From Rhodohalobacter sp. SW132 (GTDB lineage: Bacteria; Bacteroidota; Rhodothermia; Balneolales; Balneolaceae), in contig NZ_QUOK01000002.1 in NCBI RefSeq assembly GCF_003390325.1, forward strand, positions 496,001 to 560,000: a DNA stretch of 64,000 nucleotides, given 5' to 3'. The notes beneath the pieces were generated by a model, which worked only from the letters and a program-made list of their open reading frames with translations, had not been told where the DNA came from and made no database searches. Below are positions 1 to 64,000 of the stretch, in pieces. A program made the position numbers and the translations under genes. How positions within the stretch are numbered: position 1 is the first letter of the stretch; each line of letters begins with the position of its first letter.

Positions 1-68
1 GAGGGAATGAGGACTATCAGTATTGTTCATCAACGGTTATTACGTTCAACTCTAATTATCTTGACGAT

Positions 69-1175
69 TTACTCCAACCCTGTAATTTCTTCGGAACGTG
101 TGGTAACCCAAGTTGAATCGCTTTCGAACGTTCGTCCCATCGCCTGAAACTGCCTTACAAACCGGCGTTTATTCACTCTGGGTGCAAACTGGGCATACTC
201 AACCATAAAGAGCCGGTTCGTCTCGGGATCATGATATGTGAAGTGCACAAACGGGCCGCCCATAAAGTCGTTTGTCATCCGCCAGATACCCATGGTTTCA
301 TACGCGGTCAGGCGATCGTCTCTGTCAATGGAACGTGTCTCAAGTGGCCTTCGGTAATCGGTGGTTACATACGAGCCATCGCGTTCCCCCTGCACCAGGT
401 ATTCCATCAGTGAATCGCGTTTTGCATTAATCCAGTCAGCATTGATAAAGTCGGGATCTTCCACCCCATCCTGCCACCAGGCCCACATCCAGCGGTTATT
501 ATCGGGCAGGTAGCGTCGGAACATCACAGCATTTGTTGAATCGATAACCTGGATATAATCGTGCTGCATCCTCACTTTCCATCCGTGATTTTCCCATAGC
601 GAATCGGATACAGCAACCTGCTCTCCACGCCGGAAAATATTTTCAGTTCGTCTTTCCAGCTCTCTGTCCAGCAAATTCCCGACGAGATCTTCTTCAGCGT
701 TATAAATTTTTTCAGCAAGAGCTTCATCGGAAACGGAAGTCAGAACCAGCGCCCACTGATCACGCACCCAGCGATCGCTTAGTGGAAACGCAAAACTTTC
801 CTCCTGTCGCACACGGTTTTCCACTTCATCACTCAAAATACCGTTGATAAACCTCGATACATTTGTTTCTTGATCAATCGGTGCAGCAAAAATCACATTT
901 TTAAACTCTTTGAGCTGTTCAAGCTGCTGATTGTTTCTGAAATCACGAAAGGTGAGTGTGTATGCGTTTTCAGGTGTGGGTACGGTTTGAATCAATCCGC
1001 CAAACGTTTCACGGATTGCCATTGCGGTTTCGCTTTCCCACTGGGTTGAATCCATTACAACAATAACCTCATCCACTGGACCAATGGAATTGGGACGATA
1101 ATCACCGCTGCAGGCAGCAAACAGAATCAGCAGTGCAAATGGCGCTAAAAAAGATGATAATTTCATAGAGGGCAT
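69..1175 (-). CDS. DUF4837 family lipoprotein
   Basis: Predicted exported lipoprotein of 368 aa. The N-terminus has a hydrophobic signal segment ending in a lipobox-like LLILFAACSG, with the Cys at about residue 22. A second Met at codon 4 is an equally good start. The rest resembles the DUF4837 family of Bacteroidota-type bacteria, whose biochemical role is unknown to me. It begins 19 nt after the trpA stop on the same strand, so it is probably the last gene of the trp transcript, but nothing in its sequence links it to tryptophan. The family call rests on overall resemblance rather than a motif I can cite. Confidence 0.75.
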   Translation of the reverse strand: MPSMKLSSFLAPFALLILFAACSGDYRPNSIGPVDEVIVVMDSTQWESETAMAIRETFGGLIQTVPTPENAYTLTFRDFRNNQQLEQLKEFKNVIFAAPIDQETNVSRFINGILSDEVENRVRQEESFAFPLSDRWVRDQWALVLTSVSDEALAEKIYNAEEDLVGNLLDRELERRTENIFRRGEQVAVSDSLWENHGWKVRMQHDYIQVIDSTNAVMFRRYLPDNNRWMWAWWQDGVEDPDFINADWINAKRDSLMEYLVQGERDGSYVTTDYRRPLETRSIDRDDRLTAYETMGIWRMTNDFMGGPFVHFTYHDPETNRLFMVEYAQFAPRVNKRRFVRQFQAMGRTFESDSTWVTTRSEEITGLE

Positions 1176-1194
1176 CTGTATTATTTAATGTCGA

Positions 1195-2007
1195 TCAAAT
1201 ATTTCCAAATTTCAGTTCTTTAACAAATGAAAACAGCTTCTGTTTCCATCCGTTTTCGGGATAGTTTTCCCGGATATTCTCAACCAACGCACTTCCAACG
1301 ATAAAGCCGTCGAGATCGGAGGATATTTTCTTCGCATCTGTATGATTTTTGATTCCAAACCCAACCAGGCTCGGATTTTTCTGAACATTCTCGCGAACAC
1401 GTGAGATAAATTTTTGCACGGATTGAGCAACCTCTTCACCATCCCGCGCACCTGTAACGCCGGTAACCGACACACAGTATACAAATCCGCTGCTTCTCTG
1501 ATCGATCAGTTTCATTCGCTCACTGGATGTATTTGGAGCCACCAGAAAAATCATTGAAAGTCCTGCTTTTTCGGCGTGTTCACTTAGCAAACCCGATTCC
1601 TCGATCGGGGCATCGGGAATAATCAGACCATCAACACCGCACTCTTCAGCACGAATACAGAACTTCTCCACACCGTACCGGAACACCGGATTGATGTACC
1701 CCATCAGCACAATCGGGATTTCTGATTGCAGACGGATCTCTTTCACCATTTCAAAGATTTTATCCATGGTAATTCCCGCTTTAATCGCTTCGTTACTGGC
1801 ATACTGAATGGTTGGTCCGTCAGCCAATGGATCGCTGAACGGCATGCCGAGTTCTATCATATCGGCGCCGTTCTGTTCGAAACCGAGCACCAGATCTACG
1901 GTTGACTCCAGATCGGGAAATCCCGCAGTAAGAAATAGGGACATGATTTTATCGCCATCTTTCCGTTTTTCAAAAACCGACTGAATTCTGTTTTTCTGTG
2001 CAATCAT
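1195..2007 (-). CDS. trpA: Tryptophan synthase alpha subunit
   Basis: TrpA cleaves indole-3-glycerol phosphate to indole and glyceraldehyde-3-phosphate and passes indole through a tunnel to TrpB. At 270 aa it is the usual length. The segment [17 protein letters not shown] at residues 52-68 holds the catalytic Glu52 and Asp63, equivalent to E49 and D60 of the E. coli enzyme. Its start overlaps the trpB stop by 4 nt, which suggests translational coupling and matched subunit amounts. It is the last biosynthetic gene of the operon; a DUF4837 gene follows after 19 nt. Confidence 0.97.
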
Positions 2008-3194
2008 GAGTTAAAGTATTCTGAAATAGTTTTCATGTCTTTGTCGCCGCGTCCGGAGCAGTTAATTACTACAATTTCATCTTTGGAAGTGAGCGGCATT
2101 AGCGTCTCGAGATAAGCCAGCGCATGCGCCGTTTCAATCGCCGGGATGATCCCCTCAAATTTTGAAGTTCGTTCTACTGCATCCATCGCCTCTTTATCGG
2201 TCACACCATAGTACGAAACGCGTTTGATATCATGTAAATGCGCATGTTCGGGACCAATTCCCGGATAATCCAAACCGGCACTGATGGAGTGGGCAAGCTG
2301 AATCTGACCCTCGTTGTTATGCAAAAGGTAGCTGAGTGAGCCGTGCAGAATGCCGGGCGTTCCGATCGTCAGGGTTGCTGCGGTTTGATCAGTATCGGCT
2401 CCCAAACCGGCTGCTTCCACACCGATCATTTTCACTTCTTCGTCGTTAATAAACGGGTAGAAAAACCCGATCGCGTTTGATCCGCCGCCAACACAGGCTA
2501 CCAGGTAATCCGGCAGCCGGCTTTCTGCCTGCAAAATTTGCGATTTGGTCTCTTTACCGATCACCTGGTGAAAATCTCTCGTCATTTTTGGATACGGATG
2601 CGGGCCCACAACTGAACCGATGATGTAAAATGTATCTTCAACGTTAGTCACCCAGTCGCGGATCGCTTCGTTGGTCGCATCTTTCAACGTCTTCGATCCG
2701 CTGGATACTGAACGAACCTCAGCTCCAAGCAATCGCATCCGGTCTACATTCAATTTCTGGCGCTCCATATCTTCAGCTCCCATATAGACCACGCACTCGA
2801 TCCCAAATTTAGCGCAGACCGTTGCAGTTGCCACACCGTGCTGACCTGCACCCGTTTCAGCGATAATCCGGTTTTTGCCCATCTTTTTAGCGAGTAGAAT
2901 CTGACCAATCGCATTATTGATTTTGTGAGCCCCGGTGTGGCAGAGATCTTCCCGCTTGAGATAGATTTTCGCCTTGCCGTAGTGATCCGTAAGCCGGTCA
3001 GCAAACGTTAGTTTAGTCGGCCGGCCAACATACTCTTCCAAAAGCTGATGATATTCGTTTAAAAATATCGGATCATTCTGCGCTTCATTAAACGCGGATT
3101 CAAGTTCTTCAAGGGCCGGCATTAAAACTTCAGGAACAAACTTCCCACCGTAATCGCCAAAATAACCGGTTTTTGTGGGTGCTTCGTAATTCAT
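2004..3194 (-). CDS. trpB: Tryptophan synthase beta subunit
   Basis: TrpB is the PLP enzyme that condenses indole with L-serine to form tryptophan. At 396 aa it is a canonical TrpB1. [13 protein letters not shown] at residues 86-98 carries the PLP-binding Lys91, and a phosphate-binding GGGSNA loop lies in the middle of the protein. It overlaps trpA by 4 nt. The gap to the upstream trpF is 194 nt and contains a G/C-rich palindromic repeat, unlike the tight junctions elsewhere in the operon. Confidence 0.98.
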
Positions 3195-3280
3195 AATGGT
3201 CTGTTGTTAATCGGTTTTTAAAATCTTTAAATGCAACTTTCAAGTGTCGCAAATCCAGTAATCAAATATATTTTTTTAGG

Positions 3281-3400
3281 AGTGTCCCCCTTGGAAGGGG
3301 GCAATGGGGGATGATCTTTTGTGCACCTTGGCCAAGCTTCACCTTTAACTGAGCATGAGGGTCATCACCCTGCACAAAGTTAATTCTCCTATAATTCCCC
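3281..3400. repeat. Intra-operon palindromic repeat between trpF and trpB
   Basis: A short palindrome (CCCCCTTGGAAGGGGG) followed by AATGGGGGATGA. Nearly the same string occurs at about 49736-49757 in unrelated intergenic DNA, so this is a dispersed repeat. It lies between two genes of one operon, so it is transcribed and would fold in the mRNA. No U-tract follows the stem on the minus strand, so it does not look like an intrinsic terminator. It could affect mRNA processing or the trpB/trpF ratio. Confidence 0.6.
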
Positions 3401-4063
3401 CATCTCCTGGGCATCCCAGATATCGCGCATCTGCTCAAAAAAATCTTCAATTTTCGAAAAATCTTTAAGGCCGGGTGATTCCTCGAGTCCGCTCGACAAA
3501 TCAACAGCAAATGGCCGTACAGTCGTAATTGCATCGCGTATATTTACTTCATTCAATCCGCCTGAGAGAAAATAGGGTTTATCTTCACCGATATCGGATA
3601 AAATTTTCCAGTCGAACGATTTCCCGGTTCCGCCCCATTTGCCGGGTAGTTTGGTGTCGAATAACAGGTACTCCACCGTATCCAGGTATGGATCAATTTC
3701 GGCCCGAAGCGAATCGGCATCGGTATCTTCCCCGATATGAAACGCTTTGATTACCGGCTTGTCCATCAGCGAGCAGTATTCCACTGTCTCATTTCCGTGA
3801 AGCTGCACGTAATCGAGGCCGGTTTGGGTGGCAATTGATTGCACATCATCAAGGGGTTGGTTCACAAATACGCCAACTTTTTGGGGCCCTTCCAGCCAGT
3901 TTATGATGGCTCCCGCTTTTGCCGGTTCGACGTAACGAGGGCTATCTGGAAAAAAAATAAAGCCGATAAAATCAGCCAGTGCTCCGGAAACAAAACGGGC
4001 ATCTTCAAGATTCGTAATTCCGCAAATTTTTACATTCGTTCGGTTCTCAGGTTCAGCGAACAT
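3389..4063 (-). CDS. trpF: Phosphoribosylanthranilate isomerase
   Basis: TrpF performs the Amadori rearrangement of N-(5-phosphoribosyl)anthranilate to CdRP. It is a 224-aa TIM barrel. KICGITN near the N-terminus carries the general base Cys14. FDTK carries Asp136, the likely general acid, equivalent to D126 of the Thermotoga enzyme. A GGTGKSFDW phosphate loop and VDLSSGLE segment follow. It lies 11 nt downstream of trpC and is a separate gene, not a trpC-trpF fusion as in enterobacteria. Confidence 0.96.
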   Translation of the reverse strand: MFAEPENRTNVKICGITNLEDARFVSGALADFIGFIFFPDSPRYVEPAKAGAIINWLEGPQKVGVFVNQPLDDVQSIATQTGLDYVQLHGNETVEYCSLMDKPVIKAFHIGEDTDADSLRAEIDPYLDTVEYLLFDTKLPGKWGGTGKSFDWKILSDIGEDKPYFLSGGLNEVNIRDAITTVRPFAVDLSSGLEESPGLKDFSKIEDFFEQMRDIWDAQEMGEL

Positions 4064-4074
4064 TCAGAGTATTT

Positions 4075-4878
4075 TTAAATTTGAGTCAGTTTTTTAGTTT
4101 CTTCGATCATTTTCTTGAGTGCATCTCCGGGATTATCCTGACGCATAAACTGCTCGCCAATCAATGCGGCGTCGATCCCGTTATTGTGAAGCACTGCGAG
4201 GTCCGCTGCCGTTTTCAATCCGCTTTCAGACACTTTGATAACACTTTCTGGAGCTTTTTTCAGAAGCTCAACTCCTCTGTGCAGATCAACGGTAAACGTT
4301 TTCAGGTCCCGGTTATTTACGCCCAGAATATCAATTTCTTTCCAGTTGAGAGAATCCACTTCTTCTTCATGATAGCATTCGACCAGCGCTTCAAGGCCAA
4401 ACTCTTTTGTGGCAGCCAGCAACTCAGACAGTTGTGAGCCTTCACAAATCGTTGCAATCAAAAGAACCGCATCTGCCCCGATTGCGGCCGCTTCTTTAAT
4501 CTGATAGGGATCTACCAGAAAATCTTTTCTCAGCAGAGGTACCGGACTGATTTCTGCAATCTCGGCCAGGTACCTGGGTGATCCCATGAAAAACGGTTCG
4601 TCTGTAAGCACAGAAATTGCGGCAGCTCCCCCGCTGATATATTGTTCGGCTATCTTTTTCGGGTTGAAATCCTGACGGATAATTCCTTTTGACGGCGACC
4701 CTTTTTTCACTTCTGCAATGATAGAAACTTCACCTTCAACTGAAAGAGCATCGACAAGGGATCGGCGCTGTTTTTCAAATCCGGCAAACGATTCAAGTTC
4801 TTTGAGCGAAACGTCACGCTTTCTTCGGTTCAGATCATGTTGCGTTTTGTGTACAATCTCATCGAGTATACTTGCCAT
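4075..4878 (-). CDS. trpC: Indole-3-glycerol phosphate synthase
   Basis: TrpC closes the indole ring, converting CdRP to indole-3-glycerol phosphate with loss of CO2 and water. At 267 aa it is a standalone enzyme. The AEVKKGSPSKG motif at about residues 55-65 supplies the catalytic Glu/Lys pair. LLRKDF and VNNRDLKTF are the other family signatures. The start is one nucleotide from the trpD stop, so the two are probably translationally coupled. Confidence 0.97.
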   Translation of the reverse strand: MASILDEIVHKTQHDLNRRKRDVSLKELESFAGFEKQRRSLVDALSVEGEVSIIAEVKKGSPSKGIIRQDFNPKKIAEQYISGGAAAISVLTDEPFFMGSPRYLAEIAEISPVPLLRKDFLVDPYQIKEAAAIGADAVLLIATICEGSQLSELLAATKEFGLEALVECYHEEEVDSLNWKEIDILGVNNRDLKTFTVDLHRGVELLKKAPESVIKVSESGLKTAADLAVLHNNGIDAALIGEQFMRQDNPGDALKKMIEETKKLTQI

Positions 4879-4879
4879 A

Positions 4880-5902
4880 TTATGCCAGCCTCATTGACGC
4901 ATTAATAAATTGTTCCAGTTTATTGGCCGCACTTCCAGAGCTGATACTTTCCGAAGCCATTTCTACCGCTTCTTCCAGCGTTCCGGCGGCACCGGCTGCA
5001 TGAATTGCAAAAGCAGCATTTAGTTCAACAATATTTCTCTGCGCCTGTGATGCATTTCCTTTTACAATATTAATGATGATTTCCGCATTATAGTCAGCAT
5101 CTCCGCCCAGAAGTTCCCTGAATTCGACTTTACTATAACCGAGACTCCCGGGATCAAAGGTCGTTGAATTCCCGCTAAGATTGGATTTGAGCTCGAATAT
5201 TTCTGTTTGTGAGGACAGGCTTATTTCATCCAACCCGTCGTGAGCACTTAATGTGAACGCTGATTTTGTATCGAGGTTTGCGAGAATCTGAATCATCATC
5301 GCCGCTGCTTCTGTGCTAAACGCTCCAATCACCTGGTGCTGAACACCGGCCGGATTGAGCAGCGGTCCAAGCATATTGAAAAAGGTACGGATTTTCAACG
5401 ATTTCCGGGCCGGCATCACATACTTCATTGCTGGATGAAAATTGGGAGCAAACATAAAGGCCATTCCCGTTTCTTCAAATAGTTTTTCTACTTCCGCTTT
5501 TTGCAGATGGGGAACCGCTCCAAGAGTTTCCAGCACATCATAACTTCCGCTTTTACTTGATACGCTCCGGTTGCCGTGTTTCAGAACCGGCACACCGGCA
5601 CCCGCTACAACAAACATCGCTGCAGTGGAGATATTAAACGTTCCCGATTTATCTCCGCCGGTTCCGCAAAGATCAACGGCTCCGGTTGTATCTACATCCA
5701 CTTTTGTTGAAGCTTCCCGCATCACCTTAACGAAAGCGGTTAGTTCTTCTAAGCTCTCCCCTTTCATTCGCATACCCACTAAAAAACCGGCAACTTCCTC
5801 ATCCGAAACCATGCCGTCAACAATCATTTTCAGCGCATGAGAAGCTTCCGCTGATGTTAAATTTTCGTGTGCAGAAATTTTCTCAAGATATGTTGTAAAC
5901 AT
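4880..5902 (-). CDS. trpD: Anthranilate phosphoribosyltransferase
   Basis: TrpD transfers phosphoribose from PRPP to anthranilate. It is 340 aa and not fused to a TrpG domain. The PRPP/Mg-binding signature CGTGGDKSGTFNIST lies at residues 79-93 and the anthranilate-site KHGNRSVSS at about 108-116. The N-terminal helical bundle typical of class IV phosphoribosyltransferases is present. It sits between trpG (54-nt gap) and trpC (1-nt gap). Confidence 0.97.
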   Translation of the reverse strand: MFTTYLEKISAHENLTSAEASHALKMIVDGMVSDEEVAGFLVGMRMKGESLEELTAFVKVMREASTKVDVDTTGAVDLCGTGGDKSGTFNISTAAMFVVAGAGVPVLKHGNRSVSSKSGSYDVLETLGAVPHLQKAEVEKLFEETGMAFMFAPNFHPAMKYVMPARKSLKIRTFFNMLGPLLNPAGVQHQVIGAFSTEAAAMMIQILANLDTKSAFTLSAHDGLDEISLSSQTEIFELKSNLSGNSTTFDPGSLGYSKVEFRELLGGDADYNAEIIINIVKGNASQAQRNIVELNAAFAIHAAGAAGTLEEAVEMASESISSGSAANKLEQFINASMRLA

Positions 5903-5956
5903 TTATCGGCTAATTTGTTACGGGTTTTAACTTCAGCTACGTGAGGAAGAATTTGA

Positions 5957-6544
5957 TCAGGTTAACGCTTTTTTATACGTCAGCTTCAGCCAGTTTTTTA
6001 CAATCTTGGGACCCTCCGTAGTGAGGATACTTTCAGGATGAAACTGTATCCCCTCAATCGGAAACTCCCGGTGCCTCACTCCCATGATTACTCCGTCCGG
6101 TGTGCGGGCTGTGATCGTAAGATGATCCCCAGGTATAGAATCGGAATCAAGCGAAAGTGAATGATACCGGGTGGCTGTAAAGTTTTCATCAACAGTTTCG
6201 AAAACCGACAAACCGTCGTGTTCAATGACTGAGGTTTTTCCGTGCATCAGGCTGGGAGCATGAACTACTTTTGCTCCAAAAACCTGACCAATGGCCTGGT
6301 GACCCAGACAAACTCCCAGGATCGGAATCTCTTTTCCAAGTTCACGAATGACTGATTCTGTAATTCCGGCATCTTCCGGACGGCCCGGACCCGGTGAGAT
6401 CAGAATTTTATCCGGAGCGAGATTTCGGATCTCTTCAACCGTCATGTCATCATTCCGTATCACACGGTAATCATCCGTTACCTCTGCCACGATATGCACC
6501 AGGTTATAGGTAAACGAGTCGTAGTTATCAATAATTAAAATCAT
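5957..6544 (-). CDS. trpG: Anthranilate synthase glutamine amidotransferase component
   Basis: Class I glutaminase subunit that delivers ammonia to TrpE; enzymes of this type often also serve PabB in folate synthesis. At 195 aa it has the full triad: Cys79 in GVCLGHQ, and His169 and Glu171 in FHPES. The oxyanion-region motif PGPGRPEDAG is at about 51-60. It is separated from trpE by trpS, an unusual interruption. No pabB is visible in the window, so a dual role cannot be judged here. Confidence 0.95.
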   Translation of the reverse strand: MILIIDNYDSFTYNLVHIVAEVTDDYRVIRNDDMTVEEIRNLAPDKILISPGPGRPEDAGITESVIRELGKEIPILGVCLGHQAIGQVFGAKVVHAPSLMHGKTSVIEHDGLSVFETVDENFTATRYHSLSLDSDSIPGDHLTITARTPDGVIMGVRHREFPIEGIQFHPESILTTEGPKIVKNWLKLTYKKALT

Positions 6545-6604
6545 ACGCTTAAAATCAGGAATTGTGTTATAAGAACCTGTAACAGACGTTTTCAGTGAAA
6601 TTAC

Positions 6605-7597
6605 TTAATAATTGAAACTACGGTAAAGACCCGTAGCTGATCGGATCGGCTCCATCACCTGCTCGGCGCGTTCCCTGGCTTTGTTGCCACCTTCCCTGAG
6701 AACATCGTGAAGATAACCGGGATCAGCAGCAAGTTCTTTCCTCCGATTCCGTGCATCCGCGTAATATTCTTCAATCAGTCCCAGAAGTTCCTTTTTTGCA
6801 TGGCCGTACCCATACCCGCCGCCGCGATACTTTTCGGCGATCTCTTCAATCGTATCATCATCCGCAAAAAGTTTTATGAGTGCAAACACGTTGCACGTCT
6901 CCGGGTTCTTGGGATCTTCAAGAGCTGTGGAATCGGTCTGAATCGACATCACCGTTTTCTTGAGGGATTTCCCTTCATCAAAAATATCAATAGTGTTGCC
7001 ATACGATTTACTCATTTTACGTCCGTCCACTCCCGGCACCGTTGCCACCGATTTTACGATAAGTTCTTCCGGGATTTTCAAAAGATCCTGTTCATAGTTT
7101 CGGTTCAGCTTACCGGCCAGATCACGCGTAATTTCAATATTCTGTTTCTGATCTTCACCCACCGGCACAATATCGGAGTGATAGATCAGGATATCCGCAG
7201 CCTGCAGTATCGGGTATGTAAACAAACCGATATTCGGGTTGAGTCCGTTCGCTACTTTATCTTTATAGGCGACTCCTTTTTCCATCAGCGAAACGGGCGT
7301 TAATGTGCCCAGAATCCAGGCGAGCTCGGTGGTTTGTGGAACATCAGACTGGGCAAAAAAGGTACACTTTTCCGGATCAAGTCCCAGTGCCAGATAATCC
7401 AAAATAACGTCCATGGTGTAGTCAGTGAGCGTTTTACCGTCACTTACCGATGTCAGCGAGTGGTAGTTTGCCAGAAAATAGAACGCATCACCCTTATCCT
7501 GCATCGTGATATGCTGACGCATCGCACCGAAATAGTTTCCAATATGAAGTTTACCAGATGGCTGAATGCCGGATAAAATTGTTTTCTTTTGGGTCAT
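6605..7597 (-). CDS. trpS: Tryptophanyl-tRNA synthetase
   Basis: Class I aminoacyl-tRNA synthetase charging tRNA-Trp. At 330 aa it is typical of the short bacterial form. The ATP-binding HIGN signature is at residues 18-21 (PSGKLHIGNYFGAM) and KMSKS at 194-198. It lies inside the trp operon between trpE and trpG, all on the same strand with gaps under 100 nt. If the upstream attenuator senses uncharged tRNA-Trp, the charging enzyme would be under the same control, giving a feedback loop between charging and biosynthesis. Confidence 0.97.
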   Translation of the reverse strand: MTQKKTILSGIQPSGKLHIGNYFGAMRQHITMQDKGDAFYFLANYHSLTSVSDGKTLTDYTMDVILDYLALGLDPEKCTFFAQSDVPQTTELAWILGTLTPVSLMEKGVAYKDKVANGLNPNIGLFTYPILQAADILIYHSDIVPVGEDQKQNIEITRDLAGKLNRNYEQDLLKIPEELIVKSVATVPGVDGRKMSKSYGNTIDIFDEGKSLKKTVMSIQTDSTALEDPKNPETCNVFALIKLFADDDTIEEIAEKYRGGGYGYGHAKKELLGLIEEYYADARNRRKELAADPGYLHDVLREGGNKARERAEQVMEPIRSATGLYRSFNY

Positions 7598-7691
7598 GTA
7601 GTTGGGTATTGGGTATTAAGTAGAAAGTAGTGAGTAACTTTATTTATTTATGAATTCTTCACTGCTTTTTCTTTCTGTTTGATTCTAACCT

Positions 7692-9158
7692 TTATTTTGT
7701 GATTTCAAGTGCCAGGCTGAGTGCTTCTACAAGCGCACCGGCTTTACTTTTCGTTTCCTGGTACTCCGTTTCCGGATCACTATCGGCCACAATTCCCGCT
7801 CCGGCCTGAATATAGACCGAATCGCCGGTAACCACCATCGTCCGGATTGCAATGCAAGTGTCCATGTTTCCGGAAAAGTCAAAATAACCAACAGCACCGG
7901 CGTAGGGACCGCGTTTTGTTGGCTCCAGTTCATCAATAATCTGCATGGCACGAATCTTTGGAGCGCCGCTGACCGTTCCTGCTGGAAAACAGTTCTTTAA
8001 TGCGTGAACGGATGTTTTTGACGGCTCAATCTCACCGACAACATCAGAAACGATATGCATCACGTGTGAAAACCGCTCGATGGATTGATTTCGCTCCAGT
8101 TTAACCGTTCCCGATTTGCAAACGCGTGACAAGTCATTTCGTCCCAGGTCAACCAGCATAATGTGTTCAGCTATCTCTTTGGGATCTTTTTTCAGATCAT
8201 CCTCAAGCTGCAGATCCTCTTCATGAGATTTACCGCGCGGACGCGTTCCGGCAATCGGCAGCAGACGAACCTCGCTTTCCGTAACACGAACAAGCACTTC
8301 CGGGGAAGATCCAACCAGTGAAAAATCGCCAAAATCGAGAAAGAAAAGGTACGGTGATGGATTTACCATTCGCAATGCGCGATAGAGCGTAAAACGATCG
8401 CCCTCAAACGGGACTTCAAAACGCTGAGAAAGAACAACCTGGAAGATGTCTCCTTCATAAATATATTCTTTGGCCCGTTTCACCATGGAGTGGAACCGGT
8501 CACGCTCTACATTGCTGCTCAGTTTATCCGCATCAAGATGAAACGGTTTAGATTTTGGGCGTGCCGCTGTCGCTGACTGCTCCATTCTGTCCAGCGATTC
8601 CTGGGCAGATTCGTAAGCTTTTTCGAGATCGGTTTCTTCATCCACAAATACCGTCTTCATCAGAACCACCTGCTGTTTCACATGATCAAATGCGAAAACT
8701 TCGTCGTAAAATGACCAGATTGCCTCGGGCAATGCGACGTCATTTTCAGGTGGATTTGGCAGATGCTCCACCTCGCGAATAGTATCATATGAAGAGAAGC
8801 CAACAGCGCCGCCGGTCAGACGGGGAAGTTCCGGAATCTGAGGTTCGGAATGCTGTGTGGTGAGGCGTTCCAGGGCATCAAAATAGTTCTCATTCAGAAG
8901 TACCGGCTCGTTGTCTTTTTGCTGAAGCGTGACCGATTCGCCATCAAAACGGAGAATCTGGTAGGGATTTTTTCCCAGGAATGAGTAGCGGGCAAGACGT
9001 TCACCGCCCTCCACAGATTCAAACAAAAATGGGTATTTAGCATCGTTACTGATCGTTAAAAACAGAGATACCGGGGTAAGAATATCGGCCAGCATCCGTC
9101 GCGAAACGGGGATTGCCGAATACGATTCAGCCAGCTCCTTAAATGTGTTAAACGTCAT
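7692..9158 (-). CDS. trpE: Anthranilate synthase component I
   Basis: TrpE makes anthranilate from chorismate and ammonia, the committed step. At 488 aa it has the usual N-terminal regulatory and C-terminal chorismate-binding domains. The N-terminal FLFESVEGGE (residues about 44-53) matches the LLES tryptophan feedback-site element with Leu to Phe at its second position. The catalytic region includes PIAGTRPRG and, near the C-terminus, AGAGIVADSDPE. It is the first structural gene after the attenuator; only about 10 nt separate the terminator U-tract from the start codon. Confidence 0.97.
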   Translation of the reverse strand: MTFNTFKELAESYSAIPVSRRMLADILTPVSLFLTISNDAKYPFLFESVEGGERLARYSFLGKNPYQILRFDGESVTLQQKDNEPVLLNENYFDALERLTTQHSEPQIPELPRLTGGAVGFSSYDTIREVEHLPNPPENDVALPEAIWSFYDEVFAFDHVKQQVVLMKTVFVDEETDLEKAYESAQESLDRMEQSATAARPKSKPFHLDADKLSSNVERDRFHSMVKRAKEYIYEGDIFQVVLSQRFEVPFEGDRFTLYRALRMVNPSPYLFFLDFGDFSLVGSSPEVLVRVTESEVRLLPIAGTRPRGKSHEEDLQLEDDLKKDPKEIAEHIMLVDLGRNDLSRVCKSGTVKLERNQSIERFSHVMHIVSDVVGEIEPSKTSVHALKNCFPAGTVSGAPKIRAMQIIDELEPTKRGPYAGAVGYFDFSGNMDTCIAIRTMVVTGDSVYIQAGAGIVADSDPETEYQETKSKAGALVEALSLALEITK

Positions 9159-9168
9159 ATAAATCCAT

Positions 9169-9203
9169 AAAAAAACCCGCTTCAGATTACTGCAGCGGGT
9201 TTT
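9169..9203 (-). terminator. trp attenuator: intrinsic terminator in the trpE leader
   Basis: Read on the minus strand, CCCGCT (9199-9194) pairs with AGCGGG (9181-9176). After a G/A mismatch, CAG (9192-9190) pairs with CTG (9185-9183) around a TAAT loop. Seven T residues follow directly (9175-9169). It lies between the leader ORF and trpE, where a terminator only makes sense as an attenuator. An alternative pairing is available: GCAGTGG (9248-9242) can form 7 bp, one of them G-U, with CCGCTGC (9198-9192), which would destroy the terminator. Confidence 0.9.
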
Positions 9204-9230
9204 GATTTCATTTCAATTCGAATGTTCAGC

Positions 9231-9305
9231 TCATAGCCTTTCCACTGCCAAATATGTGAGATTCGGCCACCACCAGCTGATATTTTTAGCATCGTTTAAT
9301 TTCAT
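9231..9305 (-). CDS. trpL: Trp leader peptide with three tandem Trp codons
   Basis: A 24-codon ORF starting ATG at 9305 (preceded by an in-frame GTG) and ending TGA at 9233-9231. Codons 11-13 (9275-9267) are TGG TGG TGG, giving the core SWWWPNL. Trp is rare, so three in a row directly before a terminator and trpE is a strong leader-peptide signature. The ORF is too short for routine gene calling. No clear Shine-Dalgarno is visible, as is common in this phylum. TCAGCT just before the Trp codons can pair with AGCTGA over the stop codon, a candidate 1:2 hairpin. Homologous attenuation in enteric bacteria is established; its use here is inferred. Confidence 0.88.
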   Translation of the reverse strand: MKLNDAKNISWWWPNLTYLAVERL

Positions 9306-9332
9306 CACGAAGAAACTAATTGATCTCCCGTT

Positions 9333-9365
9333 CAAAAGCAACGGGATTTATCTCGAAAATAACAA
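9333..9365 (-). promoter_or_regulatory. Candidate trp promoter and overlapping inverted repeat
   Basis: On the minus strand, TTG (9365-9363) lies 22 nt before TGCTTTTG (9340-9333). This approximates the Bacteroidota sigma consensus TTTG / TAnnTTTG, with G replacing A in the second box. The inverted repeat CCCGTT/AACGGG (9327-9332 and 9340-9345) spans the -7 box and could be an operator. Transcription from here would start about 20 nt before trpL. Weak support. Confidence 0.3.
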
Positions 9366-9372
9366 GGGAATT

Positions 9373-9473
9373 AGATATGGTATTTCTGAAGACTCAAAGT
9401 TTTGCACAGCAGTTCAATCGAAAGGGCTTTATGGTTTTGAACTGGAGGAAGTGCCATGAGAAATACCATATCT
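9373..9473. repeat. 101-bp palindromic element, copy 1
   Basis: Bounded by perfect 15-bp inverted repeats: AGATATGGTATTTCT (9373-9387) and its complement (9459-9473). Internal complementary arms (GCAC/GTGC and CAGTTCAA/TTGAACTG) allow a long cruciform or RNA stem. A second copy of exactly the same length lies at 9739-9839. It sits just upstream of the candidate trp promoter. No ORF and no transposase are present. Confidence 0.85.
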
Positions 9474-9738
9474 TTTGGCTTGACGTAGTTATCGGGCTTG
9501 TAATTCATCGGACGAAAAAATCAATCGTCCGAGGAAGTCTCCGTACAGGGCATTCATCGGATGAAGCGAATTCATCCGATGAAGATTTCCGAACCATGCG
9601 CCGTAGGTGCATTATATTTGTAGAAACGTTATACGGTCCAAATATACAGACGCCGAGGCGATGAGTGATGCAAGGTGAATAAAACTATCGAGGCGTAACG
9701 GGAGCAGTTAATTCAAGTTCGTTACATCAATACCCTGT
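9474..9738. other. Spacer between the two 101-bp elements with two hairpins
   Basis: No credible gene. It contains an inverted repeat CGGACGA (9509-9515) / TCGTCCG (9525-9531). It also contains a perfect 13-bp one, TTCATCGGATGAA (9553-9565) / TTCATCCGATGAA (9571-9583), with a 5-nt loop. The string GCGCCGTAGGTGCATTATA near 9600 resembles part of the dispersed repeats at 43.7 and 55.7 kb. The whole 9373-9839 interval therefore looks like layered repeat DNA. Confidence 0.6.
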
Positions 9739-9839
9739 AGATATGGTATTTCTGAAGACTCAAAGTTGTGCACAGTGATTCATTCGGAAGGGCTTTATGG
9801 TTTTGGACTGGATTGAGTGCCTTGAGAAATACCATATCT
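9739..9839. repeat. 101-bp palindromic element, copy 2
   Basis: Same 15-bp terminal inverted repeats (9739-9753 and 9825-9839) and same 101-bp length as copy 1, in direct orientation. The internal sequence has several differences; the outer GCAC/GTGC arm is kept while the inner arm has decayed. It begins 15 nt past the luxC-like stop codon, so in RNA it could act as a 3' structure for the upstream operon. Confidence 0.85.
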
Positions 9840-9854
9840 CTTCCTCCGGATGGT

Positions 9855-10925
9855 TTATTTCAATTCTATCAGCCATTTCAGGGGATCTTGGCCGTCGGGT
9901 TTCCACCAGATCGGTGGATTCTGGGCATCTCTCATTAGTTCCGGTTCAACCGGGGCGTTCTCTATTTTAGCTGATGGATCTGTAACGTAAACCGTTTGCA
10001 ATCTCTGGCGATACTTGTTTGCAAGTTCAGCGGCCTTGTTGCGGTCGCCCTGAACCCAGTGCAGGATGAACGGCTCCGTCGGTTCATGTTCGGTCTCTTC
10101 AATTAAAAAATCATCCAGCCAGGCTTGCTCAATTCCGGCCGCTTTGTTGTATGCATAGCGGTAATAAAGCGATCCCGATGGTTTTTCGTGCTGCGGATTT
10201 TTCAGCCAGAACGATTCCACATAATCGGTGAATTCACACTTGCTGCTGTTCAGCGAAAATGGAGCCACAACCATTGCCACCGACCTGCACCCTTTCCCGC
10301 CATACCGAAACACCGCATCCGCAAGGTGATGCATCGTCTCGCTGCTATTATCTTCAATACAGGCGATTGAAAAGTGGGCGGTTCGCATCAATTGTGGAGT
10401 TTTATTATCTGCAATATCAAGCTCTGACAGTTTTTCAAGCAGATCGTCAACTGAATGTACCGATCCGGAAAAAAGAAGTGCATCTGCCCTCTCCCCTTTC
10501 AGGTCCGGCAGTTCCACTGACCAGCGTCCCGATATCAGCCCGTCATTTTTTAAACTATTGAGCAGCGTTTGCGGCAGGTACGGATCTTTCCTCGAGATTT
10601 TCCCAATGTAGTGATGACCACTTAGTGCCACTGCAAGGATATCCTGCACACCTACCAGCGGAAGATTTCCCGCATGCAGACAGAGCACTTTTTTTTTCTC
10701 TGATATCCATTCTGTGTGGTTAGCCTGCTCTGCCCATCGAATCAGTTCCCCTCGTTTAATTGATTTTTTGAGGGCCTGAATTTGATATTTGATATCGGGA
10801 AAACTAAAAAACCCTTCCTTCACACTTCGGTCAATCGCTTCCCTGAGATGATCATTTCCCGGTGATAGCCATCGATCGATCGCATCCTGAAGTTTATTAA
10901 TTCTCTGTTTAATCTGCAGATTCAT
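9855..10925 (-). CDS. LuxC-like acyl-CoA/acyl-protein reductase
   Basis: Resembles the LuxC fatty-acid reductase component, an aldehyde-dehydrogenase-fold enzyme that reduces activated fatty acyl groups to aldehydes with NADPH. At 356 aa it is shorter than LuxC of luminous bacteria (about 480) but typical of Bacteroidota acyl-CoA reductases. The segments VLCLHAGNLPLVGVQDIL and GKGCRSVAMV look like cofactor and active-site surroundings. I start it at the ATG that overlaps the upstream TGA (TGATG), because GGGAGGTG immediately precedes it; an upstream alternative adds 10 residues. It is coupled to the LuxE-like gene. No luxA or luxB is nearby, so the function is not light emission. Confidence 0.8.
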   Translation of the reverse strand: MNLQIKQRINKLQDAIDRWLSPGNDHLREAIDRSVKEGFFSFPDIKYQIQALKKSIKRGELIRWAEQANHTEWISEKKKVLCLHAGNLPLVGVQDILAVALSGHHYIGKISRKDPYLPQTLLNSLKNDGLISGRWSVELPDLKGERADALLFSGSVHSVDDLLEKLSELDIADNKTPQLMRTAHFSIACIEDNSSETMHHLADAVFRYGGKGCRSVAMVVAPFSLNSSKCEFTDYVESFWLKNPQHEKPSGSLYYRYAYNKAAGIEQAWLDDFLIEETEHEPTEPFILHWVQGDRNKAAELANKYRQRLQTVYVTDPSAKIENAPVEPELMRDAQNPPIWWKPDGQDPLKWLIELK

Positions 10926-11929
10926 CACACCTCCCGATCGATCAAAAAATTGCATCCGCGAAGTTCTGCGGTTTGCCAGCGTCCAAGCACGGAAAGATTT
11001 CCATCCATATCAATCACCCCGCGATCTTCGGTCAGTATAAACGGACAACTATAGATATTTGCAAGATCGATAATCCCGATTTTCCCTTCAAACTCTGGTG
11101 CACATTCATCAAACGGATCTTCTGGATTCCTGACTGATGCGTTCATCCAATGCGGTGTTTTGAACGTTTCACCCCCGATGGCGTACATTTGGCTCAGCAG
11201 TTCGCACATTCCATATTCGGAATGTATCTGCATAAGGTCCGTACCGAATCCATCTGAAAGACGCTGCCTGAGTTCGTCTTTACTCATCTCCCGCCGGTGC
11301 GTTTTCATCCCGCCGGTCTCGATAATGTGTGCTGATTTTGGGAGTTTCGCTGAACCGGCTTCAATCAGATCAAGCAGCCCGAATGCGGCTCCAAAAAGGA
11401 TCAGCGTGTGATCTTTATCCAGTGCGGATTCTATAGTTTCGGTAGTCAGCGGTTCATCAAGCGGCAGGAACCGGCTTCTGCCCGAAAAATCTTGTTTGAT
11501 CAGGTAGTTCAGCATCCATAAAAGTGAGGAATCTGGATTATCAGCGTAGCCCGGGGTGTAGCACAGAATGGTGCTCCTATCCAAATTGAAATGCTTATTG
11601 AAGCCTTCCGTGATCGATTTTCTGTACAGATCCAAATCGGCTACAGGATGCGTGCTGCGGTTCATCGTGCCGGTCCCGGAGCTTTTAAATATCACTTCCG
11701 GTTGTTTTCCATCAACAATTAAATTCATCTCCTTAAAAGCACGAATCGGCATCAAAGGAATTTCGGAAATGCGGCGAGGCTCCTTATTTCCGGAAATAAA
11801 ATGACTGGCAAAAGTGGCATACGCCGGGTTGTGCTCCCGCTGGTAATTGAAAGCAAATATCGCACGTTCCAGAAACGAACGTGACTCATCAAACAGCACA
11901 GAGATGATCTTTTGCGTTTTTCTCTCCAT
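10925..11929 (-). CDS. LuxE-like acyl-protein synthetase
   Basis: Resembles LuxE, the adenylate-forming acyl-protein synthetase that activates fatty acids for LuxC. It is 334 aa. The nucleotide-binding signature appears as IFKSSGTGTMNRSTH at about residues 80-94, as in LuxE/PaaK-type enzymes. It starts inside the stop of the preceding gene (ATGA at 11929) and ends in the start of the luxC-like gene (TGATG at 10925), so a stoichiometric pair is likely. The fatty aldehyde product and its use are unknown; a cell-envelope lipid or pigment role is one possibility. Confidence 0.82.
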   Translation of the reverse strand: MERKTQKIISVLFDESRSFLERAIFAFNYQREHNPAYATFASHFISGNKEPRRISEIPLMPIRAFKEMNLIVDGKQPEVIFKSSGTGTMNRSTHPVADLDLYRKSITEGFNKHFNLDRSTILCYTPGYADNPDSSLLWMLNYLIKQDFSGRSRFLPLDEPLTTETIESALDKDHTLILFGAAFGLLDLIEAGSAKLPKSAHIIETGGMKTHRREMSKDELRQRLSDGFGTDLMQIHSEYGMCELLSQMYAIGGETFKTPHWMNASVRNPEDPFDECAPEFEGKIGIIDLANIYSCPFILTEDRGVIDMDGNLSVLGRWQTAELRGCNFLIDREV

Positions 11930-12438
11930 CAGGATTCCGTTTCACAATCAATAGAAAGTGTGCCGGTGTAAATTCCCCTGAGATCACTCTCTTTCTTTTC
12001 CGCCTGCAATGTACCGCCGACGCGGATATAAAGTGTGCCTGATTCCGGAATTGTTATTTCATTACAGGCTGACGGGGAGATCATCTCCATCGTATCCGGA
12101 ATTTGATCCTCACCTGCAATAAACCGATAGTCTGTTAAAATCGCGCGTTCACTGAATTGATTATTCAGATCTGTCTCCAGGGGTATCCTAAACGTAAATT
12201 CACTGTATGGTGTGCCGGAGATCACAATCAGTCCGCTCTGTTCATCAAATGGAGTAAGATCCACCTCATTTACCGATTCGCTCTCGTTGATGGCGATCAT
12301 CACATCAACTGATTCCACAGAAACAGACGGCAGAACTGTTGCCATAAATTTCATGCGGGTATCTTCGTGTGCGGTTTGCGCCACTGTAATACCAGGCATC
12401 GAAATAATCAGAATTGCAAAAAATATGAGTCGCTTCAT
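11929..12438 (-). CDS. Exported DUF4402-like protein
   Basis: Secreted protein of 169 aa. I choose the ATG overlapping the upstream TAA (TAATG at 12438), which gives a good signal peptide, MKRLIFFAILIISMPGITVAQ; a TTG/ATG 6 codons upstream is less likely. The mature part is beta-rich, with GTLYIRVGGTL followed by RGIYTGTLSIDCE. This is the pattern of DUF4402 and pilin-like domains, in which a GxYxG turn precedes the last strand. Two Cys residues may form a disulfide. Role unknown. It is translationally coupled to both neighbours. Confidence 0.6.
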   Translation of the reverse strand: MKRLIFFAILIISMPGITVAQTAHEDTRMKFMATVLPSVSVESVDVMIAINESESVNEVDLTPFDEQSGLIVISGTPYSEFTFRIPLETDLNNQFSERAILTDYRFIAGEDQIPDTMEMISPSACNEITIPESGTLYIRVGGTLQAEKKESDLRGIYTGTLSIDCETES

Positions 12439-13265
12439 TATAGCGTTGCGGTCCAAAGTTGAGAAGGTGTGAGGATGTATGCCCGGCTCCCGCGGATGGC
12501 CAGGTCTGATGCGGACTGAACCGGTTCCCCGATCGTAAACGTCGCTACCAGGCTGCCCCGTTGATTTTTCTGAACGATTCTGTCGTTGTAAAGCGACCAG
12601 ATATGCTGATCTGTCCCGAAAATAGCAAGGGCTCCTGCAAAACCGCTTATAAAATTCAGATAGCTTCCATCGCTCCGAAACCGGTGAATTACCCCATTAT
12701 GGGCATCAAATAGCAATAATTCTGGACCCGATATTTTCATTTGATCCACGCTCCTGATTCCATGCTGACGCAAATTTATTTCGCCTGACTGATTTCCGTT
12801 GTTATCAAACACAAATATTTTAAACCGCTCGGAATCGTAAACATACAGATCGTTCGTGCGAGATACGGTCAGAGCCACAGGCCTCAATCTCGATTCTCCG
12901 TCAATAATATCAGCGGAGATCGTGGAGAGATACTGATGCCGGCGGTCGAACATCTGAACGCGTTCGTTGTTTTGATCGGCGACATAAATTTTAAGCCCGT
13001 TTGTGGCATTCACCGACACCGGCCTGTCGAACCGGTAATCACTTCTGCCCTGGCTGCCGACCGAATCGATGCGTGTCCCCAGCCGGTTGAGCTTCAGTAA
13101 ACGGTGTTTTCCTCGTTCTGTGATGTAGATTTCACCGGAAGGAATAATGCTGATAGAGGTGGCTCCATCCAAATTTCCGCCAATGGGATGTAGCTGCACG
13201 GAGGTGTCGCGCGGCTCTGCGATCAGGCCAGCGGCAAACATTCCTATAAAGAGTAGATTAAGCAA
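12438..13265 (-). CDS. Exported NHL-type beta-propeller protein
   Basis: 275 aa with an N-terminal hydrophobic stretch (LLNLLFIGMFAAGLIA), probably a signal peptide, from a TTG start that overlaps the end of purD by 8 nt. The mature part has repeating NHL/6-bladed-propeller units, for example PSGEIYITERGKHRLLKLN, KIYVADQNNERVQMFDRR and DLYVYDSERFKIFVFDNN, spaced about 45 residues apart. Such propellers usually act in binding. The unusual start codon and overlap suggest expression depends on purD translation. Confidence 0.75.
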   Translation of the reverse strand: MLNLLFIGMFAAGLIAEPRDTSVQLHPIGGNLDGATSISIIPSGEIYITERGKHRLLKLNRLGTRIDSVGSQGRSDYRFDRPVSVNATNGLKIYVADQNNERVQMFDRRHQYLSTISADIIDGESRLRPVALTVSRTNDLYVYDSERFKIFVFDNNGNQSGEINLRQHGIRSVDQMKISGPELLLFDAHNGVIHRFRSDGSYLNFISGFAGALAIFGTDQHIWSLYNDRIVQKNQRGSLVATFTIGEPVQSASDLAIRGSRAYILTPSQLWTATL

Positions 13266-14550
13266 GCTTTTTCAGACCTTTTTTACCGATATCCCTTCGA
13301 TAATAACAATCTTTGAACGTAACCTTTTCCACATTCGTATAGGCGTGATCGATCGCCTGTTTTAGTGTTTTCCCGCGGCCAACAACGTTCAGAACACGTC
13401 CGCCATTGGTTACAAGCTTGCCGTCTTTATTCGCTGTACCGGCATGAAATAACAGGGCACGATCATCCATCTGGTCCGCTCCGCTGATTTCCAGTCCTTT
13501 TTTATACGGCCCGGGATATCCTCCGCTTGCCAAAACAACGGTACAAAAGTAATCGCTGTGGATCACAAGTTCCGGCTCAGTATCAATTTCTCCCCGTGTT
13601 GCGGAAATCATCAGTTTAAGCAGGTCGTTTTTCAGAGGCGGTAATATTACCTGGCACTCCGGATCACCAAATCTGCAGTTATATTCCACCACTTTTGGGC
13701 CATCTTCTGTCATCATCAGCCCGATATACAGGATTCCTTTATATGGATGTCCTGAAGCTTTCATCCCCTCAATCGTGGGACGTGTGATCTCATCATCGAT
13801 TCTTTGTTTGAGTGAATCGGTTACAAGCGGAGCGGGTGCGTAGGCTCCCATACCGCCGGTATTCAAACCGGTATCTCCTTCTCCGATTCGTTTATGATCC
13901 TGCGCGTTGTGGATCACCCGAAACGATTCGCCGTCTGATATCACAAAAACGGACGCCTCTTCTCCTTCCATAAACTCTTCAACAACCAGTGTGGCTGCGG
14001 CAGATTTCAGGTTTTCATCCTCAGAAAGCTGAGAAAGCCGTTTCTCTACTTCCTGCTGATTTTCGCAGATGAACACACCTTTTCCGCCTGCCAGACCATC
14101 TGCTTTCAGCACAACCGGGTACCGGTTTTTTTGTTTGATGTATTCAGAAGCCTTATCAAACTGGTCGATCTCAAATGTTTGATAATCTGCTGTTGGAATT
14201 CCGTATTGCTTCATGAACTCCTTCGCAAACGACTTACTCCCCTCAAGCTGTGCCGCAGCGGCTGACGGGCCAAATACGGGGATTCCTTTTTCGGAAAGAG
14301 TATCTTCAATACCATCAACCAGCGGCTGTTCCGGCCCAACGATGACGAGCTCAATGCCGAGCTCCTTCACTTTTTTCTCAACGGTTACAAAATCGTCTGT
14401 ATCGAGTGAAATATTGGTGCCGTACGGCTCGGTGCCAGGATTTCCCGGAGCGATATAGAGAGTATCAAGCAGCTCAGATCGTGATAATTTCCAGGCGATG
14501 GCACTTTCACGCCCACCGCTTCCTATCAGCAAAACATTGATTTTTTCCAT
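13258..14550 (-). CDS. purD: Phosphoribosylamine-glycine ligase
   Basis: GAR synthetase, the second step of de novo purine synthesis: phosphoribosylamine + glycine + ATP to GAR. It is 430 aa with the usual ATP-grasp layout. An N-terminal NVLLIGSGGRESAIAWKL resembles the family start, VVLKADGLAGGKGVFIC is the ATP-grasp loop at about 145-161, and YNCRFGDPECQVILP is the PurD signature at about 286-300. It overlaps tpiA (ATG/TAA at 14550) and the propeller gene downstream. No other pur gene is in the window. Confidence 0.97.
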   Translation of the reverse strand: MEKINVLLIGSGGRESAIAWKLSRSELLDTLYIAPGNPGTEPYGTNISLDTDDFVTVEKKVKELGIELVIVGPEQPLVDGIEDTLSEKGIPVFGPSAAAAQLEGSKSFAKEFMKQYGIPTADYQTFEIDQFDKASEYIKQKNRYPVVLKADGLAGGKGVFICENQQEVEKRLSQLSEDENLKSAAATLVVEEFMEGEEASVFVISDGESFRVIHNAQDHKRIGEGDTGLNTGGMGAYAPAPLVTDSLKQRIDDEITRPTIEGMKASGHPYKGILYIGLMMTEDGPKVVEYNCRFGDPECQVILPPLKNDLLKLMISATRGEIDTEPELVIHSDYFCTVVLASGGYPGPYKKGLEISGADQMDDRALLFHAGTANKDGKLVTNGGRVLNVVGRGKTLKQAIDHAYTNVEKVTFKDCYYRRDIGKKGLKKLA

Positions 14551-15320
14551 TATTTAGAAAGGGATTCTGCAATCTCGATTAGTTCAGAAAAGGAATCTGC
14601 CTTCAGGCTCGCCCCGCCGATCAATCCGCCATCCACATCATCCTGAGACAGCAGCTCTTCTGCGTTGGCCGGTTTCATACTGCCGCCATACAGAATCCGG
14701 ACATTTTTGCTTGCCGTTTCATCCCATCGATCCGCCACAACAGAACGGATATAGTTGTGCATTTCCTGCGCCTGTTCAGGTGATGCGGTTTCACCCGTTC
14801 CAATCGCCCAAACCGGCTCATAAGCAATTACAAAGTTTTTGGAATCTGAGCTGTCGATTGCGCTGAGCACTCCGTCGAGCTGTTTTTTCACCACTTTCTG
14901 CTGAGATCCATCTTTTCTCTCTTCCAGTTTTTCACCAACACATACAATAGCACGAAGGCCGTCGGCAATCACTTTTTTAGCTTTTGATGCTACCAGCTCA
15001 TCGGTCTCGCCAAAATATTCGCGCCGTTCGGAGTGGCCGATAATCACATACTTACAGCCGGCATCTTTCACCATGGGTGTGCTGATTTCACCGGTAAACG
15101 CTCCGCTATCTTCAGTGTGTACATTCTGAACAGATACGGCGATATCCGTTCCCTTCAGCGCATCCACTACGGCGGGAACTGAAATGGCGGTCGGTGAAAC
15201 CACCACATCATTCGAAAACGAGCCTGATGGCCATTTTTTTGAAAGTTCACCGGCCAGTGCAGCGGCATCTGTCGGTCCGAGATTCATTTTCCAGTTACCG
15301 GCTATCAAAAATTTTGTCAT
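14550..15320 (-). CDS. tpiA: Triosephosphate isomerase
   Basis: Interconverts DHAP and glyceraldehyde-3-phosphate. The 256-aa TIM barrel is complete: Lys11 in GNWKMN, His96 in IGHSERR, Glu168 in AYEPVWAIGTG, and the phosphate-binding GGS and GGASL loops. It shares 4 nt with the upstream lipoprotein gene and overlaps purD by 1 nt, so it is embedded in an overlapping gene chain rather than with other glycolytic genes. Confidence 0.98.
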   Translation of the reverse strand: MTKFLIAGNWKMNLGPTDAAALAGELSKKWPSGSFSNDVVVSPTAISVPAVVDALKGTDIAVSVQNVHTEDSGAFTGEISTPMVKDAGCKYVIIGHSERREYFGETDELVASKAKKVIADGLRAIVCVGEKLEERKDGSQQKVVKKQLDGVLSAIDSSDSKNFVIAYEPVWAIGTGETASPEQAQEMHNYIRSVVADRWDETASKNVRILYGGSMKPANAEELLSQDDVDGGLIGGASLKADSFSELIEIAESLSK

Positions 15321-16702
15321 GATTCGATCTGTTCTTGAGTTAGAATATTCTGCAGACCCTGAATTACGGTATCGTACTCAGCACCTGCGTATCGTTTAAT
15401 GATGGTTCCCTGGTCGTTTACAAGAAAACGGGTAGGAAGCTGTTGTATGTTATATTTTTCGATGAGTTCTTCAGCATTAAAACTTCCCGGTTCAACCACA
15501 TCCCAAAGTTTAACTCTTTCATCAAAAAAGGCTTCTAATGCTGTTGCTGATGTGGCTAACGGTATGGTAACAATTTCAAGTCCATAATTACTGTAAATCT
15601 GCTGTATCACTACTGTTTGCTCATACTGTGCCTGGTAAAGCGGATTATCAAACCGGGTAATTTCCAGCAAATAAGCTGATCCTTCCAGTGATGCATTCGA
15701 TACGGTTTCACCCTCTGTAGTTGTGAAATTAAATTCCGGGAATGCTCTGCCGGGAGCAAGTGTAGCCAGGTCGTACGTTTTGTTTTCAGCCCACTGCATG
15801 GCAGCTTCATGATCAGAGTACGTTCGTTTAAACTCTTCGAGAAGTGTTTCGGCATTGTCCGTTCTCGCGCTATCATATAGTAGTTCAATCTTTTCCATAC
15901 GGATCTGCATCTGCCGTTCGCCGGTTTCAAATCTGCCGTCAAGCTGATCGAGGAAAGCGATGGACCGGTCGAGTCCCTCCTCTTCGGCATAATATTGAGT
16001 TAGTTGAACGCGGAGATCTGTCGGTAACCGGTTATACCGGGCAAGCAGCGTATCGGAACGTGCAACCATCAAGTCGTTATCCCACCCTTCGAGAATGGAA
16101 ACTGATGTCACCGCAGATCGTTCTCCGGCATACGATGCATCGGTTTGTTCATAAAAATCCCAAAATAAGCCGCTCCATTTATAAATTTCGGTCTCCACAC
16201 TGTCCCGGCTCATTCCAACCGTGTTGATGTATTGAACCACGCGGCTGAAATTACGCTGAAGACGCTCATAACGCTGAAATTCATTGTGTTCTACCGACTG
16301 AATATCTACAGACTCCTGCAGCGATGGAAGTACAGCACTCAGATTTATCGTATCACCTTTAGCCAGTACCAGATTTACGATACCGATCTGGTTGTTATTC
16401 CTGGATACAACCATCGGGTAGATACCGTTTTCGTCGGTCCGGGCTGTACCTGAAAAGGCACCTGTTGTGTCCGTTCGTGCAAAATAGAGTGTGTCACTAA
16501 TTCCGCCCTGAACATCTGAAAACCCGATCATCAGCTCTATTCCGGAGTAGTCAGTGGTAGAATCCAGTTCAGGGTCAACGGTTACGATTCCCTGAATAAC
16601 CGTTCCGGGTTCAGGTTCCGGATCAGAACTGCAGGCTGAGAAAAGAAGGCTAACCAGAACCAGAAACCCGATTCCTTTTCCAAATTTGTAATGCTGCTTC
16701 AT
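15317..16702 (-). CDS. Thioredoxin-fold lipoprotein lacking the CxxC site
   Basis: 461-aa lipoprotein with lipobox LVSLLFSACSS (Cys24). It resembles the DUF4369/TlpA-like exported proteins of Bacteroidota: a beta-rich N-terminal domain, a helical middle, and a thioredoxin-like domain from about 320 to 455. The cis-Pro loop is present (QQLPTRFLVND), but the usual WCxxC position reads ITRFDNPLYQAQ. I see no cysteine anywhere except the lipobox, so disulfide chemistry is impossible. It may be a binding or structural protein. It overlaps gatB and tpiA by stop/start contacts. Confidence 0.78.
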   Translation of the reverse strand: MKQHYKFGKGIGFLVLVSLLFSACSSDPEPEPGTVIQGIVTVDPELDSTTDYSGIELMIGFSDVQGGISDTLYFARTDTTGAFSGTARTDENGIYPMVVSRNNNQIGIVNLVLAKGDTINLSAVLPSLQESVDIQSVEHNEFQRYERLQRNFSRVVQYINTVGMSRDSVETEIYKWSGLFWDFYEQTDASYAGERSAVTSVSILEGWDNDLMVARSDTLLARYNRLPTDLRVQLTQYYAEEEGLDRSIAFLDQLDGRFETGERQMQIRMEKIELLYDSARTDNAETLLEEFKRTYSDHEAAMQWAENKTYDLATLAPGRAFPEFNFTTTEGETVSNASLEGSAYLLEITRFDNPLYQAQYEQTVVIQQIYSNYGLEIVTIPLATSATALEAFFDERVKLWDVVEPGSFNAEELIEKYNIQQLPTRFLVNDQGTIIKRYAGAEYDTVIQGLQNILTQEQIES

Positions 16703-18150
16703 CAGGCTTCAAGTTTTTTTGTGACGAGTTCGCGAACCTGTTTCGGATTCGCTTTTCCTTTCGATTGTTTCATAACCTGACCGATGAAAAATCCAATCAG
16801 GGCCTTTTTTCCGCCTCTGTATTTTTCTACTTCATCAGGGTTATTTTCGATGACATCCGCTATAATCGGTTCCACAAAACCGGAATCGGAAACCTGTATA
16901 AGGTTCATCTCTTCAGCAAGTTCTTCCGGCGGGCGTTCATCCGAGAGCATTTCATTAAAAATCTCCTGCATGGCCGATGAATTCACTTTGTCTTCCAGCT
17001 TTAGCGACACGAGTTCTGCAAGCCGTTCAACAGAAATCGTGAATTCCCGGATCGAAATGCTGCGGTCGTTCAGTACCCGGAGCACTTCTGATAAAATGAT
17101 GTTTGCCACCGCTTTCGGCTCATCTAATTTTTCGAGGGTATTTTCGTAATAATCTGCCAGGTAACGATTTTCGGTCAGTACAATAGCGTCTTCTTCGGAT
17201 AATTCCAGCTCTTCCATAAACCGTTGCAGGCGTACGTCAGGCAACTCCGGCAGTTCAGCTTTAATTTCGGAAAGCATCTCATCCGTGACCACAACCGGGG
17301 GAATATCGGGCTCTGGGAAATATCGGTAATCGTGCGCCTCCTCTTTGGTACGCATCTGCCGAGTTTCATTTTTGTTGGAGTCCCAAAGCAATGTTTTCTG
17401 TACAACTTCTCCGCCCGCTTCCACGAGGTCAATCTGACGCTGAATTTCAAATGCGATTGCACGTTCCACGTTTCGGAATGAGTTCATGTTTTTCAGCTCG
17501 GTACGGGTGCCGAGCTCTTCCTGGCCGCGGGGACGAATCGAAACGTTTGCATCGCACCGGAGACTACCCTCCTCCATATTTCCGTCACAAATTTCAAGAT
17601 ATTGAACAATCTGCTTGATTTTGGTCAGGTAAGCATACGCTTCCTGAGGTGTTCGCAAATCCGGTTCAGATACAATTTCAATCAGCGGAGTTCCGGCTCT
17701 GTTCAGGTCAACCAGTGTATGATAGGGATCCTGGTCGTGAATTGATTTACCGGCATCCTCCTCCATGTGGATTCGAGTCAGCCCGATTATTTTATCATAC
17801 TCTTCAAGTTCAATGTGGATCTCGCCATCGTAGCAGATGGGTGTTTCGAACTGGGAGATCTGGTACCCTTTCGGGAGATCCGGATAAAAATAATTTTTTC
17901 GTGCAAAAATGGATTTTTCAGCAATTTTGCAATCGGTTGCAAGCCCCATCCGGATAATGTACCGCACTAGGTTTTCATTCAATACCGGCAATGTGCCCGG
18001 GTGACCAAGACAGAGCGGTGTGACCTGTGAGTTGGGCGCTCCGCCATATTGTGTGGATACGGGGGCAAACGCCTTACTTTCAGTTAATAACTGCGCGTGA
18101 ACTTCAAGGCCGATAACAGCCTCGTACTTAGAATTTGCAATCGTCGACAT
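16702..18150 (-). CDS. gatB: Asp-tRNA(Asn)/Glu-tRNA(Gln) amidotransferase subunit B
   Basis: GatB of the GatCAB complex, which converts mischarged Glu-tRNA-Gln (and Asp-tRNA-Asn) to the amide form. It is 482 aa. Family signatures are EAVIGLEVHAQLLTESKAF at the start, YFYPDLPKGYQISQFE at about 107-122, and EIVSEPDLRTPQEAYAY at about 177-193. A C-terminal helical YqeY-like tail ends with KANPKQVRELVTKKL. It is the first gene of the eight-gene chain. gatA and gatC are not in the window. Confidence 0.97.
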   Translation of the reverse strand: MSTIANSKYEAVIGLEVHAQLLTESKAFAPVSTQYGGAPNSQVTPLCLGHPGTLPVLNENLVRYIIRMGLATDCKIAEKSIFARKNYFYPDLPKGYQISQFETPICYDGEIHIELEEYDKIIGLTRIHMEEDAGKSIHDQDPYHTLVDLNRAGTPLIEIVSEPDLRTPQEAYAYLTKIKQIVQYLEICDGNMEEGSLRCDANVSIRPRGQEELGTRTELKNMNSFRNVERAIAFEIQRQIDLVEAGGEVVQKTLLWDSNKNETRQMRTKEEAHDYRYFPEPDIPPVVVTDEMLSEIKAELPELPDVRLQRFMEELELSEEDAIVLTENRYLADYYENTLEKLDEPKAVANIILSEVLRVLNDRSISIREFTISVERLAELVSLKLEDKVNSSAMQEIFNEMLSDERPPEELAEEMNLIQVSDSGFVEPIIADVIENNPDEVEKYRGGKKALIGFFIGQVMKQSKGKANPKQVRELVTKKLEA

Positions 18151-18359
18151 AGAGTTGATTTGGACGGTTGAGTCGGTTTATATATTTGATCGGTGTGAAG
18201 ATAGGAAAGTATTTACACAAAATAAGTGTTCAAATAGAATCCGCATGTTTGCCTCAATTTCATAAAAAAGTTTAAAATAGTATCGATTTTCAGCAAAATA
18301 TTTAGATAAATGAAATAATTTTAGTAATTATTAAGACACCGCAAACAATCGGAGATCTT

Positions 18360-19145
18360 ATGGTAACAAAAATACTAAAGCTCGCAGTAGCCGTTGCCCT
18401 TCTTCCACTTCTTTTGCACTCCCAAAACAGGCAAGGCGTTTATTTGAAAGTCGATTACCTAACAGTCGACCATACCCAGCTCACGGAATTTAAAAACAGC
18501 ATCATTCCGCAACTCGAAGAACACAAAAATGAACGAATCTCATCCGGTGATATCGATTCCTGGGTGATTTATCGTGTGCTTTATTCTGGAAGCGGTTCCA
18601 ATCATTATAATTATGTGAGTATAACCTCAGCTCCATCAATCGGATCTTTTGATGAACTGAATACCAATAAGTCGGATCTGCTTCTTACGTTCTCAGAACG
18701 GGATATGTACCAGTTAATGAAATCTGAACTTTGGACGGTACGAAACAGCCTGGTAAATCAAATGACCGAAACTCCCAGCAATTTTTTGATGATGGATTAC
18801 ATGCACGTACGCATGGGGCGTGAACTTGAATACCAGATGCTTGAGGATGAGGTTGCAAAACCGCTCCATGAACGAAGAATGGATCGGGAAATCATGGAGG
18901 CTTGGGAAATGTACCAGCTTGTAGCTCCCGGCGGATTAGAATACGGATACAATTTTGCAACTGGAAATTACTTCACCAAGCTTGAACATATTGAATTTGG
19001 GTTTAATGAAGAGCTGATCCGCAGCCAGAATCCAAATGTAAACCTCATGGAGTTTTTTGAACACATTTGGTCAACCCGTGATCTTGTGCGAAGTGAGATA
19101 TGGCAGAGAATCGGGTATGTGACTGAAGATGAACCGTATAACTAA
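18360..19145 (+). CDS. Exported protein of unknown function
   Basis: 261 aa beginning with a clear signal peptide (MVTKILKLAVAVALLPLLLHSQ). The mature part is soluble and mixed alpha/beta, with repeated aromatic motifs (YLKVDYLTVDHTQLTEFK, FLMMDYMHVRMGRELEY). These look like two related halves of a dimeric alpha-beta-barrel or ferredoxin-like fold, but I do not recognise a named family. It is transcribed divergently from gatB with a 209-nt gap and is apparently monocistronic. Confidence 0.7.
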   Translation: MVTKILKLAVAVALLPLLLHSQNRQGVYLKVDYLTVDHTQLTEFKNSIIPQLEEHKNERISSGDIDSWVIYRVLYSGSGSNHYNYVSITSAPSIGSFDELNTNKSDLLLTFSERDMYQLMKSELWTVRNSLVNQMTETPSNFLMMDYMHVRMGRELEYQMLEDEVAKPLHERRMDREIMEAWEMYQLVAPGGLEYGYNFATGNYFTKLEHIEFGFNEELIRSQNPNVNLMEFFEHIWSTRDLVRSEIWQRIGYVTEDEPYN

Positions 19146-19455
19146 ATCAGAATCAGCCGTAACTGCTCAGAGTTAATATGGCAGACCATTTATCCGCCTT
19201 GCAATCTGGAAAAACCAACCCAATTCAAGAACTTGGGAATAGCCCTGAACGTTCTGCCCAGACCGTATGTAACTCATTTTGTGTATCCACTGCTATTATT
19301 GTGACTCCCAATAACCCGGTTTACGTTTTATATGTTTGATAGCATTAATTGTGACTATATATTCGTTTAGGTATAGTTAAGTATCCATTTTTCGTACCCC
19401 GGGCATAAAAGTAATGTTCTTAGAAAAACAAACACTCTATTTATCGGATAAAACA
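19146..19455. other. Intergenic, 310 bp, one candidate promoter
   Basis: No gene or strong hairpin seen. TTTG (19335-19338) followed by 19 nt and TATATTCG (19358-19365) matches the Bacteroidota promoter pattern TTTG-N19-TAnnTTTG with one mismatch. It would drive the lipoprotein gene that starts at 19456. Confidence 0.4.
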
Positions 19456-20007
19456 ATGCGTGCAACTATAAAGTGGAGTATCTGCTTACTCTTCATCAGT
19501 TATATGATAGGCTGTTCTGAGTTATTTGATTCTGATTCAAAAAATAAAGAAATGTTGTTAGTTGCCCTGGAAGATTTTTCCATCAAATCCGATCAAGAAG
19601 TATATAATATAGATCAAGAAGATAGTCCTCTAAAAATTACATATTCGTATATCAATAAGGGAAATCAAAATTTCTATCCTGGTTCATGCCTCGGCGTTCC
19701 CTCAGATGTCCTTGAAAAGCTCGTTGATGGTGAATGGATTATTGCTTATTCCCCCGTTTGTCCTGATATACTTCGTTCTCCAATCAAAATAGAGCCGGTT
19801 AAATCTTATGAGGCTGCCATACATTTATCCCCATCAATATGGGATCCCGAGAGTGAGGATGAATCATGGCATATAAGCGATATTGAGGGCACTTATCGTG
19901 TACGCGAGCAAGTATATGGAGAATGGAACATGAAAAAGTATGACTCAGGTAATTTGCAATCAGAGATTGTTTTTTCGAATTCATTCGTAATTAAAAAAAA
20001 TCTATGA
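19456..20007 (+). CDS. Lipoprotein of unknown function
   Basis: 183 aa when started at the ATG at 19456, which places a signal sequence (MRATIKWSICLLFISYMIGC) with lipobox YMIGC and Cys20 at the N-terminus. The ATG 14 codons upstream would bury it behind polar residues. The mature part has YSYINKGNQNFYPGSC and IEPVKSYEAAIHLSP, resembling an immunoglobulin-like beta-sandwich. Three Cys remain after the lipobox. No family recognised. It stands alone. Confidence 0.65.
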   Translation: MRATIKWSICLLFISYMIGCSELFDSDSKNKEMLLVALEDFSIKSDQEVYNIDQEDSPLKITYSYINKGNQNFYPGSCLGVPSDVLEKLVDGEWIIAYSPVCPDILRSPIKIEPVKSYEAAIHLSPSIWDPESEDESWHISDIEGTYRVREQVYGEWNMKKYDSGNLQSEIVFSNSFVIKKNL

Positions 20008-20224
20008 TGTGATATAGACGTTTTACCTCTTTCTATAACTTCTTTATTCTACTGAGGTTACCTGACAAAAAAGGGGTTTCCTCATCCATTTTCTGTATGA
20101 ACCCCCAGTCCATCTTATCCTAATACAGGTGCCTCCTAAAAAAACCGATGCGATCTGTCTTCACCATGGAATATTGAGTTCTTAAGGAGCGATTATATTA
20201 ATGGAAAAGTTAGTACTACATGTT

Positions 20225-21289
20225 TCATAACGTAATCCCATAAAGCTGCTGGGTGATGCAGTGAATGCTGCCCTGCCCCCAAACAAGGTCTGAACACGGT
20301 ATTCCTTCAATCACTCTGCCAGGAAAAAGTTCAGAAAAGAGCTGAACCATCTTCTGGTCACTTTTTTCATCATATAACGGCAGCAGAACAGCTCCGTTTG
20401 CGATATAAAAATTTGCATAACTCGCCGGAACATGATCTGAACCATCCACGGTAGGATCGGATGTGCGGGTGTCGGGCAGCGAAATTTCATGGATTTCAAG
20501 CGGATTTCCGTCGATATCACGGGCTGAACGGAGTATCTCCAGGTTTTCCTGCAGAATTTCATAATTTGGCCCGGAAGCATCATCCGTTACAGAAGAGACA
20601 ATTGTATTTTTGTCGGTAAATCTCGTCAGATCATCAATATGTCCGTCTGTGTCATCCCCTTTCAGACCTGCTTTTAGCCAGATCACTTTTTCCGCACCAA
20701 GATAGTGCGCCAGTTTATCCTCAATCTCTTCCTTTGATAGTTCCGGATTACGGTTTTTATTTAGTAAAACGCTCTCAGTCGTTATAAACAAACCTTCACC
20801 GTTTGTTTCAATAGCTCCGCCTTCCAGCACCATTCCGGGGGTTAATTTTGATAAAGAAAACATCCCGGTAATTTTTGCAGGGATTTTATTGTCGTCACTC
20901 CAGGGTGCATACTTTCCTCCCCAGGAGTTAAACTCCCAGTCTGTAATCAGAAACGAATCATCATTCAGATCCTTCACAAAAATAGGTCCGCTGTCTCTCG
21001 CCCAAACATCATTCACAGGGGTAACAACAATGCGCATTGTATGTTTGCAGGAACTGAGATCTCCGAGTATTTTAATCGCCCGCTGTTTTACCGGTTCGCT
21101 ATTCACAAACAACAAAACCGGTTCATATTTCAAAAGTGTGGTTATTATGGAGTGATATATCTTTTCCACAGCTTCCAGTCTTTTTTCGGGCCAGGTATCT
21201 CTGTTGTGGGGCCATATCAGCATAGTAGCTGAATGATGCGACCATTCAGCCGGCATCCTGTATTTTCTGTTCAGATTGGATTCAGCCAT
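20225..21289 (-). CDS. aguA: Agmatine deiminase / peptidyl-arginine deiminase family
   Basis: Hydrolyses agmatine to N-carbamoylputrescine in the arginine decarboxylase route to polyamines. It is 354 aa. Family motifs are MPAEWSHHSATMLIWPHN at the start, VWARDSGPIFV at about 94-104, DGHIDDLTRF in the middle, and the nucleophile Cys344 in WGQGSIHCITQQ near the C-terminus. It appears monocistronic. The partner N-carbamoylputrescine amidohydrolase (aguB), often adjacent in this group, is not seen here. Confidence 0.92.
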   Translation of the reverse strand: MAESNLNRKYRMPAEWSHHSATMLIWPHNRDTWPEKRLEAVEKIYHSIITTLLKYEPVLLFVNSEPVKQRAIKILGDLSSCKHTMRIVVTPVNDVWARDSGPIFVKDLNDDSFLITDWEFNSWGGKYAPWSDDNKIPAKITGMFSLSKLTPGMVLEGGAIETNGEGLFITTESVLLNKNRNPELSKEEIEDKLAHYLGAEKVIWLKAGLKGDDTDGHIDDLTRFTDKNTIVSSVTDDASGPNYEILQENLEILRSARDIDGNPLEIHEISLPDTRTSDPTVDGSDHVPASYANFYIANGAVLLPLYDEKSDQKMVQLFSELFPGRVIEGIPCSDLVWGQGSIHCITQQLYGITL

Positions 21290-21532
21290 TACATCCTGTT
21301 TCGTATGGCATATCTGCCTGTGATGAATTTGTATGATACAAAGGAAATTTAAACAGAGATTGGGAAGATTCGTAACGCTTCTTCAATTTCAAAAACCTCG
21401 TATCAGGAGGTTTATCACGAATGGCATCCCCGGAGCCGGCTGATGGATGGCACTCATCCTTCAGACCGCAGAAACAGCGTGCAGACGGGACAGAAATGCC
21501 CCGAAGTGATGCCTGCGGCGCAAAGCTTACTA

Positions 21533-22093
21533 TCAAAGAATAAATCGCACCCCGCCAGTCAGCACAAATTGACTCCCGCCAAGCAGTGTCGCTTTTGGTT
21601 CGCCATACACAACAAGATTTCCTATTCGAATTTCAAGTCCTGCACCGATATTCAATCCATATTTCCGGGTGTCGGGATTACCCAAATCACGTTCCACACG
21701 CCATCGCTGATCACTGCCTGACGTATTTGACACATTGATACCGCCAAGCCCGTATATTGTTAACCCTCCTCTGTTTCGCACAAAGTAATGAACATTGAAA
21801 TTCAGTTCACTTGCATTTAATTCACGTTCACCAATCAGGTAATGGGTGTAGTCTACACCACCTCTGAAGTCTTCGGTTACGGTATAATAGATCTGCCCGG
21901 TTAAACCAAATTCAGAATTTCCCAAAAAACCGGTACTTGTACCCTGGGTTAAGCCAACGCCAAATGTTATATCTCCAGGATTGGTAACAAGTATCGAATC
22001 TTCTAAATTCTGAGCTTGTGCGCGCTCGTTTATACTAAACAGTAAAAACAGAGTAATTGCACCGGTTAAAATGATTAAAAGTGATTTTTTCAT
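21533..22093 (-). CDS. Small outer-membrane beta-barrel protein
   Basis: 186 aa with signal peptide MKKSLLIILTGAITLFLLFS then ERAQAQ as the likely cleavage region. The mature part has alternating amphipathic strands rich in Gly, Tyr and Thr (GLTGQIYYTVTEDFRGGVDY, LNIGAGLEIRIGNLVVYGEP). It ends in an aromatic strand, GGVRFIL, like 8-stranded OmpA/OmpX-type barrels. Ligand unknown. Confidence 0.75.
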   Translation of the reverse strand: MKKSLLIILTGAITLFLLFSINERAQAQNLEDSILVTNPGDITFGVGLTQGTSTGFLGNSEFGLTGQIYYTVTEDFRGGVDYTHYLIGERELNASELNFNVHYFVRNRGGLTIYGLGGINVSNTSGSDQRWRVERDLGNPDTRKYGLNIGAGLEIRIGNLVVYGEPKATLLGGSQFVLTGGVRFIL

Positions 22094-22228
22094 GATAAAT
22101 AGCTTTTCATTAGGATTGGTTACAATATGCGTGATGTACTATGGATAACTTACCATATCATACAACACATGGTTCAGACATAAAGGTTCCTCTCTATTGT
22201 AAATCTTTCTGTATCAAACAGATGTAAA

Positions 22229-22256
22229 TAAAAAAGGCCCCGAAGGACCTTTTTTG
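22229..22256 (-). terminator. Intrinsic terminator after the secreted nuclease gene
   Basis: On the minus strand, A-rich flank, GGTCC, TTCG loop, GGGCC (one mismatch), then TTTTTTA. It lies 29 nt past the nuclease stop codon. The A and T tracts are symmetrical, so it could work in both directions. Confidence 0.85.
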
Positions 22257-22284
22257 TGCTCATAAAATGTAGTTTTTTTCAATC

Positions 22285-24870
22285 CTATTTCACCAACATC
22301 ATTCGACGTGTCAGGTTCATCCCGTTGTCCAGTGACAGCCTGTAGATATACATTCCGCTGGAGAGGCTCGATGCATCGAATGTCACTGCATGATTTCCGC
22401 CCGTAAACGACTGACGGTTGGCGAGAGTTGCCACTTCACGTCCCATCACATCGTACACCTTCAGAGTTACGTCAGATCGCTCCGGCAGCGTAAATGAGAT
22501 ATTGGTCGTTGGGTTAAACGGGTTTGGGTAGTTTTGATCCAGTGTCACCTGGGTCGGGTTCTCCGCGAGAATTTCATCTTCCACACTCACAAGACTGCGG
22601 CTGAAATCAAACCGGGTCCAAACGGGGGCGTGATCGGATGTGGTTGAGATGAAACTTCCGATATAGTTCGGATTTTCCACCCGCTGAGCGCCATCAATAT
22701 GATCATCAATGAGATCATTTGTAACGGTGATGTGGTCAAGCATACTCCTGAATGTACCGGCAATGTAGGATGCAAACCCGCGAGCTTCCAGATCGTACGT
22801 AATCGTGTAGTAATTCTCATCATCTACAAAATTTTGATAAGGTGACTCCCGGTTCTCAAACGTGGCAGTGACCAGGCCATCATTGTAATCTCCAATAAAG
22901 ATCACATTATCCTCTGTTCTGAAATCATCGAGATACTCTTTCATGCGGGTGGATGCCATCACTCGCCGGTCATATGACTCTTGATCTGATATCGCCTTGG
23001 CATGTGTATTATAAGCCCGAATTCGACGGGTAACGTCGTTCACGGTTGCATCAAATTCAAACCATAACGGCAGCCTGAATGCCCAATCGTACGCATCTTG
23101 ATTTGTTACGTGCTCTCCGCTATCAACCTTCTGAATCACGTCTGTTCTGTAGATATAGGCCATTTTTTGAGTTTGAGTGATATAATCCGCCCAAAATCCA
23201 TCGTATCCTTCGAGGCTGTCCACCAGTGCAAAAAACCGCTGTTCATCGGCAATTTCCTGAAGCGCATACAGGTCCGCATCGATCGTACGAATCACTTCAA
23301 TCACATTATTCATCTGCAGATCCAGGTCATCCGGTCCGTTTCCGGAGTTACCAAACCACTCAATATTCCAGGTAACAACATCAAAGGTCTGATCTTTAGA
23401 AATATCATCTCCAACAGGTTCATACACTTCAATGGCAATATCTTCACTATCGCGGGGTTTCAGCTGATATGTGCCTGAAAAGCGATCAATCACACCGGTA
23501 ATTTCAATGACTTCCGTTGGAATTGAAGCATTTACAAGATCAGTTGCATTTTGGTCAATTCGCAGTTGTCCGTTATCGGTTGGGTCGGTAATTTCATAAT
23601 TCTGACCACCCTGGAATACTCCATCGTCAGTAAAACTCACGGCATTAACAGTAACAAGCTGAGATTCGTACCCTCCGGCATTCATATCTGCAAGGGTGAT
23701 CACTTGTGGTTCTATTTCAACGGGATCTGTGTCAATAATATCAAACGAGATATCAGAGTCCCCATCATGGGCAGCAATTTGCATTAAAAAAGTGCCTTGA
23801 TTTGAACCGGTAGGATTAAATTCCGTAACAGGACCTGTTACGACTACAGAGTCTCCTCTTTGGACAGCAGAGTGCATCGGTACATAATAAACAGCAATTC
23901 CTGCAGTTTGATCCTGGATAAACACGGGGCCTGAAAACTCATCAGCAACCGTAACACGTCCTGAAACCGTAACACGGGTTCCAAAATCAAGTTCACGCGC
24001 AGAAGCAATTGTGGAGATATCATCTTCTGAAACCGATGTACCGCTTACATGAATTGTAAATTCAGGTGTGCTGGGATCATTCGTAGAGATCGTTAACGCA
24101 TCCACGAAATCACCAACAGATTGTGGTTCAAAAGCAATGGTAAAGGTTTCAGTTTCGCGTGATGCGATTGATCCTTCAAGGCTTGAAACGGAAAATGCCT
24201 GCCCGTCAGATAACGTAACCTCTTCAATTTCAAGGTCAGGAACTCCGTTATTGGTAATTTGCAGTTCAACGGAGCGGGAAGATCCGATCGCGGTAGATGA
24301 AAACTGAATCTCTTCGTTATCCGATACGGTATCATTTCCTCTGCGCACAGAAATGGTTGGGTCGTCAGATAACTCAATAAATGGCTCGATCAATATATCA
24401 TCGACATTGACCCGGTTGCCCTCTTTTTTTTCAATTCTAAATCGAATATCTCCTGTCTCCTCAACCAGAACATTGTACTCCTCAAGCGTATCAGAAAGGG
24501 TAAACTCATCACCAATTGCAGACCAGTTCCCGCCTGAATCAGTTGAATAGTAAACTTGTAATACACCACCAACATCATTAGAAAAACCGGAATTAGAAGC
24601 TAAAAACTGGAAACCTGAAGCTCCATCCGGGAAATCAAAATTCATTTGAATATACCCTCGAATACGGACAGACTGATTTCCATTTTTTCGATCTCTTTCA
24701 TCGGTTCCAATCAGAGCATCATCTAAATACCAGGTACCTGAAGCAAAATCTGTAGTGCCAGCAGCATAACTGTTCTTAGTCCCATCTTCAAAATCCTCAA
24801 ACAGCTGTCCAAAGGCTAGAGCTGTAAGCGTAAAACTAAATATCGTGAGTAGTAGTAACCTTTTTATCAT
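22285..24870 (-). CDS. T9SS-secreted multidomain extracellular nuclease
   Basis: 861-aa secreted protein with signal peptide MIKRLLLLTIFSFTLTALAF. Domains in order, approximate: choice-of-anchor/MAM-like (22-165), ASH-type sandwich (172-282), tandem OB-fold YhcR/DUF5689-like nucleic-acid-binding region (288-475), and endonuclease/exonuclease/phosphatase domain (495-755). The latter has VTWNIEWFG, LYALQEIAD, NTHAK, FIGDYND and TSDHAPVW as metal and catalytic motifs. A type IX sorting domain (775-861) starts at NYPNPFNPTTNISF. It probably degrades environmental DNA or RNA for nutrient uptake. It is monocistronic, followed by an intrinsic terminator. Confidence 0.9.
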   Translation of the reverse strand: MIKRLLLLTIFSFTLTALAFGQLFEDFEDGTKNSYAAGTTDFASGTWYLDDALIGTDERDRKNGNQSVRIRGYIQMNFDFPDGASGFQFLASNSGFSNDVGGVLQVYYSTDSGGNWSAIGDEFTLSDTLEEYNVLVEETGDIRFRIEKKEGNRVNVDDILIEPFIELSDDPTISVRRGNDTVSDNEEIQFSSTAIGSSRSVELQITNNGVPDLEIEEVTLSDGQAFSVSSLEGSIASRETETFTIAFEPQSVGDFVDALTISTNDPSTPEFTIHVSGTSVSEDDISTIASARELDFGTRVTVSGRVTVADEFSGPVFIQDQTAGIAVYYVPMHSAVQRGDSVVVTGPVTEFNPTGSNQGTFLMQIAAHDGDSDISFDIIDTDPVEIEPQVITLADMNAGGYESQLVTVNAVSFTDDGVFQGGQNYEITDPTDNGQLRIDQNATDLVNASIPTEVIEITGVIDRFSGTYQLKPRDSEDIAIEVYEPVGDDISKDQTFDVVTWNIEWFGNSGNGPDDLDLQMNNVIEVIRTIDADLYALQEIADEQRFFALVDSLEGYDGFWADYITQTQKMAYIYRTDVIQKVDSGEHVTNQDAYDWAFRLPLWFEFDATVNDVTRRIRAYNTHAKAISDQESYDRRVMASTRMKEYLDDFRTEDNVIFIGDYNDGLVTATFENRESPYQNFVDDENYYTITYDLEARGFASYIAGTFRSMLDHITVTNDLIDDHIDGAQRVENPNYIGSFISTTSDHAPVWTRFDFSRSLVSVEDEILAENPTQVTLDQNYPNPFNPTTNISFTLPERSDVTLKVYDVMGREVATLANRQSFTGGNHAVTFDASSLSSGMYIYRLSLDNGMNLTRRMMLVK

Positions 24871-25100
24871 ATTGTGAGCTTATTTTTATAGATCGTGTGC
24901 GGCATTTTGTTCACCGTGTGATGTTTTCACCTGCGCACCGCAGTTCTTCGAGACTCGAAACATACGGAATTAAATGTCAAATGGTGTGACTTCTGTGTTA
25001 ACAGGCTGCGCATAATTACCAAAACTTCTCTTTTTCTTTTAGCTGTTGAGGGGATATATTCCACGCATAATTTGATCTGATTGGATACAATACGTTTACT

Positions 25101-25744
25101 ATGATAAATGAGCCATGGTTTGTGCCCGCCAACGTCGGCTGGATTGAAGTTGTTTGTGGCGGAATGTTCAGCGGTAAAACTGAAGAGCTGATCCGAAGGG
25201 CTAAACGCGCCCATATTGCCGGACAAAAAGTGGTAATTGTGAAACCTGCCATGGATAACCGGTATAGCGAAACCGATATCGTATCTCATAACGAATCTGC
25301 CCTTCCCGGAATCCAGGTGGATACCGCCGACCAGATCATCCTTCTCACATCGTCCGCCAAAGTGGTCTGTGTATTGATGAAGCCCAGTTTTTTGATGACC
25401 GCATTATTGAGGTAGCCAACACCCTGGCCAACGACGGCAAACGGGTGATTATCGCCGGACTCGACATGGATTTTGAAGGCAAACCGTTTGAACCGATGCC
25501 CCAGCTCCTGGCCATTGCCGAATATGTAACCAAACTGCACGCCATCTGCGCCGAAAGCGGCGTGATGGCAAACTACTCCCAGCGTATTGTTCAAAACGAA
25601 GACCAGGTGCTCGTTGGCGAAAAAGATGCCTATGAACCCCGTGCACGACACTGTTTCCGTCCGCCATCAGATAAAAAACGCGGAACGACTCTCCCTCCTC
25701 TTGTACCGGCAGAATCCAAACAAATCACAGAACAAGATAAATAA
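25101..25744 (+). pseudogene. tdk: Thymidine kinase, frameshifted
   Basis: Tdk phosphorylates thymidine. The N-terminal part is in one frame ([14 protein letters not shown] Walker [17 protein letters not shown]). It then shifts at about 25365-25373, where TGTGTATTGATGAAGCC reads as CVLMKP instead of the expected [10 protein letters not shown]. Removing one GT dinucleotide restores the full enzyme through AGLDMDFEGKPFEPMP to the stop at 25744. The zinc ribbon is also degenerate: CAES and RARHC replace the usual CxxC pairs, leaving two of four Cys. It could be a sequencing error in a TG run, a real mutation, or recoding. It lies 6 nt before a nucleoside transporter. Confidence 0.85.
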
Positions 25745-25750
25745 TCGTCT

Positions 25751-27082
25751 ATGAATATTATTCACGGCATTTTTGGGATGATCGGTCTGATCGGTATAGC
25801 CTGGCTGTTCAGCAACAATAAAAGAAATGTAAACTGGAACCTGGTGGCCCGGGGGATGGCACTGCAGATTGGGCTCGGTATTTTTATCATTAAGGGATCT
25901 GACATGGGAGAGTTTTTTGCCCCGCTCGGATGGCCTCAATGGGTTTTCAGCCAGATCAGTTCATTTTTTGTGCTGCTGCTGGGGTACACAACCGAGGGAG
26001 CTCGCTTTATTTTTGGTGATCTCGCTCTGAGTCCCGGCATGGAAGGCAGCATGGGTTCATTTTTTGCGTTCCAGGTTCTGCCGACAATCGTATTTTTTGC
26101 TTCCATCACCACCATATTATATCACTACGGCATCCTGCAGAAAATTGTGGCCCTCATGGCCAAAGGGATGCGAAAACTGATGGGCGTTTCCGGTGCGGAA
26201 TCTCTGTCGGTAACGGGTAACATTTTTGTGGGACAAACGGAATCGCCCCTGCTGATTAAACCATTTATCGAAGGGATGACCCGCTCGGAGCTTCTGGCGG
26301 TGATGACCGGCGGAATGGCTACCATTGCGGGTGGTATCATGGCCGTATACATTCAGATGCTCGGCGATACCTACGCTATGGTAAATGAAGTAAGTATTGA
26401 ATACGCCCGGCAGATGTTTGCTGAACAGCTTTTGGGCGCAAGTATTATGGCAGCCCCGGGAGCCCTCGTTATCGCTAAAATATTCTATCCGGAAGATAAA
26501 ACTCCCGAAACGATGGGAGATATTGAGGCGGACGTCGAACGCCCGGATGAAAATGGAATCGAGGCGGCCGCTTCGGGTGCTACCGAAGGTTTGAAACTGG
26601 CCCTGAATGTTGGTGCTATGCTGCTCGCTTTTATAGCCATCATTGCGATGATCAACTCCTTTTTGAGCTGGTTTGGTGATGCAACCACACTGAGTTCCAT
26701 CATTCCAGCTGATGACTTTACGCTGGATACCATCCTGGGGTGGCTTTTTGCCCCGGTTGCACTGCTGATTGGAATTCCGCTGGAGGATGTTTTAGCGACT
26801 GGCGGTTTGATGGGAATCAAAATCGTATCCACTGAATTTATCGCCTACCTGGGTCTGCTCGAACTGATTGAACAGCAGGCGATCGAACCAAAAACCATTG
26901 CGATGGCCACTTTTGCCCTGTGCGGATTTGCCAACTTCGCATCTATTGCCATTCAGATTGGCGGTATTGGCGGACTGGCTCCCGGAAGAAAAGCCGAACT
27001 GGCGGAATTTGGTATTAAAGCAGTTATCGCCGGTTCCATCGTGAACCTGATGAATGCAGCGATAGCGGGAATTTTATTCTGA
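25751..27082 (+). CDS. nupC: CNT-family nucleoside transporter
   Basis: Concentrative nucleoside transporter of the inner membrane, 443 aa with many hydrophobic segments. Typical CNT features are NIFVGQTESPLLIKPFI in the substrate-site hairpin (about 157-173), MAVMTGGMATIAGG-like sequence after it, and ALCGFANFASIAIQIGG near the C-terminus. It starts 6 nt after tdk, forming an uptake-and-salvage pair. Na+ or H+ coupling cannot be told from the sequence. Confidence 0.93.
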   Translation: MNIIHGIFGMIGLIGIAWLFSNNKRNVNWNLVARGMALQIGLGIFIIKGSDMGEFFAPLGWPQWVFSQISSFFVLLLGYTTEGARFIFGDLALSPGMEGSMGSFFAFQVLPTIVFFASITTILYHYGILQKIVALMAKGMRKLMGVSGAESLSVTGNIFVGQTESPLLIKPFIEGMTRSELLAVMTGGMATIAGGIMAVYIQMLGDTYAMVNEVSIEYARQMFAEQLLGASIMAAPGALVIAKIFYPEDKTPETMGDIEADVERPDENGIEAAASGATEGLKLALNVGAMLLAFIAIIAMINSFLSWFGDATTLSSIIPADDFTLDTILGWLFAPVALLIGIPLEDVLATGGLMGIKIVSTEFIAYLGLLELIEQQAIEPKTIAMATFALCGFANFASIAIQIGGIGGLAPGRKAELAEFGIKAVIAGSIVNLMNAAIAGILF

Positions 27083-27351
27083 TCCTGCCTTTCTGAAACA
27101 TTTCCCGTACATTCATGATTCATGTTTTTGACCTGATGCACATAATCAACAGGAACTCTGTACGTTTAGCATCACAATTAAATTTTGCTGACAACGGGTT
27201 CTTAAAAAATGTCGGATGTGGCATCAAAACTGAAACGTAGGTTGGGGTGTCATCAGATAAGTTTTAAGAAAACTCGTTTTGGCAAAATCATAGTACTTAC
27301 TTTTTTTTATTCGTCATTTAACCTTAATCAACCGTTTCGAATCAAGCTCTA

Positions 27352-29307
27352 ATGAATCGAATCCATTTATTCGCACTTCTTCTGGCGGCTGCATTCTTGA
27401 GTTCAGCCTGTTCTTCTACATCAAACACTTCCTCCTCCCAGCAACCTGACCCTGAGGATATCGTAGCTACGATCGGGAATCAGCCGGTTTTAATTGATGA
27501 TCTCATCAGTTACTACGAACGGAACAACATGGAAACTGACTATACGGTGAAAGACCTCCGGGAATTCTTACCCTATTATGTAGAATATAAACTGAAACTG
27601 GCATACGGTGAAAAAAACGGAATGCTGGAGGATCCTGAAATACTGAGCGAATATGAGACCTATTCACGGCAGGCAGCACTATCCTACTGGCTCGAAAATG
27701 AAATCCGTCAATCGATGGTCGATCAGTTTATTGAGCGAAGCCGGTATGAATTAAAATCCAGCCACGTGCTGATTCAGCTCAATGAAAACAGCAGGCCGCA
27801 CGAGGTTGAAGAAGCGCTGGTGAATATTACAGAAGCCCGTGACAAATTTTTGAATGGAGAAGCCACAATGGAGGAGCTGGATGCCGATTACTCCAGCCGT
27901 GTACAAGGCCGTTCTGTTGGGGGTGATCTGCCGTGGTTTTCTGCCGGAGTGACCGTAAAACCCTTTGAAGACGTTCTTTTTTCACTGGAACCCGGAGAAC
28001 TCTCAGAACCGGTACGAACACAATTTGGCTACCACATTATCTACCTGGAAGAGAAACGGGAACGAACTCCCGACCGAATGACGAGCCACATCTTCTTCCG
28101 CAGCAATCGTGATAATCTATCTGCAGAGGAACTCTCAAACCAGGCGTATGAAGCACTTCAGGCAGATGAGTCGTGGAATGATGTTGTCACGGAATACAGT
28201 CAGGACGGAGCCTCCGCGAACCGGGGCGGTGAGATCGGATGGGTCGGTTACGGGAGCCAGTTTGCACAAGATTTTGTTGAAACGGTAATTGCCATTAATC
28301 CGGATCTGCCTTTTTCCGAACCGATTCAGACCGATTACGGCTACCATATTTTTAAAATAGATTCGGTTCGCACATTTGATAGTGAAGAGCAGCTGCGGGA
28401 TGAGTTTACAGAGCGATTCCGTGACCTGCCGCGTGCTTCAGCCAGCCGTGAACAGGTATTTGAACACCTTGCAGACATTGGTCAGTTTACCCTGAACGAT
28501 GATACATCCGATCAGCTGCGCAGCTCATTTTCTGCAGCGGATACCACCTCGCTTACTCAAATGAATCTGTCCGGCGACCTCCGGCAGGCACCCCTCGTAT
28601 CTTTTGAAGGTCAAACCTACACTACCGGAGATTTTCTGAACTGGCTGATCGAAACGGATTCAAACCGACGGGCAAACAATTTTTCAGCAATCTGGTTTGA
28701 TCTCTATGAAAACCACATCATTGAGGAGCACCTGGTGAAGATGACCCGTGAACATTTTGAGGATTTTGATGATGAAATTGCCGGTTTCCTGAACGGGCTT
28801 GTTGTTTTCCAAATCAGTGACGATAACATATGGAACGCACAAACTGCAGATACGACTGCACTCCAGGCGTATTTTGAAGAAAACCGTGAAAATTATCAAT
28901 TTGGCGAGCGTTACGATTATACCATGGTGTCATCAACATCAGACAGTACACTGCAGGTTGCAATGGACCGGATCCGTTCGGGAGAAAACCCTCTCGACCT
29001 TACCGAAGAGTTCGAAAGACTTTTTGTTGCTCGTGATTCCGTTGCCTCGCCTGCAGAAGAAATTATTGAGCAGATTGATCAGCTCAGTCCGGGTGAAATC
29101 TCCGAAGCATTTCGATACAGAAACCGGAATTCTCACCTTATCTTTAACCAGATGCTGGAACCGCGTCAAATGGCGTTTGATGAAGCATTCTATCGTGTAA
29201 GCAGCGATTATCAGCCGGTACGCGAGGAGCAGTTCCTGGCAAAGCTCCGGGATGAATTTCCAGTTGAAACGTTCCCGCAACGAATCCGTTTATCTCATAC
29301 GCAATGA
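27352..29307 (+). CDS. Lipoprotein parvulin-type peptidyl-prolyl isomerase
   Basis: 651-aa exported lipoprotein (lipobox AAAFLSSACSS). It has a SurA-type N-terminal region (ATIGNQPVLIDDLISYYERN) and then two parvulin domains: about 138-232 (SSHVLIQLNE, GGDLPWFSAGVTVKPFEDVLF, GYHIIYLEEK) and about 245-345 (SHIFFRSNRD, GGEIGWVGYGS, GYHIFKID). A long divergent C-terminal half follows. It probably acts on outer-membrane proteins in transit through the periplasm. It overlaps the next gene by 4 nt and heads a chaperone operon. Confidence 0.88.
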   Translation: MNRIHLFALLLAAAFLSSACSSTSNTSSSQQPDPEDIVATIGNQPVLIDDLISYYERNNMETDYTVKDLREFLPYYVEYKLKLAYGEKNGMLEDPEILSEYETYSRQAALSYWLENEIRQSMVDQFIERSRYELKSSHVLIQLNENSRPHEVEEALVNITEARDKFLNGEATMEELDADYSSRVQGRSVGGDLPWFSAGVTVKPFEDVLFSLEPGELSEPVRTQFGYHIIYLEEKRERTPDRMTSHIFFRSNRDNLSAEELSNQAYEALQADESWNDVVTEYSQDGASANRGGEIGWVGYGSQFAQDFVETVIAINPDLPFSEPIQTDYGYHIFKIDSVRTFDSEEQLRDEFTERFRDLPRASASREQVFEHLADIGQFTLNDDTSDQLRSSFSAADTTSLTQMNLSGDLRQAPLVSFEGQTYTTGDFLNWLIETDSNRRANNFSAIWFDLYENHIIEEHLVKMTREHFEDFDDEIAGFLNGLVVFQISDDNIWNAQTADTTALQAYFEENRENYQFGERYDYTMVSSTSDSTLQVAMDRIRSGENPLDLTEEFERLFVARDSVASPAEEIIEQIDQLSPGEISEAFRYRNRNSHLIFNQMLEPRQMAFDEAFYRVSSDYQPVREEQFLAKLRDEFPVETFPQRIRLSHTQ

Positions 29308-30212
29308 AACCGTTTCACAGCATACTATTCGCAATATTTATAACGGCTGTATTTGTCGGCGGCTGTCTTCCGGACAGCGAAACGGATGAATCTGCCGTTA
29401 TTGCATCCGTGGGCGGAGAAGAGCTTACCCTGGAATCGGCCCTTCGTCAGATTCCGGAAATTGCACTTCGTGAAGATACGCTTCAGGCAATTGAATCATT
29501 TAAAAGCCAATGGATCAATTCAAAAGTCACCGAAAAAGAGGCACGCAGACTTCAGCTACAAAATAATGCTGAATTCAGGGAGCAACTGAATAGAATGGAG
29601 CGTCAGCTTATGGAAGATATGCTCAAACAATATGTACTTTCCGAGCATGAAGAGGAGCTGAATGTTTCGCGTGATGAAGCTCAGGACTATTTCCAGGCCA
29701 ACAGGGATCGTTTTGTTCTGGATGAGAGGCACATTCGGTTTCGGCACATCACCACAAATACCCGCACAGAAATAGATAATGCCAGAAGTGATTTGATGAG
29801 AGGGGTAGAATGGGAACGGGTTTTGGAAAGTTACAGCGTCAATCCCGACCTTCAATTGCGGGAATCCACACAATTCTGGCCTTATTCCATGGCCGTTGCT
29901 GATATACCGATGTTAAATCGTTATCTTGGCGTGATTGGGATCTCTGAGATCTCCCCGATTCACCTGTACCGCGGTCAATATCACTTTGTTCAGCTTCGGG
30001 AAGTGCGAAACGAAGGCGATCATCCTGATTTCGAATGGCTGATTCCTCAAATACAGCAATGGCTGAAGCTCGAAAAATCGCAAAGAATAACCAACGCTTT
30101 TATACGTAATCTTTACCTGCAGGCAGAATCGAATAACGAAATTGAACGACTTGGCAGTAACGAAACCCGATCTGCATTGATGGACTTTTACTCTAATACC
30201 GAATCCAATTAA
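29304..30212 (+). CDS. SurA-like lipoprotein, degenerate parvulin domain
   Basis: 302-aa lipoprotein with lipobox FVGGCLPD. An N-terminal SurA-like chaperone helix region (VASVGGEELTLESALRQIPE, then long helices) is followed by a region that resembles a parvulin fold at about 143-233 (HIRFRHITTN, YRGQYHFVQLREV). It lacks the GGxLG and GYHI signatures of active enzymes, so it is likely chaperone-only. It sits between two bona fide parvulins, overlapping the first by 4 nt and lying 4 nt before surA. Confidence 0.75.
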   Translation: MKPFHSILFAIFITAVFVGGCLPDSETDESAVIASVGGEELTLESALRQIPEIALREDTLQAIESFKSQWINSKVTEKEARRLQLQNNAEFREQLNRMERQLMEDMLKQYVLSEHEEELNVSRDEAQDYFQANRDRFVLDERHIRFRHITTNTRTEIDNARSDLMRGVEWERVLESYSVNPDLQLRESTQFWPYSMAVADIPMLNRYLGVIGISEISPIHLYRGQYHFVQLREVRNEGDHPDFEWLIPQIQQWLKLEKSQRITNAFIRNLYLQAESNNEIERLGSNETRSALMDFYSNTESN

Positions 30213-30216
30213 ACTC

Positions 30217-31617
30217 ATGAAATTACTCAAATCTTCACTCCTGCTTATCATTGTTTCAGCAATAACCGCAGGCAGTGCCCTTTCGCAGCAACAGGTGGCA
30301 GACAAAATCGTAGCGATCGTCAACGACCGGATCATTCTGAAATCTGATGTTGACAACGAAATACGCCAGTATATGCAGCAGGCCCAGCTTGATGACCAGG
30401 AAGTTAACTTTTCTGAAGAACTCTGGTACTCCGCTCTCGAGTCGATGGTTGATAATTATGTAATGCTCGAAAAAGCTGAACTCGACTCCGTTGTAGTTTC
30501 GGATGATATGGTGAACCGGGCGATGGACGACCGCATTCAGCAAATGGTCCGCCAGGCAGGAAGTGAGGAGGCGCTCGAACGCGCTTTGGGAAACAGCATT
30601 ATTCAAATCCGTGAGGAATACCGGGAGATGTTCCGGGAGCAGATGGTAACCCAGGAACTCCAGCGCCAGAAGATGGCGGGCGTTGAGATTACACGGCCGG
30701 AAGTTCGGGAATTTTTTGAAGCTATTCCGGAGGATCAGCTTCCAACCATTCCTGAACAAGTAGAGCTCTCACAAATTGTAGTCGTCCCCCCGGAGCTTGA
30801 CGATGCCAGGAATGTGGCTCTGCAAAAAGCTGAAGCACTTCGCGATTCAGTTGTGAATCACGGCCGCGATTTTGAAGAGATGGCACGCCTCTACAGCGAC
30901 GGACCCTCTGCCCCGCGCGGCGGTTTGCTGCCTATGATGCCGCTGGGTGACCTGGTATCCAACTACTCTGCCGCAGCTGCTGCGCTCGATCCGGGTGAGA
31001 TTTCCGAAGTGGTTCGTACCGAATTCGGATATCACGTTATTCGTCTCAATCAGCGACAAGGCGACCGGATTGAAACCAACCATATTCTCATTGAAATTGA
31101 TGATTCAAGTGTTGATGAAGAGTTTGCCATCAACAAACTGGAAACATTACGCGACAGTGTGATAAACCACGGAAAGAGATTCAGAGATCTCGCCCGTGTG
31201 CACTCCGATGATGACGCCACCGGCTCTATGGGCGGACGTATTATCAACCAGCAAACCGGTGAGCGGCGTATGGCCATCAGTCAGCTTGAGCCTTCACTCT
31301 ATAGAATTGTTTTGTTACTGGATGAAGAGGGGCAAATTTCAGAACCCCGCCCGTTCACGATGCCGAGAAACAATCAGCGGGCGTATCGTATTGTGCGTCT
31401 CGACCGGCATATCCCAGAGCATATCGCAAATTTAGATGATGATTACGAGCAGATTCGTAATATCGCTCTTCAGCAAAAACAGATGCGCGAACTAAGCAAA
31501 TGGCTGGAGGAGATGCGTGAAGAAGTGTATGTTGAATACAAAATTGAGATGCCCGACGATATCGAGCCGGAAAGGGATATGATGCTCCCTGATGAAGCAC
31601 CAGTGGGGGCTGAATGA
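30217..31617 (+). CDS. surA: Periplasmic chaperone and peptidyl-prolyl isomerase SurA
   Basis: 466-aa SurA homologue with signal peptide MKLLKSSLLLIIVSAITAGSALS. The N-terminal chaperone module (DKIVAIVNDRIILKSDVDNE) is followed by two parvulin domains. The first, at about 183-285, has GGLLPMMPLGDLVSNYS and FGYHVIRLN. The second, at about 287-395, has TNHILIEIDD and MGGRI but a less conserved end. It escorts unfolded outer-membrane proteins to the BAM complex. It overlaps the MoxR gene by 4 nt. Confidence 0.92.
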   Translation: MKLLKSSLLLIIVSAITAGSALSQQQVADKIVAIVNDRIILKSDVDNEIRQYMQQAQLDDQEVNFSEELWYSALESMVDNYVMLEKAELDSVVVSDDMVNRAMDDRIQQMVRQAGSEEALERALGNSIIQIREEYREMFREQMVTQELQRQKMAGVEITRPEVREFFEAIPEDQLPTIPEQVELSQIVVVPPELDDARNVALQKAEALRDSVVNHGRDFEEMARLYSDGPSAPRGGLLPMMPLGDLVSNYSAAAAALDPGEISEVVRTEFGYHVIRLNQRQGDRIETNHILIEIDDSSVDEEFAINKLETLRDSVINHGKRFRDLARVHSDDDATGSMGGRIINQQTGERRMAISQLEPSLYRIVLLLDEEGQISEPRPFTMPRNNQRAYRIVRLDRHIPEHIANLDDDYEQIRNIALQQKQMRELSKWLEEMREEVYVEYKIEMPDDIEPERDMMLPDEAPVGAE

Positions 31618-32609
31618 GCAGTAACGTTCCCCAGGATCCAAAAGCAGCAGCAGAATTTTTCGAGACATCATTTAACCGGATAAAAACAGAGATCGCTAAA
31701 ACCGTTGTCGGGCAGCATGACGTCGTTGAACAACTGCTCATAGCGCTCTTTTCACGGGGTCACTGTGTTCTCGTTGGTGTGCCGGGGCTGGCTAAAACGC
31801 TGCTTATTCAGACCGTAGCCCAAACGATGAACCTCTCCTTCAACCGCGTGCAGTTTACTCCCGATCTGATGCCGGGCGATATCACCGGTACGGAAGTGAT
31901 TGAGGATAACAAGAATACCGGCCAGAAATCATTTCGTTTTATCAAAGGACCGATTTTTGCGAACATTGTGCTGGCGGATGAGATTAACCGAACCCCTCCT
32001 AAAACGCAGGCTGCTCTACTTGAAGGGATGCAGGAAGCGACGATAACTGCATCAGGCAACCGGTACGATCTGGATCTCCCCTTTTTCGTACTGGCCACAC
32101 AAAACCCGATTGAACAGGAAGGAACCTATCCCCTGCCGGAAGCACAGCTTGATCGCTTCATGTTTAATATCTGGCTCGATTATCCCTCTTTTGATGAGGA
32201 GATCCAGATCGTATCGCAAACCACAGCACCGCGTAAATCGGAGATTCTGTCGATTCTGGATAAAACACAGATCCTTGAACTGCAGGACCTGGTTCGCCAG
32301 GTTCCGGTACCAGATCATGTTCTCAAACAGGCCGTAAAGCTGGTCACGATGACCCGGCCGGGACGTGATGAGTCTTCCGATTTTGTAAACCAGTATCTCG
32401 GCTGGGGAGCCGGGCCGAGGGCTTCGCAATACATCATCCTCGGTGCAAAAACCCGCGCACTTTCCCGCGGCCGGTACAATGTTGAAATGGAAGATCTTAA
32501 AGCGCTGGCCGTTCCCGTGCTGCGTCACCGTATCGTAACCAACTACGCCGCAGAAGCAGAGGGAATTTCTACCGTTGATGTGATACATAAACTACTCGAA
32601 TCTTTGTAA
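31614..32609 (+). CDS. MoxR-family AAA+ ATPase
   Basis: 331-aa AAA+ ATPase of the MoxR group, used to mature metal-containing or VWA-domain protein complexes. Walker A GVPGLAKTLLI is at about 45-55, Walker B/sensor region LADEINRTPPKTQAALLEGM at about 120-139, and sensor 1 FVLATQNPIEQEGTYPLPEA at about 157-176. The usual downstream DUF58 and Bat genes are absent; the next gene is a VWA-like membrane protein 17 nt away. Confidence 0.93.
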   Translation: MSSNVPQDPKAAAEFFETSFNRIKTEIAKTVVGQHDVVEQLLIALFSRGHCVLVGVPGLAKTLLIQTVAQTMNLSFNRVQFTPDLMPGDITGTEVIEDNKNTGQKSFRFIKGPIFANIVLADEINRTPPKTQAALLEGMQEATITASGNRYDLDLPFFVLATQNPIEQEGTYPLPEAQLDRFMFNIWLDYPSFDEEIQIVSQTTAPRKSEILSILDKTQILELQDLVRQVPVPDHVLKQAVKLVTMTRPGRDESSDFVNQYLGWGAGPRASQYIILGAKTRALSRGRYNVEMEDLKALAVPVLRHRIVTNYAAEAEGISTVDVIHKLLESL

Positions 32610-32626
32610 ACGATCAGGGTTAAGGC

Positions 32627-34747
32627 ATGGCCACCTTTTTATTCCAGGGATTTAACCCGATCATCCCACTCTTCATTTGGGTGCTGATTCTCCTCGTCTG
32701 TTTTGGGGTTTCCTGGTGGAGTTACTCCTATCTTGAATCAGTGAAACCCGTTAAAAAGTGGAGTTTGATCGCGCTTCGGGGAACCGTGTTTGCAATCCTT
32801 GCGATGATCTTGCTGAACCCGTTTTTCATCGACAGAACCGTTGACCGGTCCAGCCCGCTAATCAACATCTACCTCGATAACAGCCAGAGCCTTACCGTCG
32901 AACGGGGTGAGTATGCCGGGGAAGAGTCCTACGAACAGATACGAGAAGAGATCTTTAACCAGCTGGATGATTCCTTCGACTATAATCTCTACCTGTTCGA
33001 TAGAACCGTATACGAAGGTTCCGAAGTTACGGCCGATGGTGCTGTAACCAACCTTCAATCGGTTGTTGACCATAAACTGGAAAATCAGCAGTCTGCCGTC
33101 GCTTCCCTCCTGTTCAGTGATGGAATCTACACCCAGGACCGAAACCCGATTTTTTCCGCACAAAATCTCTCATCCCCCATTTTCACCATTCCTGTTGGAG
33201 ATACCACAGAAGTACAGGATGTTTTGATCGCAGATATTGAGTACAACTCCGTTTCATACACCCAAACCGAACAGCAGTTCAGAGTTCAGGTTCAGCAGGA
33301 AGGGTTTGAGGGAGAGTCAGTCACAGTACAGTTTCTGAAAGATGGAAATCTTATAGATAGCGAAGAAGTTGCATTTCCGGAGTCGGTATCCAGCCACACC
33401 GTAAGGTTTTCAGACCGGCATGAAGAAGAAGGGTTTTTTGATTATGAGATCAACATCCCGGGGCTTGAAGGAGAATTTACCCTGCAGAACAACCGGGAAC
33501 GGTTTACGGTTGAAGTGATCGATGAAAAAACGAAAATCGTTTCGCTTTCTTTTGAAATCCATCCGGATGTGGGTTCATTCCGGCGGCTGATTGCCACAGA
33601 TTCGCAGAATGAGCTCATTTCTGCCACCCGTCTCGGCGGGGGAAACCTTACGGGTCAGGACCCCGCAGACCTCGATTCCGATCCCGATTTGATCATTCTT
33701 CACGGGCTGCCTGAACCGGGCGATCCGCTACTGGAGTGGGTAGAATCAATGGATAACGTTCCGGTGATATACTTTCTGTTGCCGGCTTCCCAGCAGCGTC
33801 ATGTTAGACTGGACGAGAGAAATTTCTTAACCTTTAGCTATGAAAATGCGCGTCAGGCACTGCTTGACATACATCTTATGCAGGAACTTGAGCCGTACAG
33901 CCATCCGCTGCTTGAATTCTCTGCCCAGGATTATCGTCGGTTTCCAACTCTTAAAACCCACCGTTCTGATCTATCTACATCACCACTTTCAGAAACCCTT
34001 TTTACAGGTGAATTTCAGCGGGAAGCGACCGGCATCCCGGTCATTGTAACCGAAGCGGCCGGATCAAGACGACTCGCCGGCGTTCACGCATTTGGATGGC
34101 ACCGTTTCGAAACCACAGCGAACGAAACCGTCTCCGCTTTTTATACACAATTCTTCACCGATCTCTTCTCATGGACTGCCACCTCTCCTGATCATCGAAA
34201 CCTTAACATTGAACCTGTAAAACCATCGTTTACAGAAACCGAGGACGTTGAAATCAGGGCTACTCTGGTAAATGAACGTCAGGATCCGGAAACCGATGCT
34301 ACTATTGAAATTCAGATTACATCAGCCCAGGATGATGAGACCCGAAACTTTATTATGCGTCATACCGGCGGCGGCAATTACCGTGTAAATGCCGGAACAC
34401 TTCCAGAAGGAGTTTACCAGATTAATGGTGAGGCGGTAAAAGGCGATCGCAATATGGGAGAAGATCAGGCACGGTTTGATGTGAGCCGATCGATGGTGGA
34501 ATTTGTAAATACGCAAAGAGATGATCAGCTTCTTCAGCAGCTTGCCGTTCGATCAGGCGGGGAATTTCTTCAGGACTTATCTCTTGAACCCCTCTACAAC
34601 TATTTACGTGAAAACGAGCTCGATCAAGCCGTAGAAACCACCCGGGAAGAGACCCGATACCTGAGCAACCACCCGTTTTGGTTTATTCTTGCTATTCTGC
34701 TGCTTGCCGTTGAGTGGATTTTACGCCGGACGATCTCGCTGCCGTAA
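32627..34747 (+). CDS. VWA-like membrane protein partnered with MoxR
   Basis: 706 aa. Two N-terminal membrane helices (about 12-30 and 44-67) precede a large extracytoplasmic part, and a third helix lies at about 680-698 (FWFILAILLLAVEWILRR). The segment NIYLDNSQSLTVERG at about 80-94 contains a DxSxS-type MIDAS start, as in von Willebrand A domains. A Rossmann-like glutamine-amidotransferase-type region follows at about 300-500 (PDLIILHGLPEPGDPLLEW). This layout matches large membrane proteins found beside MoxR in Bacteroidota. The substrate is unknown. Confidence 0.72.
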   Translation: MATFLFQGFNPIIPLFIWVLILLVCFGVSWWSYSYLESVKPVKKWSLIALRGTVFAILAMILLNPFFIDRTVDRSSPLINIYLDNSQSLTVERGEYAGEESYEQIREEIFNQLDDSFDYNLYLFDRTVYEGSEVTADGAVTNLQSVVDHKLENQQSAVASLLFSDGIYTQDRNPIFSAQNLSSPIFTIPVGDTTEVQDVLIADIEYNSVSYTQTEQQFRVQVQQEGFEGESVTVQFLKDGNLIDSEEVAFPESVSSHTVRFSDRHEEEGFFDYEINIPGLEGEFTLQNNRERFTVEVIDEKTKIVSLSFEIHPDVGSFRRLIATDSQNELISATRLGGGNLTGQDPADLDSDPDLIILHGLPEPGDPLLEWVESMDNVPVIYFLLPASQQRHVRLDERNFLTFSYENARQALLDIHLMQELEPYSHPLLEFSAQDYRRFPTLKTHRSDLSTSPLSETLFTGEFQREATGIPVIVTEAAGSRRLAGVHAFGWHRFETTANETVSAFYTQFFTDLFSWTATSPDHRNLNIEPVKPSFTETEDVEIRATLVNERQDPETDATIEIQITSAQDDETRNFIMRHTGGGNYRVNAGTLPEGVYQINGEAVKGDRNMGEDQARFDVSRSMVEFVNTQRDDQLLQQLAVRSGGEFLQDLSLEPLYNYLRENELDQAVETTREETRYLSNHPFWFILAILLLAVEWILRRTISLP

Positions 34748-35119
34748 TAGCTGTTTGATATTTGGTGAAAACAAACCGACGACTCTGGACTGATGACGGA
34801 CGATTTCCAACTCTAATCAAAAATCAAACTTTGGACGTGCCATGATGCGGCATCTTTCGTCCAGGTTCAAAACTTTAAGCTCACGCCAGTGATAAAATGC
34901 TGTTTTATGCGAAGTCGGGAGATCACGGATTTGGATCCGCGATGACGTGTGAGTAGAACGTGCCATTGTAATAACTTCTGGCCTTATCGGTTCGTTTTTT
35001 TGGATGGTTAGGTTTACCGGTTCGGTGAACTGGGGTACTGAGTAAGGCACGGTACTAAGTGCTCTCGGTTCGGCGAACCGAGGTACGTAGTCTCGCACGG
35101 TTCGGCGAACCGGGGTACA
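34748..35119. other. Intergenic, 372 bp, repeat DNA
   Basis: No gene. 34840-34975 (GATGCGGCATCTTTCG ... GGATCCGCGATGACGTG) is a diverged, inverted relative of the interior of the MITE at 61852-62143. 35005-35118 holds three palindromic units GGTTCGG(C/T)GAAC(C/T) each followed by G(A/G)GGTAC, a short interspersed palindrome cluster between convergent genes. Confidence 0.6.
35020..35118. repeat. Three-unit palindrome cluster GGTTCGGCGAACC
   Basis: Units near 35019, 35067 and 35098, each an inverted repeat of about 13 bp with tail GGGGTAC or GAGGTAC. Spacing is irregular (about 48 and 31 bp), which is unlike CRISPR. It lies between the stops of the convergent VWA-like and tonB genes and may serve as a bidirectional RNA 3' structure. 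Confidence 0.6.
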
Positions 35120-35845
35120 TCAATAATTAAATCGCTGCCGGGTATAGGATCTCACATTTTCGCCATCCTGGCGGGCTGGGCGAAATCTCCATTGAAGAGC
35201 GGCGCGCAGTACAGCATCCATCAAACCGTGTTCGATGAATGGCAGAACTTCGTAATCGTCTCCATTCGAGTATTTTCGAATTTCAACGATAGACGCTTCC
35301 TCCACCGTACCGTTTTCATCCACGAGGAAATTAACAATCATTTCGATATTTCCACGAAGTTCGGCCGGAACTCCTGCCGGGGTACTTGCTTCAACAATTC
35401 TGACCACCGTTGGCGGAATTTGCGGATTTGATACTATGGTTGCTTCTTCCCCTTCAAACGCCGTACCCTGTCCCGGTTCAAGATCAGGCATTTCCGGTAC
35501 GTCCAGGTCGAGGTCAATATCCAGTTCAATCTCGATGATTTCATCACTGGGAACAGGCTGGGGCACCTGCGGACGCGGTGGCGGCGGAGGTGATGATCGC
35601 TGCTGGGTGATCTGAATTTCATCAATCAATACCTGTTCACGCGGAGCATCCAGGAAGAGTATTTCAGGCTCGTATTCAAACTGTGGCCAGAACCTGATCA
35701 GCAGAATAAAAAAAAGCTGTACTACAACCACAGCCATCAGGAAGCGGTTTACGTACCCCGATTCAGTTAATTTTTTTTGTGCTTGTTTTTGTCGCAAATC
35801 TGCGTGATCGTTTAGGTGTGCGTGAGCTGGGAACGTCTGAAACAA
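35120..35845 (-). CDS. tonB: Energy transducer TonB family protein
   Basis: 241 aa. A cytoplasmic N-terminus precedes one membrane helix at about 33-52 (RFLMAVVVVQLFFILLIRFW). Then comes a periplasmic Pro-rich stretch (SSPPPPPRPQVPQPVP), an acidic linker rich in Asp/Glu/Leu, and a C-terminal TonB domain at about 155-241 with EMIVNFLVDENGTVEEASIV and AALQWRFRPARQDGENV. It couples the proton-motive force to outer-membrane receptors. No exbB or exbD is adjacent. It lies 110 nt downstream of murQ on the same strand. Confidence 0.9.
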   Translation of the reverse strand: MFQTFPAHAHLNDHADLRQKQAQKKLTESGYVNRFLMAVVVVQLFFILLIRFWPQFEYEPEILFLDAPREQVLIDEIQITQQRSSPPPPPRPQVPQPVPSDEIIEIELDIDLDLDVPEMPDLEPGQGTAFEGEEATIVSNPQIPPTVVRIVEASTPAGVPAELRGNIEMIVNFLVDENGTVEEASIVEIRKYSNGDDYEVLPFIEHGLMDAVLRAALQWRFRPARQDGENVRSYTRQRFNY

Positions 35846-35955
35846 TTGGCCTTAGCGACCATACTTGCTGTGATTATTTATATTGAAATCGGGCAATGGG
35901 TGACAAAAGTAATAAACGTATCATCCTCGATACAATTATCATAAAATACGGAGAA

Positions 35956-36876
35956 TTAAACAGAAGCCCTTACAAAACCATTGTTCTCTGCCAGTCTGTT
36001 TTCCGCTTCTGCCCGTGTGCTATTAGTCAGGATCATAACCAGTGCGGTTTTCACATGTCCGTCTGTTTCCATCAGAATATTTTCGGCTGTTTCGTACGTA
36101 CAATCCGTCAGAAGCATAACGATTCGTTTGGCTCTTTCTTCTAATTTTTTATTACTCAGCTGAAGATCCACCATCACATTTTCATAAACTTTCCCCAGAC
36201 GGATCATCGCACCTGTACTCAGCATATTCAGAACCATTTTCTGTGCCGTTCCGCTCTTCATTCGCGTACTGCCCATGATCACTTCAGGCCCCACAGGCAC
36301 GTCGATCATGAAATCGATCTCATCCCGGATATCAACCTGGTCTGCTGATACTGTCGTAATAAACGCAGTAATTGCACCTCTCTCTTTGGCCTCCAGTACT
36401 GCTCCGTGAACGTATGGTGTTCTGCCGCTTGCCGCAAGCCCGACAACAACATCTTTATCTGTAACTTTCGCTTTTTTCACCTCCTCCCTTCCAGTAGACA
36501 GGCTATCTTCGGCCCCCTCCTGAGATACAAAAACTGCTTCTTTGCCGCCTGCAATAAATCCCTGAACAATGTCCGGGGCGGTTCCGAATGTAGGCGGACA
36601 TTCCGATGCATCCAGAATCCCAAGCCGGCCGCTTGTACCCGCACCAAAATAGAGCAGGCGTCCGCCCTCCTTAATTTTCAAAGCGATGGTTTCAACAGCT
36701 TCGGCAATTACGGGAAGTTTATACTCCACCTGTTCCGCAACTTTTTTATCCTCTCTATTGATCTGTTTAACAATCTCGTAGCTGCCGGCCATATCGATCC
36801 TCATCGTCTCCGGATTGCGCTGCTCCGTGAGCAGTACACTTAACTTATCAAACAGGTCACGGTCTAATCTATTCAT
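35956..36876 (-). CDS. murQ: N-acetylmuramic acid 6-phosphate etherase
   Basis: MurQ removes lactate from MurNAc-6-phosphate in peptidoglycan recycling. It is 306 aa with an SIS-fold. Motifs are LLTEQRNPETM near the N-terminus, YFGAGTSGRLGILDASECPPTF at about 76-97 (phosphosugar binding, catalytic Glu region), and GPEVIMGSTRMKSGTAQKM at about 196-214. It lies 15 nt after accC. No MurNAc transporter or kinase (anmK) is nearby. Confidence 0.95.
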   Translation of the reverse strand: MNRLDRDLFDKLSVLLTEQRNPETMRIDMAGSYEIVKQINREDKKVAEQVEYKLPVIAEAVETIALKIKEGGRLLYFGAGTSGRLGILDASECPPTFGTAPDIVQGFIAGGKEAVFVSQEGAEDSLSTGREEVKKAKVTDKDVVVGLAASGRTPYVHGAVLEAKERGAITAFITTVSADQVDIRDEIDFMIDVPVGPEVIMGSTRMKSGTAQKMVLNMLSTGAMIRLGKVYENVMVDLQLSNKKLEERAKRIVMLLTDCTYETAENILMETDGHVKTALVMILTNSTRAEAENRLAENNGFVRASV

Positions 36877-36891
36877 TTTTTTAACCGGGTT

Positions 36892-38397
36892 TTATCGTCT
36901 GTTACTCCACCACTGATTTACATCCGTGCCGGTCTGTTTAAGATTTCCGTTTTTACCGCTGCCCTGCGAATCTTCGTGCAGTGCAGCTACGAGTGATGCA
37001 GCAAGTGCATCCAGCTCATTCACTTTTTCAAACATAGTCTCTTTTACAGGATCGAAATGATCCTTCACAAAATGAGTATCATACTGACCGCTCGAAAATG
37101 CATCGTGTTTCAGCGTAAATTCGCAGAATGGAATTGTGGTTCGGCAGCCGCTGATCTCATACTCGTGAAGAGCGCGAAGCATTTTTTTGATGGCCAGTTT
37201 TCGCGTTGCAGAGTGTACAGAAAGTTTAGAGATCATCGGGTCGTAGTTGATGGTTACCTCGCCGCCCTCTTCAACTCCGGAATCCACACGCACTCCCGCA
37301 CCGGCCGGAATTCTGTGGCGCGTAAGCGTTCCTGTACTCGGCAAAAACTGATCTGATGGATCTTCGGCGTAGACCCGGCATTCGATTGCGTGACCGTTTT
37401 TTTGAATATCATTCTGCTGAAACGGGAGCGGTTTTCCCTCCGCAATTTCAATCTGCGCCCTCACCAGATCTATTCCGGTAATCATTTCTGTAACGGGATG
37501 CTCCACCTGCAGACGTGTATTCATCTCGAGGAAATAGAATTTCTGATGTTTATCCACAAGAAATTCGATCGTCCCGGCCCCTTCGTAATTACACGCTTTG
37601 GCCGCTTTTACGGCAGCATCCGCCATCTCATCTCTGAGTTTTGACGTCAGAAGTGAACTGGGCGCCTCTTCAATCACTTTTTGATGCCTTCGCTGCACAG
37701 AACATTCCCGTTCAAACAGATGGACTGTATTTCCGTCACGATCGGCCAGAATCTGGAACTCAATATGACGCGGCTCCTCCAGGTATTTTTCAACATACAC
37801 CCGGTCATCGCCAAACGCATTTCGAGCTTCAGACTGTGCCGATTTTACGCTGGCTGTAAAATCTTTCTCATCGTGCACTATTCTCATCCCTTTACCGCCC
37901 CCGCCGGCTGCCGCTTTTATCAAAACCGGAAAACCCACATTCCGGGCTACGGAAAGAGCCTTTTCCACGTCTTCCATTGCATCTTTTGTTCCCGGCGGAC
38001 ACGGAACGCCAGCTTTGCCCATCAGGTCACGGGCCGCCGTTTTATCCCCCATGAGGCGCATCGATTCAGCGCTCGGGCCGATGAAGATTATTCCCTCATC
38101 TTTCACACGGTTGGAAAACTCACCGTTTTCACTCAAAAACCCGTACCCGGGATGGATGGCATCCGCATCCGTCTGCTTTGCCGCACCGATTACTTTATCC
38201 ATATCGAGGTAGCTCTCTGAAGACGCCGCTTCGCCTACCCAGACCGATTCATCGGCAAATTTCACATGCGGAGCTTTTGCATCCGGCGTGGAGTAGATCG
38301 CTACAGTTCGAATTCCCATCTCATAGCAGGTTCGCATAACCCGGAGTGCAATTTCACCCCGGTTCGCCACAAGAACCTTCTTAATCGTTTGCTTCAT
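36892..38397 (-). CDS. accC: Biotin carboxylase subunit of acyl-CoA carboxylase
   Basis: ATP-grasp biotin carboxylase, 501 aa. It begins KKVLVANRGEIALRVMRTC and has ATP loop KAAAGGGGKGMRIV at about 161-174, HIEFQILAD, ERECSVQRRHQKVIEEAP, and the catalytic FLEMNTRLQVEHPVTE at about 287-302. It is about 50 residues longer than E. coli AccC. The extra C-terminus is polar and ends GTDVNQWWSNRR, similar to subunits of separate acetyl/propionyl-CoA carboxylases in this phylum. No BCCP gene is adjacent. A 31-bp tandem duplication lies just upstream. Confidence 0.93.
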   Translation of the reverse strand: MKQTIKKVLVANRGEIALRVMRTCYEMGIRTVAIYSTPDAKAPHVKFADESVWVGEAASSESYLDMDKVIGAAKQTDADAIHPGYGFLSENGEFSNRVKDEGIIFIGPSAESMRLMGDKTAARDLMGKAGVPCPPGTKDAMEDVEKALSVARNVGFPVLIKAAAGGGGKGMRIVHDEKDFTASVKSAQSEARNAFGDDRVYVEKYLEEPRHIEFQILADRDGNTVHLFERECSVQRRHQKVIEEAPSSLLTSKLRDEMADAAVKAAKACNYEGAGTIEFLVDKHQKFYFLEMNTRLQVEHPVTEMITGIDLVRAQIEIAEGKPLPFQQNDIQKNGHAIECRVYAEDPSDQFLPSTGTLTRHRIPAGAGVRVDSGVEEGGEVTINYDPMISKLSVHSATRKLAIKKMLRALHEYEISGCRTTIPFCEFTLKHDAFSSGQYDTHFVKDHFDPVKETMFEKVNELDALAASLVAALHEDSQGSGKNGNLKQTGTDVNQWWSNRR

Positions 38398-38409
38398 TTA
38401 GAATATGTT

Positions 38410-38471
38410 TGATTGTAAAGTGATGTGACCGATGAACGGTTGATTGTAAAGTGATGTGACCGATGAACGGT
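38410..38471. repeat. Perfect 31-bp tandem duplication upstream of accC
   Basis: Two identical 31-bp units, 38410-38440 and 38441-38471, each starting TGATTGTAAAGTGATGTG and ending GATGAACGGT. They lie 13-74 bp upstream of the accC start, in its 5' untranslated or promoter region. The perfect identity implies a recent duplication. Confidence 0.95.
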
Positions 38472-38730
38472 TCGACAGATCGCTGACGCGGCTACAAATA
38501 TAAAAATTGTAACGACCATTCGTTGCGTAAATATTTGAAATGATACCCGGAATGAAAAACAACCAGCTTCTGATGAACAGTCCGAAGCAGGGTGATTGGA
38601 GAGATTATCTAAGAACCATTAAGTATCTGGCCGTTGATAAATTTTATATGGGAATCGATTCGTGTTCAAAAAATGAGCGCATTAAGTGCGGGATGATGCC
38701 CATTTTAGAGATTCGAAATTCTACGAATTC

Positions 38731-39444
38731 CTAAAATAAATGCTCGATGAACATGGAATCGACCAGTTTCCAGGGGTCAGAAACTTTCTCATCCCATACA
38801 TAAAACTTGTGGTTGATGTTTTTCGACCAAAGCAGGTCGCTGATCTTTTCAGAGCAACCCCGAAGCGGATCATTGGAGTAGCTCAGAAGTCTGAAATCAA
38901 CATCTTCAAACTGCTTTAGAATCGCCCGGTCGTTTAGATTTGGCAGAAAATCGATCGGGTTGCTAAAGTATGCAGAGTCGTCGTAGTGGCCATCCAGATA
39001 GGATTTGATATCATACATTCCGCTGATGCCGATCACTTTGTGCACCAGCTCAGGATGTTTGAGCCCGATCAGGAATGCGTAGTAGGCTCCGAGAAATGCA
39101 CCGGAGAGTATCAGGTAGGAACTGCTGTTCTGTTTTCTCACAAAAGGGATCACCTCATCTGTGATGTATTGCTCGTACTGCATTTGCCGGCGAATTCTCA
39201 GCGAAGGATCTGCCTCTTTGTTCAAAAGACTTTCTTCTGCAATAGAGTCCACACAAAAGAACTGATTGTACCCCTCGTTTATCTGAACCTGGAGCGATTC
39301 AATCATACCGGTTTCTTCCCACTCACTGCAGGTACCCTCTTCGGAAGGAAAAATAATGACGGGTGCCCCGCTCGTGCCATACTTCAGAAGTTTCATCTTT
39401 TTACCGAGACTTGGACTTTTCCAGCTGTGCTCTTCCCGTTTCAT
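38731..39444 (-). CDS. Esterase-like alpha/beta-hydrolase with lost nucleophile
   Basis: 237-aa cytoplasmic protein resembling the YbbA/esterase-D group of alpha/beta-hydrolases: VIIFPSEEGTCSEWEETGM near the N-terminus, VIGISGMYDIKSYLDG and NDPLRG later. The nucleophile elbow, usually GCSxGAYHA in this group, reads LSGAFLGAYYA at about 115-125, so Ser is replaced by Phe. Classical hydrolysis is unlikely. It may be a pseudoenzyme or use other chemistry. It is monocistronic. Confidence 0.75.
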   Translation of the reverse strand: MKREEHSWKSPSLGKKMKLLKYGTSGAPVIIFPSEEGTCSEWEETGMIESLQVQINEGYNQFFCVDSIAEESLLNKEADPSLRIRRQMQYEQYITDEVIPFVRKQNSSSYLILSGAFLGAYYAFLIGLKHPELVHKVIGISGMYDIKSYLDGHYDDSAYFSNPIDFLPNLNDRAILKQFEDVDFRLLSYSNDPLRGCSEKISDLLWSKNINHKFYVWDEKVSDPWKLVDSMFIEHLF

Positions 39445-39979
39445 ACTTGATTAGTTTTTTATGATGATTTGAGTCAAGTGTTTGTTATTCATCATAAAAT
39501 AGCAGAAACAAACTTCTATTGGAAGCGCTTTTCATTTATTAATGCTTAGTTATTGAATTCTAACCACAAGATGGTGAGAGCGGACTTTGGTTCAGCCGAA
39601 ATCATATAATCTTAATTCAGGTAAGCTTTCGGCTAATGAACTATCTCGGGGCCGAGCCCACGAGGTATCAATTTGGGTACCATACCATTTTGATCGATAT
39701 GGAGTTTATTCTGGAGTATGCCTCTTAGAGAGGCTGTGAGGAAATACACAGTCAAATATATGAGCCATTTATTTTTACCACGAAGGCACAAAGTCGCGAA
39801 GACACACGAAGTTTAATAAAATCATGCAAATCCACTTCGTGAATCTTCGAGTCCTCGTGGCTTCGTGGTGAATTTTATAATTCTCAATAAGTATTGATAC
39901 GTTATTTTCTCATAGCCTCTCAAAGGAGCACTTTTATCCTTTCCGACTCAAAGGGTCGGGGAATTATAGCACTCATAAA
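39445..39979. other. Intergenic, 535 bp, dispersed repeat
   Basis: No gene. 39638-39976 is a relative of the element at 49646-49917: both start AACTA(T/C)CTC(G/C)GGGC, share ATCGATATGGAG, and end in the stem CCGACTC ... GAGTCGG or its variant followed by GGGAATTA. An internal inverted repeat CACGAAGGCAC.../...CTTCGTGG at about 39779-39870 adds more secondary structure. Confidence 0.6.
39638..39976. repeat. Dispersed intergenic element, copy 1 (pair at 49646)
   Basis: The leading 75 bp and trailing 48 bp match those of 49646-49917, while the interior differs. Here the middle contains a long imperfect palindrome of CACGAAG-type sequence. At 49646 the middle contains the CCCCCTT palindromes also seen inside the trp operon. 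Confidence 0.6.
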
Positions 39980-41503
39980 TTAATGTTTTGCACCGTTTGT
40001 GTAGCCGTTACCGTTTGTTGGGTGAACCTGTTTTTTAGGAGAGTTTTGGCTTTGCCCGATTTTTGAATAGCTAAATTGAGTTTCATCCGGTAATGAGTAA
40101 TGATTGTTATAATCATCGCTTGAATCCAGCCTGTTTTTCTTTTCGAAATTCTCATCGGCAGAACAGTTCACACGCTGCCGTAATTCGCGGATAATTCCCT
40201 CAATGACGTGCACCTGGCTTTGAAGCTCTTCCGCGGTGGCTGCATTTTTTTCTGCGGTGCCGGCTGTTTGATCTGCATTTCGTGAGATATCACCAATGGC
40301 CTGTTTTAAATCTTCAAGATTATCTGCCTGGCTCCCGGTAGCTTCGTGGACTTCATTCATCCATTCCATCAGATGACTCACCTGACCGGTAATCTCTTCT
40401 GAAATACTTTTGCCCTGCTCTGCTTTCACCGAGTTATCTTCGATAAGTACTGCAATATCACTTGCCGCTTTAGCCGTTTTTTGGGCCAAAACCCGCACTT
40501 CATCAGTCACCACCGCGAATCCTTTTCCGGCTTCCCCGGCACGTGCTGCTTCTACTGCCGCATTAAGAGCAAGCAGATTTGTCTGAGATGCAATGCTGTC
40601 AATCGTTTTAATGATAGATGTGATATTGTCACTGGATGCTTTCAGATCCTTCATCGATTGATTCATCCGTTCAGAATTATCTGTCACTCGAACAACCTGG
40701 TTCCTCGCCGATGAGGTTTTCTCATTCAACTGCTGAATTTGCCGGTTCATTTCATCAATACTGCTGTTTGATGCCGATACGGCCTCACTGCTGCTGGATG
40801 CCGTAAGGGCAAGTTCCTGTCCGGATTCGGAGATCTCATCTGCGGCGTCGCTGGTATACTGTACCGATTCATTCAGGTGATCGATCATGCTGTAAACTGC
40901 CGCATTTTTCAAAAACTCACGGGTTAAATTTACAATGATACTGCTGTAAACAAGCATTGCCACAATCACAAACCCTGCATGAATAGCTACGATATCCCAT
41001 CCACAACCGTAATCAAATATCATAATGGGTGTGCCTGCAACAGATAGTTCAGCATCCTGAGCCATATTAAAAATCGCATGGTGCAATGCAGTTGTTACTG
41101 TTGCGGCAAGAACTGGTGAGATATCTTTATAGCGAATCAGGAATGCGAGAGAGATAAAAATATGAAAATGCATTTCGATCTGTCCCAAATGCTGCTGAAT
41201 AAACAGCATGGAAAACGCCATAAACGAAGCTCCGATTGTAATCCGACTCATTAAAGTGCCCGGATTGAAACTGAATACCATGTAGGCAATTCCATATATC
41301 AATCCGCCTCCCATGAAACCCAGCAGATACGTGCTGTAACTAAATGCCATCACGGTGGTTGCAACGGCCCAGTGAACAAGCAGCAATTTTAGCATGAACC
41401 GATCGGTTTCTACATAACTGGTTTGAAGTTGTTGCTCCACAGCTGGGGATAAATCATTCCTGAAAGATGGAAAGAAGCGTGAAAATGAGCTGTACTCTGA
41501 CAT
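39980..41503 (-). CDS. Methyl-accepting chemotaxis protein with multi-pass His-rich sensor
   Basis: 507 aa from the ATG at 41503; the longer reading frame overlaps the upstream gene and is rejected. The N-terminal half (about 30-205) is a multi-pass membrane domain of about six helices with conserved-looking histidines in [24 protein letters not shown] and [10 protein letters not shown] cytoplasmic signalling hairpin with [20 protein letters not shown] follows. No HAMP domain or large periplasmic loop is obvious. The gene upstream (29-nt gap) is SCO1-like, so the two are probably co-transcribed. The ligand is unknown; membrane His clusters suggest metal, haem or redox sensing. Confidence 0.88.
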
Positions 41504-41532
41504 GATTTTAATCCTATACGATTCGTTAAATT

Positions 41533-42111
41533 TTATACAGAAGTTTTTTCTTTTGCATTGAGAATTGCGTTTAACAGAACCTCTCTGCTGCTTCCATTTC
41601 TCAATACTTCGGCAATCTGCCAACCGCCATTATGTCTTTTTAAAATGTAAAAATGGTCGGTGTGAGTAATCAGCCGATTTTCCTGTCGATTATTCGTAAC
41701 ACGGGCTGAAAATTCCTTCAATATTTGATCAAGCCTCTCCTTACCGGGATGTACACCCCGTATAGAGTTCGAGAAAAGTTTTGAATAATTGTCAGCCTCT
41801 CTACTGCCCGTTTTTCCTGAGAGATCCACTTCAACAAATATGCCGCCGGCCTTCAGACCGGTATTCTGAATTTCATCTGATTCAAGAACTTCAGAGAGTT
41901 TTAAAAGTGAAGTAGGACAGATAGAAGCGCAGCCCACAAAACCAAAAAACAGAACCTCAACCTCATTATCAGACGACTCCAAAAACGTAAATTCTGATAT
42001 AGCAGTAGATTTCACTGGATGGGAATCATCCAAATATCTACCGCCTACAACCAATATGAATGGAAGTAAGATGAGAACACCCAATAAAATAACAGAGCCA
42101 ACGCCATTCAT
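41533..42111 (-). CDS. SCO1/SenC-family thioredoxin-fold protein
   Basis: 192 aa from ATG 42111 (a TTG 5 codons upstream is less likely). An N-terminal membrane anchor at about 6-24 precedes a SCO-type thioredoxin domain. The copper/redox motif CxxxC is Cys61 and Cys65 in [14 protein letters not shown]; the conserved metal His is His150 or His153 in [14 protein letters not shown] proteins deliver copper to cytochrome oxidase CuA or act in periplasmic redox. No cox genes are nearby; the next gene is a chemoreceptor. Confidence 0.85.
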
Positions 42112-42459
42112 AAGTATAACAGCCAATGATTATTCCCATATACTTATCGTCTTTTTTACATCCCTCTTAATTCAATTCATGTCCCGGAGAAATGAATAAC
42201 AGATTATGATTTATGTATTTAAATTCAATGTGAGGCGCTCTTCACCATAATTCATATCATCATGTACGACAATGAATTAAGGGTTATAAAAACAGGTTTC
42301 TTCGCCATGGAGAGATAATTCCTGATAAACTCTCAAACACAGAAGGGCATATTTTTATTAAGGATAGGATAACTAAATTTGCGCGTGGTTATCCAAAAAA
42401 AAAAGCGCAGACCGTAAGATCTGCGCTTTTAATAGGGTTTGTATTCACAAAACATCGGG
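42112..42459. other. Intergenic, 348 bp
   Basis: Contains the terminator at 42395-42430. I see no gene, repeat or other hairpin in the remainder, which is AT-rich and may hold the promoter of the SCO1-like gene. Confidence 0.5.
42395..42430 (-). terminator. Intrinsic terminator after the Lmo0937-type gene
   Basis: On the minus strand, AAAAGCGCAGA, short loop, TCTGCGCTTTT followed by more T residues: an 11-bp stem directly before a run of ten T. It is about 30 nt past the small membrane peptide gene and ends the CsbD cluster. Confidence 0.9.
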
Positions 42460-42615
42460 TTACACCCGCCTTCGACCACCAATCACATCAATTAAAATTG
42501 AAATGACGGCAATCACGAGAAGTATGTGAATCAATCCACCGAGAGAATACCCGATAAATCCAATTAGCCAGCCTATGACCATGATGACAGCGATTAAATA
42601 TAATAATGATCTCAT
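42460..42615 (-). CDS. Lmo0937-family small membrane protein (DUF5670)
   Basis: A 51-aa two-helix membrane peptide starting MRSLLYLIAVIMVIGWLIGF and ending VIGGRRRV. This pattern (short hydrophobic segment, IGY...GGLIHILLVIAVI, basic tail) is that of the Lmo0937/DUF5670 family, common beside stress genes. A GGAGAA-like sequence 6-9 nt upstream may serve as ribosome site. It lies 62 nt after the coiled-coil lipoprotein gene and has its own terminator. Confidence 0.88.
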   Translation of the reverse strand: MRSLLYLIAVIMVIGWLIGFIGYSLGGLIHILLVIAVISILIDVIGGRRRV

Positions 42616-42677
42616 AATAGAATTCTCCGTTTTGGTTGAATTTAAAAATTGAGACTACTCAGAATTAACGTTAATGA

Positions 42678-43091
42678 TTACAGGTCGTCGTAACGATCCT
42701 GCAGGCGATTAGTCCAGTCATTGAATCTTGAGGATACATCATCGTACAGATTTTCGGTCTCTGATTTAACTGAGTCCCAGGTATCTTCAGAAGCATCCCT
42801 CACATCGTCAAGTGCCCGCTCAACATCTGATCGATCATCGGTGAGTTCATCACGTGCCTCCTCGAGTTCATCGGAAGCATCATCTCCGGCCTCTTCAATT
42901 CTGGAGTTCAGATCATCGATACGGTCATCCAGATCATCTCTTAAATCTTCGAGATTAGAAACAAGCTCCTCCCGCTCTTCTTCAAAATTTGAACTGGTCT
43001 CCCGATCCCTGTCGCCGCACTGAATAAACAGCAGAGATGCGACAAGTAAAAAGAGCACAGTGGTGGTTATATTTATGAATTTATTAAACAT
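42678..43091 (-). CDS. Coiled-coil lipoprotein
   Basis: 137 aa with signal sequence and lipobox LLFIQCGD (Cys26). The mature part is a highly charged helix with hydrophobic positions at heptad spacing (LEDLRDDLDDRIDDLNSRIE and similar), so a long coiled coil anchored in a membrane. It resembles small apolipoprotein-like stress proteins. It sits between csbD-like and Lmo0937-type genes on the same strand. Confidence 0.78.
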   Translation of the reverse strand: MFNKFINITTTVLFLLVASLLFIQCGDRDRETSSNFEEEREELVSNLEDLRDDLDDRIDDLNSRIEEAGDDASDELEEARDELTDDRSDVERALDDVRDASEDTWDSVKSETENLYDDVSSRFNDWTNRLQDRYDDL

Positions 43092-43139
43092 TATTATATC
43101 GTATTTTTTAGTGATTACAGTTTTAATGAATTAAAAATA

Positions 43140-43334
43140 TCAGGAGTCTTTCATGCCTTCAATTTCATCTATAACTTCTTGTCTTGTTTTGCCAAGTTTT
43201 TTCTGAAGCTTTCCCACAAGCTGATCTTCCTTGCCTTCCGCATAGGTCAGATCATCATCTGTAAGATCCCCATATTTTTCTTTCAGTTTCCCCTTTACTT
43301 CGTTCCAGTTACCTTTAATTCTCAGATTACTCAT
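43140..43334 (-). CDS. CsbD family stress protein
   Basis: 64 aa. Near-complete match to the CsbD pattern: IKGNWNEVKGKLKEKYGDLT followed by DDLTYAEGKEDQLVGKLQ. CsbD proteins are induced by general stress in many bacteria; the molecular role is unknown. It is the first gene of a three-gene cluster, preceded by AGGAGACAG-like purines that could be a ribosome site. Confidence 0.93.
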   Translation of the reverse strand: MSNLRIKGNWNEVKGKLKEKYGDLTDDDLTYAEGKEDQLVGKLQKKLGKTRQEVIDEIEGMKDS

Positions 43335-43734
43335 GACTGTCTCCTAATTATTGATGGTTTATTTTTAATTGTTGATTACTTCAGTGGTATATATTTACCC
43401 TGAAATAGAATGTTCCCCAAACCATTTCATCTCAGCGTGATACACTTAAATAACAAAAAAGCTAATCAATATCATAGTCACTAAATCAAACTATCGTTAA
43501 CCTAATCATGTATTTTGATAACTGAAATATTGGCGAATAAAGAATTCTAAGGTAGATTCTACTTCAGGTTTGAATTTTTTTGTAGTAGTTTTCACTACAC
43601 GTAATACCTGACTCAAGAATATATTTTAAAGTATGTTATAATTTTTTAATCACATGAATTATCATATCAAAACTGCCCAAATAGATAAGCTTGAATAATT
43701 AAATTAATAAGCGTGACTCTCATCTGTTCTGTTT

Positions 43735-44065
43735 TCATGGATTATAAGGGATAGAAACCAGCCCAGATTCGGAGCGGCATATCCGTAGCTGCAGAGGTGC
43801 TCAGAGTGAATCTCTGGGGTGCAAGGAGACCGAGTTTAAAAGAAGCGTCTTAAGTGCGGCATAATTCGAACTCTGAATTCATTGAAATACGTTCCGGATA
43901 AAAATGGGTTCGTTGTCTTGCAAGATTACCGATATATCGCACCTACGCCGCTACCATTTTTCATGCTCGTTCTTTAACCCAAGGCCACCGCTGCACGGTG
44001 ACTTTGGGCTACGGATATGACGCACCTAAGGTGCTTGGTTATTAGCCTTTGACACAGATATATTC
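43735..44065 (+). repeat. Dispersed repeat R, copy A (full length)
   Basis: About 330 bp. 5' half: AAACCAGCCC...GGAGCGGCATATCCGTAG ... AGTGCGGCATAATTCGAACT. 3' half: ATATCGCACCTACGCCGCTACC ... CCCAAGGCCACCGCTGCACG ... GACGCACCTAAGGTGCTTGG. Both halves recur at 55185-55840, where a MITE splits them. Several internal hairpins can be drawn, e.g. CACCTAAGGTG. Confidence 0.75.
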
Positions 44066-44128
44066 ACTTACCGTTTTTTAGGCAACCCATCGTAAAGAGT
44101 TATTTTTAGATTACAAATTATTCGATTC

Positions 44129-44215
44129 AATGAATGGCATTCACCTTTTCAGGGATGAAACCAGCCTCGTATCGGGGTGGTATCCTTTGAACTCCGAATT
44201 AAATCTCAGTCATAA
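44129..44215 (+). repeat. Dispersed repeat R, copy B (shortened)
   Basis: Begins GAATGGCATTCACCTTTT and AAACCAGCC like copy C at 55200, then jumps to the tail CTCCGAATTAAATCTCAG. The hairpin-rich middle is missing. Confidence 0.65.
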
Positions 44216-44672
44216 AATTCAAACAAATAGAACGACTCAAATTCAGGCCAACTTACCTTTTTTAAGACTATGAGTGGGCTTTGAATAAACAGGGAATTTG
44301 TTCAATGTCAAGGCCAAAGTGAGGTTGAAACTGCAGCATATAGCCGGTATTTAAGGATTTTAACCAATCGATAACGCCAACACTGGGCAAAAGACCGGTT
44401 TTGTAAAACCCTCTATGAATGTATCCCGAAACTCCCTTAGGGCGCGATAGGATGGGTATGTGGATGGGTCAGAAAGACTGGCAGCACTGAATGTACAAGA
44501 AGCCTTTACTTACTTAAATACAATTTCTTTGGTAATCAATTTTTTCACAGGACACATCCTGAAGAATTAGAAATGAATATTAATCGAGCTGAGGTTTACT
44601 GTATAAATTTAACGAAAAAAATACGGCAGGGACGGTTCAACATCCCTGCCGTAACGTCTGTGTTACCCTAAC

Positions 44673-46595
44673 TTAGAATTGTGAAAAGTCGTCTGCTATG
44701 GATGCATTCTGATTTGATGATCCACTGCCTGGACGCTGGTTGCGTTTTTTATTTTCGTAAAAATCTCCTGTTTCTCCGGAGTTCCAGTTAAAATCATCCG
44801 CATCGTAGTTTTCCCCATGGAAATCATTGGCGTGATCAAGCGAACCCTTGCTATTCATATTTCCACCAATGATAACCCGAAGACCATCTACCATTCGCTC
44901 GAGTTCCGCACCGAGCGATGAGAGCTCCTCAGATGCACTTGCTGTCTCTTCGGAATTTGCGGCGTTTGATTGAACCACTTTATCCATTTCTGACATGGCG
45001 ATGCTTACCTGGTTAATCCCCTCGGTTTGTTCACTGGAGGCAGCCGCAATTTCTGAAATCAACGTTTCAATAGCATCCGTACTTTCATTTATGCTCTTAA
45101 GTTGTAATGCTACTTCGTCGGCCACAGCCACCCCATTTTTAGCATTTTCCTGGGATTTCTCGATAAGTGTTGATGTATTCTGTGCCGCTTCTGCACTTCT
45201 TTGAGCCAGGTTTCGAACCTCTTCAGCCACCACAGCAAATCCTTTACCAGCCTCTCCTGCGCGGGCAGCTTCTACTGCTGCATTGAGCGCCAATAAATTG
45301 GTTTGAAACGCGATTTCATCGATGGTTTTTACAATCTTGGATGTTTCATTGGAAGATTCCATGATTTCATTGATTGCAGAGCTCATACGTTTCATCGAAT
45401 CTACTCCTTTACCAACAATCTGAGAACTATCCTTCACCGACCGATTGGCCTGATTTGCATTCGCAGAATTTTGTTTTGTCTGAGCCGCTATTTGTTCCAG
45501 TGACGAGCTTGTCTGCTCCAAACTTGCCGCCTGTTCACTGGACCCCTCAGCAAGTGTCTGACTTGATGACGATACTTCTGTTGAAGCAGATGAAACCTGT
45601 TCACTGGCAGCAGATAAACTGTCAATAGCGGCTTGAAGCGGTTTGGTGATACTGGTTTTAACCAAAAGCACAATAATAAATCCTGCAGCAAGCAGAATAA
45701 ATGCCGACACCATAATGATTTGCCATAAGACCGTGCGAACTTCCGCCAGTGCTATGCTTTCATTTGCTTCTGTAATCATCCCCCATCCAAGCAGCGGAAT
45801 ATAGTTATAGCTTCCAATTACAGATTGTCCTGCGGCATTCGCATATCGCCCGTGACCACTTGTTTCTCTGCTTATATTTTCTGCGGCACGTGTGCTTATG
45901 CTCTCTCCCGCACCCTGAAGAGATTGAGCTGACGTCACTGCCTCCCCGTCTCTGTTAATAATATAGAGCTCCGTTCCTTCCGCAAGCTGTATATCAGCCA
46001 GTGTTTCAGTTAATATATCAAGCCTTACAGCTGCACGAACCACACCGATGATCTGCCCATTATTCCGGACCGGAATAACTACGTTACTCACACGGTTTCC
46101 GGTTGCTCGCGAAACAAGAGGTTGCGAAAATACATCCTCTCCCCGGATGGCTTCCTGAAACCATGCCCGGTCGCCAACCTGGAACTGAGCCGCTTCTTCT
46201 GATGTCAGTACGGTTGCAGAACCGTCAAAACTTACCCCTACAACACCGTTACCGTTTGTGTCCACAAAATAGATTGTGTCATAGTGACCATTATTGGCAG
46301 CAAGCCGTTCCAGGATATGTGACAGCCGCTCTTCATCAACTTGTTCCGCTGCATCCAGTGAAGCTACTAAACGTATCTCATCCTGACGAGCATCCAGCCA
46401 TTCCAGGAAAATGTCTGTATTTGCGGTGCCTGTTGCAACCAGCCGGTCCTGAACACCCTCCGTAAATGAAGAATTAAATACCGAATACACGATCCCTGTT
46501 GTCGTAACAATAGCTATTAAAAAAAGCGAAAGCATCGCGATTGTCATCCTTTGCCCTATGCTTGAAGAACTCCATAATTGTTTAACCGAATCCAT
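44673..46595 (-). CDS. Methyl-accepting chemotaxis protein with Cache sensor
   Basis: 640 aa. Membrane helix 1 (about 16-38), periplasmic dCache-type domain (about 40-285) with [21 protein letters not shown] and [20 protein letters not shown], then helix 2 (about 291-312). A short HAMP-like linker ([13 protein letters not shown]) precedes the signalling helices. The hairpin tip is [20 protein letters not shown]. It probably binds a small organic ligand. No che genes are nearby. The C-terminal 50 residues are polar and lack a CheR-binding pentapeptide. Confidence 0.93.
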
Positions 46596-47482
46596 CCTAT
46601 ATCACCTAAATGTTTATTAGTAGTTGTGTATTTATGTGACTTCTGTCACCACTGACGCATACTGATATTATATTTATGCCAAAGCTAAACCCGGCGGGGC
46701 AACCTGAGTATTCATTAAAAGTTCAGCTATAGTCACTTTCTGTTTCTCGACCGTTTTGAATTAAACTTTAAGATTTTCTAATCATATTTCGGGTAGTACA
46801 TCAAGACAGATTAGAAATTGAAATTTGCAATCTGAATATGAAATTCCGTGCAGCAAACTCTTATTTTTCAATGGTATCCTTTTAAAGAAATGGTTAAGTG
46901 GTTTTTTTACCTATGAGTTGCAGAACGAATCATTTCAGGCTGGAGATTATGGCTACTTGAACCTTTCCTTACTGTCCCCATAAAAAATTGGGTGTGGCAT
47001 AAATATGAGATGTTCAATAAATCTAACTTATTTAGTATCCTAATTACTTATTTATCAATAGATTAGGCAGATAATAACAATGCAGGATCACTGTAGAATG
47101 GGCGTTGTAATTTTGTGACCAACAAAAAGGCCTGGTTTGACTGAAATTTAAAATTTACAGCATCATAATTTTATAGATGATTGAATAATTTAAGAATTAC
47201 GATTTTTTGGAATAGGTATAACTATCAAATCACCCCATATTCCAACTACGTAATTCCGCCTATCTTTTTCGAATCAGAATCAATACTCTGGTTTTTTGAA
47301 GCGTATTTTAACGTAGACATTATTACTAAAGAAAGTTTTTATTACATACTGCAGGTATAATACCCATCCCGAAACTCTATTTATTAAAATTTTCTAATTT
47401 TATTTCTCCTTTCTCTTATGGCTTACCGGAATTATGCCGAAAACAAGTAATAGTTCAATCAGGTATAATTTCATATTAATAC
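46596..47482. other. Intergenic, 887 bp, nothing recognised
   Basis: AT-rich region between a divergently transcribed chemoreceptor and the sensor kinase. I found no ORF with coding character, no copy of the window's repeats and no strong hairpin. It presumably holds both promoters; an unrecognised small RNA cannot be excluded. Confidence 0.5.
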
Positions 47483-49498
47483 GTGGCTTACATCATCATT
47501 TTTATGCTCCTGCTCCCTGTAGCGGATTTATCCTCACTGAATAGTGAATATTCGGTACAAAATGAGTATCCCGGACAGGAGTCACCCTACTACTTGCTCG
47601 ATTTAAACGACCAGGGTTTTCAAACAATACCAAAGACAGAGGCATCGGTGGATAGTTTGCTACGTCTTGGATTTGATCAAAGAGACAGAGATTCCCGCCT
47701 CTCTTTTGAAGTTGCCAGGCAGGCTCTTTCCATCGCGTATGATATCGACTATAAAGAAGGGATGGCCGGCTCACACAACCTGATCGGAATAAAATATATC
47801 GATTTTGGCGACCATGAACTGGCACATCAAAATTATCTTCTGGCACTCGCCATTGAAGAAAAGCTGGGGAATGACAGCGAAATCGCCAATATTCTGAACA
47901 ATCTGTCCAGAATATATGTGGAACAAGGAAATTTTGATGAAGCTGTAAAGTATCTTGAAGCAAGTATTGAGCGTTGGAATGCCGTCGGGGAAAATCGGCG
48001 TGTTCTCTCCACAACAAACAATCTTGGGGTGATCTACCGAAGAGAGGGAAACTACGACCGTGCACTGGATTATTTTTGGGAAACCGTCAATCGAACAATT
48101 GAGCAGCCGGAACCCGATAGTCTGCTTTATATTGTTGCTACACTGAATATTGGCAATACCTATCGGAACAAGGGAGATCTTCAGCGTGCAAAAATTCATC
48201 TTTTTGCAGCAAGGGATTTTATAGTACGAAATGAATATAAATCTCATCAGATCTTTACAGATCTTGTATTAGGTGAGCTCTACAAAGACCTCGGTGAGTA
48301 CGATTATGCACTTGCTTACGCATCTACAGCATTTGAACTTGCCCGTGAGGAAAATTACCGCGAAAACCTTAAAGATGCCCACCTTCTTCTTGCACAAATT
48401 TATGAGGATACCGAAAATTATCAATCCGCTTTTGATCATTTTAAACAGTATCACCAGATTCATGATACGCTCCAGACCATGCAGCGGGGTGAGCGTATTG
48501 AAGAGATGCAGGTGCGTTTTGATATTGAAAAAAAGGACCGGGAAATCGATCTGCTGAATAAAGAAGCCGCACTTCAGGAAGCGAGGATTGCTCAACAACA
48601 GCAATCCCGAACATTTTTGATTTTCGGGATGATCCTTCTGCTCATCATTGTGGTTCTGCTCTATCGTGCAAATCTTCAGCGTAAAAAGAATAACAGAGAG
48701 TTAAATCAGAGTCGTCTTGAGATTCAGAAGCAAAACATAAAGTTATGTAACCTGAATAAAGAAAAAGATGAATTTATGAGTGTTGCTGCACACGATCTCC
48801 GAAATCCCATTACATCGATTTCTATGGCTGCGGACCTTATTTCTAGTTCACCCGAAATAGACCGCAATACCGTACATGAATACACAGGAATGATTAAGGT
48901 CTCGGCTAACCGAATGCTGACACTCATCAACAGCCTTCTTGATATACAGTCCATTTCAGCAAGCAGGGGTGGGAACAATAAGGTCCGGGAAGTTAATATG
49001 AATACACTGGTTGAAGAGTCCGTTCAGCATTTTCACCGTCCCGCATCCAGTAAGGAAATTGAGCTCAAATTAATACTGCAACGTGAACTAACGGAAATCA
49101 TGGGCGATCCGGATAATATTCTTCGGATATTAGATAACCTTATTTCGAATGCGATAAAATACTCACCAGCCAAGACATCAGTCTCCATCGTTACGGAACA
49201 GAAAGGTAGACACGTTCGGATATCTGTCAGAGATCAGGGTCCCGGGATCACACCGGAAGATCAGCAGAAGTTATTTGGTAAGTTTACAAGGTTATCAAAC
49301 AGGCCTACCGGTAACGAATCTTCAACCGGGCTTGGGCTTTTTATCGTTAAGAAAATCGCGGAATCTATGGACGGAAAAGTCTGGTGTGAAAGTGAACAGG
49401 GCTGTGGATCTGTCTTTTTCGTGGAACTGCCACTCAATCAAAATTCCAGGCAACACGATGCCCGTTCACGACGAAAAAAAGTGACTGCGAAGCTTTAA
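47483..49498 (+). CDS. TPR-containing sensor histidine kinase
   Basis: 671 aa from a GTG start (no in-frame ATG upstream gives a better signal sequence). The N-terminal signal/anchor is followed by about 6 tetratricopeptide repeats (about 50-330; e.g. NLIGIKYIDFGDHELAHQNY, NNLGVIYRREGNYDRALDYF), a coiled coil, and a membrane helix at about 375-393 (FLIFGMILLLIIVVLLYR). Then come HisKA with His437 in AAHDLRNPITS, N-box DNLISNAIKYSP, G1 RDQGPGITPED and G2 STGLGLFIVKKI. The TPRs are predicted to be periplasmic, sensing peptides or proteins. No response regulator is adjacent (orphan kinase). Confidence 0.9.
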   Translation: MAYIIIFMLLLPVADLSSLNSEYSVQNEYPGQESPYYLLDLNDQGFQTIPKTEASVDSLLRLGFDQRDRDSRLSFEVARQALSIAYDIDYKEGMAGSHNLIGIKYIDFGDHELAHQNYLLALAIEEKLGNDSEIANILNNLSRIYVEQGNFDEAVKYLEASIERWNAVGENRRVLSTTNNLGVIYRREGNYDRALDYFWETVNRTIEQPEPDSLLYIVATLNIGNTYRNKGDLQRAKIHLFAARDFIVRNEYKSHQIFTDLVLGELYKDLGEYDYALAYASTAFELAREENYRENLKDAHLLLAQIYEDTENYQSAFDHFKQYHQIHDTLQTMQRGERIEEMQVRFDIEKKDREIDLLNKEAALQEARIAQQQQSRTFLIFGMILLLIIVVLLYRANLQRKKNNRELNQSRLEIQKQNIKLCNLNKEKDEFMSVAAHDLRNPITSISMAADLISSSPEIDRNTVHEYTGMIKVSANRMLTLINSLLDIQSISASRGGNNKVREVNMNTLVEESVQHFHRPASSKEIELKLILQRELTEIMGDPDNILRILDNLISNAIKYSPAKTSVSIVTEQKGRHVRISVRDQGPGITPEDQQKLFGKFTRLSNRPTGNESSTGLGLFIVKKIAESMDGKVWCESEQGCGSVFFVELPLNQNSRQHDARSRRKKVTAKL

Positions 49499-49957
49499 TA
49501 CCTCAGTTCGATTCATAAATAAGGAGGTTCTGCAACCCCTAAGTTTTTTACCACGAGGTCACGAAAACACGAAGGTATCACGAAGATTATTCAATTGATT
49601 TTTAAACTCGTTGTGATCCTTCGAGTCCTTATTCATCGTGAAATGAACTACCTCCGGGCAGAGCCCACAAGGTATCAACTTGAATCCCATAACTTTTTTT
49701 AATCGATATGGAGATTATTCTGGAGTGTCCCCCTTCGAAGGGGCAATGGGGGATGACTTGTAGAGTTTTGAGCCCATAAAAATTGTTAATTTGCTTGAAT
49801 CAACGCCTACTCGATCATCCCCCAGCTCTCCCGACAGCTGTCGGGATCGCTTCCCCCTTAAAAGGGGGACTTTTATCTTTTTCCGACTCAGAGAGTCGGG
49901 GAATTAAACCACTTATGATTAAAAACAATTCCCCATAAAATTCATTGAAAGCAGGTT
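49499..49957. other. Intergenic, 459 bp, dispersed repeat
   Basis: No gene. CACGAGGTCACGAAAACACGAAG-type sequence at about 49550-49640 is followed by the element 49646-49917, which pairs with 39638-39976. Confidence 0.6.
49646..49917. repeat. Dispersed intergenic element, copy 2 (pair at 39638)
   Basis: Shares its ends with 39638-39976. The centre has GTCCCCCTTCGAAGGGGCAATGGGGGATGA and, inverted, TCATCCCCCAGCTCTCC ... CCCCCTTAAAAGGGGGAC, so the interior is itself a large imperfect palindrome. The hairpin CCGACTCAGAGAGTCGG is near the right end. Confidence 0.65.
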
Positions 49958-51286
49958 TTACGCTTTAAATACCTGTTTTCCATTTTGAGAGGCTTCCTTC
50001 ATCGCGTTTCGCGTGTCGATAATGCAATCCGACCATTTCGCAAGTTCACGGTAGTTGGTCTCATTATGGTTCGTAGCGATGACAACCGCATCATACGATT
50101 TGATCCTCTCTTCACTCCACTCTTCGGATTCTTTGCCCGCATATTCCGCATGTTCTCTTGTAGGTTTGATGACCGGAATATATGGGTCATAATAGGACAC
50201 TTCTGCTCCCATCTCTTCGTAGAGTTCCATCAGTTTATAGGTAGGTGATTCACGATCGTCATCTACATTCGGTTTGTAAGCAAGTCCGATCAGCAGAACT
50301 TTGCTCCCGTTGAGTGCTTTTTTCTTCGTATTCAGAGCTTCGAGCGTTCGCTGAATAACGTATTTTGGCATATTTGTGTTGATCTCACCTGCAAGCTCAA
50401 TAAAACGCGTGGGTTGATTCACTTCACGTGCTTTCCAGGTCAGGTAAAACGGATCAATCGGAATACAGTGACCGCCAAGACCGGGACCCGGTGTAAATTT
50501 CATAAAACCGAACGGTTTTGTGCCGGCGGCATCCAGAACCTCGTGAACGTCAATTCCCATCGCCGCATAAATGACTTTCAGCTCATTCACCATCGCGATA
50601 TTCACTGAGCGAAATATGTTTTCAGTCAGTTTTACGGCTTCTGCAGTTTTTGTATCGCTTACCGGTACGGTTTGAACGATAGCCGTATCGTAAAGTGCAC
50701 ATGCCAGCATCAGGGCATCGTTACCGTGGCCGCCCACAACTTTAGGTATTTTTGAAGTGTTGAAATCAGGATTTCCGGGATCTTCCCGCTCCGGACTGTA
50801 GGCGACGTAAAAATCTTCCCCGGCTTTCAGTCCGCTTCCTTTCTCCAGAATTGGAATAATCAGATCTTCCGTGGTTCCCGGATAGGTTGTTGATTCGAGA
50901 ATTACAAGCTGATCTTTTCTAAGCTGTTCAGATACGGTTTTTGTGGTCTCTTCCACATACGTCATATCCGGCTCCCGGTGGTGATTAAGCGGGGTAGGCA
51001 CACACATCAACAGAGCGTCGGCTTCATCGAGCCGTTCAAAATTTGATGTTGCTTCGCAGATATCGCTGTTTGCCAGTTTCTCCATCATCTCTTTCCCAAG
51101 ATGTTTGATATATGGCTTTCCGGAATTGATGTTATCCACCTTATCCTGGTCAATATCATATCCGATAACCGGCATTCCTTTTTTGTGAAACGTCCACATC
51201 AGAGGCAGCCCGACATACCCCAAACCAATGATTCCAACTTTAAATGTTTTTTTGTTAATCCGGTCCAGCTGGTCTGATAAACTCAT
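49958..51286 (-). CDS. Nucleotide-sugar dehydrogenase (UDP-GlcNAc 6-dehydrogenase type)
   Basis: 442 aa, UDP-glucose/GDP-mannose dehydrogenase superfamily; it oxidises the C6 hydroxyl of a UDP-sugar to a carboxylate with NAD+. The Rossmann motif is VGIIGLGYVGLPLMWTF at about 17-33; LESTTYPGTTEDLI and YSPEREDPGNPDF follow. The active-site region GLGGHCIPIDPFYLTWKA at about 271-288 holds the catalytic Cys. The PGTTED and GxxxIPKVVGG features fit the WbpA/TviB type acting on UDP-HexNAc better than UDP-glucose dehydrogenase. It is likely for surface polysaccharide synthesis with the GDP-fucose genes upstream. Confidence 0.88.
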   Translation of the reverse strand: MSLSDQLDRINKKTFKVGIIGLGYVGLPLMWTFHKKGMPVIGYDIDQDKVDNINSGKPYIKHLGKEMMEKLANSDICEATSNFERLDEADALLMCVPTPLNHHREPDMTYVEETTKTVSEQLRKDQLVILESTTYPGTTEDLIIPILEKGSGLKAGEDFYVAYSPEREDPGNPDFNTSKIPKVVGGHGNDALMLACALYDTAIVQTVPVSDTKTAEAVKLTENIFRSVNIAMVNELKVIYAAMGIDVHEVLDAAGTKPFGFMKFTPGPGLGGHCIPIDPFYLTWKAREVNQPTRFIELAGEINTNMPKYVIQRTLEALNTKKKALNGSKVLLIGLAYKPNVDDDRESPTYKLMELYEEMGAEVSYYDPYIPVIKPTREHAEYAGKESEEWSEERIKSYDAVVIATNHNETNYRELAKWSDCIIDTRNAMKEASQNGKQVFKA

Positions 51287-51604
51287 TTAATGAAATTTTA
51301 GTAATTAAATAGTATTTCTATACTCACATCATTTTACGTGCTGAATATAAGCTATTTAGATGCATATAGAAACAGGATTTTGTTTGGAAACAGGGCTTGG
51401 AAGATCATCTGTAAAAGTGAGATGTGAAAAGTCAAAAGTGAGAAGTGAGAAATGAGAAGTGAGAAGCTATCAATCCCTGAATTTACTAACCTTTGAGTTT
51501 TCGTGTCTTCGCGGTAAAAAAACACTTGATGTTTTTAGGCCCTGAATTCTGAATTTTTTTCAGAATTTAAGTTGGAGAACATAAGGCTGAGCAACTCAAC
51601 CAGA
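51287..51604. other. Intergenic, 318 bp, purine-rich tandem repeat
   Basis: AT-rich. 51418-51468 is a purine-rich tract of short repeats (GTGAGAAGTGAGAAATGAGAAG). 51490-51530 resembles the TTTTCGTGTCTTCGCGGT part of other intergenic repeats here. No gene seen. Confidence 0.5.
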
Positions 51605-51606
51605 TT

Positions 51607-52605
51607 CTACTCCAGAAGTTCGGGTTTCTCTTTTTCGAGCCGCTGAAAGACCGCTTTTACGGACTGTGACTGATTTTTAGGGAGGATGAGAATAGCATCA
51701 TCCTTTTCTACAACAACCATATCCTCAAGGCCGATAATTTCCACATGTTTGTTACTGAATACAAGATTGGTACCCTGTACCACGGAACTTGTATCATCGG
51801 ATGAGAAATAGTCATAAAGAGATTCATACGATCCCAGGTCAGACCACCCGAAATCAGACGGCACAACACGGATATTTTCAGACTTCTCCATCACAGCATA
51901 ATCAATCGATTCGGATGGGATCAATGCCGACTCCTCACTTGGCAGCACACTGCCGGACCTGCGGCTAAATGCTTTTTCAGCAGCATGGTAAATATCAGGC
52001 CGGTGCTTCTTCAGTTCGTTCAGGTACACGCCTGCTTTCATGCAAAATATTCCGCTGTTCCAGAGAAATCTCCCCTCCAGCAGATAGTTTTTTGCCGTTA
52101 CGACGTTCGGTTTCTCCTTGAACGAGAGTACGGTCTCCCCTTCGTACTCAATATAACCGTAGCCGGTTTCCGGACGGGTTGGTTTTAGTCCGAAAGTAAC
52201 AAGTGCACCCTCCGATGCAAGTTCAAAGGCACGATTGACAGCACGTTCGTAAGCTGCCAGATCATCAATAATGTGATCGGCCGGTGTGACCAGCATCAGA
52301 TCATCATTTGCACATGCAAATGCGCCAAAAGCAACAGCCGCAGCTGTATTCCGTGCTTCCGACTCGATTACATATTCATCGGCAGACAGTTCAGCATCAG
52401 AGAGGTTTTCCCTGGATAATTTCGAATTTCCTTCGTTGCATACCACCACAAGCCGATCCGTAAGCGGCACATTTCGCAGAGCCGAAAGCTGAAATAGTGT
52501 GCGGTCCCCAAATATGGGTACATATTGTTTTGGCCTCGATTTTTTGGAAAGCGGCCACAGCCTGCTGCCTACCCCGCCGGTTAACAAGATATTTACTCTG
52601 TTCAT
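51607..52605 (-). CDS. manC: Mannose-1-phosphate guanylyltransferase
   Basis: Makes GDP-mannose from mannose-1-phosphate and GTP. It is 332 aa from ATG 52605; a TTG 6 codons upstream would overlap gmd. The nucleotidyltransferase signature is ILLTGGVGSRLWPLSKKSRP at about 5-24 (Gly-rich loop with Val where many have Ser/Thr). LVTPADHIIDD, TGYGYIEYEG and FLWNSGIFCMKAGVYL are also present. There is no C-terminal isomerase domain, so it is monofunctional. It lies 10 nt after gmd and supplies that enzyme's substrate. Confidence 0.93.
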   Translation of the reverse strand: MNRVNILLTGGVGSRLWPLSKKSRPKQYVPIFGDRTLFQLSALRNVPLTDRLVVVCNEGNSKLSRENLSDAELSADEYVIESEARNTAAAVAFGAFACANDDLMLVTPADHIIDDLAAYERAVNRAFELASEGALVTFGLKPTRPETGYGYIEYEGETVLSFKEKPNVVTAKNYLLEGRFLWNSGIFCMKAGVYLNELKKHRPDIYHAAEKAFSRRSGSVLPSEESALIPSESIDYAVMEKSENIRVVPSDFGWSDLGSYESLYDYFSSDDTSSVVQGTNLVFSNKHVEIIGLEDMVVVEKDDAILILPKNQSQSVKAVFQRLEKEKPELLE

Positions 52606-52615
52606 ATAAACGTAC

Positions 52616-53662
52616 TTATTCAATCAGCTTTTTATCTTCTTCGACCATTTCCTTAATTAAATCGTCGACTGAATAGGTGGGTTCCCAGCCAAGCTTTTCT
52701 TTTGCTTTGCTTGGATCGCCGATCAGCAGGTCAACTTCTGTGGGCCGGAAATAGGTTGGATCCACTTCTACTAAAATATTACCTGTATTTTTGTTAATAC
52801 CGGTTTCATTCACCCCTTCTCCTTTCCACTCCAGCTCAATCCCGGCATGATGAAATGATCGTTCACAAAATTCCCGTACAGTTGTAGTTTTACCGGTAGC
52901 AAGCACATAATCTTCCGGCACATCCTGCTGAAGCATTCTCCACATCCCCTCTACATAATCTTTGGCATGTCCCCAGTCTCTTTTCGCGTTGAGATTTCCA
53001 AGGAATAGTTTCGGTTGTTCACCTGCCGCTATCCGTACAGCTGCGCGGGTGATTTTTCGTGTAACAAATGTTTCTCCCCTGTTGGGTGATTCGTGGTTAA
53101 ACAGAATACCGTTCACGGCAAACATGTCATACGCTTCCCGATAGTTCACACAGATCCAGAATGCGTATAGTTTTGCGACTCCGTAAGGCGACCTTGGATA
53201 AAACGGTGTTTTTTCAGTTTGCGGAACTTCCTGGACTTTGCCGTACAGCTCACTTGTGGATGCCTGGTAAAATTTGGTCTTTTTTGTCATTCCGAGAATA
53301 CGGATCGCTTCCAGGATTCTCAGCGTTCCAAGTGCATCACTGTTTGCCGTGTATTCCGGTGCTTCAAAGGATACCTGAACATGACTCTGGGCAGCGAGAT
53401 TATAAATTTCATCCGGCTGAACCTCCTGTATAATACGTATCAGGTTTGTGGCATCGGTGAGATCACCGTAGTGCATGTAGAACGGCAACCCTTTAAAATG
53501 CGGGTCGGTGTAGAGATGGTCTACCCTGCCTGTGTTGAAGGAACTGGATCTTCTCTTAATACCATGAACTTCATATCCTTTATCCAGAAGCAACTCAGCC
53601 AGGTACGCTCCATCCTGACCTGTAATTCCGGTAATCAGTGCCGTCTTATTTTTTGAACTCAA
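52616..53662 (-). CDS. gmd: GDP-mannose 4,6-dehydratase
   Basis: Converts GDP-mannose to GDP-4-keto-6-deoxymannose. It is a 348-aa short-chain dehydrogenase. NADP loop is [19 protein letters not shown] at about 8-26 and [19 protein letters not shown] follows. The catalytic Thr/Ser and YxxxK appear as STSELYGK and [13 protein letters not shown] (Tyr160, Lys164). [19 protein letters not shown] is the Gmd-specific loop. It is first in the pair with manC; fcl is 187 nt upstream on the same strand. Confidence 0.96.
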
Positions 53663-53848
53663 AATAGCTGTATATTTTAGCGTTAGTTATATGGTTATAA
53701 TCACTTATCGTCAAATTTCGAAAAGAATAAAGAATATAGAGTTGATTTTGAAAAGTTACAGCGATATATCGATTAGAATATATTATGTTTTACCTGTTCG
53801 AAATCATGAGAAAAAGCTTTATTAAAAAAATAGAGGGGCAAACAATCC

Positions 53849-54796
53849 TCACATCTTAACTTCTTTAATTTCATCCCTGTTTTCGAGAAACCACCGGTAT
53901 GTTTTTTGGATCCCCTCTTTTAAATCGTGAGTATAAGTCCACCCTTCATTTTTCATTCTTGAGACATCCATCAGTTTTCTCGGTGTTCCATCCGGCTTGC
54001 TGCTATCCCAGTTGATCTCTCCTTCATGGCCGGTAATTCTCTGAATCGTTTCCGCTAATTCTTTGATTGTGATATCTTTTCCGGTTCCAATATTATAGAG
54101 TGATTTTTCAAGATTGTTTTCCATGGCAAAACAGACCGCTTCGGCCAGATCATCCACATATAGAAACTCCCTCATCGGTGTACCTGATCCCCACAAGTTT
54201 ACCGGGGCATGGCCGTTGGAGGCTGCATCATCAAATTTCCGAATCATGGCCGGAAGCACATGTGATGTCTCCAGGTCAAAATTATCTCTCGGTCCGTACA
54301 AATTTGTGGGCATTAGCGAGACATAATTCCGGTCAAACTGACGCCTTAACGCTTCGATAAGCTTGATTCCCGCAATTTTCGCAATCGCGTACCATTGATT
54401 GGTCGGTTCCAGGGGGCCTGTCAGCAAGGACTCCTCTTTCAATGGCTGATCAGCCAGTTTGGGATAGATACATGAACTTCCCAGGAAAATAACTTTCCCG
54501 ACATCATTAGAATGAGAGGCATTTATCAGGTTGTTCTGAATCTGAAGATTTTCGTAGATAAACGGATACGGATAGGTGTCGTTTGCCAAAATCCCGCCAA
54601 CTTTAGCTGCCGCGATAATCACAACATCCGGTTTTTCAGATCGAATAAACGCTTCGGTAGCTGCCTGATCGGTCAGATCAAGTTCAGAGCTGGTTCGGGA
54701 GACGAGATTCGAATAGCCTTCATCCTGAAGCTTAAAGACGATTGCAGAACCGACCATTCCCCTGTGGCCTGCAACATAAATTTTCTTGTTTTTCAT
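53849..54796 (-). CDS. fcl: GDP-L-fucose synthase
   Basis: Epimerase-reductase producing GDP-L-fucose from the Gmd product. It is a 315-aa extended SDR. Motifs are IYVAGHRGMVGSAIVFKL at about 5-22, FLGSSCIYPKLADQPLKEES (catalytic Ser/Cys region, about 104-123), YAIAKIAGIKLIEALRRQ (YxxxK) and MPTNLYGPRDNFD. With manC and gmd it completes the mannose-1-phosphate to GDP-fucose route. GDP-fucose is used for surface glycans; no glycosyltransferase is in the window. Confidence 0.96.
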   Translation of the reverse strand: MKNKKIYVAGHRGMVGSAIVFKLQDEGYSNLVSRTSSELDLTDQAATEAFIRSEKPDVVIIAAAKVGGILANDTYPYPFIYENLQIQNNLINASHSNDVGKVIFLGSSCIYPKLADQPLKEESLLTGPLEPTNQWYAIAKIAGIKLIEALRRQFDRNYVSLMPTNLYGPRDNFDLETSHVLPAMIRKFDDAASNGHAPVNLWGSGTPMREFLYVDDLAEAVCFAMENNLEKSLYNIGTGKDITIKELAETIQRITGHEGEINWDSSKPDGTPRKLMDVSRMKNEGWTYTHDLKEGIQKTYRWFLENRDEIKEVKM

Positions 54797-54922
54797 ATTG
54801 TGGTTACGTAAATGCCTTGATTGAGAGATATTTTAAGTGAGAAAATATAAGGAAGAATCTACCGATCGTTAAATAAAATATTTAATGGAATTGTAAGCCA
54901 GATATGTGCCCGGTTGGACTGG

Positions 54923-54982
54923 TGAGAGAAAACTGCGTTTTCGTGGAATCGTTGAGTGAAAACTGCGTTTTCGTTGAATTGT
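54923..54982. repeat. 30-bp tandem pair
   Basis: Two adjacent units GAG(A/T)G(A)AAAACTGCGTTTTCG..., each containing the short palindrome AAAACTGCGTTTT. A third, diverged unit is at about 59601-59632 upstream of the VTC gene. Confidence 0.75.
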
Positions 54983-55019
54983 TTTAGTGTGACCCGATTA
55001 TAGTGTGAAATCAGGAAAG

Positions 55020-55180
55020 CACGATAGTATTTGCATGGAGCTTATCAATAATGGCGAAGCTTTAATGAAAATCGATATGATATCTAACAAAACTTTACTG
55101 AGTGATTATCCGGGAATTGAATGGAAAAAAGTAATGGGGATGCGAGATATTATTTCGCATCACTACTTCGACTGTTTTCA
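55020..55180 (+). pseudogene. HepT (DUF86) toxin remnant
   Basis: The translated segment YPGIEWKKVMGMRDIISHHYFD is the C-terminal half of a HepT-like domain, with the toxin motif RxxxxHxY visible as RDIISHHY. The N-terminal helices are missing and the reading runs straight into repeat R copy C near 55185, which removes the rest. No mntA partner is next to it. It is a different sequence from the intact hepT at 60788, so it came from a separate system. Confidence 0.75.
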
Positions 55181-55184
55181 AAAC

Positions 55185-55840
55185 AGTAGATCCTTTATAA
55201 AATGAATGGCATTCACCTTTTAAGGAATGAAACCAGCCCCGTTACGGGGCGGGATATCCTTAGGCCCCATGGGAATGCACAGCACTTCCGTGGGGTATGA
55301 GGATGCCTCATTAAAAGAAGCACCGTAGTAGGTTCGGCATCATTCAGGCTCTGGAATGAATCAAAAAAAGCTCTCGAAATCAATAAAATAGAGGTTCTAC
55401 AGGCATTCTTGTGGGTTATTTTTGTCGGCGAAGGAAATCCCCTCTTGAGAGGGGCATGTGAAGACAAATAACCGCCGGCGGCGGAGGATTTGTCAAACGA
55501 GGGTGTGTCCCGGAATGCCAGTATTAAGTAACAAGATGAACCAAATAGCGAACACACCCCTCGTCAGTCAACAAATCACGACAAGTCGTGTTTTTGACTA
55601 ACTTTTCCCCTCTCAAGAGGGGATTCCGTTGCTACTACTTTTGATTTACCCACAAGAATGCCTGTAGAACCAAAATAGATTGTAGGTAAAGATGGGTTGG
55701 TCGTCTTGCAAGGGTCTGTATATATCGCACCTACGGCGCTCCCATATTTCATGCTCGCTCTTCACCCAAGGCCACCGCTGCGCAGTGACCCTGGGCTACG
55801 GTTATGACGCACCGATGGTGCTTGGGTCGTGTAAATGATA
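55185..55840 (+). repeat. Dispersed repeat R, copy C, interrupted by a MITE
   Basis: 5' half (55185-55392): GAATGGCATTCACC, AAACCAGCCCCGTTACGGGGCGG, then the hairpin GGCCCCATGGGAATGC/GCACTTCCGTGGGG and AGAAGCACCGTAGTAGG. 3' half (55680-55840): TATATCGCACCTACGGCGCTCC, CCCAAGGCCACCGCTGCGC, GACGCACCGATGGTGCTTGG. Together they match the uninterrupted copy at 43735. Confidence 0.75.
55393..55671. mobile_element. MITE 1, 279 bp, 24-bp TIRs, 8-bp target duplication
   Basis: Perfect 24-bp terminal inverted repeats: 55393-55416, starting GGTTCTACAGG and ending TGTGGGT, and 55648-55671. It is flanked on both sides by AAAATAGA (55385-55392 and 55672-55679), an 8-bp target-site duplication. No ORF; the interior has subterminal stems around CCCCTCTTGAGAGGGG. 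It interrupts repeat R. A relative with the same TIR architecture is at 61852-62143. Confidence 0.9.
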
Positions 55841-56052
55841 ATACGTCGGGTAAAACCCGAAATGTTTTCCATGGCAGCTGAGCATTTTTATCTGAACTTC
55901 CATTGAAATATGGAAATCCCGATGCATCGTGGCGAGGTTCTTATGGTGCTTTCGCATGTCAAAGCACTAAGTTTATGCACTTTTCCACAGATCTATGTAC
56001 AAACAAATTTTCAGGCCAAACATCGTTCAACATTATTTTTGAGTTTCAGATT

Positions 56053-56225
56053 ATTCGATACAAAGGATGGAATTACCCTTTTTAAAGGTATAAACCAGCC
56101 CCGTTTCGGAGCGGCATATCCGTAGGCCCCATGGGAATGCGCAGCATTTCCGTGGGGCATGAAGATGCCCCATCAAAAGTATCACCGTAGGTGTGTCATC
56201 ATTCGATCTCTGAATTCCGTTCCAG
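56053..56225 (+). repeat. Dispersed repeat R, copy D (5' half)
   Basis: Same order of blocks as copy C: AAACCAGCCCCGTTTCGGAGCGGCATATCCGTAG, the hairpin GGCCCCATGGGAATGC/GCATTTCCGTGGGGC, and CACCGTAGGTG. The 3' half is absent. Confidence 0.75.
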
Positions 56226-56500
56226 TCATAGAGTCCAAAGGAACCAAAAATGACATCAGAAAGCGGGGTAAAATGGATGGCAAAAAAGGAAACGTATCCC
56301 GCTACAAAAATAATAGAGATAGAACTACAATGCTTAGTTTAAAAAGTTTTGAGATAGATTTTAAAGATGTTGCGGAAGTTGAGATAAGTTCACCGAGCAA
56401 TCGCAAGACCCTGTTGAAGATCTTAGTCTAAAATTAAAACTCAGCGAAACTCCGCGTAATACTTTGCGCAACTCTGCGAGTATAAATATCACGGATTCAC

Positions 56501-57598
56501 TCAATTCGCCATCAACACAATATCAACAATCTCGCCGGGCGTAAAGGTGAGCTCTTCTAAATTTTGATCAAGCGCAATCTGTACCGGCAGTCCGCTTTCA
56601 TAAATGGCTCCCGGTCTCTGCAGATGTTGTTCAATCAGACGCATGTGCCCTCCCAGCCGGGTGATATGTGACCGCACAAAATCACGGCCCGGTTTGCGTG
56701 TGCGAATTTCAACTTCCATCCCCACTTCGGGCTCAACCGTGAACGGCTGACGAATATATCCCACAATATAGGCCGGTTCTTTTTCTTCAATTTTGAGAAT
56801 CGGTACACCTGCATCCACATATTCTCCGGACCGATGGTAAATAAGACTAACAACCCCATTCCCGGGTGCATAGATTCTTCTCGGCTCCAGCTCACGTTCG
56901 AGGGATTCAATCCTTCGATTTTGCATTTCAATAGATGCTGCCATCGGGTTACGGTCGGTTTGCGTGCTATACTCCCCAAACTCCCGGATCTCCTGAAGCG
57001 ACTCCGCGATGTCCTCGATCAGAAGCTCGGTTTGTTCAACACGGGTTTCATCGGTCTCCATTTGCAGAAGAGCCAGTTCATACTCCTGCTCGGATGACAG
57101 GCCGCGCTCGTACAGCTGTTCAATTCGGTTAAAATCGGCGGCAGACTGGCGATACTGAAGCTGTGCCTCGGCAAGCTGAATGCGCTGCTGCATCATATCA
57201 ACTCTGAGATCCTGAACGTTCAGGCGATTTCGCTCCTCATCGATTACAGGCTCCAGGCTCTGACGAATATATTCCACTTCACTCCGGAGTACTTCTATTT
57301 GTGCTTCAGCACGGATAGGGTCTGTGGTGATAATCTCCCCGAGAAAATCGCCCTCTCGTACTTCATCAAACTCCAAAAATGAAAAACCCGCCAGCCGCCC
57401 TCTCGCAGGGCTGGATACAGTTCGGGTATCTGCAACTACCTCGCCGATCGCACCGGGAGATTGAACCCGATCTTCCCATAAAAAGTATACTGCTGTGGAT
57501 ACACACAAAAAGACGATCAGAGGTAAAAATCGCACCCTGATTTCTCGTAACCGCTGTTTCCAGGGAATCGGTATCGGCTCGTACTGCTGCTTTCTCAT
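56501..57598 (-). CDS. HlyD/EmrA-type membrane-fusion adaptor
   Basis: 365 aa with one N-terminal membrane helix at about 24-42 (FLPLIVFLCVSTAVYFLW), then a lipoyl/barrel-sandwich half (SPARGRLAGFSFLEFDEVREG). A long helical hairpin with coiled-coil character follows (about 115-235), then the second lipoyl half (RIYAPGNGVVSLIYHRSGEY) and a beta-barrel. Such adaptors bridge an inner-membrane exporter to the outer membrane. No exporter gene follows; it starts 2 nt after a DUF4956 gene, which may be its inner-membrane partner. Confidence 0.85.
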   Translation of the reverse strand: MRKQQYEPIPIPWKQRLREIRVRFLPLIVFLCVSTAVYFLWEDRVQSPGAIGEVVADTRTVSSPARGRLAGFSFLEFDEVREGDFLGEIITTDPIRAEAQIEVLRSEVEYIRQSLEPVIDEERNRLNVQDLRVDMMQQRIQLAEAQLQYRQSAADFNRIEQLYERGLSSEQEYELALLQMETDETRVEQTELLIEDIAESLQEIREFGEYSTQTDRNPMAASIEMQNRRIESLERELEPRRIYAPGNGVVSLIYHRSGEYVDAGVPILKIEEKEPAYIVGYIRQPFTVEPEVGMEVEIRTRKPGRDFVRSHITRLGGHMRLIEQHLQRPGAIYESGLPVQIALDQNLEELTFTPGEIVDIVLMAN

Positions 57599-57600
57599 CT

Positions 57601-58287
57601 CTAAATCTCCGATTCATCTTCTGCCCTCAGGCTGCTCACCTGTGAGACGCCTTCAAACTTTTTTACTTCATCCAGAAGCTCGTCCACCCTGTCGGGATCA
57701 CGCAAACGCAGCCGGTACGACAAATGTGCGGTTTCAAGATTCCCTCCCGAACTTTGGGATGCGAGCTTTAAATTTATCGCGTGACGCTTCAGAAAACTTT
57801 CAAACTGTTTGATACGGGAGATCGGCTGGCTCCAGTTCAGGTTCAGAATCAGATCATACCGCTGCCGGGATCCAAAATTTGTATACCAGATATAGGTTAG
57901 CGCCACCGATACAATTCCGGTTCCCATAATCGCCGTCGTAAATTTTTGCGTGCCGCACGACATCCCGATCACAATCAGCGACAGGATATAGACCGTATCA
58001 AGTGTATCGCGAAGAATATTCCGAAAACGGACAATCGCAAACACAGCCAGCAGACTAAATGCGGTTACAAGGTTGTTATCGAGAACCATCATCACAAGAG
58101 CTACCGTTATCGGGATGATAATCAGCGAGCTGACAAACGTTCTCGAGTAGGAAAGGCCGGTGTGCGTAAACATATAGACCCACGCCAGAAGCTGACCGCA
58201 CAGAAATGCGAGAAGCAGCCCCATCAGCAGGGTTGTCAGGTCCGTGGGCAGCGGAGCCGTATCTCCAAAGTATAGCCAGTCTTGCAT
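57601..58287 (-). CDS. DUF4956 membrane protein
   Basis: 228 aa from ATG 58287 (MQDWLYFGDT); a start 15 codons upstream lies in poor context. About five membrane helices (LLMGLLLAFLCGQLLAWVYM, FVSSLIIIPITVALVMMVLD, LVTAFSLLAVFAIVRFRN, VYILSLIVIGMSCG, MGTGIVSVALTYIWY) and a cytoplasmic ferredoxin-like C-terminal domain. The FAIVRFRNILRDTLDTVYI segment is the hallmark of DUF4956. These proteins are repeatedly encoded beside VTC-domain polyphosphate polymerases, as here (VTC gene about 416 nt upstream), and are thought to work with them. Confidence 0.88.
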   Translation of the reverse strand: MQDWLYFGDTAPLPTDLTTLLMGLLLAFLCGQLLAWVYMFTHTGLSYSRTFVSSLIIIPITVALVMMVLDNNLVTAFSLLAVFAIVRFRNILRDTLDTVYILSLIVIGMSCGTQKFTTAIMGTGIVSVALTYIWYTNFGSRQRYDLILNLNWSQPISRIKQFESFLKRHAINLKLASQSSGGNLETAHLSYRLRLRDPDRVDELLDEVKKFEGVSQVSSLRAEDESEI

Positions 58288-58703
58288 CAGGTCACGTTTA
58301 TTTATTGTAAATGATTTAATTTTTCCGACCATCCAGGCCGGAAAATATACATGTTTCCCTTAGAACCTTTCGTGGTACATATTTTTGTATTCCTTCTATA
58401 AAAGCACAAGTACCTTTTATCAGGAGATTTCTCGACTCCGTTCCGGTATAAATCACCGGAACTCTGCTCGAAATGACAATTATCCGCGTATAATCCGGGA
58501 AAGACCGGGGCAGCCGCTGGCTGCCCCGGTCTTTCCTTCACTGAATTCTATTTGTCTTTTCGAGCGAATCCCCGATTGGGCTTTTCCAACGTGGATGAGT
58601 CGAGAAATCTCCTAATAACGGATACATAAACGGATTTAAAAAAGACAAAAAATGTTTCCTCATCATAGTCTTCGGATGTTGTAAATTTTTGTTTCCACAA
58701 TCT
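58288..58703. other. Intergenic between VTC and DUF4956 genes, 416 bp
   Basis: Mostly occupied by the inverted-repeat-bounded element 58422-58613 with its strong central hairpin. The rest shows no gene. Confidence 0.6.
58422..58613. repeat. 192-bp element with 16-bp inverted ends and a strong hairpin
   Basis: Ends are perfect inverted repeats AGGAGATTTCTCGACT (58422-58437) and its complement (58598-58613). The centre has a perfect 16-bp stem AAAGACCGGGGCAGCC (58500-58515) / complement (58519-58534) with a 3-nt loop, plus TCCGGTATAAATCACCGGA. It lies in what would be the VTC-DUF4956 transcript. Strings like GATTTCTCGACTCCG...GAAATGAC are common repeats in this phylum. Confidence 0.85.
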
Positions 58704-59450
58704 TCACACAGCAACCAGCTTTCCCGGACCAATTTTGAGTATACCATCCACATATTTCGCCGCGGAATCCTGACGCAGATCGAAACGCTGGGTCAGTTCA
58801 CGAAACCAGTCAGGAAATCGGTTTGTGAATTTCAATTCCAGGATGACCTTGTTGCCAAAAACATCAGCGCCATCTTTCATTTCAGTAGCCAGGGAGTAGC
58901 CCCGCTCCTGTTTTGTTCGAACATCACGATCAAAAGTAACGCGGACCGAGTTGTTATCTTCCAGCTCGTATGCCTCACGCCTGTACGCCACATGAATTTT
59001 AGGCCGGGCATGGATTTGGTTCACCAGGAAACAGAAATGTTCCAGTGCCTCCAGCTCTTTCGGTGTCTGTTTAATCAGGTGCTCCATGATCGGCATCTGC
59101 CCTGTCAAAAGTTCCTGAACATACCGTCGTTTAACTTTTGCCCGCTTTTTTGCAATCACCTTATCAAACCGTCGCTTGATTTCAAAAAAGACCGGGGCAT
59201 CCGGCCCGTTTTCATAATAGCGGATCCGCAGTTTATACCGGTTTCGGTTGCCGTTGATTGTATCCTGGTAGGTCTTCATCGATTGCGAATCGATATACAG
59301 ACTGTGCACCGGGTACGACAGATCGGGCTGCGTCGCCCCAAACGGGTCAATTGCCAAATAACGCTCCACGAAATGCCGAATTTCAAGCGCTTTATATTCG
59401 TGTACCCTGAATTTGATTTCAAAACGCTGTTCTTGTAGCCTGTCTTTCAT
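58704..59450 (-). CDS. VTC-domain polyphosphate polymerase
   Basis: 248 aa, a compact VTC tunnel domain as in the yeast Vtc4 catalytic subunit, which makes polyphosphate from ATP. It starts RFEIKFRVHEYKALEIRHF and has the basic tunnel motifs YKLRIRYY (about 92-99), FFEIKRRFDKVIAKKRAKV (about 107-125), RVTFDRDVR (about 189-197) and VILELKFTNRFPDWFREL near the end; these lysines, arginines and glutamates line the tunnel in the family. There is no SPX domain. It is followed on the same strand by DUF4956 and HlyD genes. Confidence 0.9.
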   Translation of the reverse strand: MKDRLQEQRFEIKFRVHEYKALEIRHFVERYLAIDPFGATQPDLSYPVHSLYIDSQSMKTYQDTINGNRNRYKLRIRYYENGPDAPVFFEIKRRFDKVIAKKRAKVKRRYVQELLTGQMPIMEHLIKQTPKELEALEHFCFLVNQIHARPKIHVAYRREAYELEDNNSVRVTFDRDVRTKQERGYSLATEMKDGADVFGNKVILELKFTNRFPDWFRELTQRFDLRQDSAAKYVDGILKIGPGKLVAV

Positions 59451-59633
59451 CCACTTTTTACACTTTTGTAATAATGTGGTAACACTAAGGTAATATATAA
59501 AATATGAGATAGCAGACGCAATTCAGAGATTTTTGAATCACTCAGAGTTATACATGAGGCTGGTTTCTTCGAATTCATTTCTATTCAGTGCAGGAATCGT
59601 GTTGAGAGAAAACTGTGTTTTCGTGGAACTGTA

Positions 59634-59710
59634 GAGAATTCACCCGGGTGGGTCGGGACCAGAAATGCACTGGCTGTGTGAATGTGGAGTGTTTGCTGCG
59701 CAAACGTTAA
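59634..59710 (+). repeat. Repeat family F, copy 1
   Basis: ATTCACCCGGGTGGGTCGGGACCAGAAATGCACTGGCTGTGTGAATG (given in parts) aligns with 60510-60600 and 61604-61690. No coding character. Confidence 0.65.
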
Positions 59711-59879
59711 GGGAATGGACTCACTGGTCGATATTTTAATTAGAACAATCAACGTTACTTGCAGTGTAATCTAAACGCGAGCAAAATGAGCCTTTACGCC
59801 TTGTTGTACTGACTAAATGCTATTCACCATCAACCATATCTACAATGCCCCGTTGTGGCATCTCCTGTCTTTATAAGTA

Positions 59880-60075
59880 ACAGTAGATCTCATATAAAAT
59901 ACATGGCGTTCAATTTTTATGAGATTAACCAGCCCCGCTCCGGGGGCGACATATCCGTAGGCCCCATGGGAATGCAAAGCATTTCCGTGAGGAAAAGAAT
60001 GCTTAATTGGAAAAGAAGCACAATAGTAGGTGCGGCATAATCGAACTCTGAATTCAATCTCAAACTTAAAATTCA
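59880..60075 (+). repeat. Dispersed repeat R, copy E (5' half)
   Basis: Shares with copies C and D the blocks CAGTAGATC, TAACCAGCCCCGCTCCGGGGGCGACATATCCGTAG (read in parts), the hairpin GGCCCCATGGGAATGC/GCATTTCCGTGAGG and AGTAGGTGCGGCATAATCG. Confidence 0.75.
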
Positions 60076-60190
60076 ACCTGATTGTCCGAATCGCACTCAA
60101 TATTTCTCAAGAGATCAGAGATTAACGTAGAAAGTTTTTGCCCGCTGATTGCTTGGCATTCTCAAGATTATTTCAAAGCAATATTTTTCA

Positions 60191-60243
60191 CTCCATCACT
60201 CCATCAATCCATCAATCCATCAATCCATCAATCCATCAATCCT
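60191..60243 (+). repeat. CCATCAAT 8-bp tandem array
   Basis: Five perfect CCATCAAT units flanked by imperfect ones (CCATCACT, CCTTCTAA). Intergenic, a simple sequence repeat likely to vary in copy number. Confidence 0.95.
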
Positions 60244-60509
60244 TCTAACTTTACACACCCACCCTCTCATTAGCCAATCCCTTTACCACGTCACGTCATT
60301 TTGACATAAAAATATCACTCGCAAAACACCCCTGATTTTAGCCCTGAAAATTCCATACCATTTTCAAAATTTCGGGGAGTTGGTACGGACTTGGTATGGA
60401 CTTGGTACGGAGCTGGCAGTGGCCTGGTTTTTGGTGGTTCGCCCCTATTCAGCATGTCATTTTGGCTGAATAATTTAGGGCTTGAAACGGACCAATGGTT
60501 TGCAGAAAA

Positions 60510-60650
60510 TTCACCCGATGGGCCGGTACAGAAATTCACTGGCTGTGTAAATGTAGAGTATTCGCTTTGCGAGTGTTGCGGGGATACCTAATGAGAGATG
60601 GGGAGATAGACAGATGGGGAGATGGAATTTTTGAATTGAAAGGTTCGAGG
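60510..60650 (+). repeat. Repeat family F, copy 2
   Basis: CAGAAATTCACTGGCTGTGT, GTAGAGTATTCGCTTTGCGA and GGGGATACCTAATGAGAGATGG blocks, then a GGGAGAT-type purine repeat. Matches 61604-61740 nearly block for block. Confidence 0.7.
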
Positions 60651-60787
60651 TCCAAATACATATATATTTTTTATTTTTTGAGAAAGCCATTCTCTCTTTC
60701 ACTCTTTCTCTCCATCACAAAATGAGTCCACTTGTTCAAAAGCTGAAACTGCAAAGCTCACTCGGACGTAGTGCCAGGTCGTTTTAT

Positions 60788-61129
60788 TTACTTTTCCTGT
60801 TCAAGTATCTTTAAGACTTTTTTCTGCAGATCAGGAATTTTATTTATAACAACATCCCACACGATATCATAATCTATACCAAAATAACCATGGATAAGCC
60901 GATCTCTCATTCCAGCCATCATTCGCCATTCTACTTTTGAATGATTTTTCCGGAACTCATCCGGAATCTGTTTAGAGGCTTCACCAATAATCTCAATACT
61001 TCGTACAAATGCCCGTTTCCGGGTCTCATCAGCCAAAAACTGACTCTTATCAAGATCCTGGCTTTCCTTTAATAGATAAGTCGCTTCATCCAGAATATGT
61101 GATAAATATTCAGTCGGAATTTGTGACAT
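60788..61129 (-). CDS. hepT: HepT-like ribonuclease toxin (DUF86)
   Basis: Toxin of the HepT/MntA type II (or VII) system, a small helical HEPN-domain RNase. It is 113 aa from ATG 61129; an ATG 4 codons upstream is equally possible. The HEPN active motif RxxxxHxY is GMRDRLIHGYFG at about residues 76-87 (Arg and His). It overlaps the end of mntA, typical of this module. In known systems MntA AMPylates a Tyr in this motif to silence HepT. Confidence 0.9.
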   Translation of the reverse strand: MSQIPTEYLSHILDEATYLLKESQDLDKSQFLADETRKRAFVRSIEIIGEASKQIPDEFRKNHSKVEWRMMAGMRDRLIHGYFGIDYDIVWDVVINKIPDLQKKVLKILEQEK

Positions 61130-61427
61130 ATTCAACCTCATGTAGAATTTTAGGGGCTAAATAAGGGCTAAGCGATTCTTTCGTCACCAGTTCAACCGGA
61201 TAGGGAAGAGCTTCATCCAATACAAATGATAGCTGCATAAAATTATCAAATGATTTTTTACCCTGGTCAAACTCAACCAAAATATCGATATCACTATTTG
61301 GAGTTTGAGAATTACGGACAAAAGAACCAAACAATCCTATCCTCTTCACGCCAAACTTATTAAACTCAGACCGTAACTGTTGAAGCTTCTGTAAAATATC
61401 CTTTTTCTCCAGTATTGCAGTTTCCAT
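61110..61427 (-). CDS. mntA: MntA-like nucleotidyltransferase antitoxin
   Basis: 105-aa minimal nucleotidyltransferase. The signature GSxxR-xx-DxD appears as LFGSFVRNSQTPNSDIDILVEF (in parts) at about 32-53, with the Ser and two Asp needed for metal and ATP. It precedes and overlaps hepT by 20 nt or more, so translation is coupled. It probably neutralises HepT by AMPylation. Confidence 0.9.
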   Translation of the reverse strand: METAILEKKDILQKLQQLRSEFNKFGVKRIGLFGSFVRNSQTPNSDIDILVEFDQGKKSFDNFMQLSFVLDEALPYPVELVTKESLSPYLAPKILHEVEYVTNSD

Positions 61428-61603
61428 TGAGGCTTCGTTTTGTATTCAAAGTAATCATAGAAGATTACACATTTTATATTTAATTAGAAAACGCCTAACC
61501 TGGCTTTTCCTGCACAGACTTCAAAGGGGAACACACATCTTACGCTATAGCGTATTCAGCGCTTTGCACAATGGTCAGTATTCTGCATTCGCAGAATGGT
61601 GAG

Positions 61604-61740
61604 TATTCACCCCGATGAGTCGAAACCAGAAATTCACCGGCAGTGTGAATATAAATGTAGAGTATTCGCTTTGCGAATGATGCGGGGATACTTAATGAGA
61701 GATGGAGAGATGGAGAGATGGAATTTTCGAACTGAATGGT
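61604..61740 (+). repeat. Repeat family F, copy 3
   Basis: Blocks CAGAAATTCACCGGCAGTGT, GTAGAGTATTCGCTTTGCGA, GGGGATACTTAATGAGAGATGG and then GAGAGATGG tandem units. Closest to copy 2. Confidence 0.7.
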
Positions 61741-61851
61741 GAAGAAGCAACAATTTTGATAAACCGGCCTTTTTGCCCCACCCCCGGCCCAATAAAATAT
61801 TCATAGTCCGCTTAAGGTATTTGGGTTCTGAGAATTCAGTTAATACTTTTT

Positions 61852-62143
61852 GGATCTACAGGAAAGTTTGTGGGTACTCATAGATTCTTAAGAGCCTGAA
61901 TTTCCTGCGTAATTCAGTTTGCTGAACCGAAAAGACCAGAAGTTGTAACAAGTGCACACTCTATTGACACGTCATCGCGGACCCTGATCCGCGATCTCCA
62001 GTCTTTGCATAAAACAACAGTATATCACTGGCGGAATTTAAAGTTTCGAAGCAGAATGGGAGATGCCGCATCAGAGTGCGGCATGACCGGGAATCTTAAT
62101 AAACCGCACAAATTTTTTCACCCACAAACTTTCCTGTAGATCC
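61852..62143. mobile_element. MITE 2, 292 bp, 24-bp TIRs, 8-bp target duplication
   Basis: Perfect 24-bp terminal inverted repeats, 61852-61875 (GGATCTACAGG ... TGTGGGT) and 62120-62143. Target duplication TACTTTTT on both sides (61844-61851 and 62144-62151). TIR layout matches MITE 1: GG-A/T-TCTACAGG, six variable bases, TTGTGGGT or TGTGGGT. The interior differs from MITE 1 and includes GATCCGCG/CGCGGA stems; a diverged inverted relative of the interior is at 34840-34975. Confidence 0.9.
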
Positions 62144-62303
62144 TACTTTTTTGGACAACCTCGGAATTAAACCGCTTTTCCATTAAAGTGCGATTTTCAC
62201 ACGCAACAATCTTTAATTAAAGACATTTTGCTATGTCGGTTTTCATCATTATTTCCATTTGTAAATCATTAATTAAATGCTATAATTGATCAAAATCTTA
62301 TAA

Positions 62304-62445
62304 AGAGTGCTTTGCAAAACCAGGGATTTTGTCATAGTTCAAGACCAGAGTGGAATCGGAACCGGAGCGTATGTACAATACGTGAGGATTTCGATTCCGC
62401 GATAACACCGAAATTTGACGAAAGCACGGTTTTGCAAAGCACTCT
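62304..62445. repeat. 142-bp element with perfect 18-bp inverted ends
   Basis: AGAGTGCTTTGCAAAACC (62304-62321) and its exact complement (62428-62445). The inner part has further partial symmetry (GGAATCGGAACC / GATTTCGATTCC). No ORF. It lies 27 bp before the permease start and may carry or separate its promoter. Confidence 0.85.
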
Positions 62446-62472
62446 AAAACCAAATCAGCCGTATAAATTGAT

Positions 62473-63825
62473 ATGAATTCAGACCGATACGTAATCTCGA
62501 GACTGAGTCTTATGATGTTTCTCCAGTTTTTTATCTGGGGTGGATTTTTTGTGGTTATGGGCGTGTATCTGCTCGAAATTTTCCAGGGAGAAGAGGGGTT
62601 AAACACTATTATTGGCCAGGCGTATGCCACGCATAATTGGGCGGGACTGCTTGCCCCCGTTCTTGTAGGGCTCTTGGCTGACCGCTACTTCAATGCGGAA
62701 AGAGTGAATGCAATCTGCCATATTTTGGGTGCAGGTTTACTCTGGTATGCTGCAGGCGTTACTGATCCGGGAGTATTTATCTGGGTAATGCTTGCCTATT
62801 TTATGCTTTACATGCCGACGCTGGCTCTTGTAAACGCCATTTCCTTTGCCAATATCGGTGATCCCGATAAAGAGTTTCCAAAAATACGTGTATGGGGAAC
62901 GGTTGGTTGGATTCTGTCAGGTTTTATTGTGGCACAAACAGTTCTGGGGTTCGTTGAAATTCCACTTTTAACGGCCATTACCGGGATTGAGAGCAACATT
63001 CAGAGTACAAATATTCCACTCTACATGAGTGCTATTATTTCGTTGATCTATGGTGTTTATAGCTTTACTCTTCCGCCAACTCCGCCTTCCGAAAAAGGAA
63101 AGAAATTTAGTTTGAAAGAAGCTCTTGGTCTCGATGCTCTGAAACTGCTTACGAACAAAAATTTCGCGGTCTTCTCTATCAGTAGTTTTGCCATTAGTAT
63201 ACCGCTTGCTTTCTACTATGCACGGACAAACGATTTTATTGCTGCCGTTGCTTTTGGTGAACAGTCGGCATCCTTTATGGCAATTGGTCAGATGAGTGAG
63301 GTCCTTTTTATGGTGCTCATTCCATTTTTTATTGTCCGTTTGGGAATAAAATGGATGCTGCTGGTTGGAATGTTGGCATGGACCGCCCGCTATTTTCTCT
63401 TTGGAGCATTCCCTGATTCTGTCTCATTGATTATCCTGGGTATTGCGCTGCACGGAATCTGTTACGATTTCTTTTTTGTAACCGGACAGCTTTATGTAGA
63501 TAAAAAAGCTCCCAAAAATCTTCGTGCCAGTGCTCAGGGATTTTTCAATCTGCTGACGTATGGTGCAGGTATGTTAATCGGGAACTACCTGCTTGGATGG
63601 TGGGGAGACAGCATTAATCTAGATGGAGCTACCGAGGCCGGCTGGCTTGCCGGTGCCATGCAATTCTGGATGATGCCGGCAATTTTAGCTCTTGGTGTCG
63701 CCATCATGTTTTTCCTCTTTTTCTGGGATGATGAGGTGGAGGCTGAGACGCTCGACACAAACGTTTCTCCTCTGCCGGAAACCGGACCAGACTCAGAAGA
63801 GATCAGCCCGGGAATGGTTGGCTGA
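62473..63825 (+). CDS. NupG-like nucleoside:H+ symporter (MFS)
   Basis: 450-aa, 12-helix MFS permease of the NHS family (NupG/XapB type). Motifs are LMMFLQFFIWGGFFVVMGVYL at the N-terminus, GLLADRYFNAERVNAICHIL at about 66-85, FPKIRVWGTVGWILSGFIV at about 136-154, and LRASAQGFFNLLTYGAGMLIGN at about 350-371. It is predicted to import nucleosides. The last 35 residues are polar. It lies near no metabolic gene; its upstream DNA is repeat-rich. Confidence 0.88.
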   Translation: MNSDRYVISRLSLMMFLQFFIWGGFFVVMGVYLLEIFQGEEGLNTIIGQAYATHNWAGLLAPVLVGLLADRYFNAERVNAICHILGAGLLWYAAGVTDPGVFIWVMLAYFMLYMPTLALVNAISFANIGDPDKEFPKIRVWGTVGWILSGFIVAQTVLGFVEIPLLTAITGIESNIQSTNIPLYMSAIISLIYGVYSFTLPPTPPSEKGKKFSLKEALGLDALKLLTNKNFAVFSISSFAISIPLAFYYARTNDFIAAVAFGEQSASFMAIGQMSEVLFMVLIPFFIVRLGIKWMLLVGMLAWTARYFLFGAFPDSVSLIILGIALHGICYDFFFVTGQLYVDKKAPKNLRASAQGFFNLLTYGAGMLIGNYLLGWWGDSINLDGATEAGWLAGAMQFWMMPAILALGVAIMFFLFFWDDEVEAETLDTNVSPLPETGPDSEEISPGMVG

Positions 63826-63900
63826 CCCGGAGAAATGACGGAGAGACGGAGAGACGGAGTGGAGTTTCTACATTTGAGTGGACATGGAGTTAAGGTATAT

Positions 63901-64000
63901 TGAGGTGTCTAAATTATACAACAACTAATGGGTAAAAAGAAAACACGAAAAAGCTACACCAAACAATACAAGCTTGATGTAATCCAGCAGAGTTACCAGC
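63901..64000 (+). mobile_element. Left end of an IS3-type insertion sequence (partial)
   Basis: TGAGGTGTCTAAATTATA at 63901 could be a left terminal repeat of an IS, 27 bp before a transposase-like ORF that runs off the window. Only one end is visible, so this is tentative. Confidence 0.4.
63928..64000 (+). CDS. Transposase OrfA N-terminus (IS3 family), partial
   Basis: Reads MGKKKTRKSYTKQYKLDVIQ and continues off the end of the window. The pattern basic N-terminus + R-x-Y-x-x-x-Y/F-K-x-x-V is typical of the helix-turn-helix OrfA of IS3-family elements. Only 24 codons are present. Confidence 0.6.
   Translation, partial: MGKKKTRKSYTKQYKLDVIQQSYQ

Follow-up and report, generated by a model that had tools for sequence, protein, structure and literature searches.

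A putative Trp-codon attenuator upstream of a trp operon containing trpS in Rhodohalobacter sp. SW132 and related bacteria

In the Escherichia coli trp operon the leader ORF trpL is preceded by a 5′ UTR that carries a ribosome site, and a survey of attenuators from 2004 reportedly covered the Bacteroidetes/Chlorobi. Weinberg et al. reported the Bacteroid-trp RNA (RF01692) from Bacteroidetes in 2010 (PMC2864571); its resemblance to attenuators that encode a Trp-rich peptide has been discussed (PMC6414381). For flavobacteria, attenuation through a leader peptide has been inferred (PMC9723704). Sinorhizobium (PMC7298713) and Streptomyces (PMC8079986) are known to have leaderless trp leaders. In Streptomyces lividans a leaderless Trp-rich leader ORF, trpL1 MFAHSTRNWWWTAHPAAH, precedes trpE, and a separate leader attenuator is found before trpS as well (PMC8079986).

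The window analyzed here is a stretch of 64,000 nucleotides from Rhodohalobacter sp. SW132 that carries a trp operon with the gene order trpE-trpS-trpG-trpD-trpC-trpF-trpB-trpA, all on the minus strand (Table 1). A sequence-only reading of this DNA had proposed ribosome-mediated attenuation on the basis of a 24-codon ORF containing TGG TGG TGG, followed by an intrinsic terminator and then by trpE, and all of the coordinates that it claimed for these elements were verified. WWW was found in only one of the 680 ATG ORFs of 8–40 aa within the window, namely the leader ORF, and WW in five of them. Of 49 TGGTGGTGG sites distinguished in the whole genome, 30 were read, and the leader site is the only one followed, at most 200 nt away, by a T-tailed hairpin that exceeds −9 kcal/mol in strength. 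The locus shows the arrangement typical of a ribosome-mediated attenuator, in which a short ORF carrying consecutive Trp codons precedes the trp genes. The terminator situated between this ORF and the first gene folds with −18.5 kcal/mol (z −6.4), a stability matched by 0 of 200 shuffled sequences, and its stem shows covariation (see below). A simple terminator scan of the window did not pick up the terminator at 9203–9169, probably because of a mismatch in its stem.

Table 1. Features of the trp operon and its leader in the window
Feature	Position	Strand	Details
Predicted Bacteroidota-type promoter	9341-9311	-	TTG 9341-9339, 20 nt, TAGTTTCT 9318-9311
Leader peptide ORF MKLNDAKNISWWWPNLTYLAVERL	9305-9231	-	24 codons + TGA
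Three tandem Trp codons TGG TGG TGG (putative sensor)	9275-9267	-	inside leader ORF
Compound 1:2 hairpin (candidate protector)	9280-9226	-	outer TCAGCT 9280-9275 with AGCTGA 9231-9226; inner GCCGAAT 9267-9261 with ATTTGGC 9253-9247
Segment 2, GCAGTGG	9248-9242	-	antiterminator 5′ half, within leader ORF
Segment 3, CCGCTGC	9198-9192	-	common to antiterminator and terminator
Intrinsic terminator (3:4)	9203-9169	-	stem-loop 9203-9172 + T7 9175-9169
trpE, anthranilate synthase component I	9158-7692	-	TIGR00564 560.8 bits, cut-off 517.7
trpS, tryptophanyl-tRNA synthetase, only copy in genome	7597-6605	-	TIGR00233 297.5 bits, cut-off 176.75
trpG	6544-5957	-	TIGR00566
trpD	5902-4880	-	TIGR01245
trpC	4878-4075	-	NF001377
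trpF	4063-3389	-	NF002298 214.6 bits, cut-off 215
trpB	3194-2004	-	TIGR00263
trpA	2007-1195	-	TIGR00262

From the parts of the leader, their conservation and covariation, and the geometry of the ribosome, we infer the transcript start, stalling, termination and response to Trp as follows. Transcription would begin beside the leader ATG, so that the ribosome enters the leader almost at the 5′ end of the RNA. When charged tRNA-Trp is scarce, the ribosome would stall at the three Trp codons and cover the 5′ portion of the 1:2 element, freeing segment 2 to pair with segment 3; with 2:3 formed, no terminator would arise and trpE-trpS-trpGDCFBA would be transcribed. When Trp is plentiful, the ribosome would reach the stop codon and cover segment 2, 3:4 would pair, and transcription would end at about position 9169.

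Sequences upstream of trpE were gathered from named GTDB contigs and from further genomes. A W-rich leader ORF and a terminator were recovered in 60 of the 68 Balneolia upstream sequences (54 of the 60 with WWW); in this set one genome occurs twice (L130 = L073), and two genomes have the same leader sequence (L052 and L056). The same combination was identified in 11/16 Rhodothermales and 19/20 Ignavibacteria-like genomes and in a minority of other Bacteroidota, the group labels besides Balneolia being assigned from genome kinship and a few named contigs. In many Bacteroidota families no W-rich leader with a terminator was found in the trpE upstream stretch that was read. The Trp-codon leader with a switchable terminator upstream of trp genes is genuine and widely conserved, and very probably works as a ribosome-mediated attenuator of a known type. 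A WWW leader ORF and a strong terminator were also seen upstream of trpE in the MAG of Deltaproteobacteria bacterium CSMAG_2994 (L107), whose trpE is similar to the present trpE family.

The antiterminator helix comprises seven pairs, one of them G-U. In the window alone it is not significant against dinucleotide shuffles (p 0.09); in the same kind of test p<0.05 was obtained for 42/58 Balneolia, 8/11 Rhodothermales and 6/19 Ignavibacteria-like leaders. The two segments differ in sequence between clades with their pairing kept: GCAGTGG/CCACTGC, AACAGCGGG/CCCGCTGTT (as in L059 and L061), CTGAAAGCGG/CCGCTTTCAG and GGACCGGTGGGCG/CGCCCACCGGTCT, with AACAGTGGG/CCCACTGTT in L049. In an alignment of 33 leaders (A3), 2:3 is paired in 231 of 231 cells, seven of them changed on both sides, and the terminator stem is 92.3% paired across relatives, with 40 double-change cells; shuffled alignment letters keep relatedness, and these covariation counts are to be taken as support, not as probabilities. 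Sliding the partner along the alignment, as a control for 2:3, gave at most 75% paired. An antiterminator that excludes the terminator is thus indicated by conservation together with covariation, and the pairing of GCAGTGG with CCGCTGC proposed by the sequence-only reading holds across the alignment. Its proposal had been made dependent on conservation of the Trp codons and of the alternative pairing, and both were found to be kept, with compensatory changes, in Balneolia and Rhodothermales.

When the window leader was folded up to segment 3, the probability of 2:3 was 0.02 for the free RNA and rose to 1.00 when the leader was masked as far as 13 nt beyond the first Trp codon; these are equilibrium foldings that ignore co-transcriptional kinetics, and high values for the stalled state arise partly by construction, because segment 2 was picked as the best partner of the terminator. 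In many relatives, unlike in the window leader, the model forms 2:3 even without a ribosome. A ribosome placed at the Trp codons leaves segment 2 clear in the window and in 56/58 Balneolia. At the leader stop codon it covers all of segment 2 in the window, and at least half of it in 53/58 Balneolia and 2/11 Rhodothermales. Other Balneolales families have a shorter ORF, with segment 2 ending just 3′ of the stop codon, while the segment 2 of Ignavibacteria-like and Flavobacteriaceae-like leaders includes bases of the stop codon and has its partner in the upper or 3′ portion of the terminator hairpin. The attenuator logic is common across the lineages, with a layout that shifts. Contiguous helices were scored; folding leader and terminator hairpin as a duplex was dropped, as it was too permissive or misplaced the hairpin arm at some loci.

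The sequence-only reading had further proposed that TCAGCT and AGCTGA form the protecting 1:2 hairpin. This outer stem exists (six pairs) and is plausible, but it is weak when taken alone (p 0.18 in the window; significant in 11/56 Balneolia, among 92 leaders tested overall). The inner hairpin, which directly follows the Trp codons, reaches p 0.035 and is the better supported part of 1:2 in the window sequence. As a general rule the inner hairpin was rejected, since p<0.05 was obtained in only 8/58 Balneolia. The minimum-energy fold stacks the inner and outer stems (compound fold z −1.4). A 1:2 protector is supported in the window sequence and weak across relatives. Neither 2:3 nor the outer 1:2 stem is significant in the window on its own; the case for the attenuator draws its strength from conservation.

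Flavobacterial sigma-A promoters carry TAnnTTTG at −12 to −5 (PMC9723704), and start sites were predicted here from this position of the −7 box. The promoter predicted in the window would place the transcript start at about position 9306, one base before the leader ATG. A TAnnTT motif that would put the start −4 to +8 nt from the leader ATG is present in 83/94 leaders (composition shuffles: mean 15.8, maximum 25), most of which also have TTG 22–24 nt 5′ of the TA. The Trp leaders are thus predicted to be nearly leaderless, with the ORF beginning almost at the 5′ end of the transcript. A leaderless start is not a general habit in Flavobacterium psychrophilum, as only 5.5% of its mRNAs are leaderless (PMC9723704). 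Upstream of the trp promoter lies a perfect 15-nt inverted repeat, AGATATGGTATTTCT (9373–9387 and 9459–9473, with 71 nt between the arms). Further upstream of the operon (9855–11929), two overlapping ORFs were judged by eye to resemble LuxC-type acyl-CoA reductase and LuxE-type acyl-protein synthetase; the first of them gave no NCBIfam match at 1e-10.

Apart from the trpS of the operon, the assembly (98% complete) yielded no gene for a tryptophanyl-tRNA synthetase. This trpS directly follows trpE in all 60 Balneolia loci with a long enough flank, sometimes with a gap of only 3–12 nt, and a second promoter for trpS, sought between the two genes, was found neither in the window nor in 31 of 33 relatives. 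We infer that trpS is co-transcribed with trpE behind the attenuator. Comparison of trpE and trpS positions in Rhodothermales showed both genes on one strand in 13/15 genomes, with trpS ~0.1–1.3 kb downstream of trpE; in most of this order trpS thus lies within the trp operon or beside it. The two exceptions (G110 and G112) lack the Trp leader too (L116 and L118). The leader and the trpE-trpS linkage are separate traits, because in Ignavibacteria-like and other Bacteroidota genomes the leader occurs together with an unlinked trpS. As the sole synthetase gene stands second in the operon, the switch would feed back on the enzyme that produces the molecule sensed, charged tRNA-Trp. We consider it somewhat more likely than not that throughout the class, in Balneolia and most Rhodothermales, a nearly leaderless Trp leader controls one transcript of the trp genes and the only trpS, a charging sensor regulating its own amino acid and its own enzyme in one loop, and that trp leaders of Bacteroidota, as GTDB delimits the phylum, generally have a nearly leaderless start.

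One marine Balneola-like genus, represented by loci L063, L064, L066, L068–L070 and L205–L213 (partly from the same genomes), departs from this pattern. In 9/9 of its genomes the promoter and terminator are kept but the Trp-rich ORF has been lost; the trpE-trpS order is kept where checked. The region upstream of trpE contains conserved CTCYAAAG, CTGTCACTAGTGTTTACCCAC and, before trpE, a TTTTGGA-like stretch with which CTCYAAAG can pair. In one sublineage the motif reads CTCTAAA; the form CTCCAAA is that of the tRNA-Trp anticodon loop. The trpE leaders of this genus gave no Rfam match, and no tRNA gene turned up in them.

A conserved Trp run could also act through the nascent peptide, arresting the ribosome on free tryptophan in a TnaC-like manner and not via charging of tRNA-Trp. 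The Pro that often follows WWW in Balneolia (WWWP) would suit such a peptide, yet the residues flanking WWW vary widely and the Trp run alone is common to the genomes; moreover, the terminator/antiterminator geometry is the one expected for stalling on the Trp codons, and there would be little sense in a biosynthetic operon that free Trp induces. We regard this explanation as very improbable. Equally improbable is the prospect that the leader ORF is incidental to a plain terminator or to control by an RNA-binding protein or a T-box. The marine genus, with its terminator and promoter and no Trp-rich ORF, indicates that the leader can run another way, but WWW is kept across many genomes and the coverage of segment 2 at the stop codon described above recurs in most Balneolia. 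Searches of the genome (98% complete) for TRAP (PF02081) and TrpR (PF01371) genes found neither, and no Rfam family, T-box included, reached its gathering score in the window.

An attenuator whose short RNA or leader peptide also acts in trans, like rnTrpL/peTrpL of Sinorhizobium meliloti, is a shade more credible, though still doubtful in the extreme: the two systems share a short attenuated RNA with a leaderless start (PMC7298713), while no trans target is apparent from the sequence and, outside WWW, conservation of the peptide tracks the RNA pairing segments. The conserved WWW, the covarying 2:3 and terminator helices and the ribosome geometry support the ribosome-mediated attenuation originally proposed, and on this sequence evidence we put the probability that the trp operon leader is such a transcription attenuator at roughly 0.93.

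Covariation thus allows trp attenuation by a leader peptide to be extended to Balneolota, Rhodothermales and Ignavibacteria-like lineages, in which no Rfam model recognized the leaders tested, and the spread across lineages suggests that the device is old in the group. These bacteria mostly lack Shine-Dalgarno sites, and the near-leaderless start raises the question of how ribosome and polymerase are synchronized without a 5′ UTR. The feedback design is unusual in that the only TrpRS gene stands behind the attenuator, and the genus without Trp codons offers a natural comparison.

The sequence-only reading knew of no described case in this phylum. We likewise found no Balneolota case in the literature consulted, but Bacteroid-trp (PMC2864571, PMC6414381) and the leader-peptide attenuation inferred for flavobacteria (PMC9723704) are precedents from Bacteroidetes, so the type of device is already known and is less new than first implied. 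Like the leader described here, Bacteroid-trp is a leader RNA upstream of trp genes, and the Flavobacteriaceae-like leaders L167 and L168, which match RF01692 and served as positive controls, likewise encode WWW and a terminator, the promoter of L168 adjoining the ATG. The antiterminator of the Balneolota leader differs from that of RF01692 in sequence and placement, and at the gathering score of 49 bits the model had no match in the window or in the Balneolota, Rhodothermales and Ignavibacteria-like leaders tested. The proteobacterial trp leader (RF00513) has the same attenuation logic and aligned to the window over the whole model with 25.8 bits, below its gathering score of 41; E. coli trpL follows a 5′ UTR, whereas here the ORF begins at the predicted transcript start. 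The Balneolota leader works like the Bacteroid-trp and proteobacterial families and by score belongs to neither Rfam family. With S. lividans trpL1 and S. meliloti trpL (PMC7298713) it shares a Trp-rich leader ORF that is leaderless and lies upstream of trpE. S. lividans, however, has a separate attenuator for each of trpE and trpS, whereas the operon described here carries both genes behind a single one.
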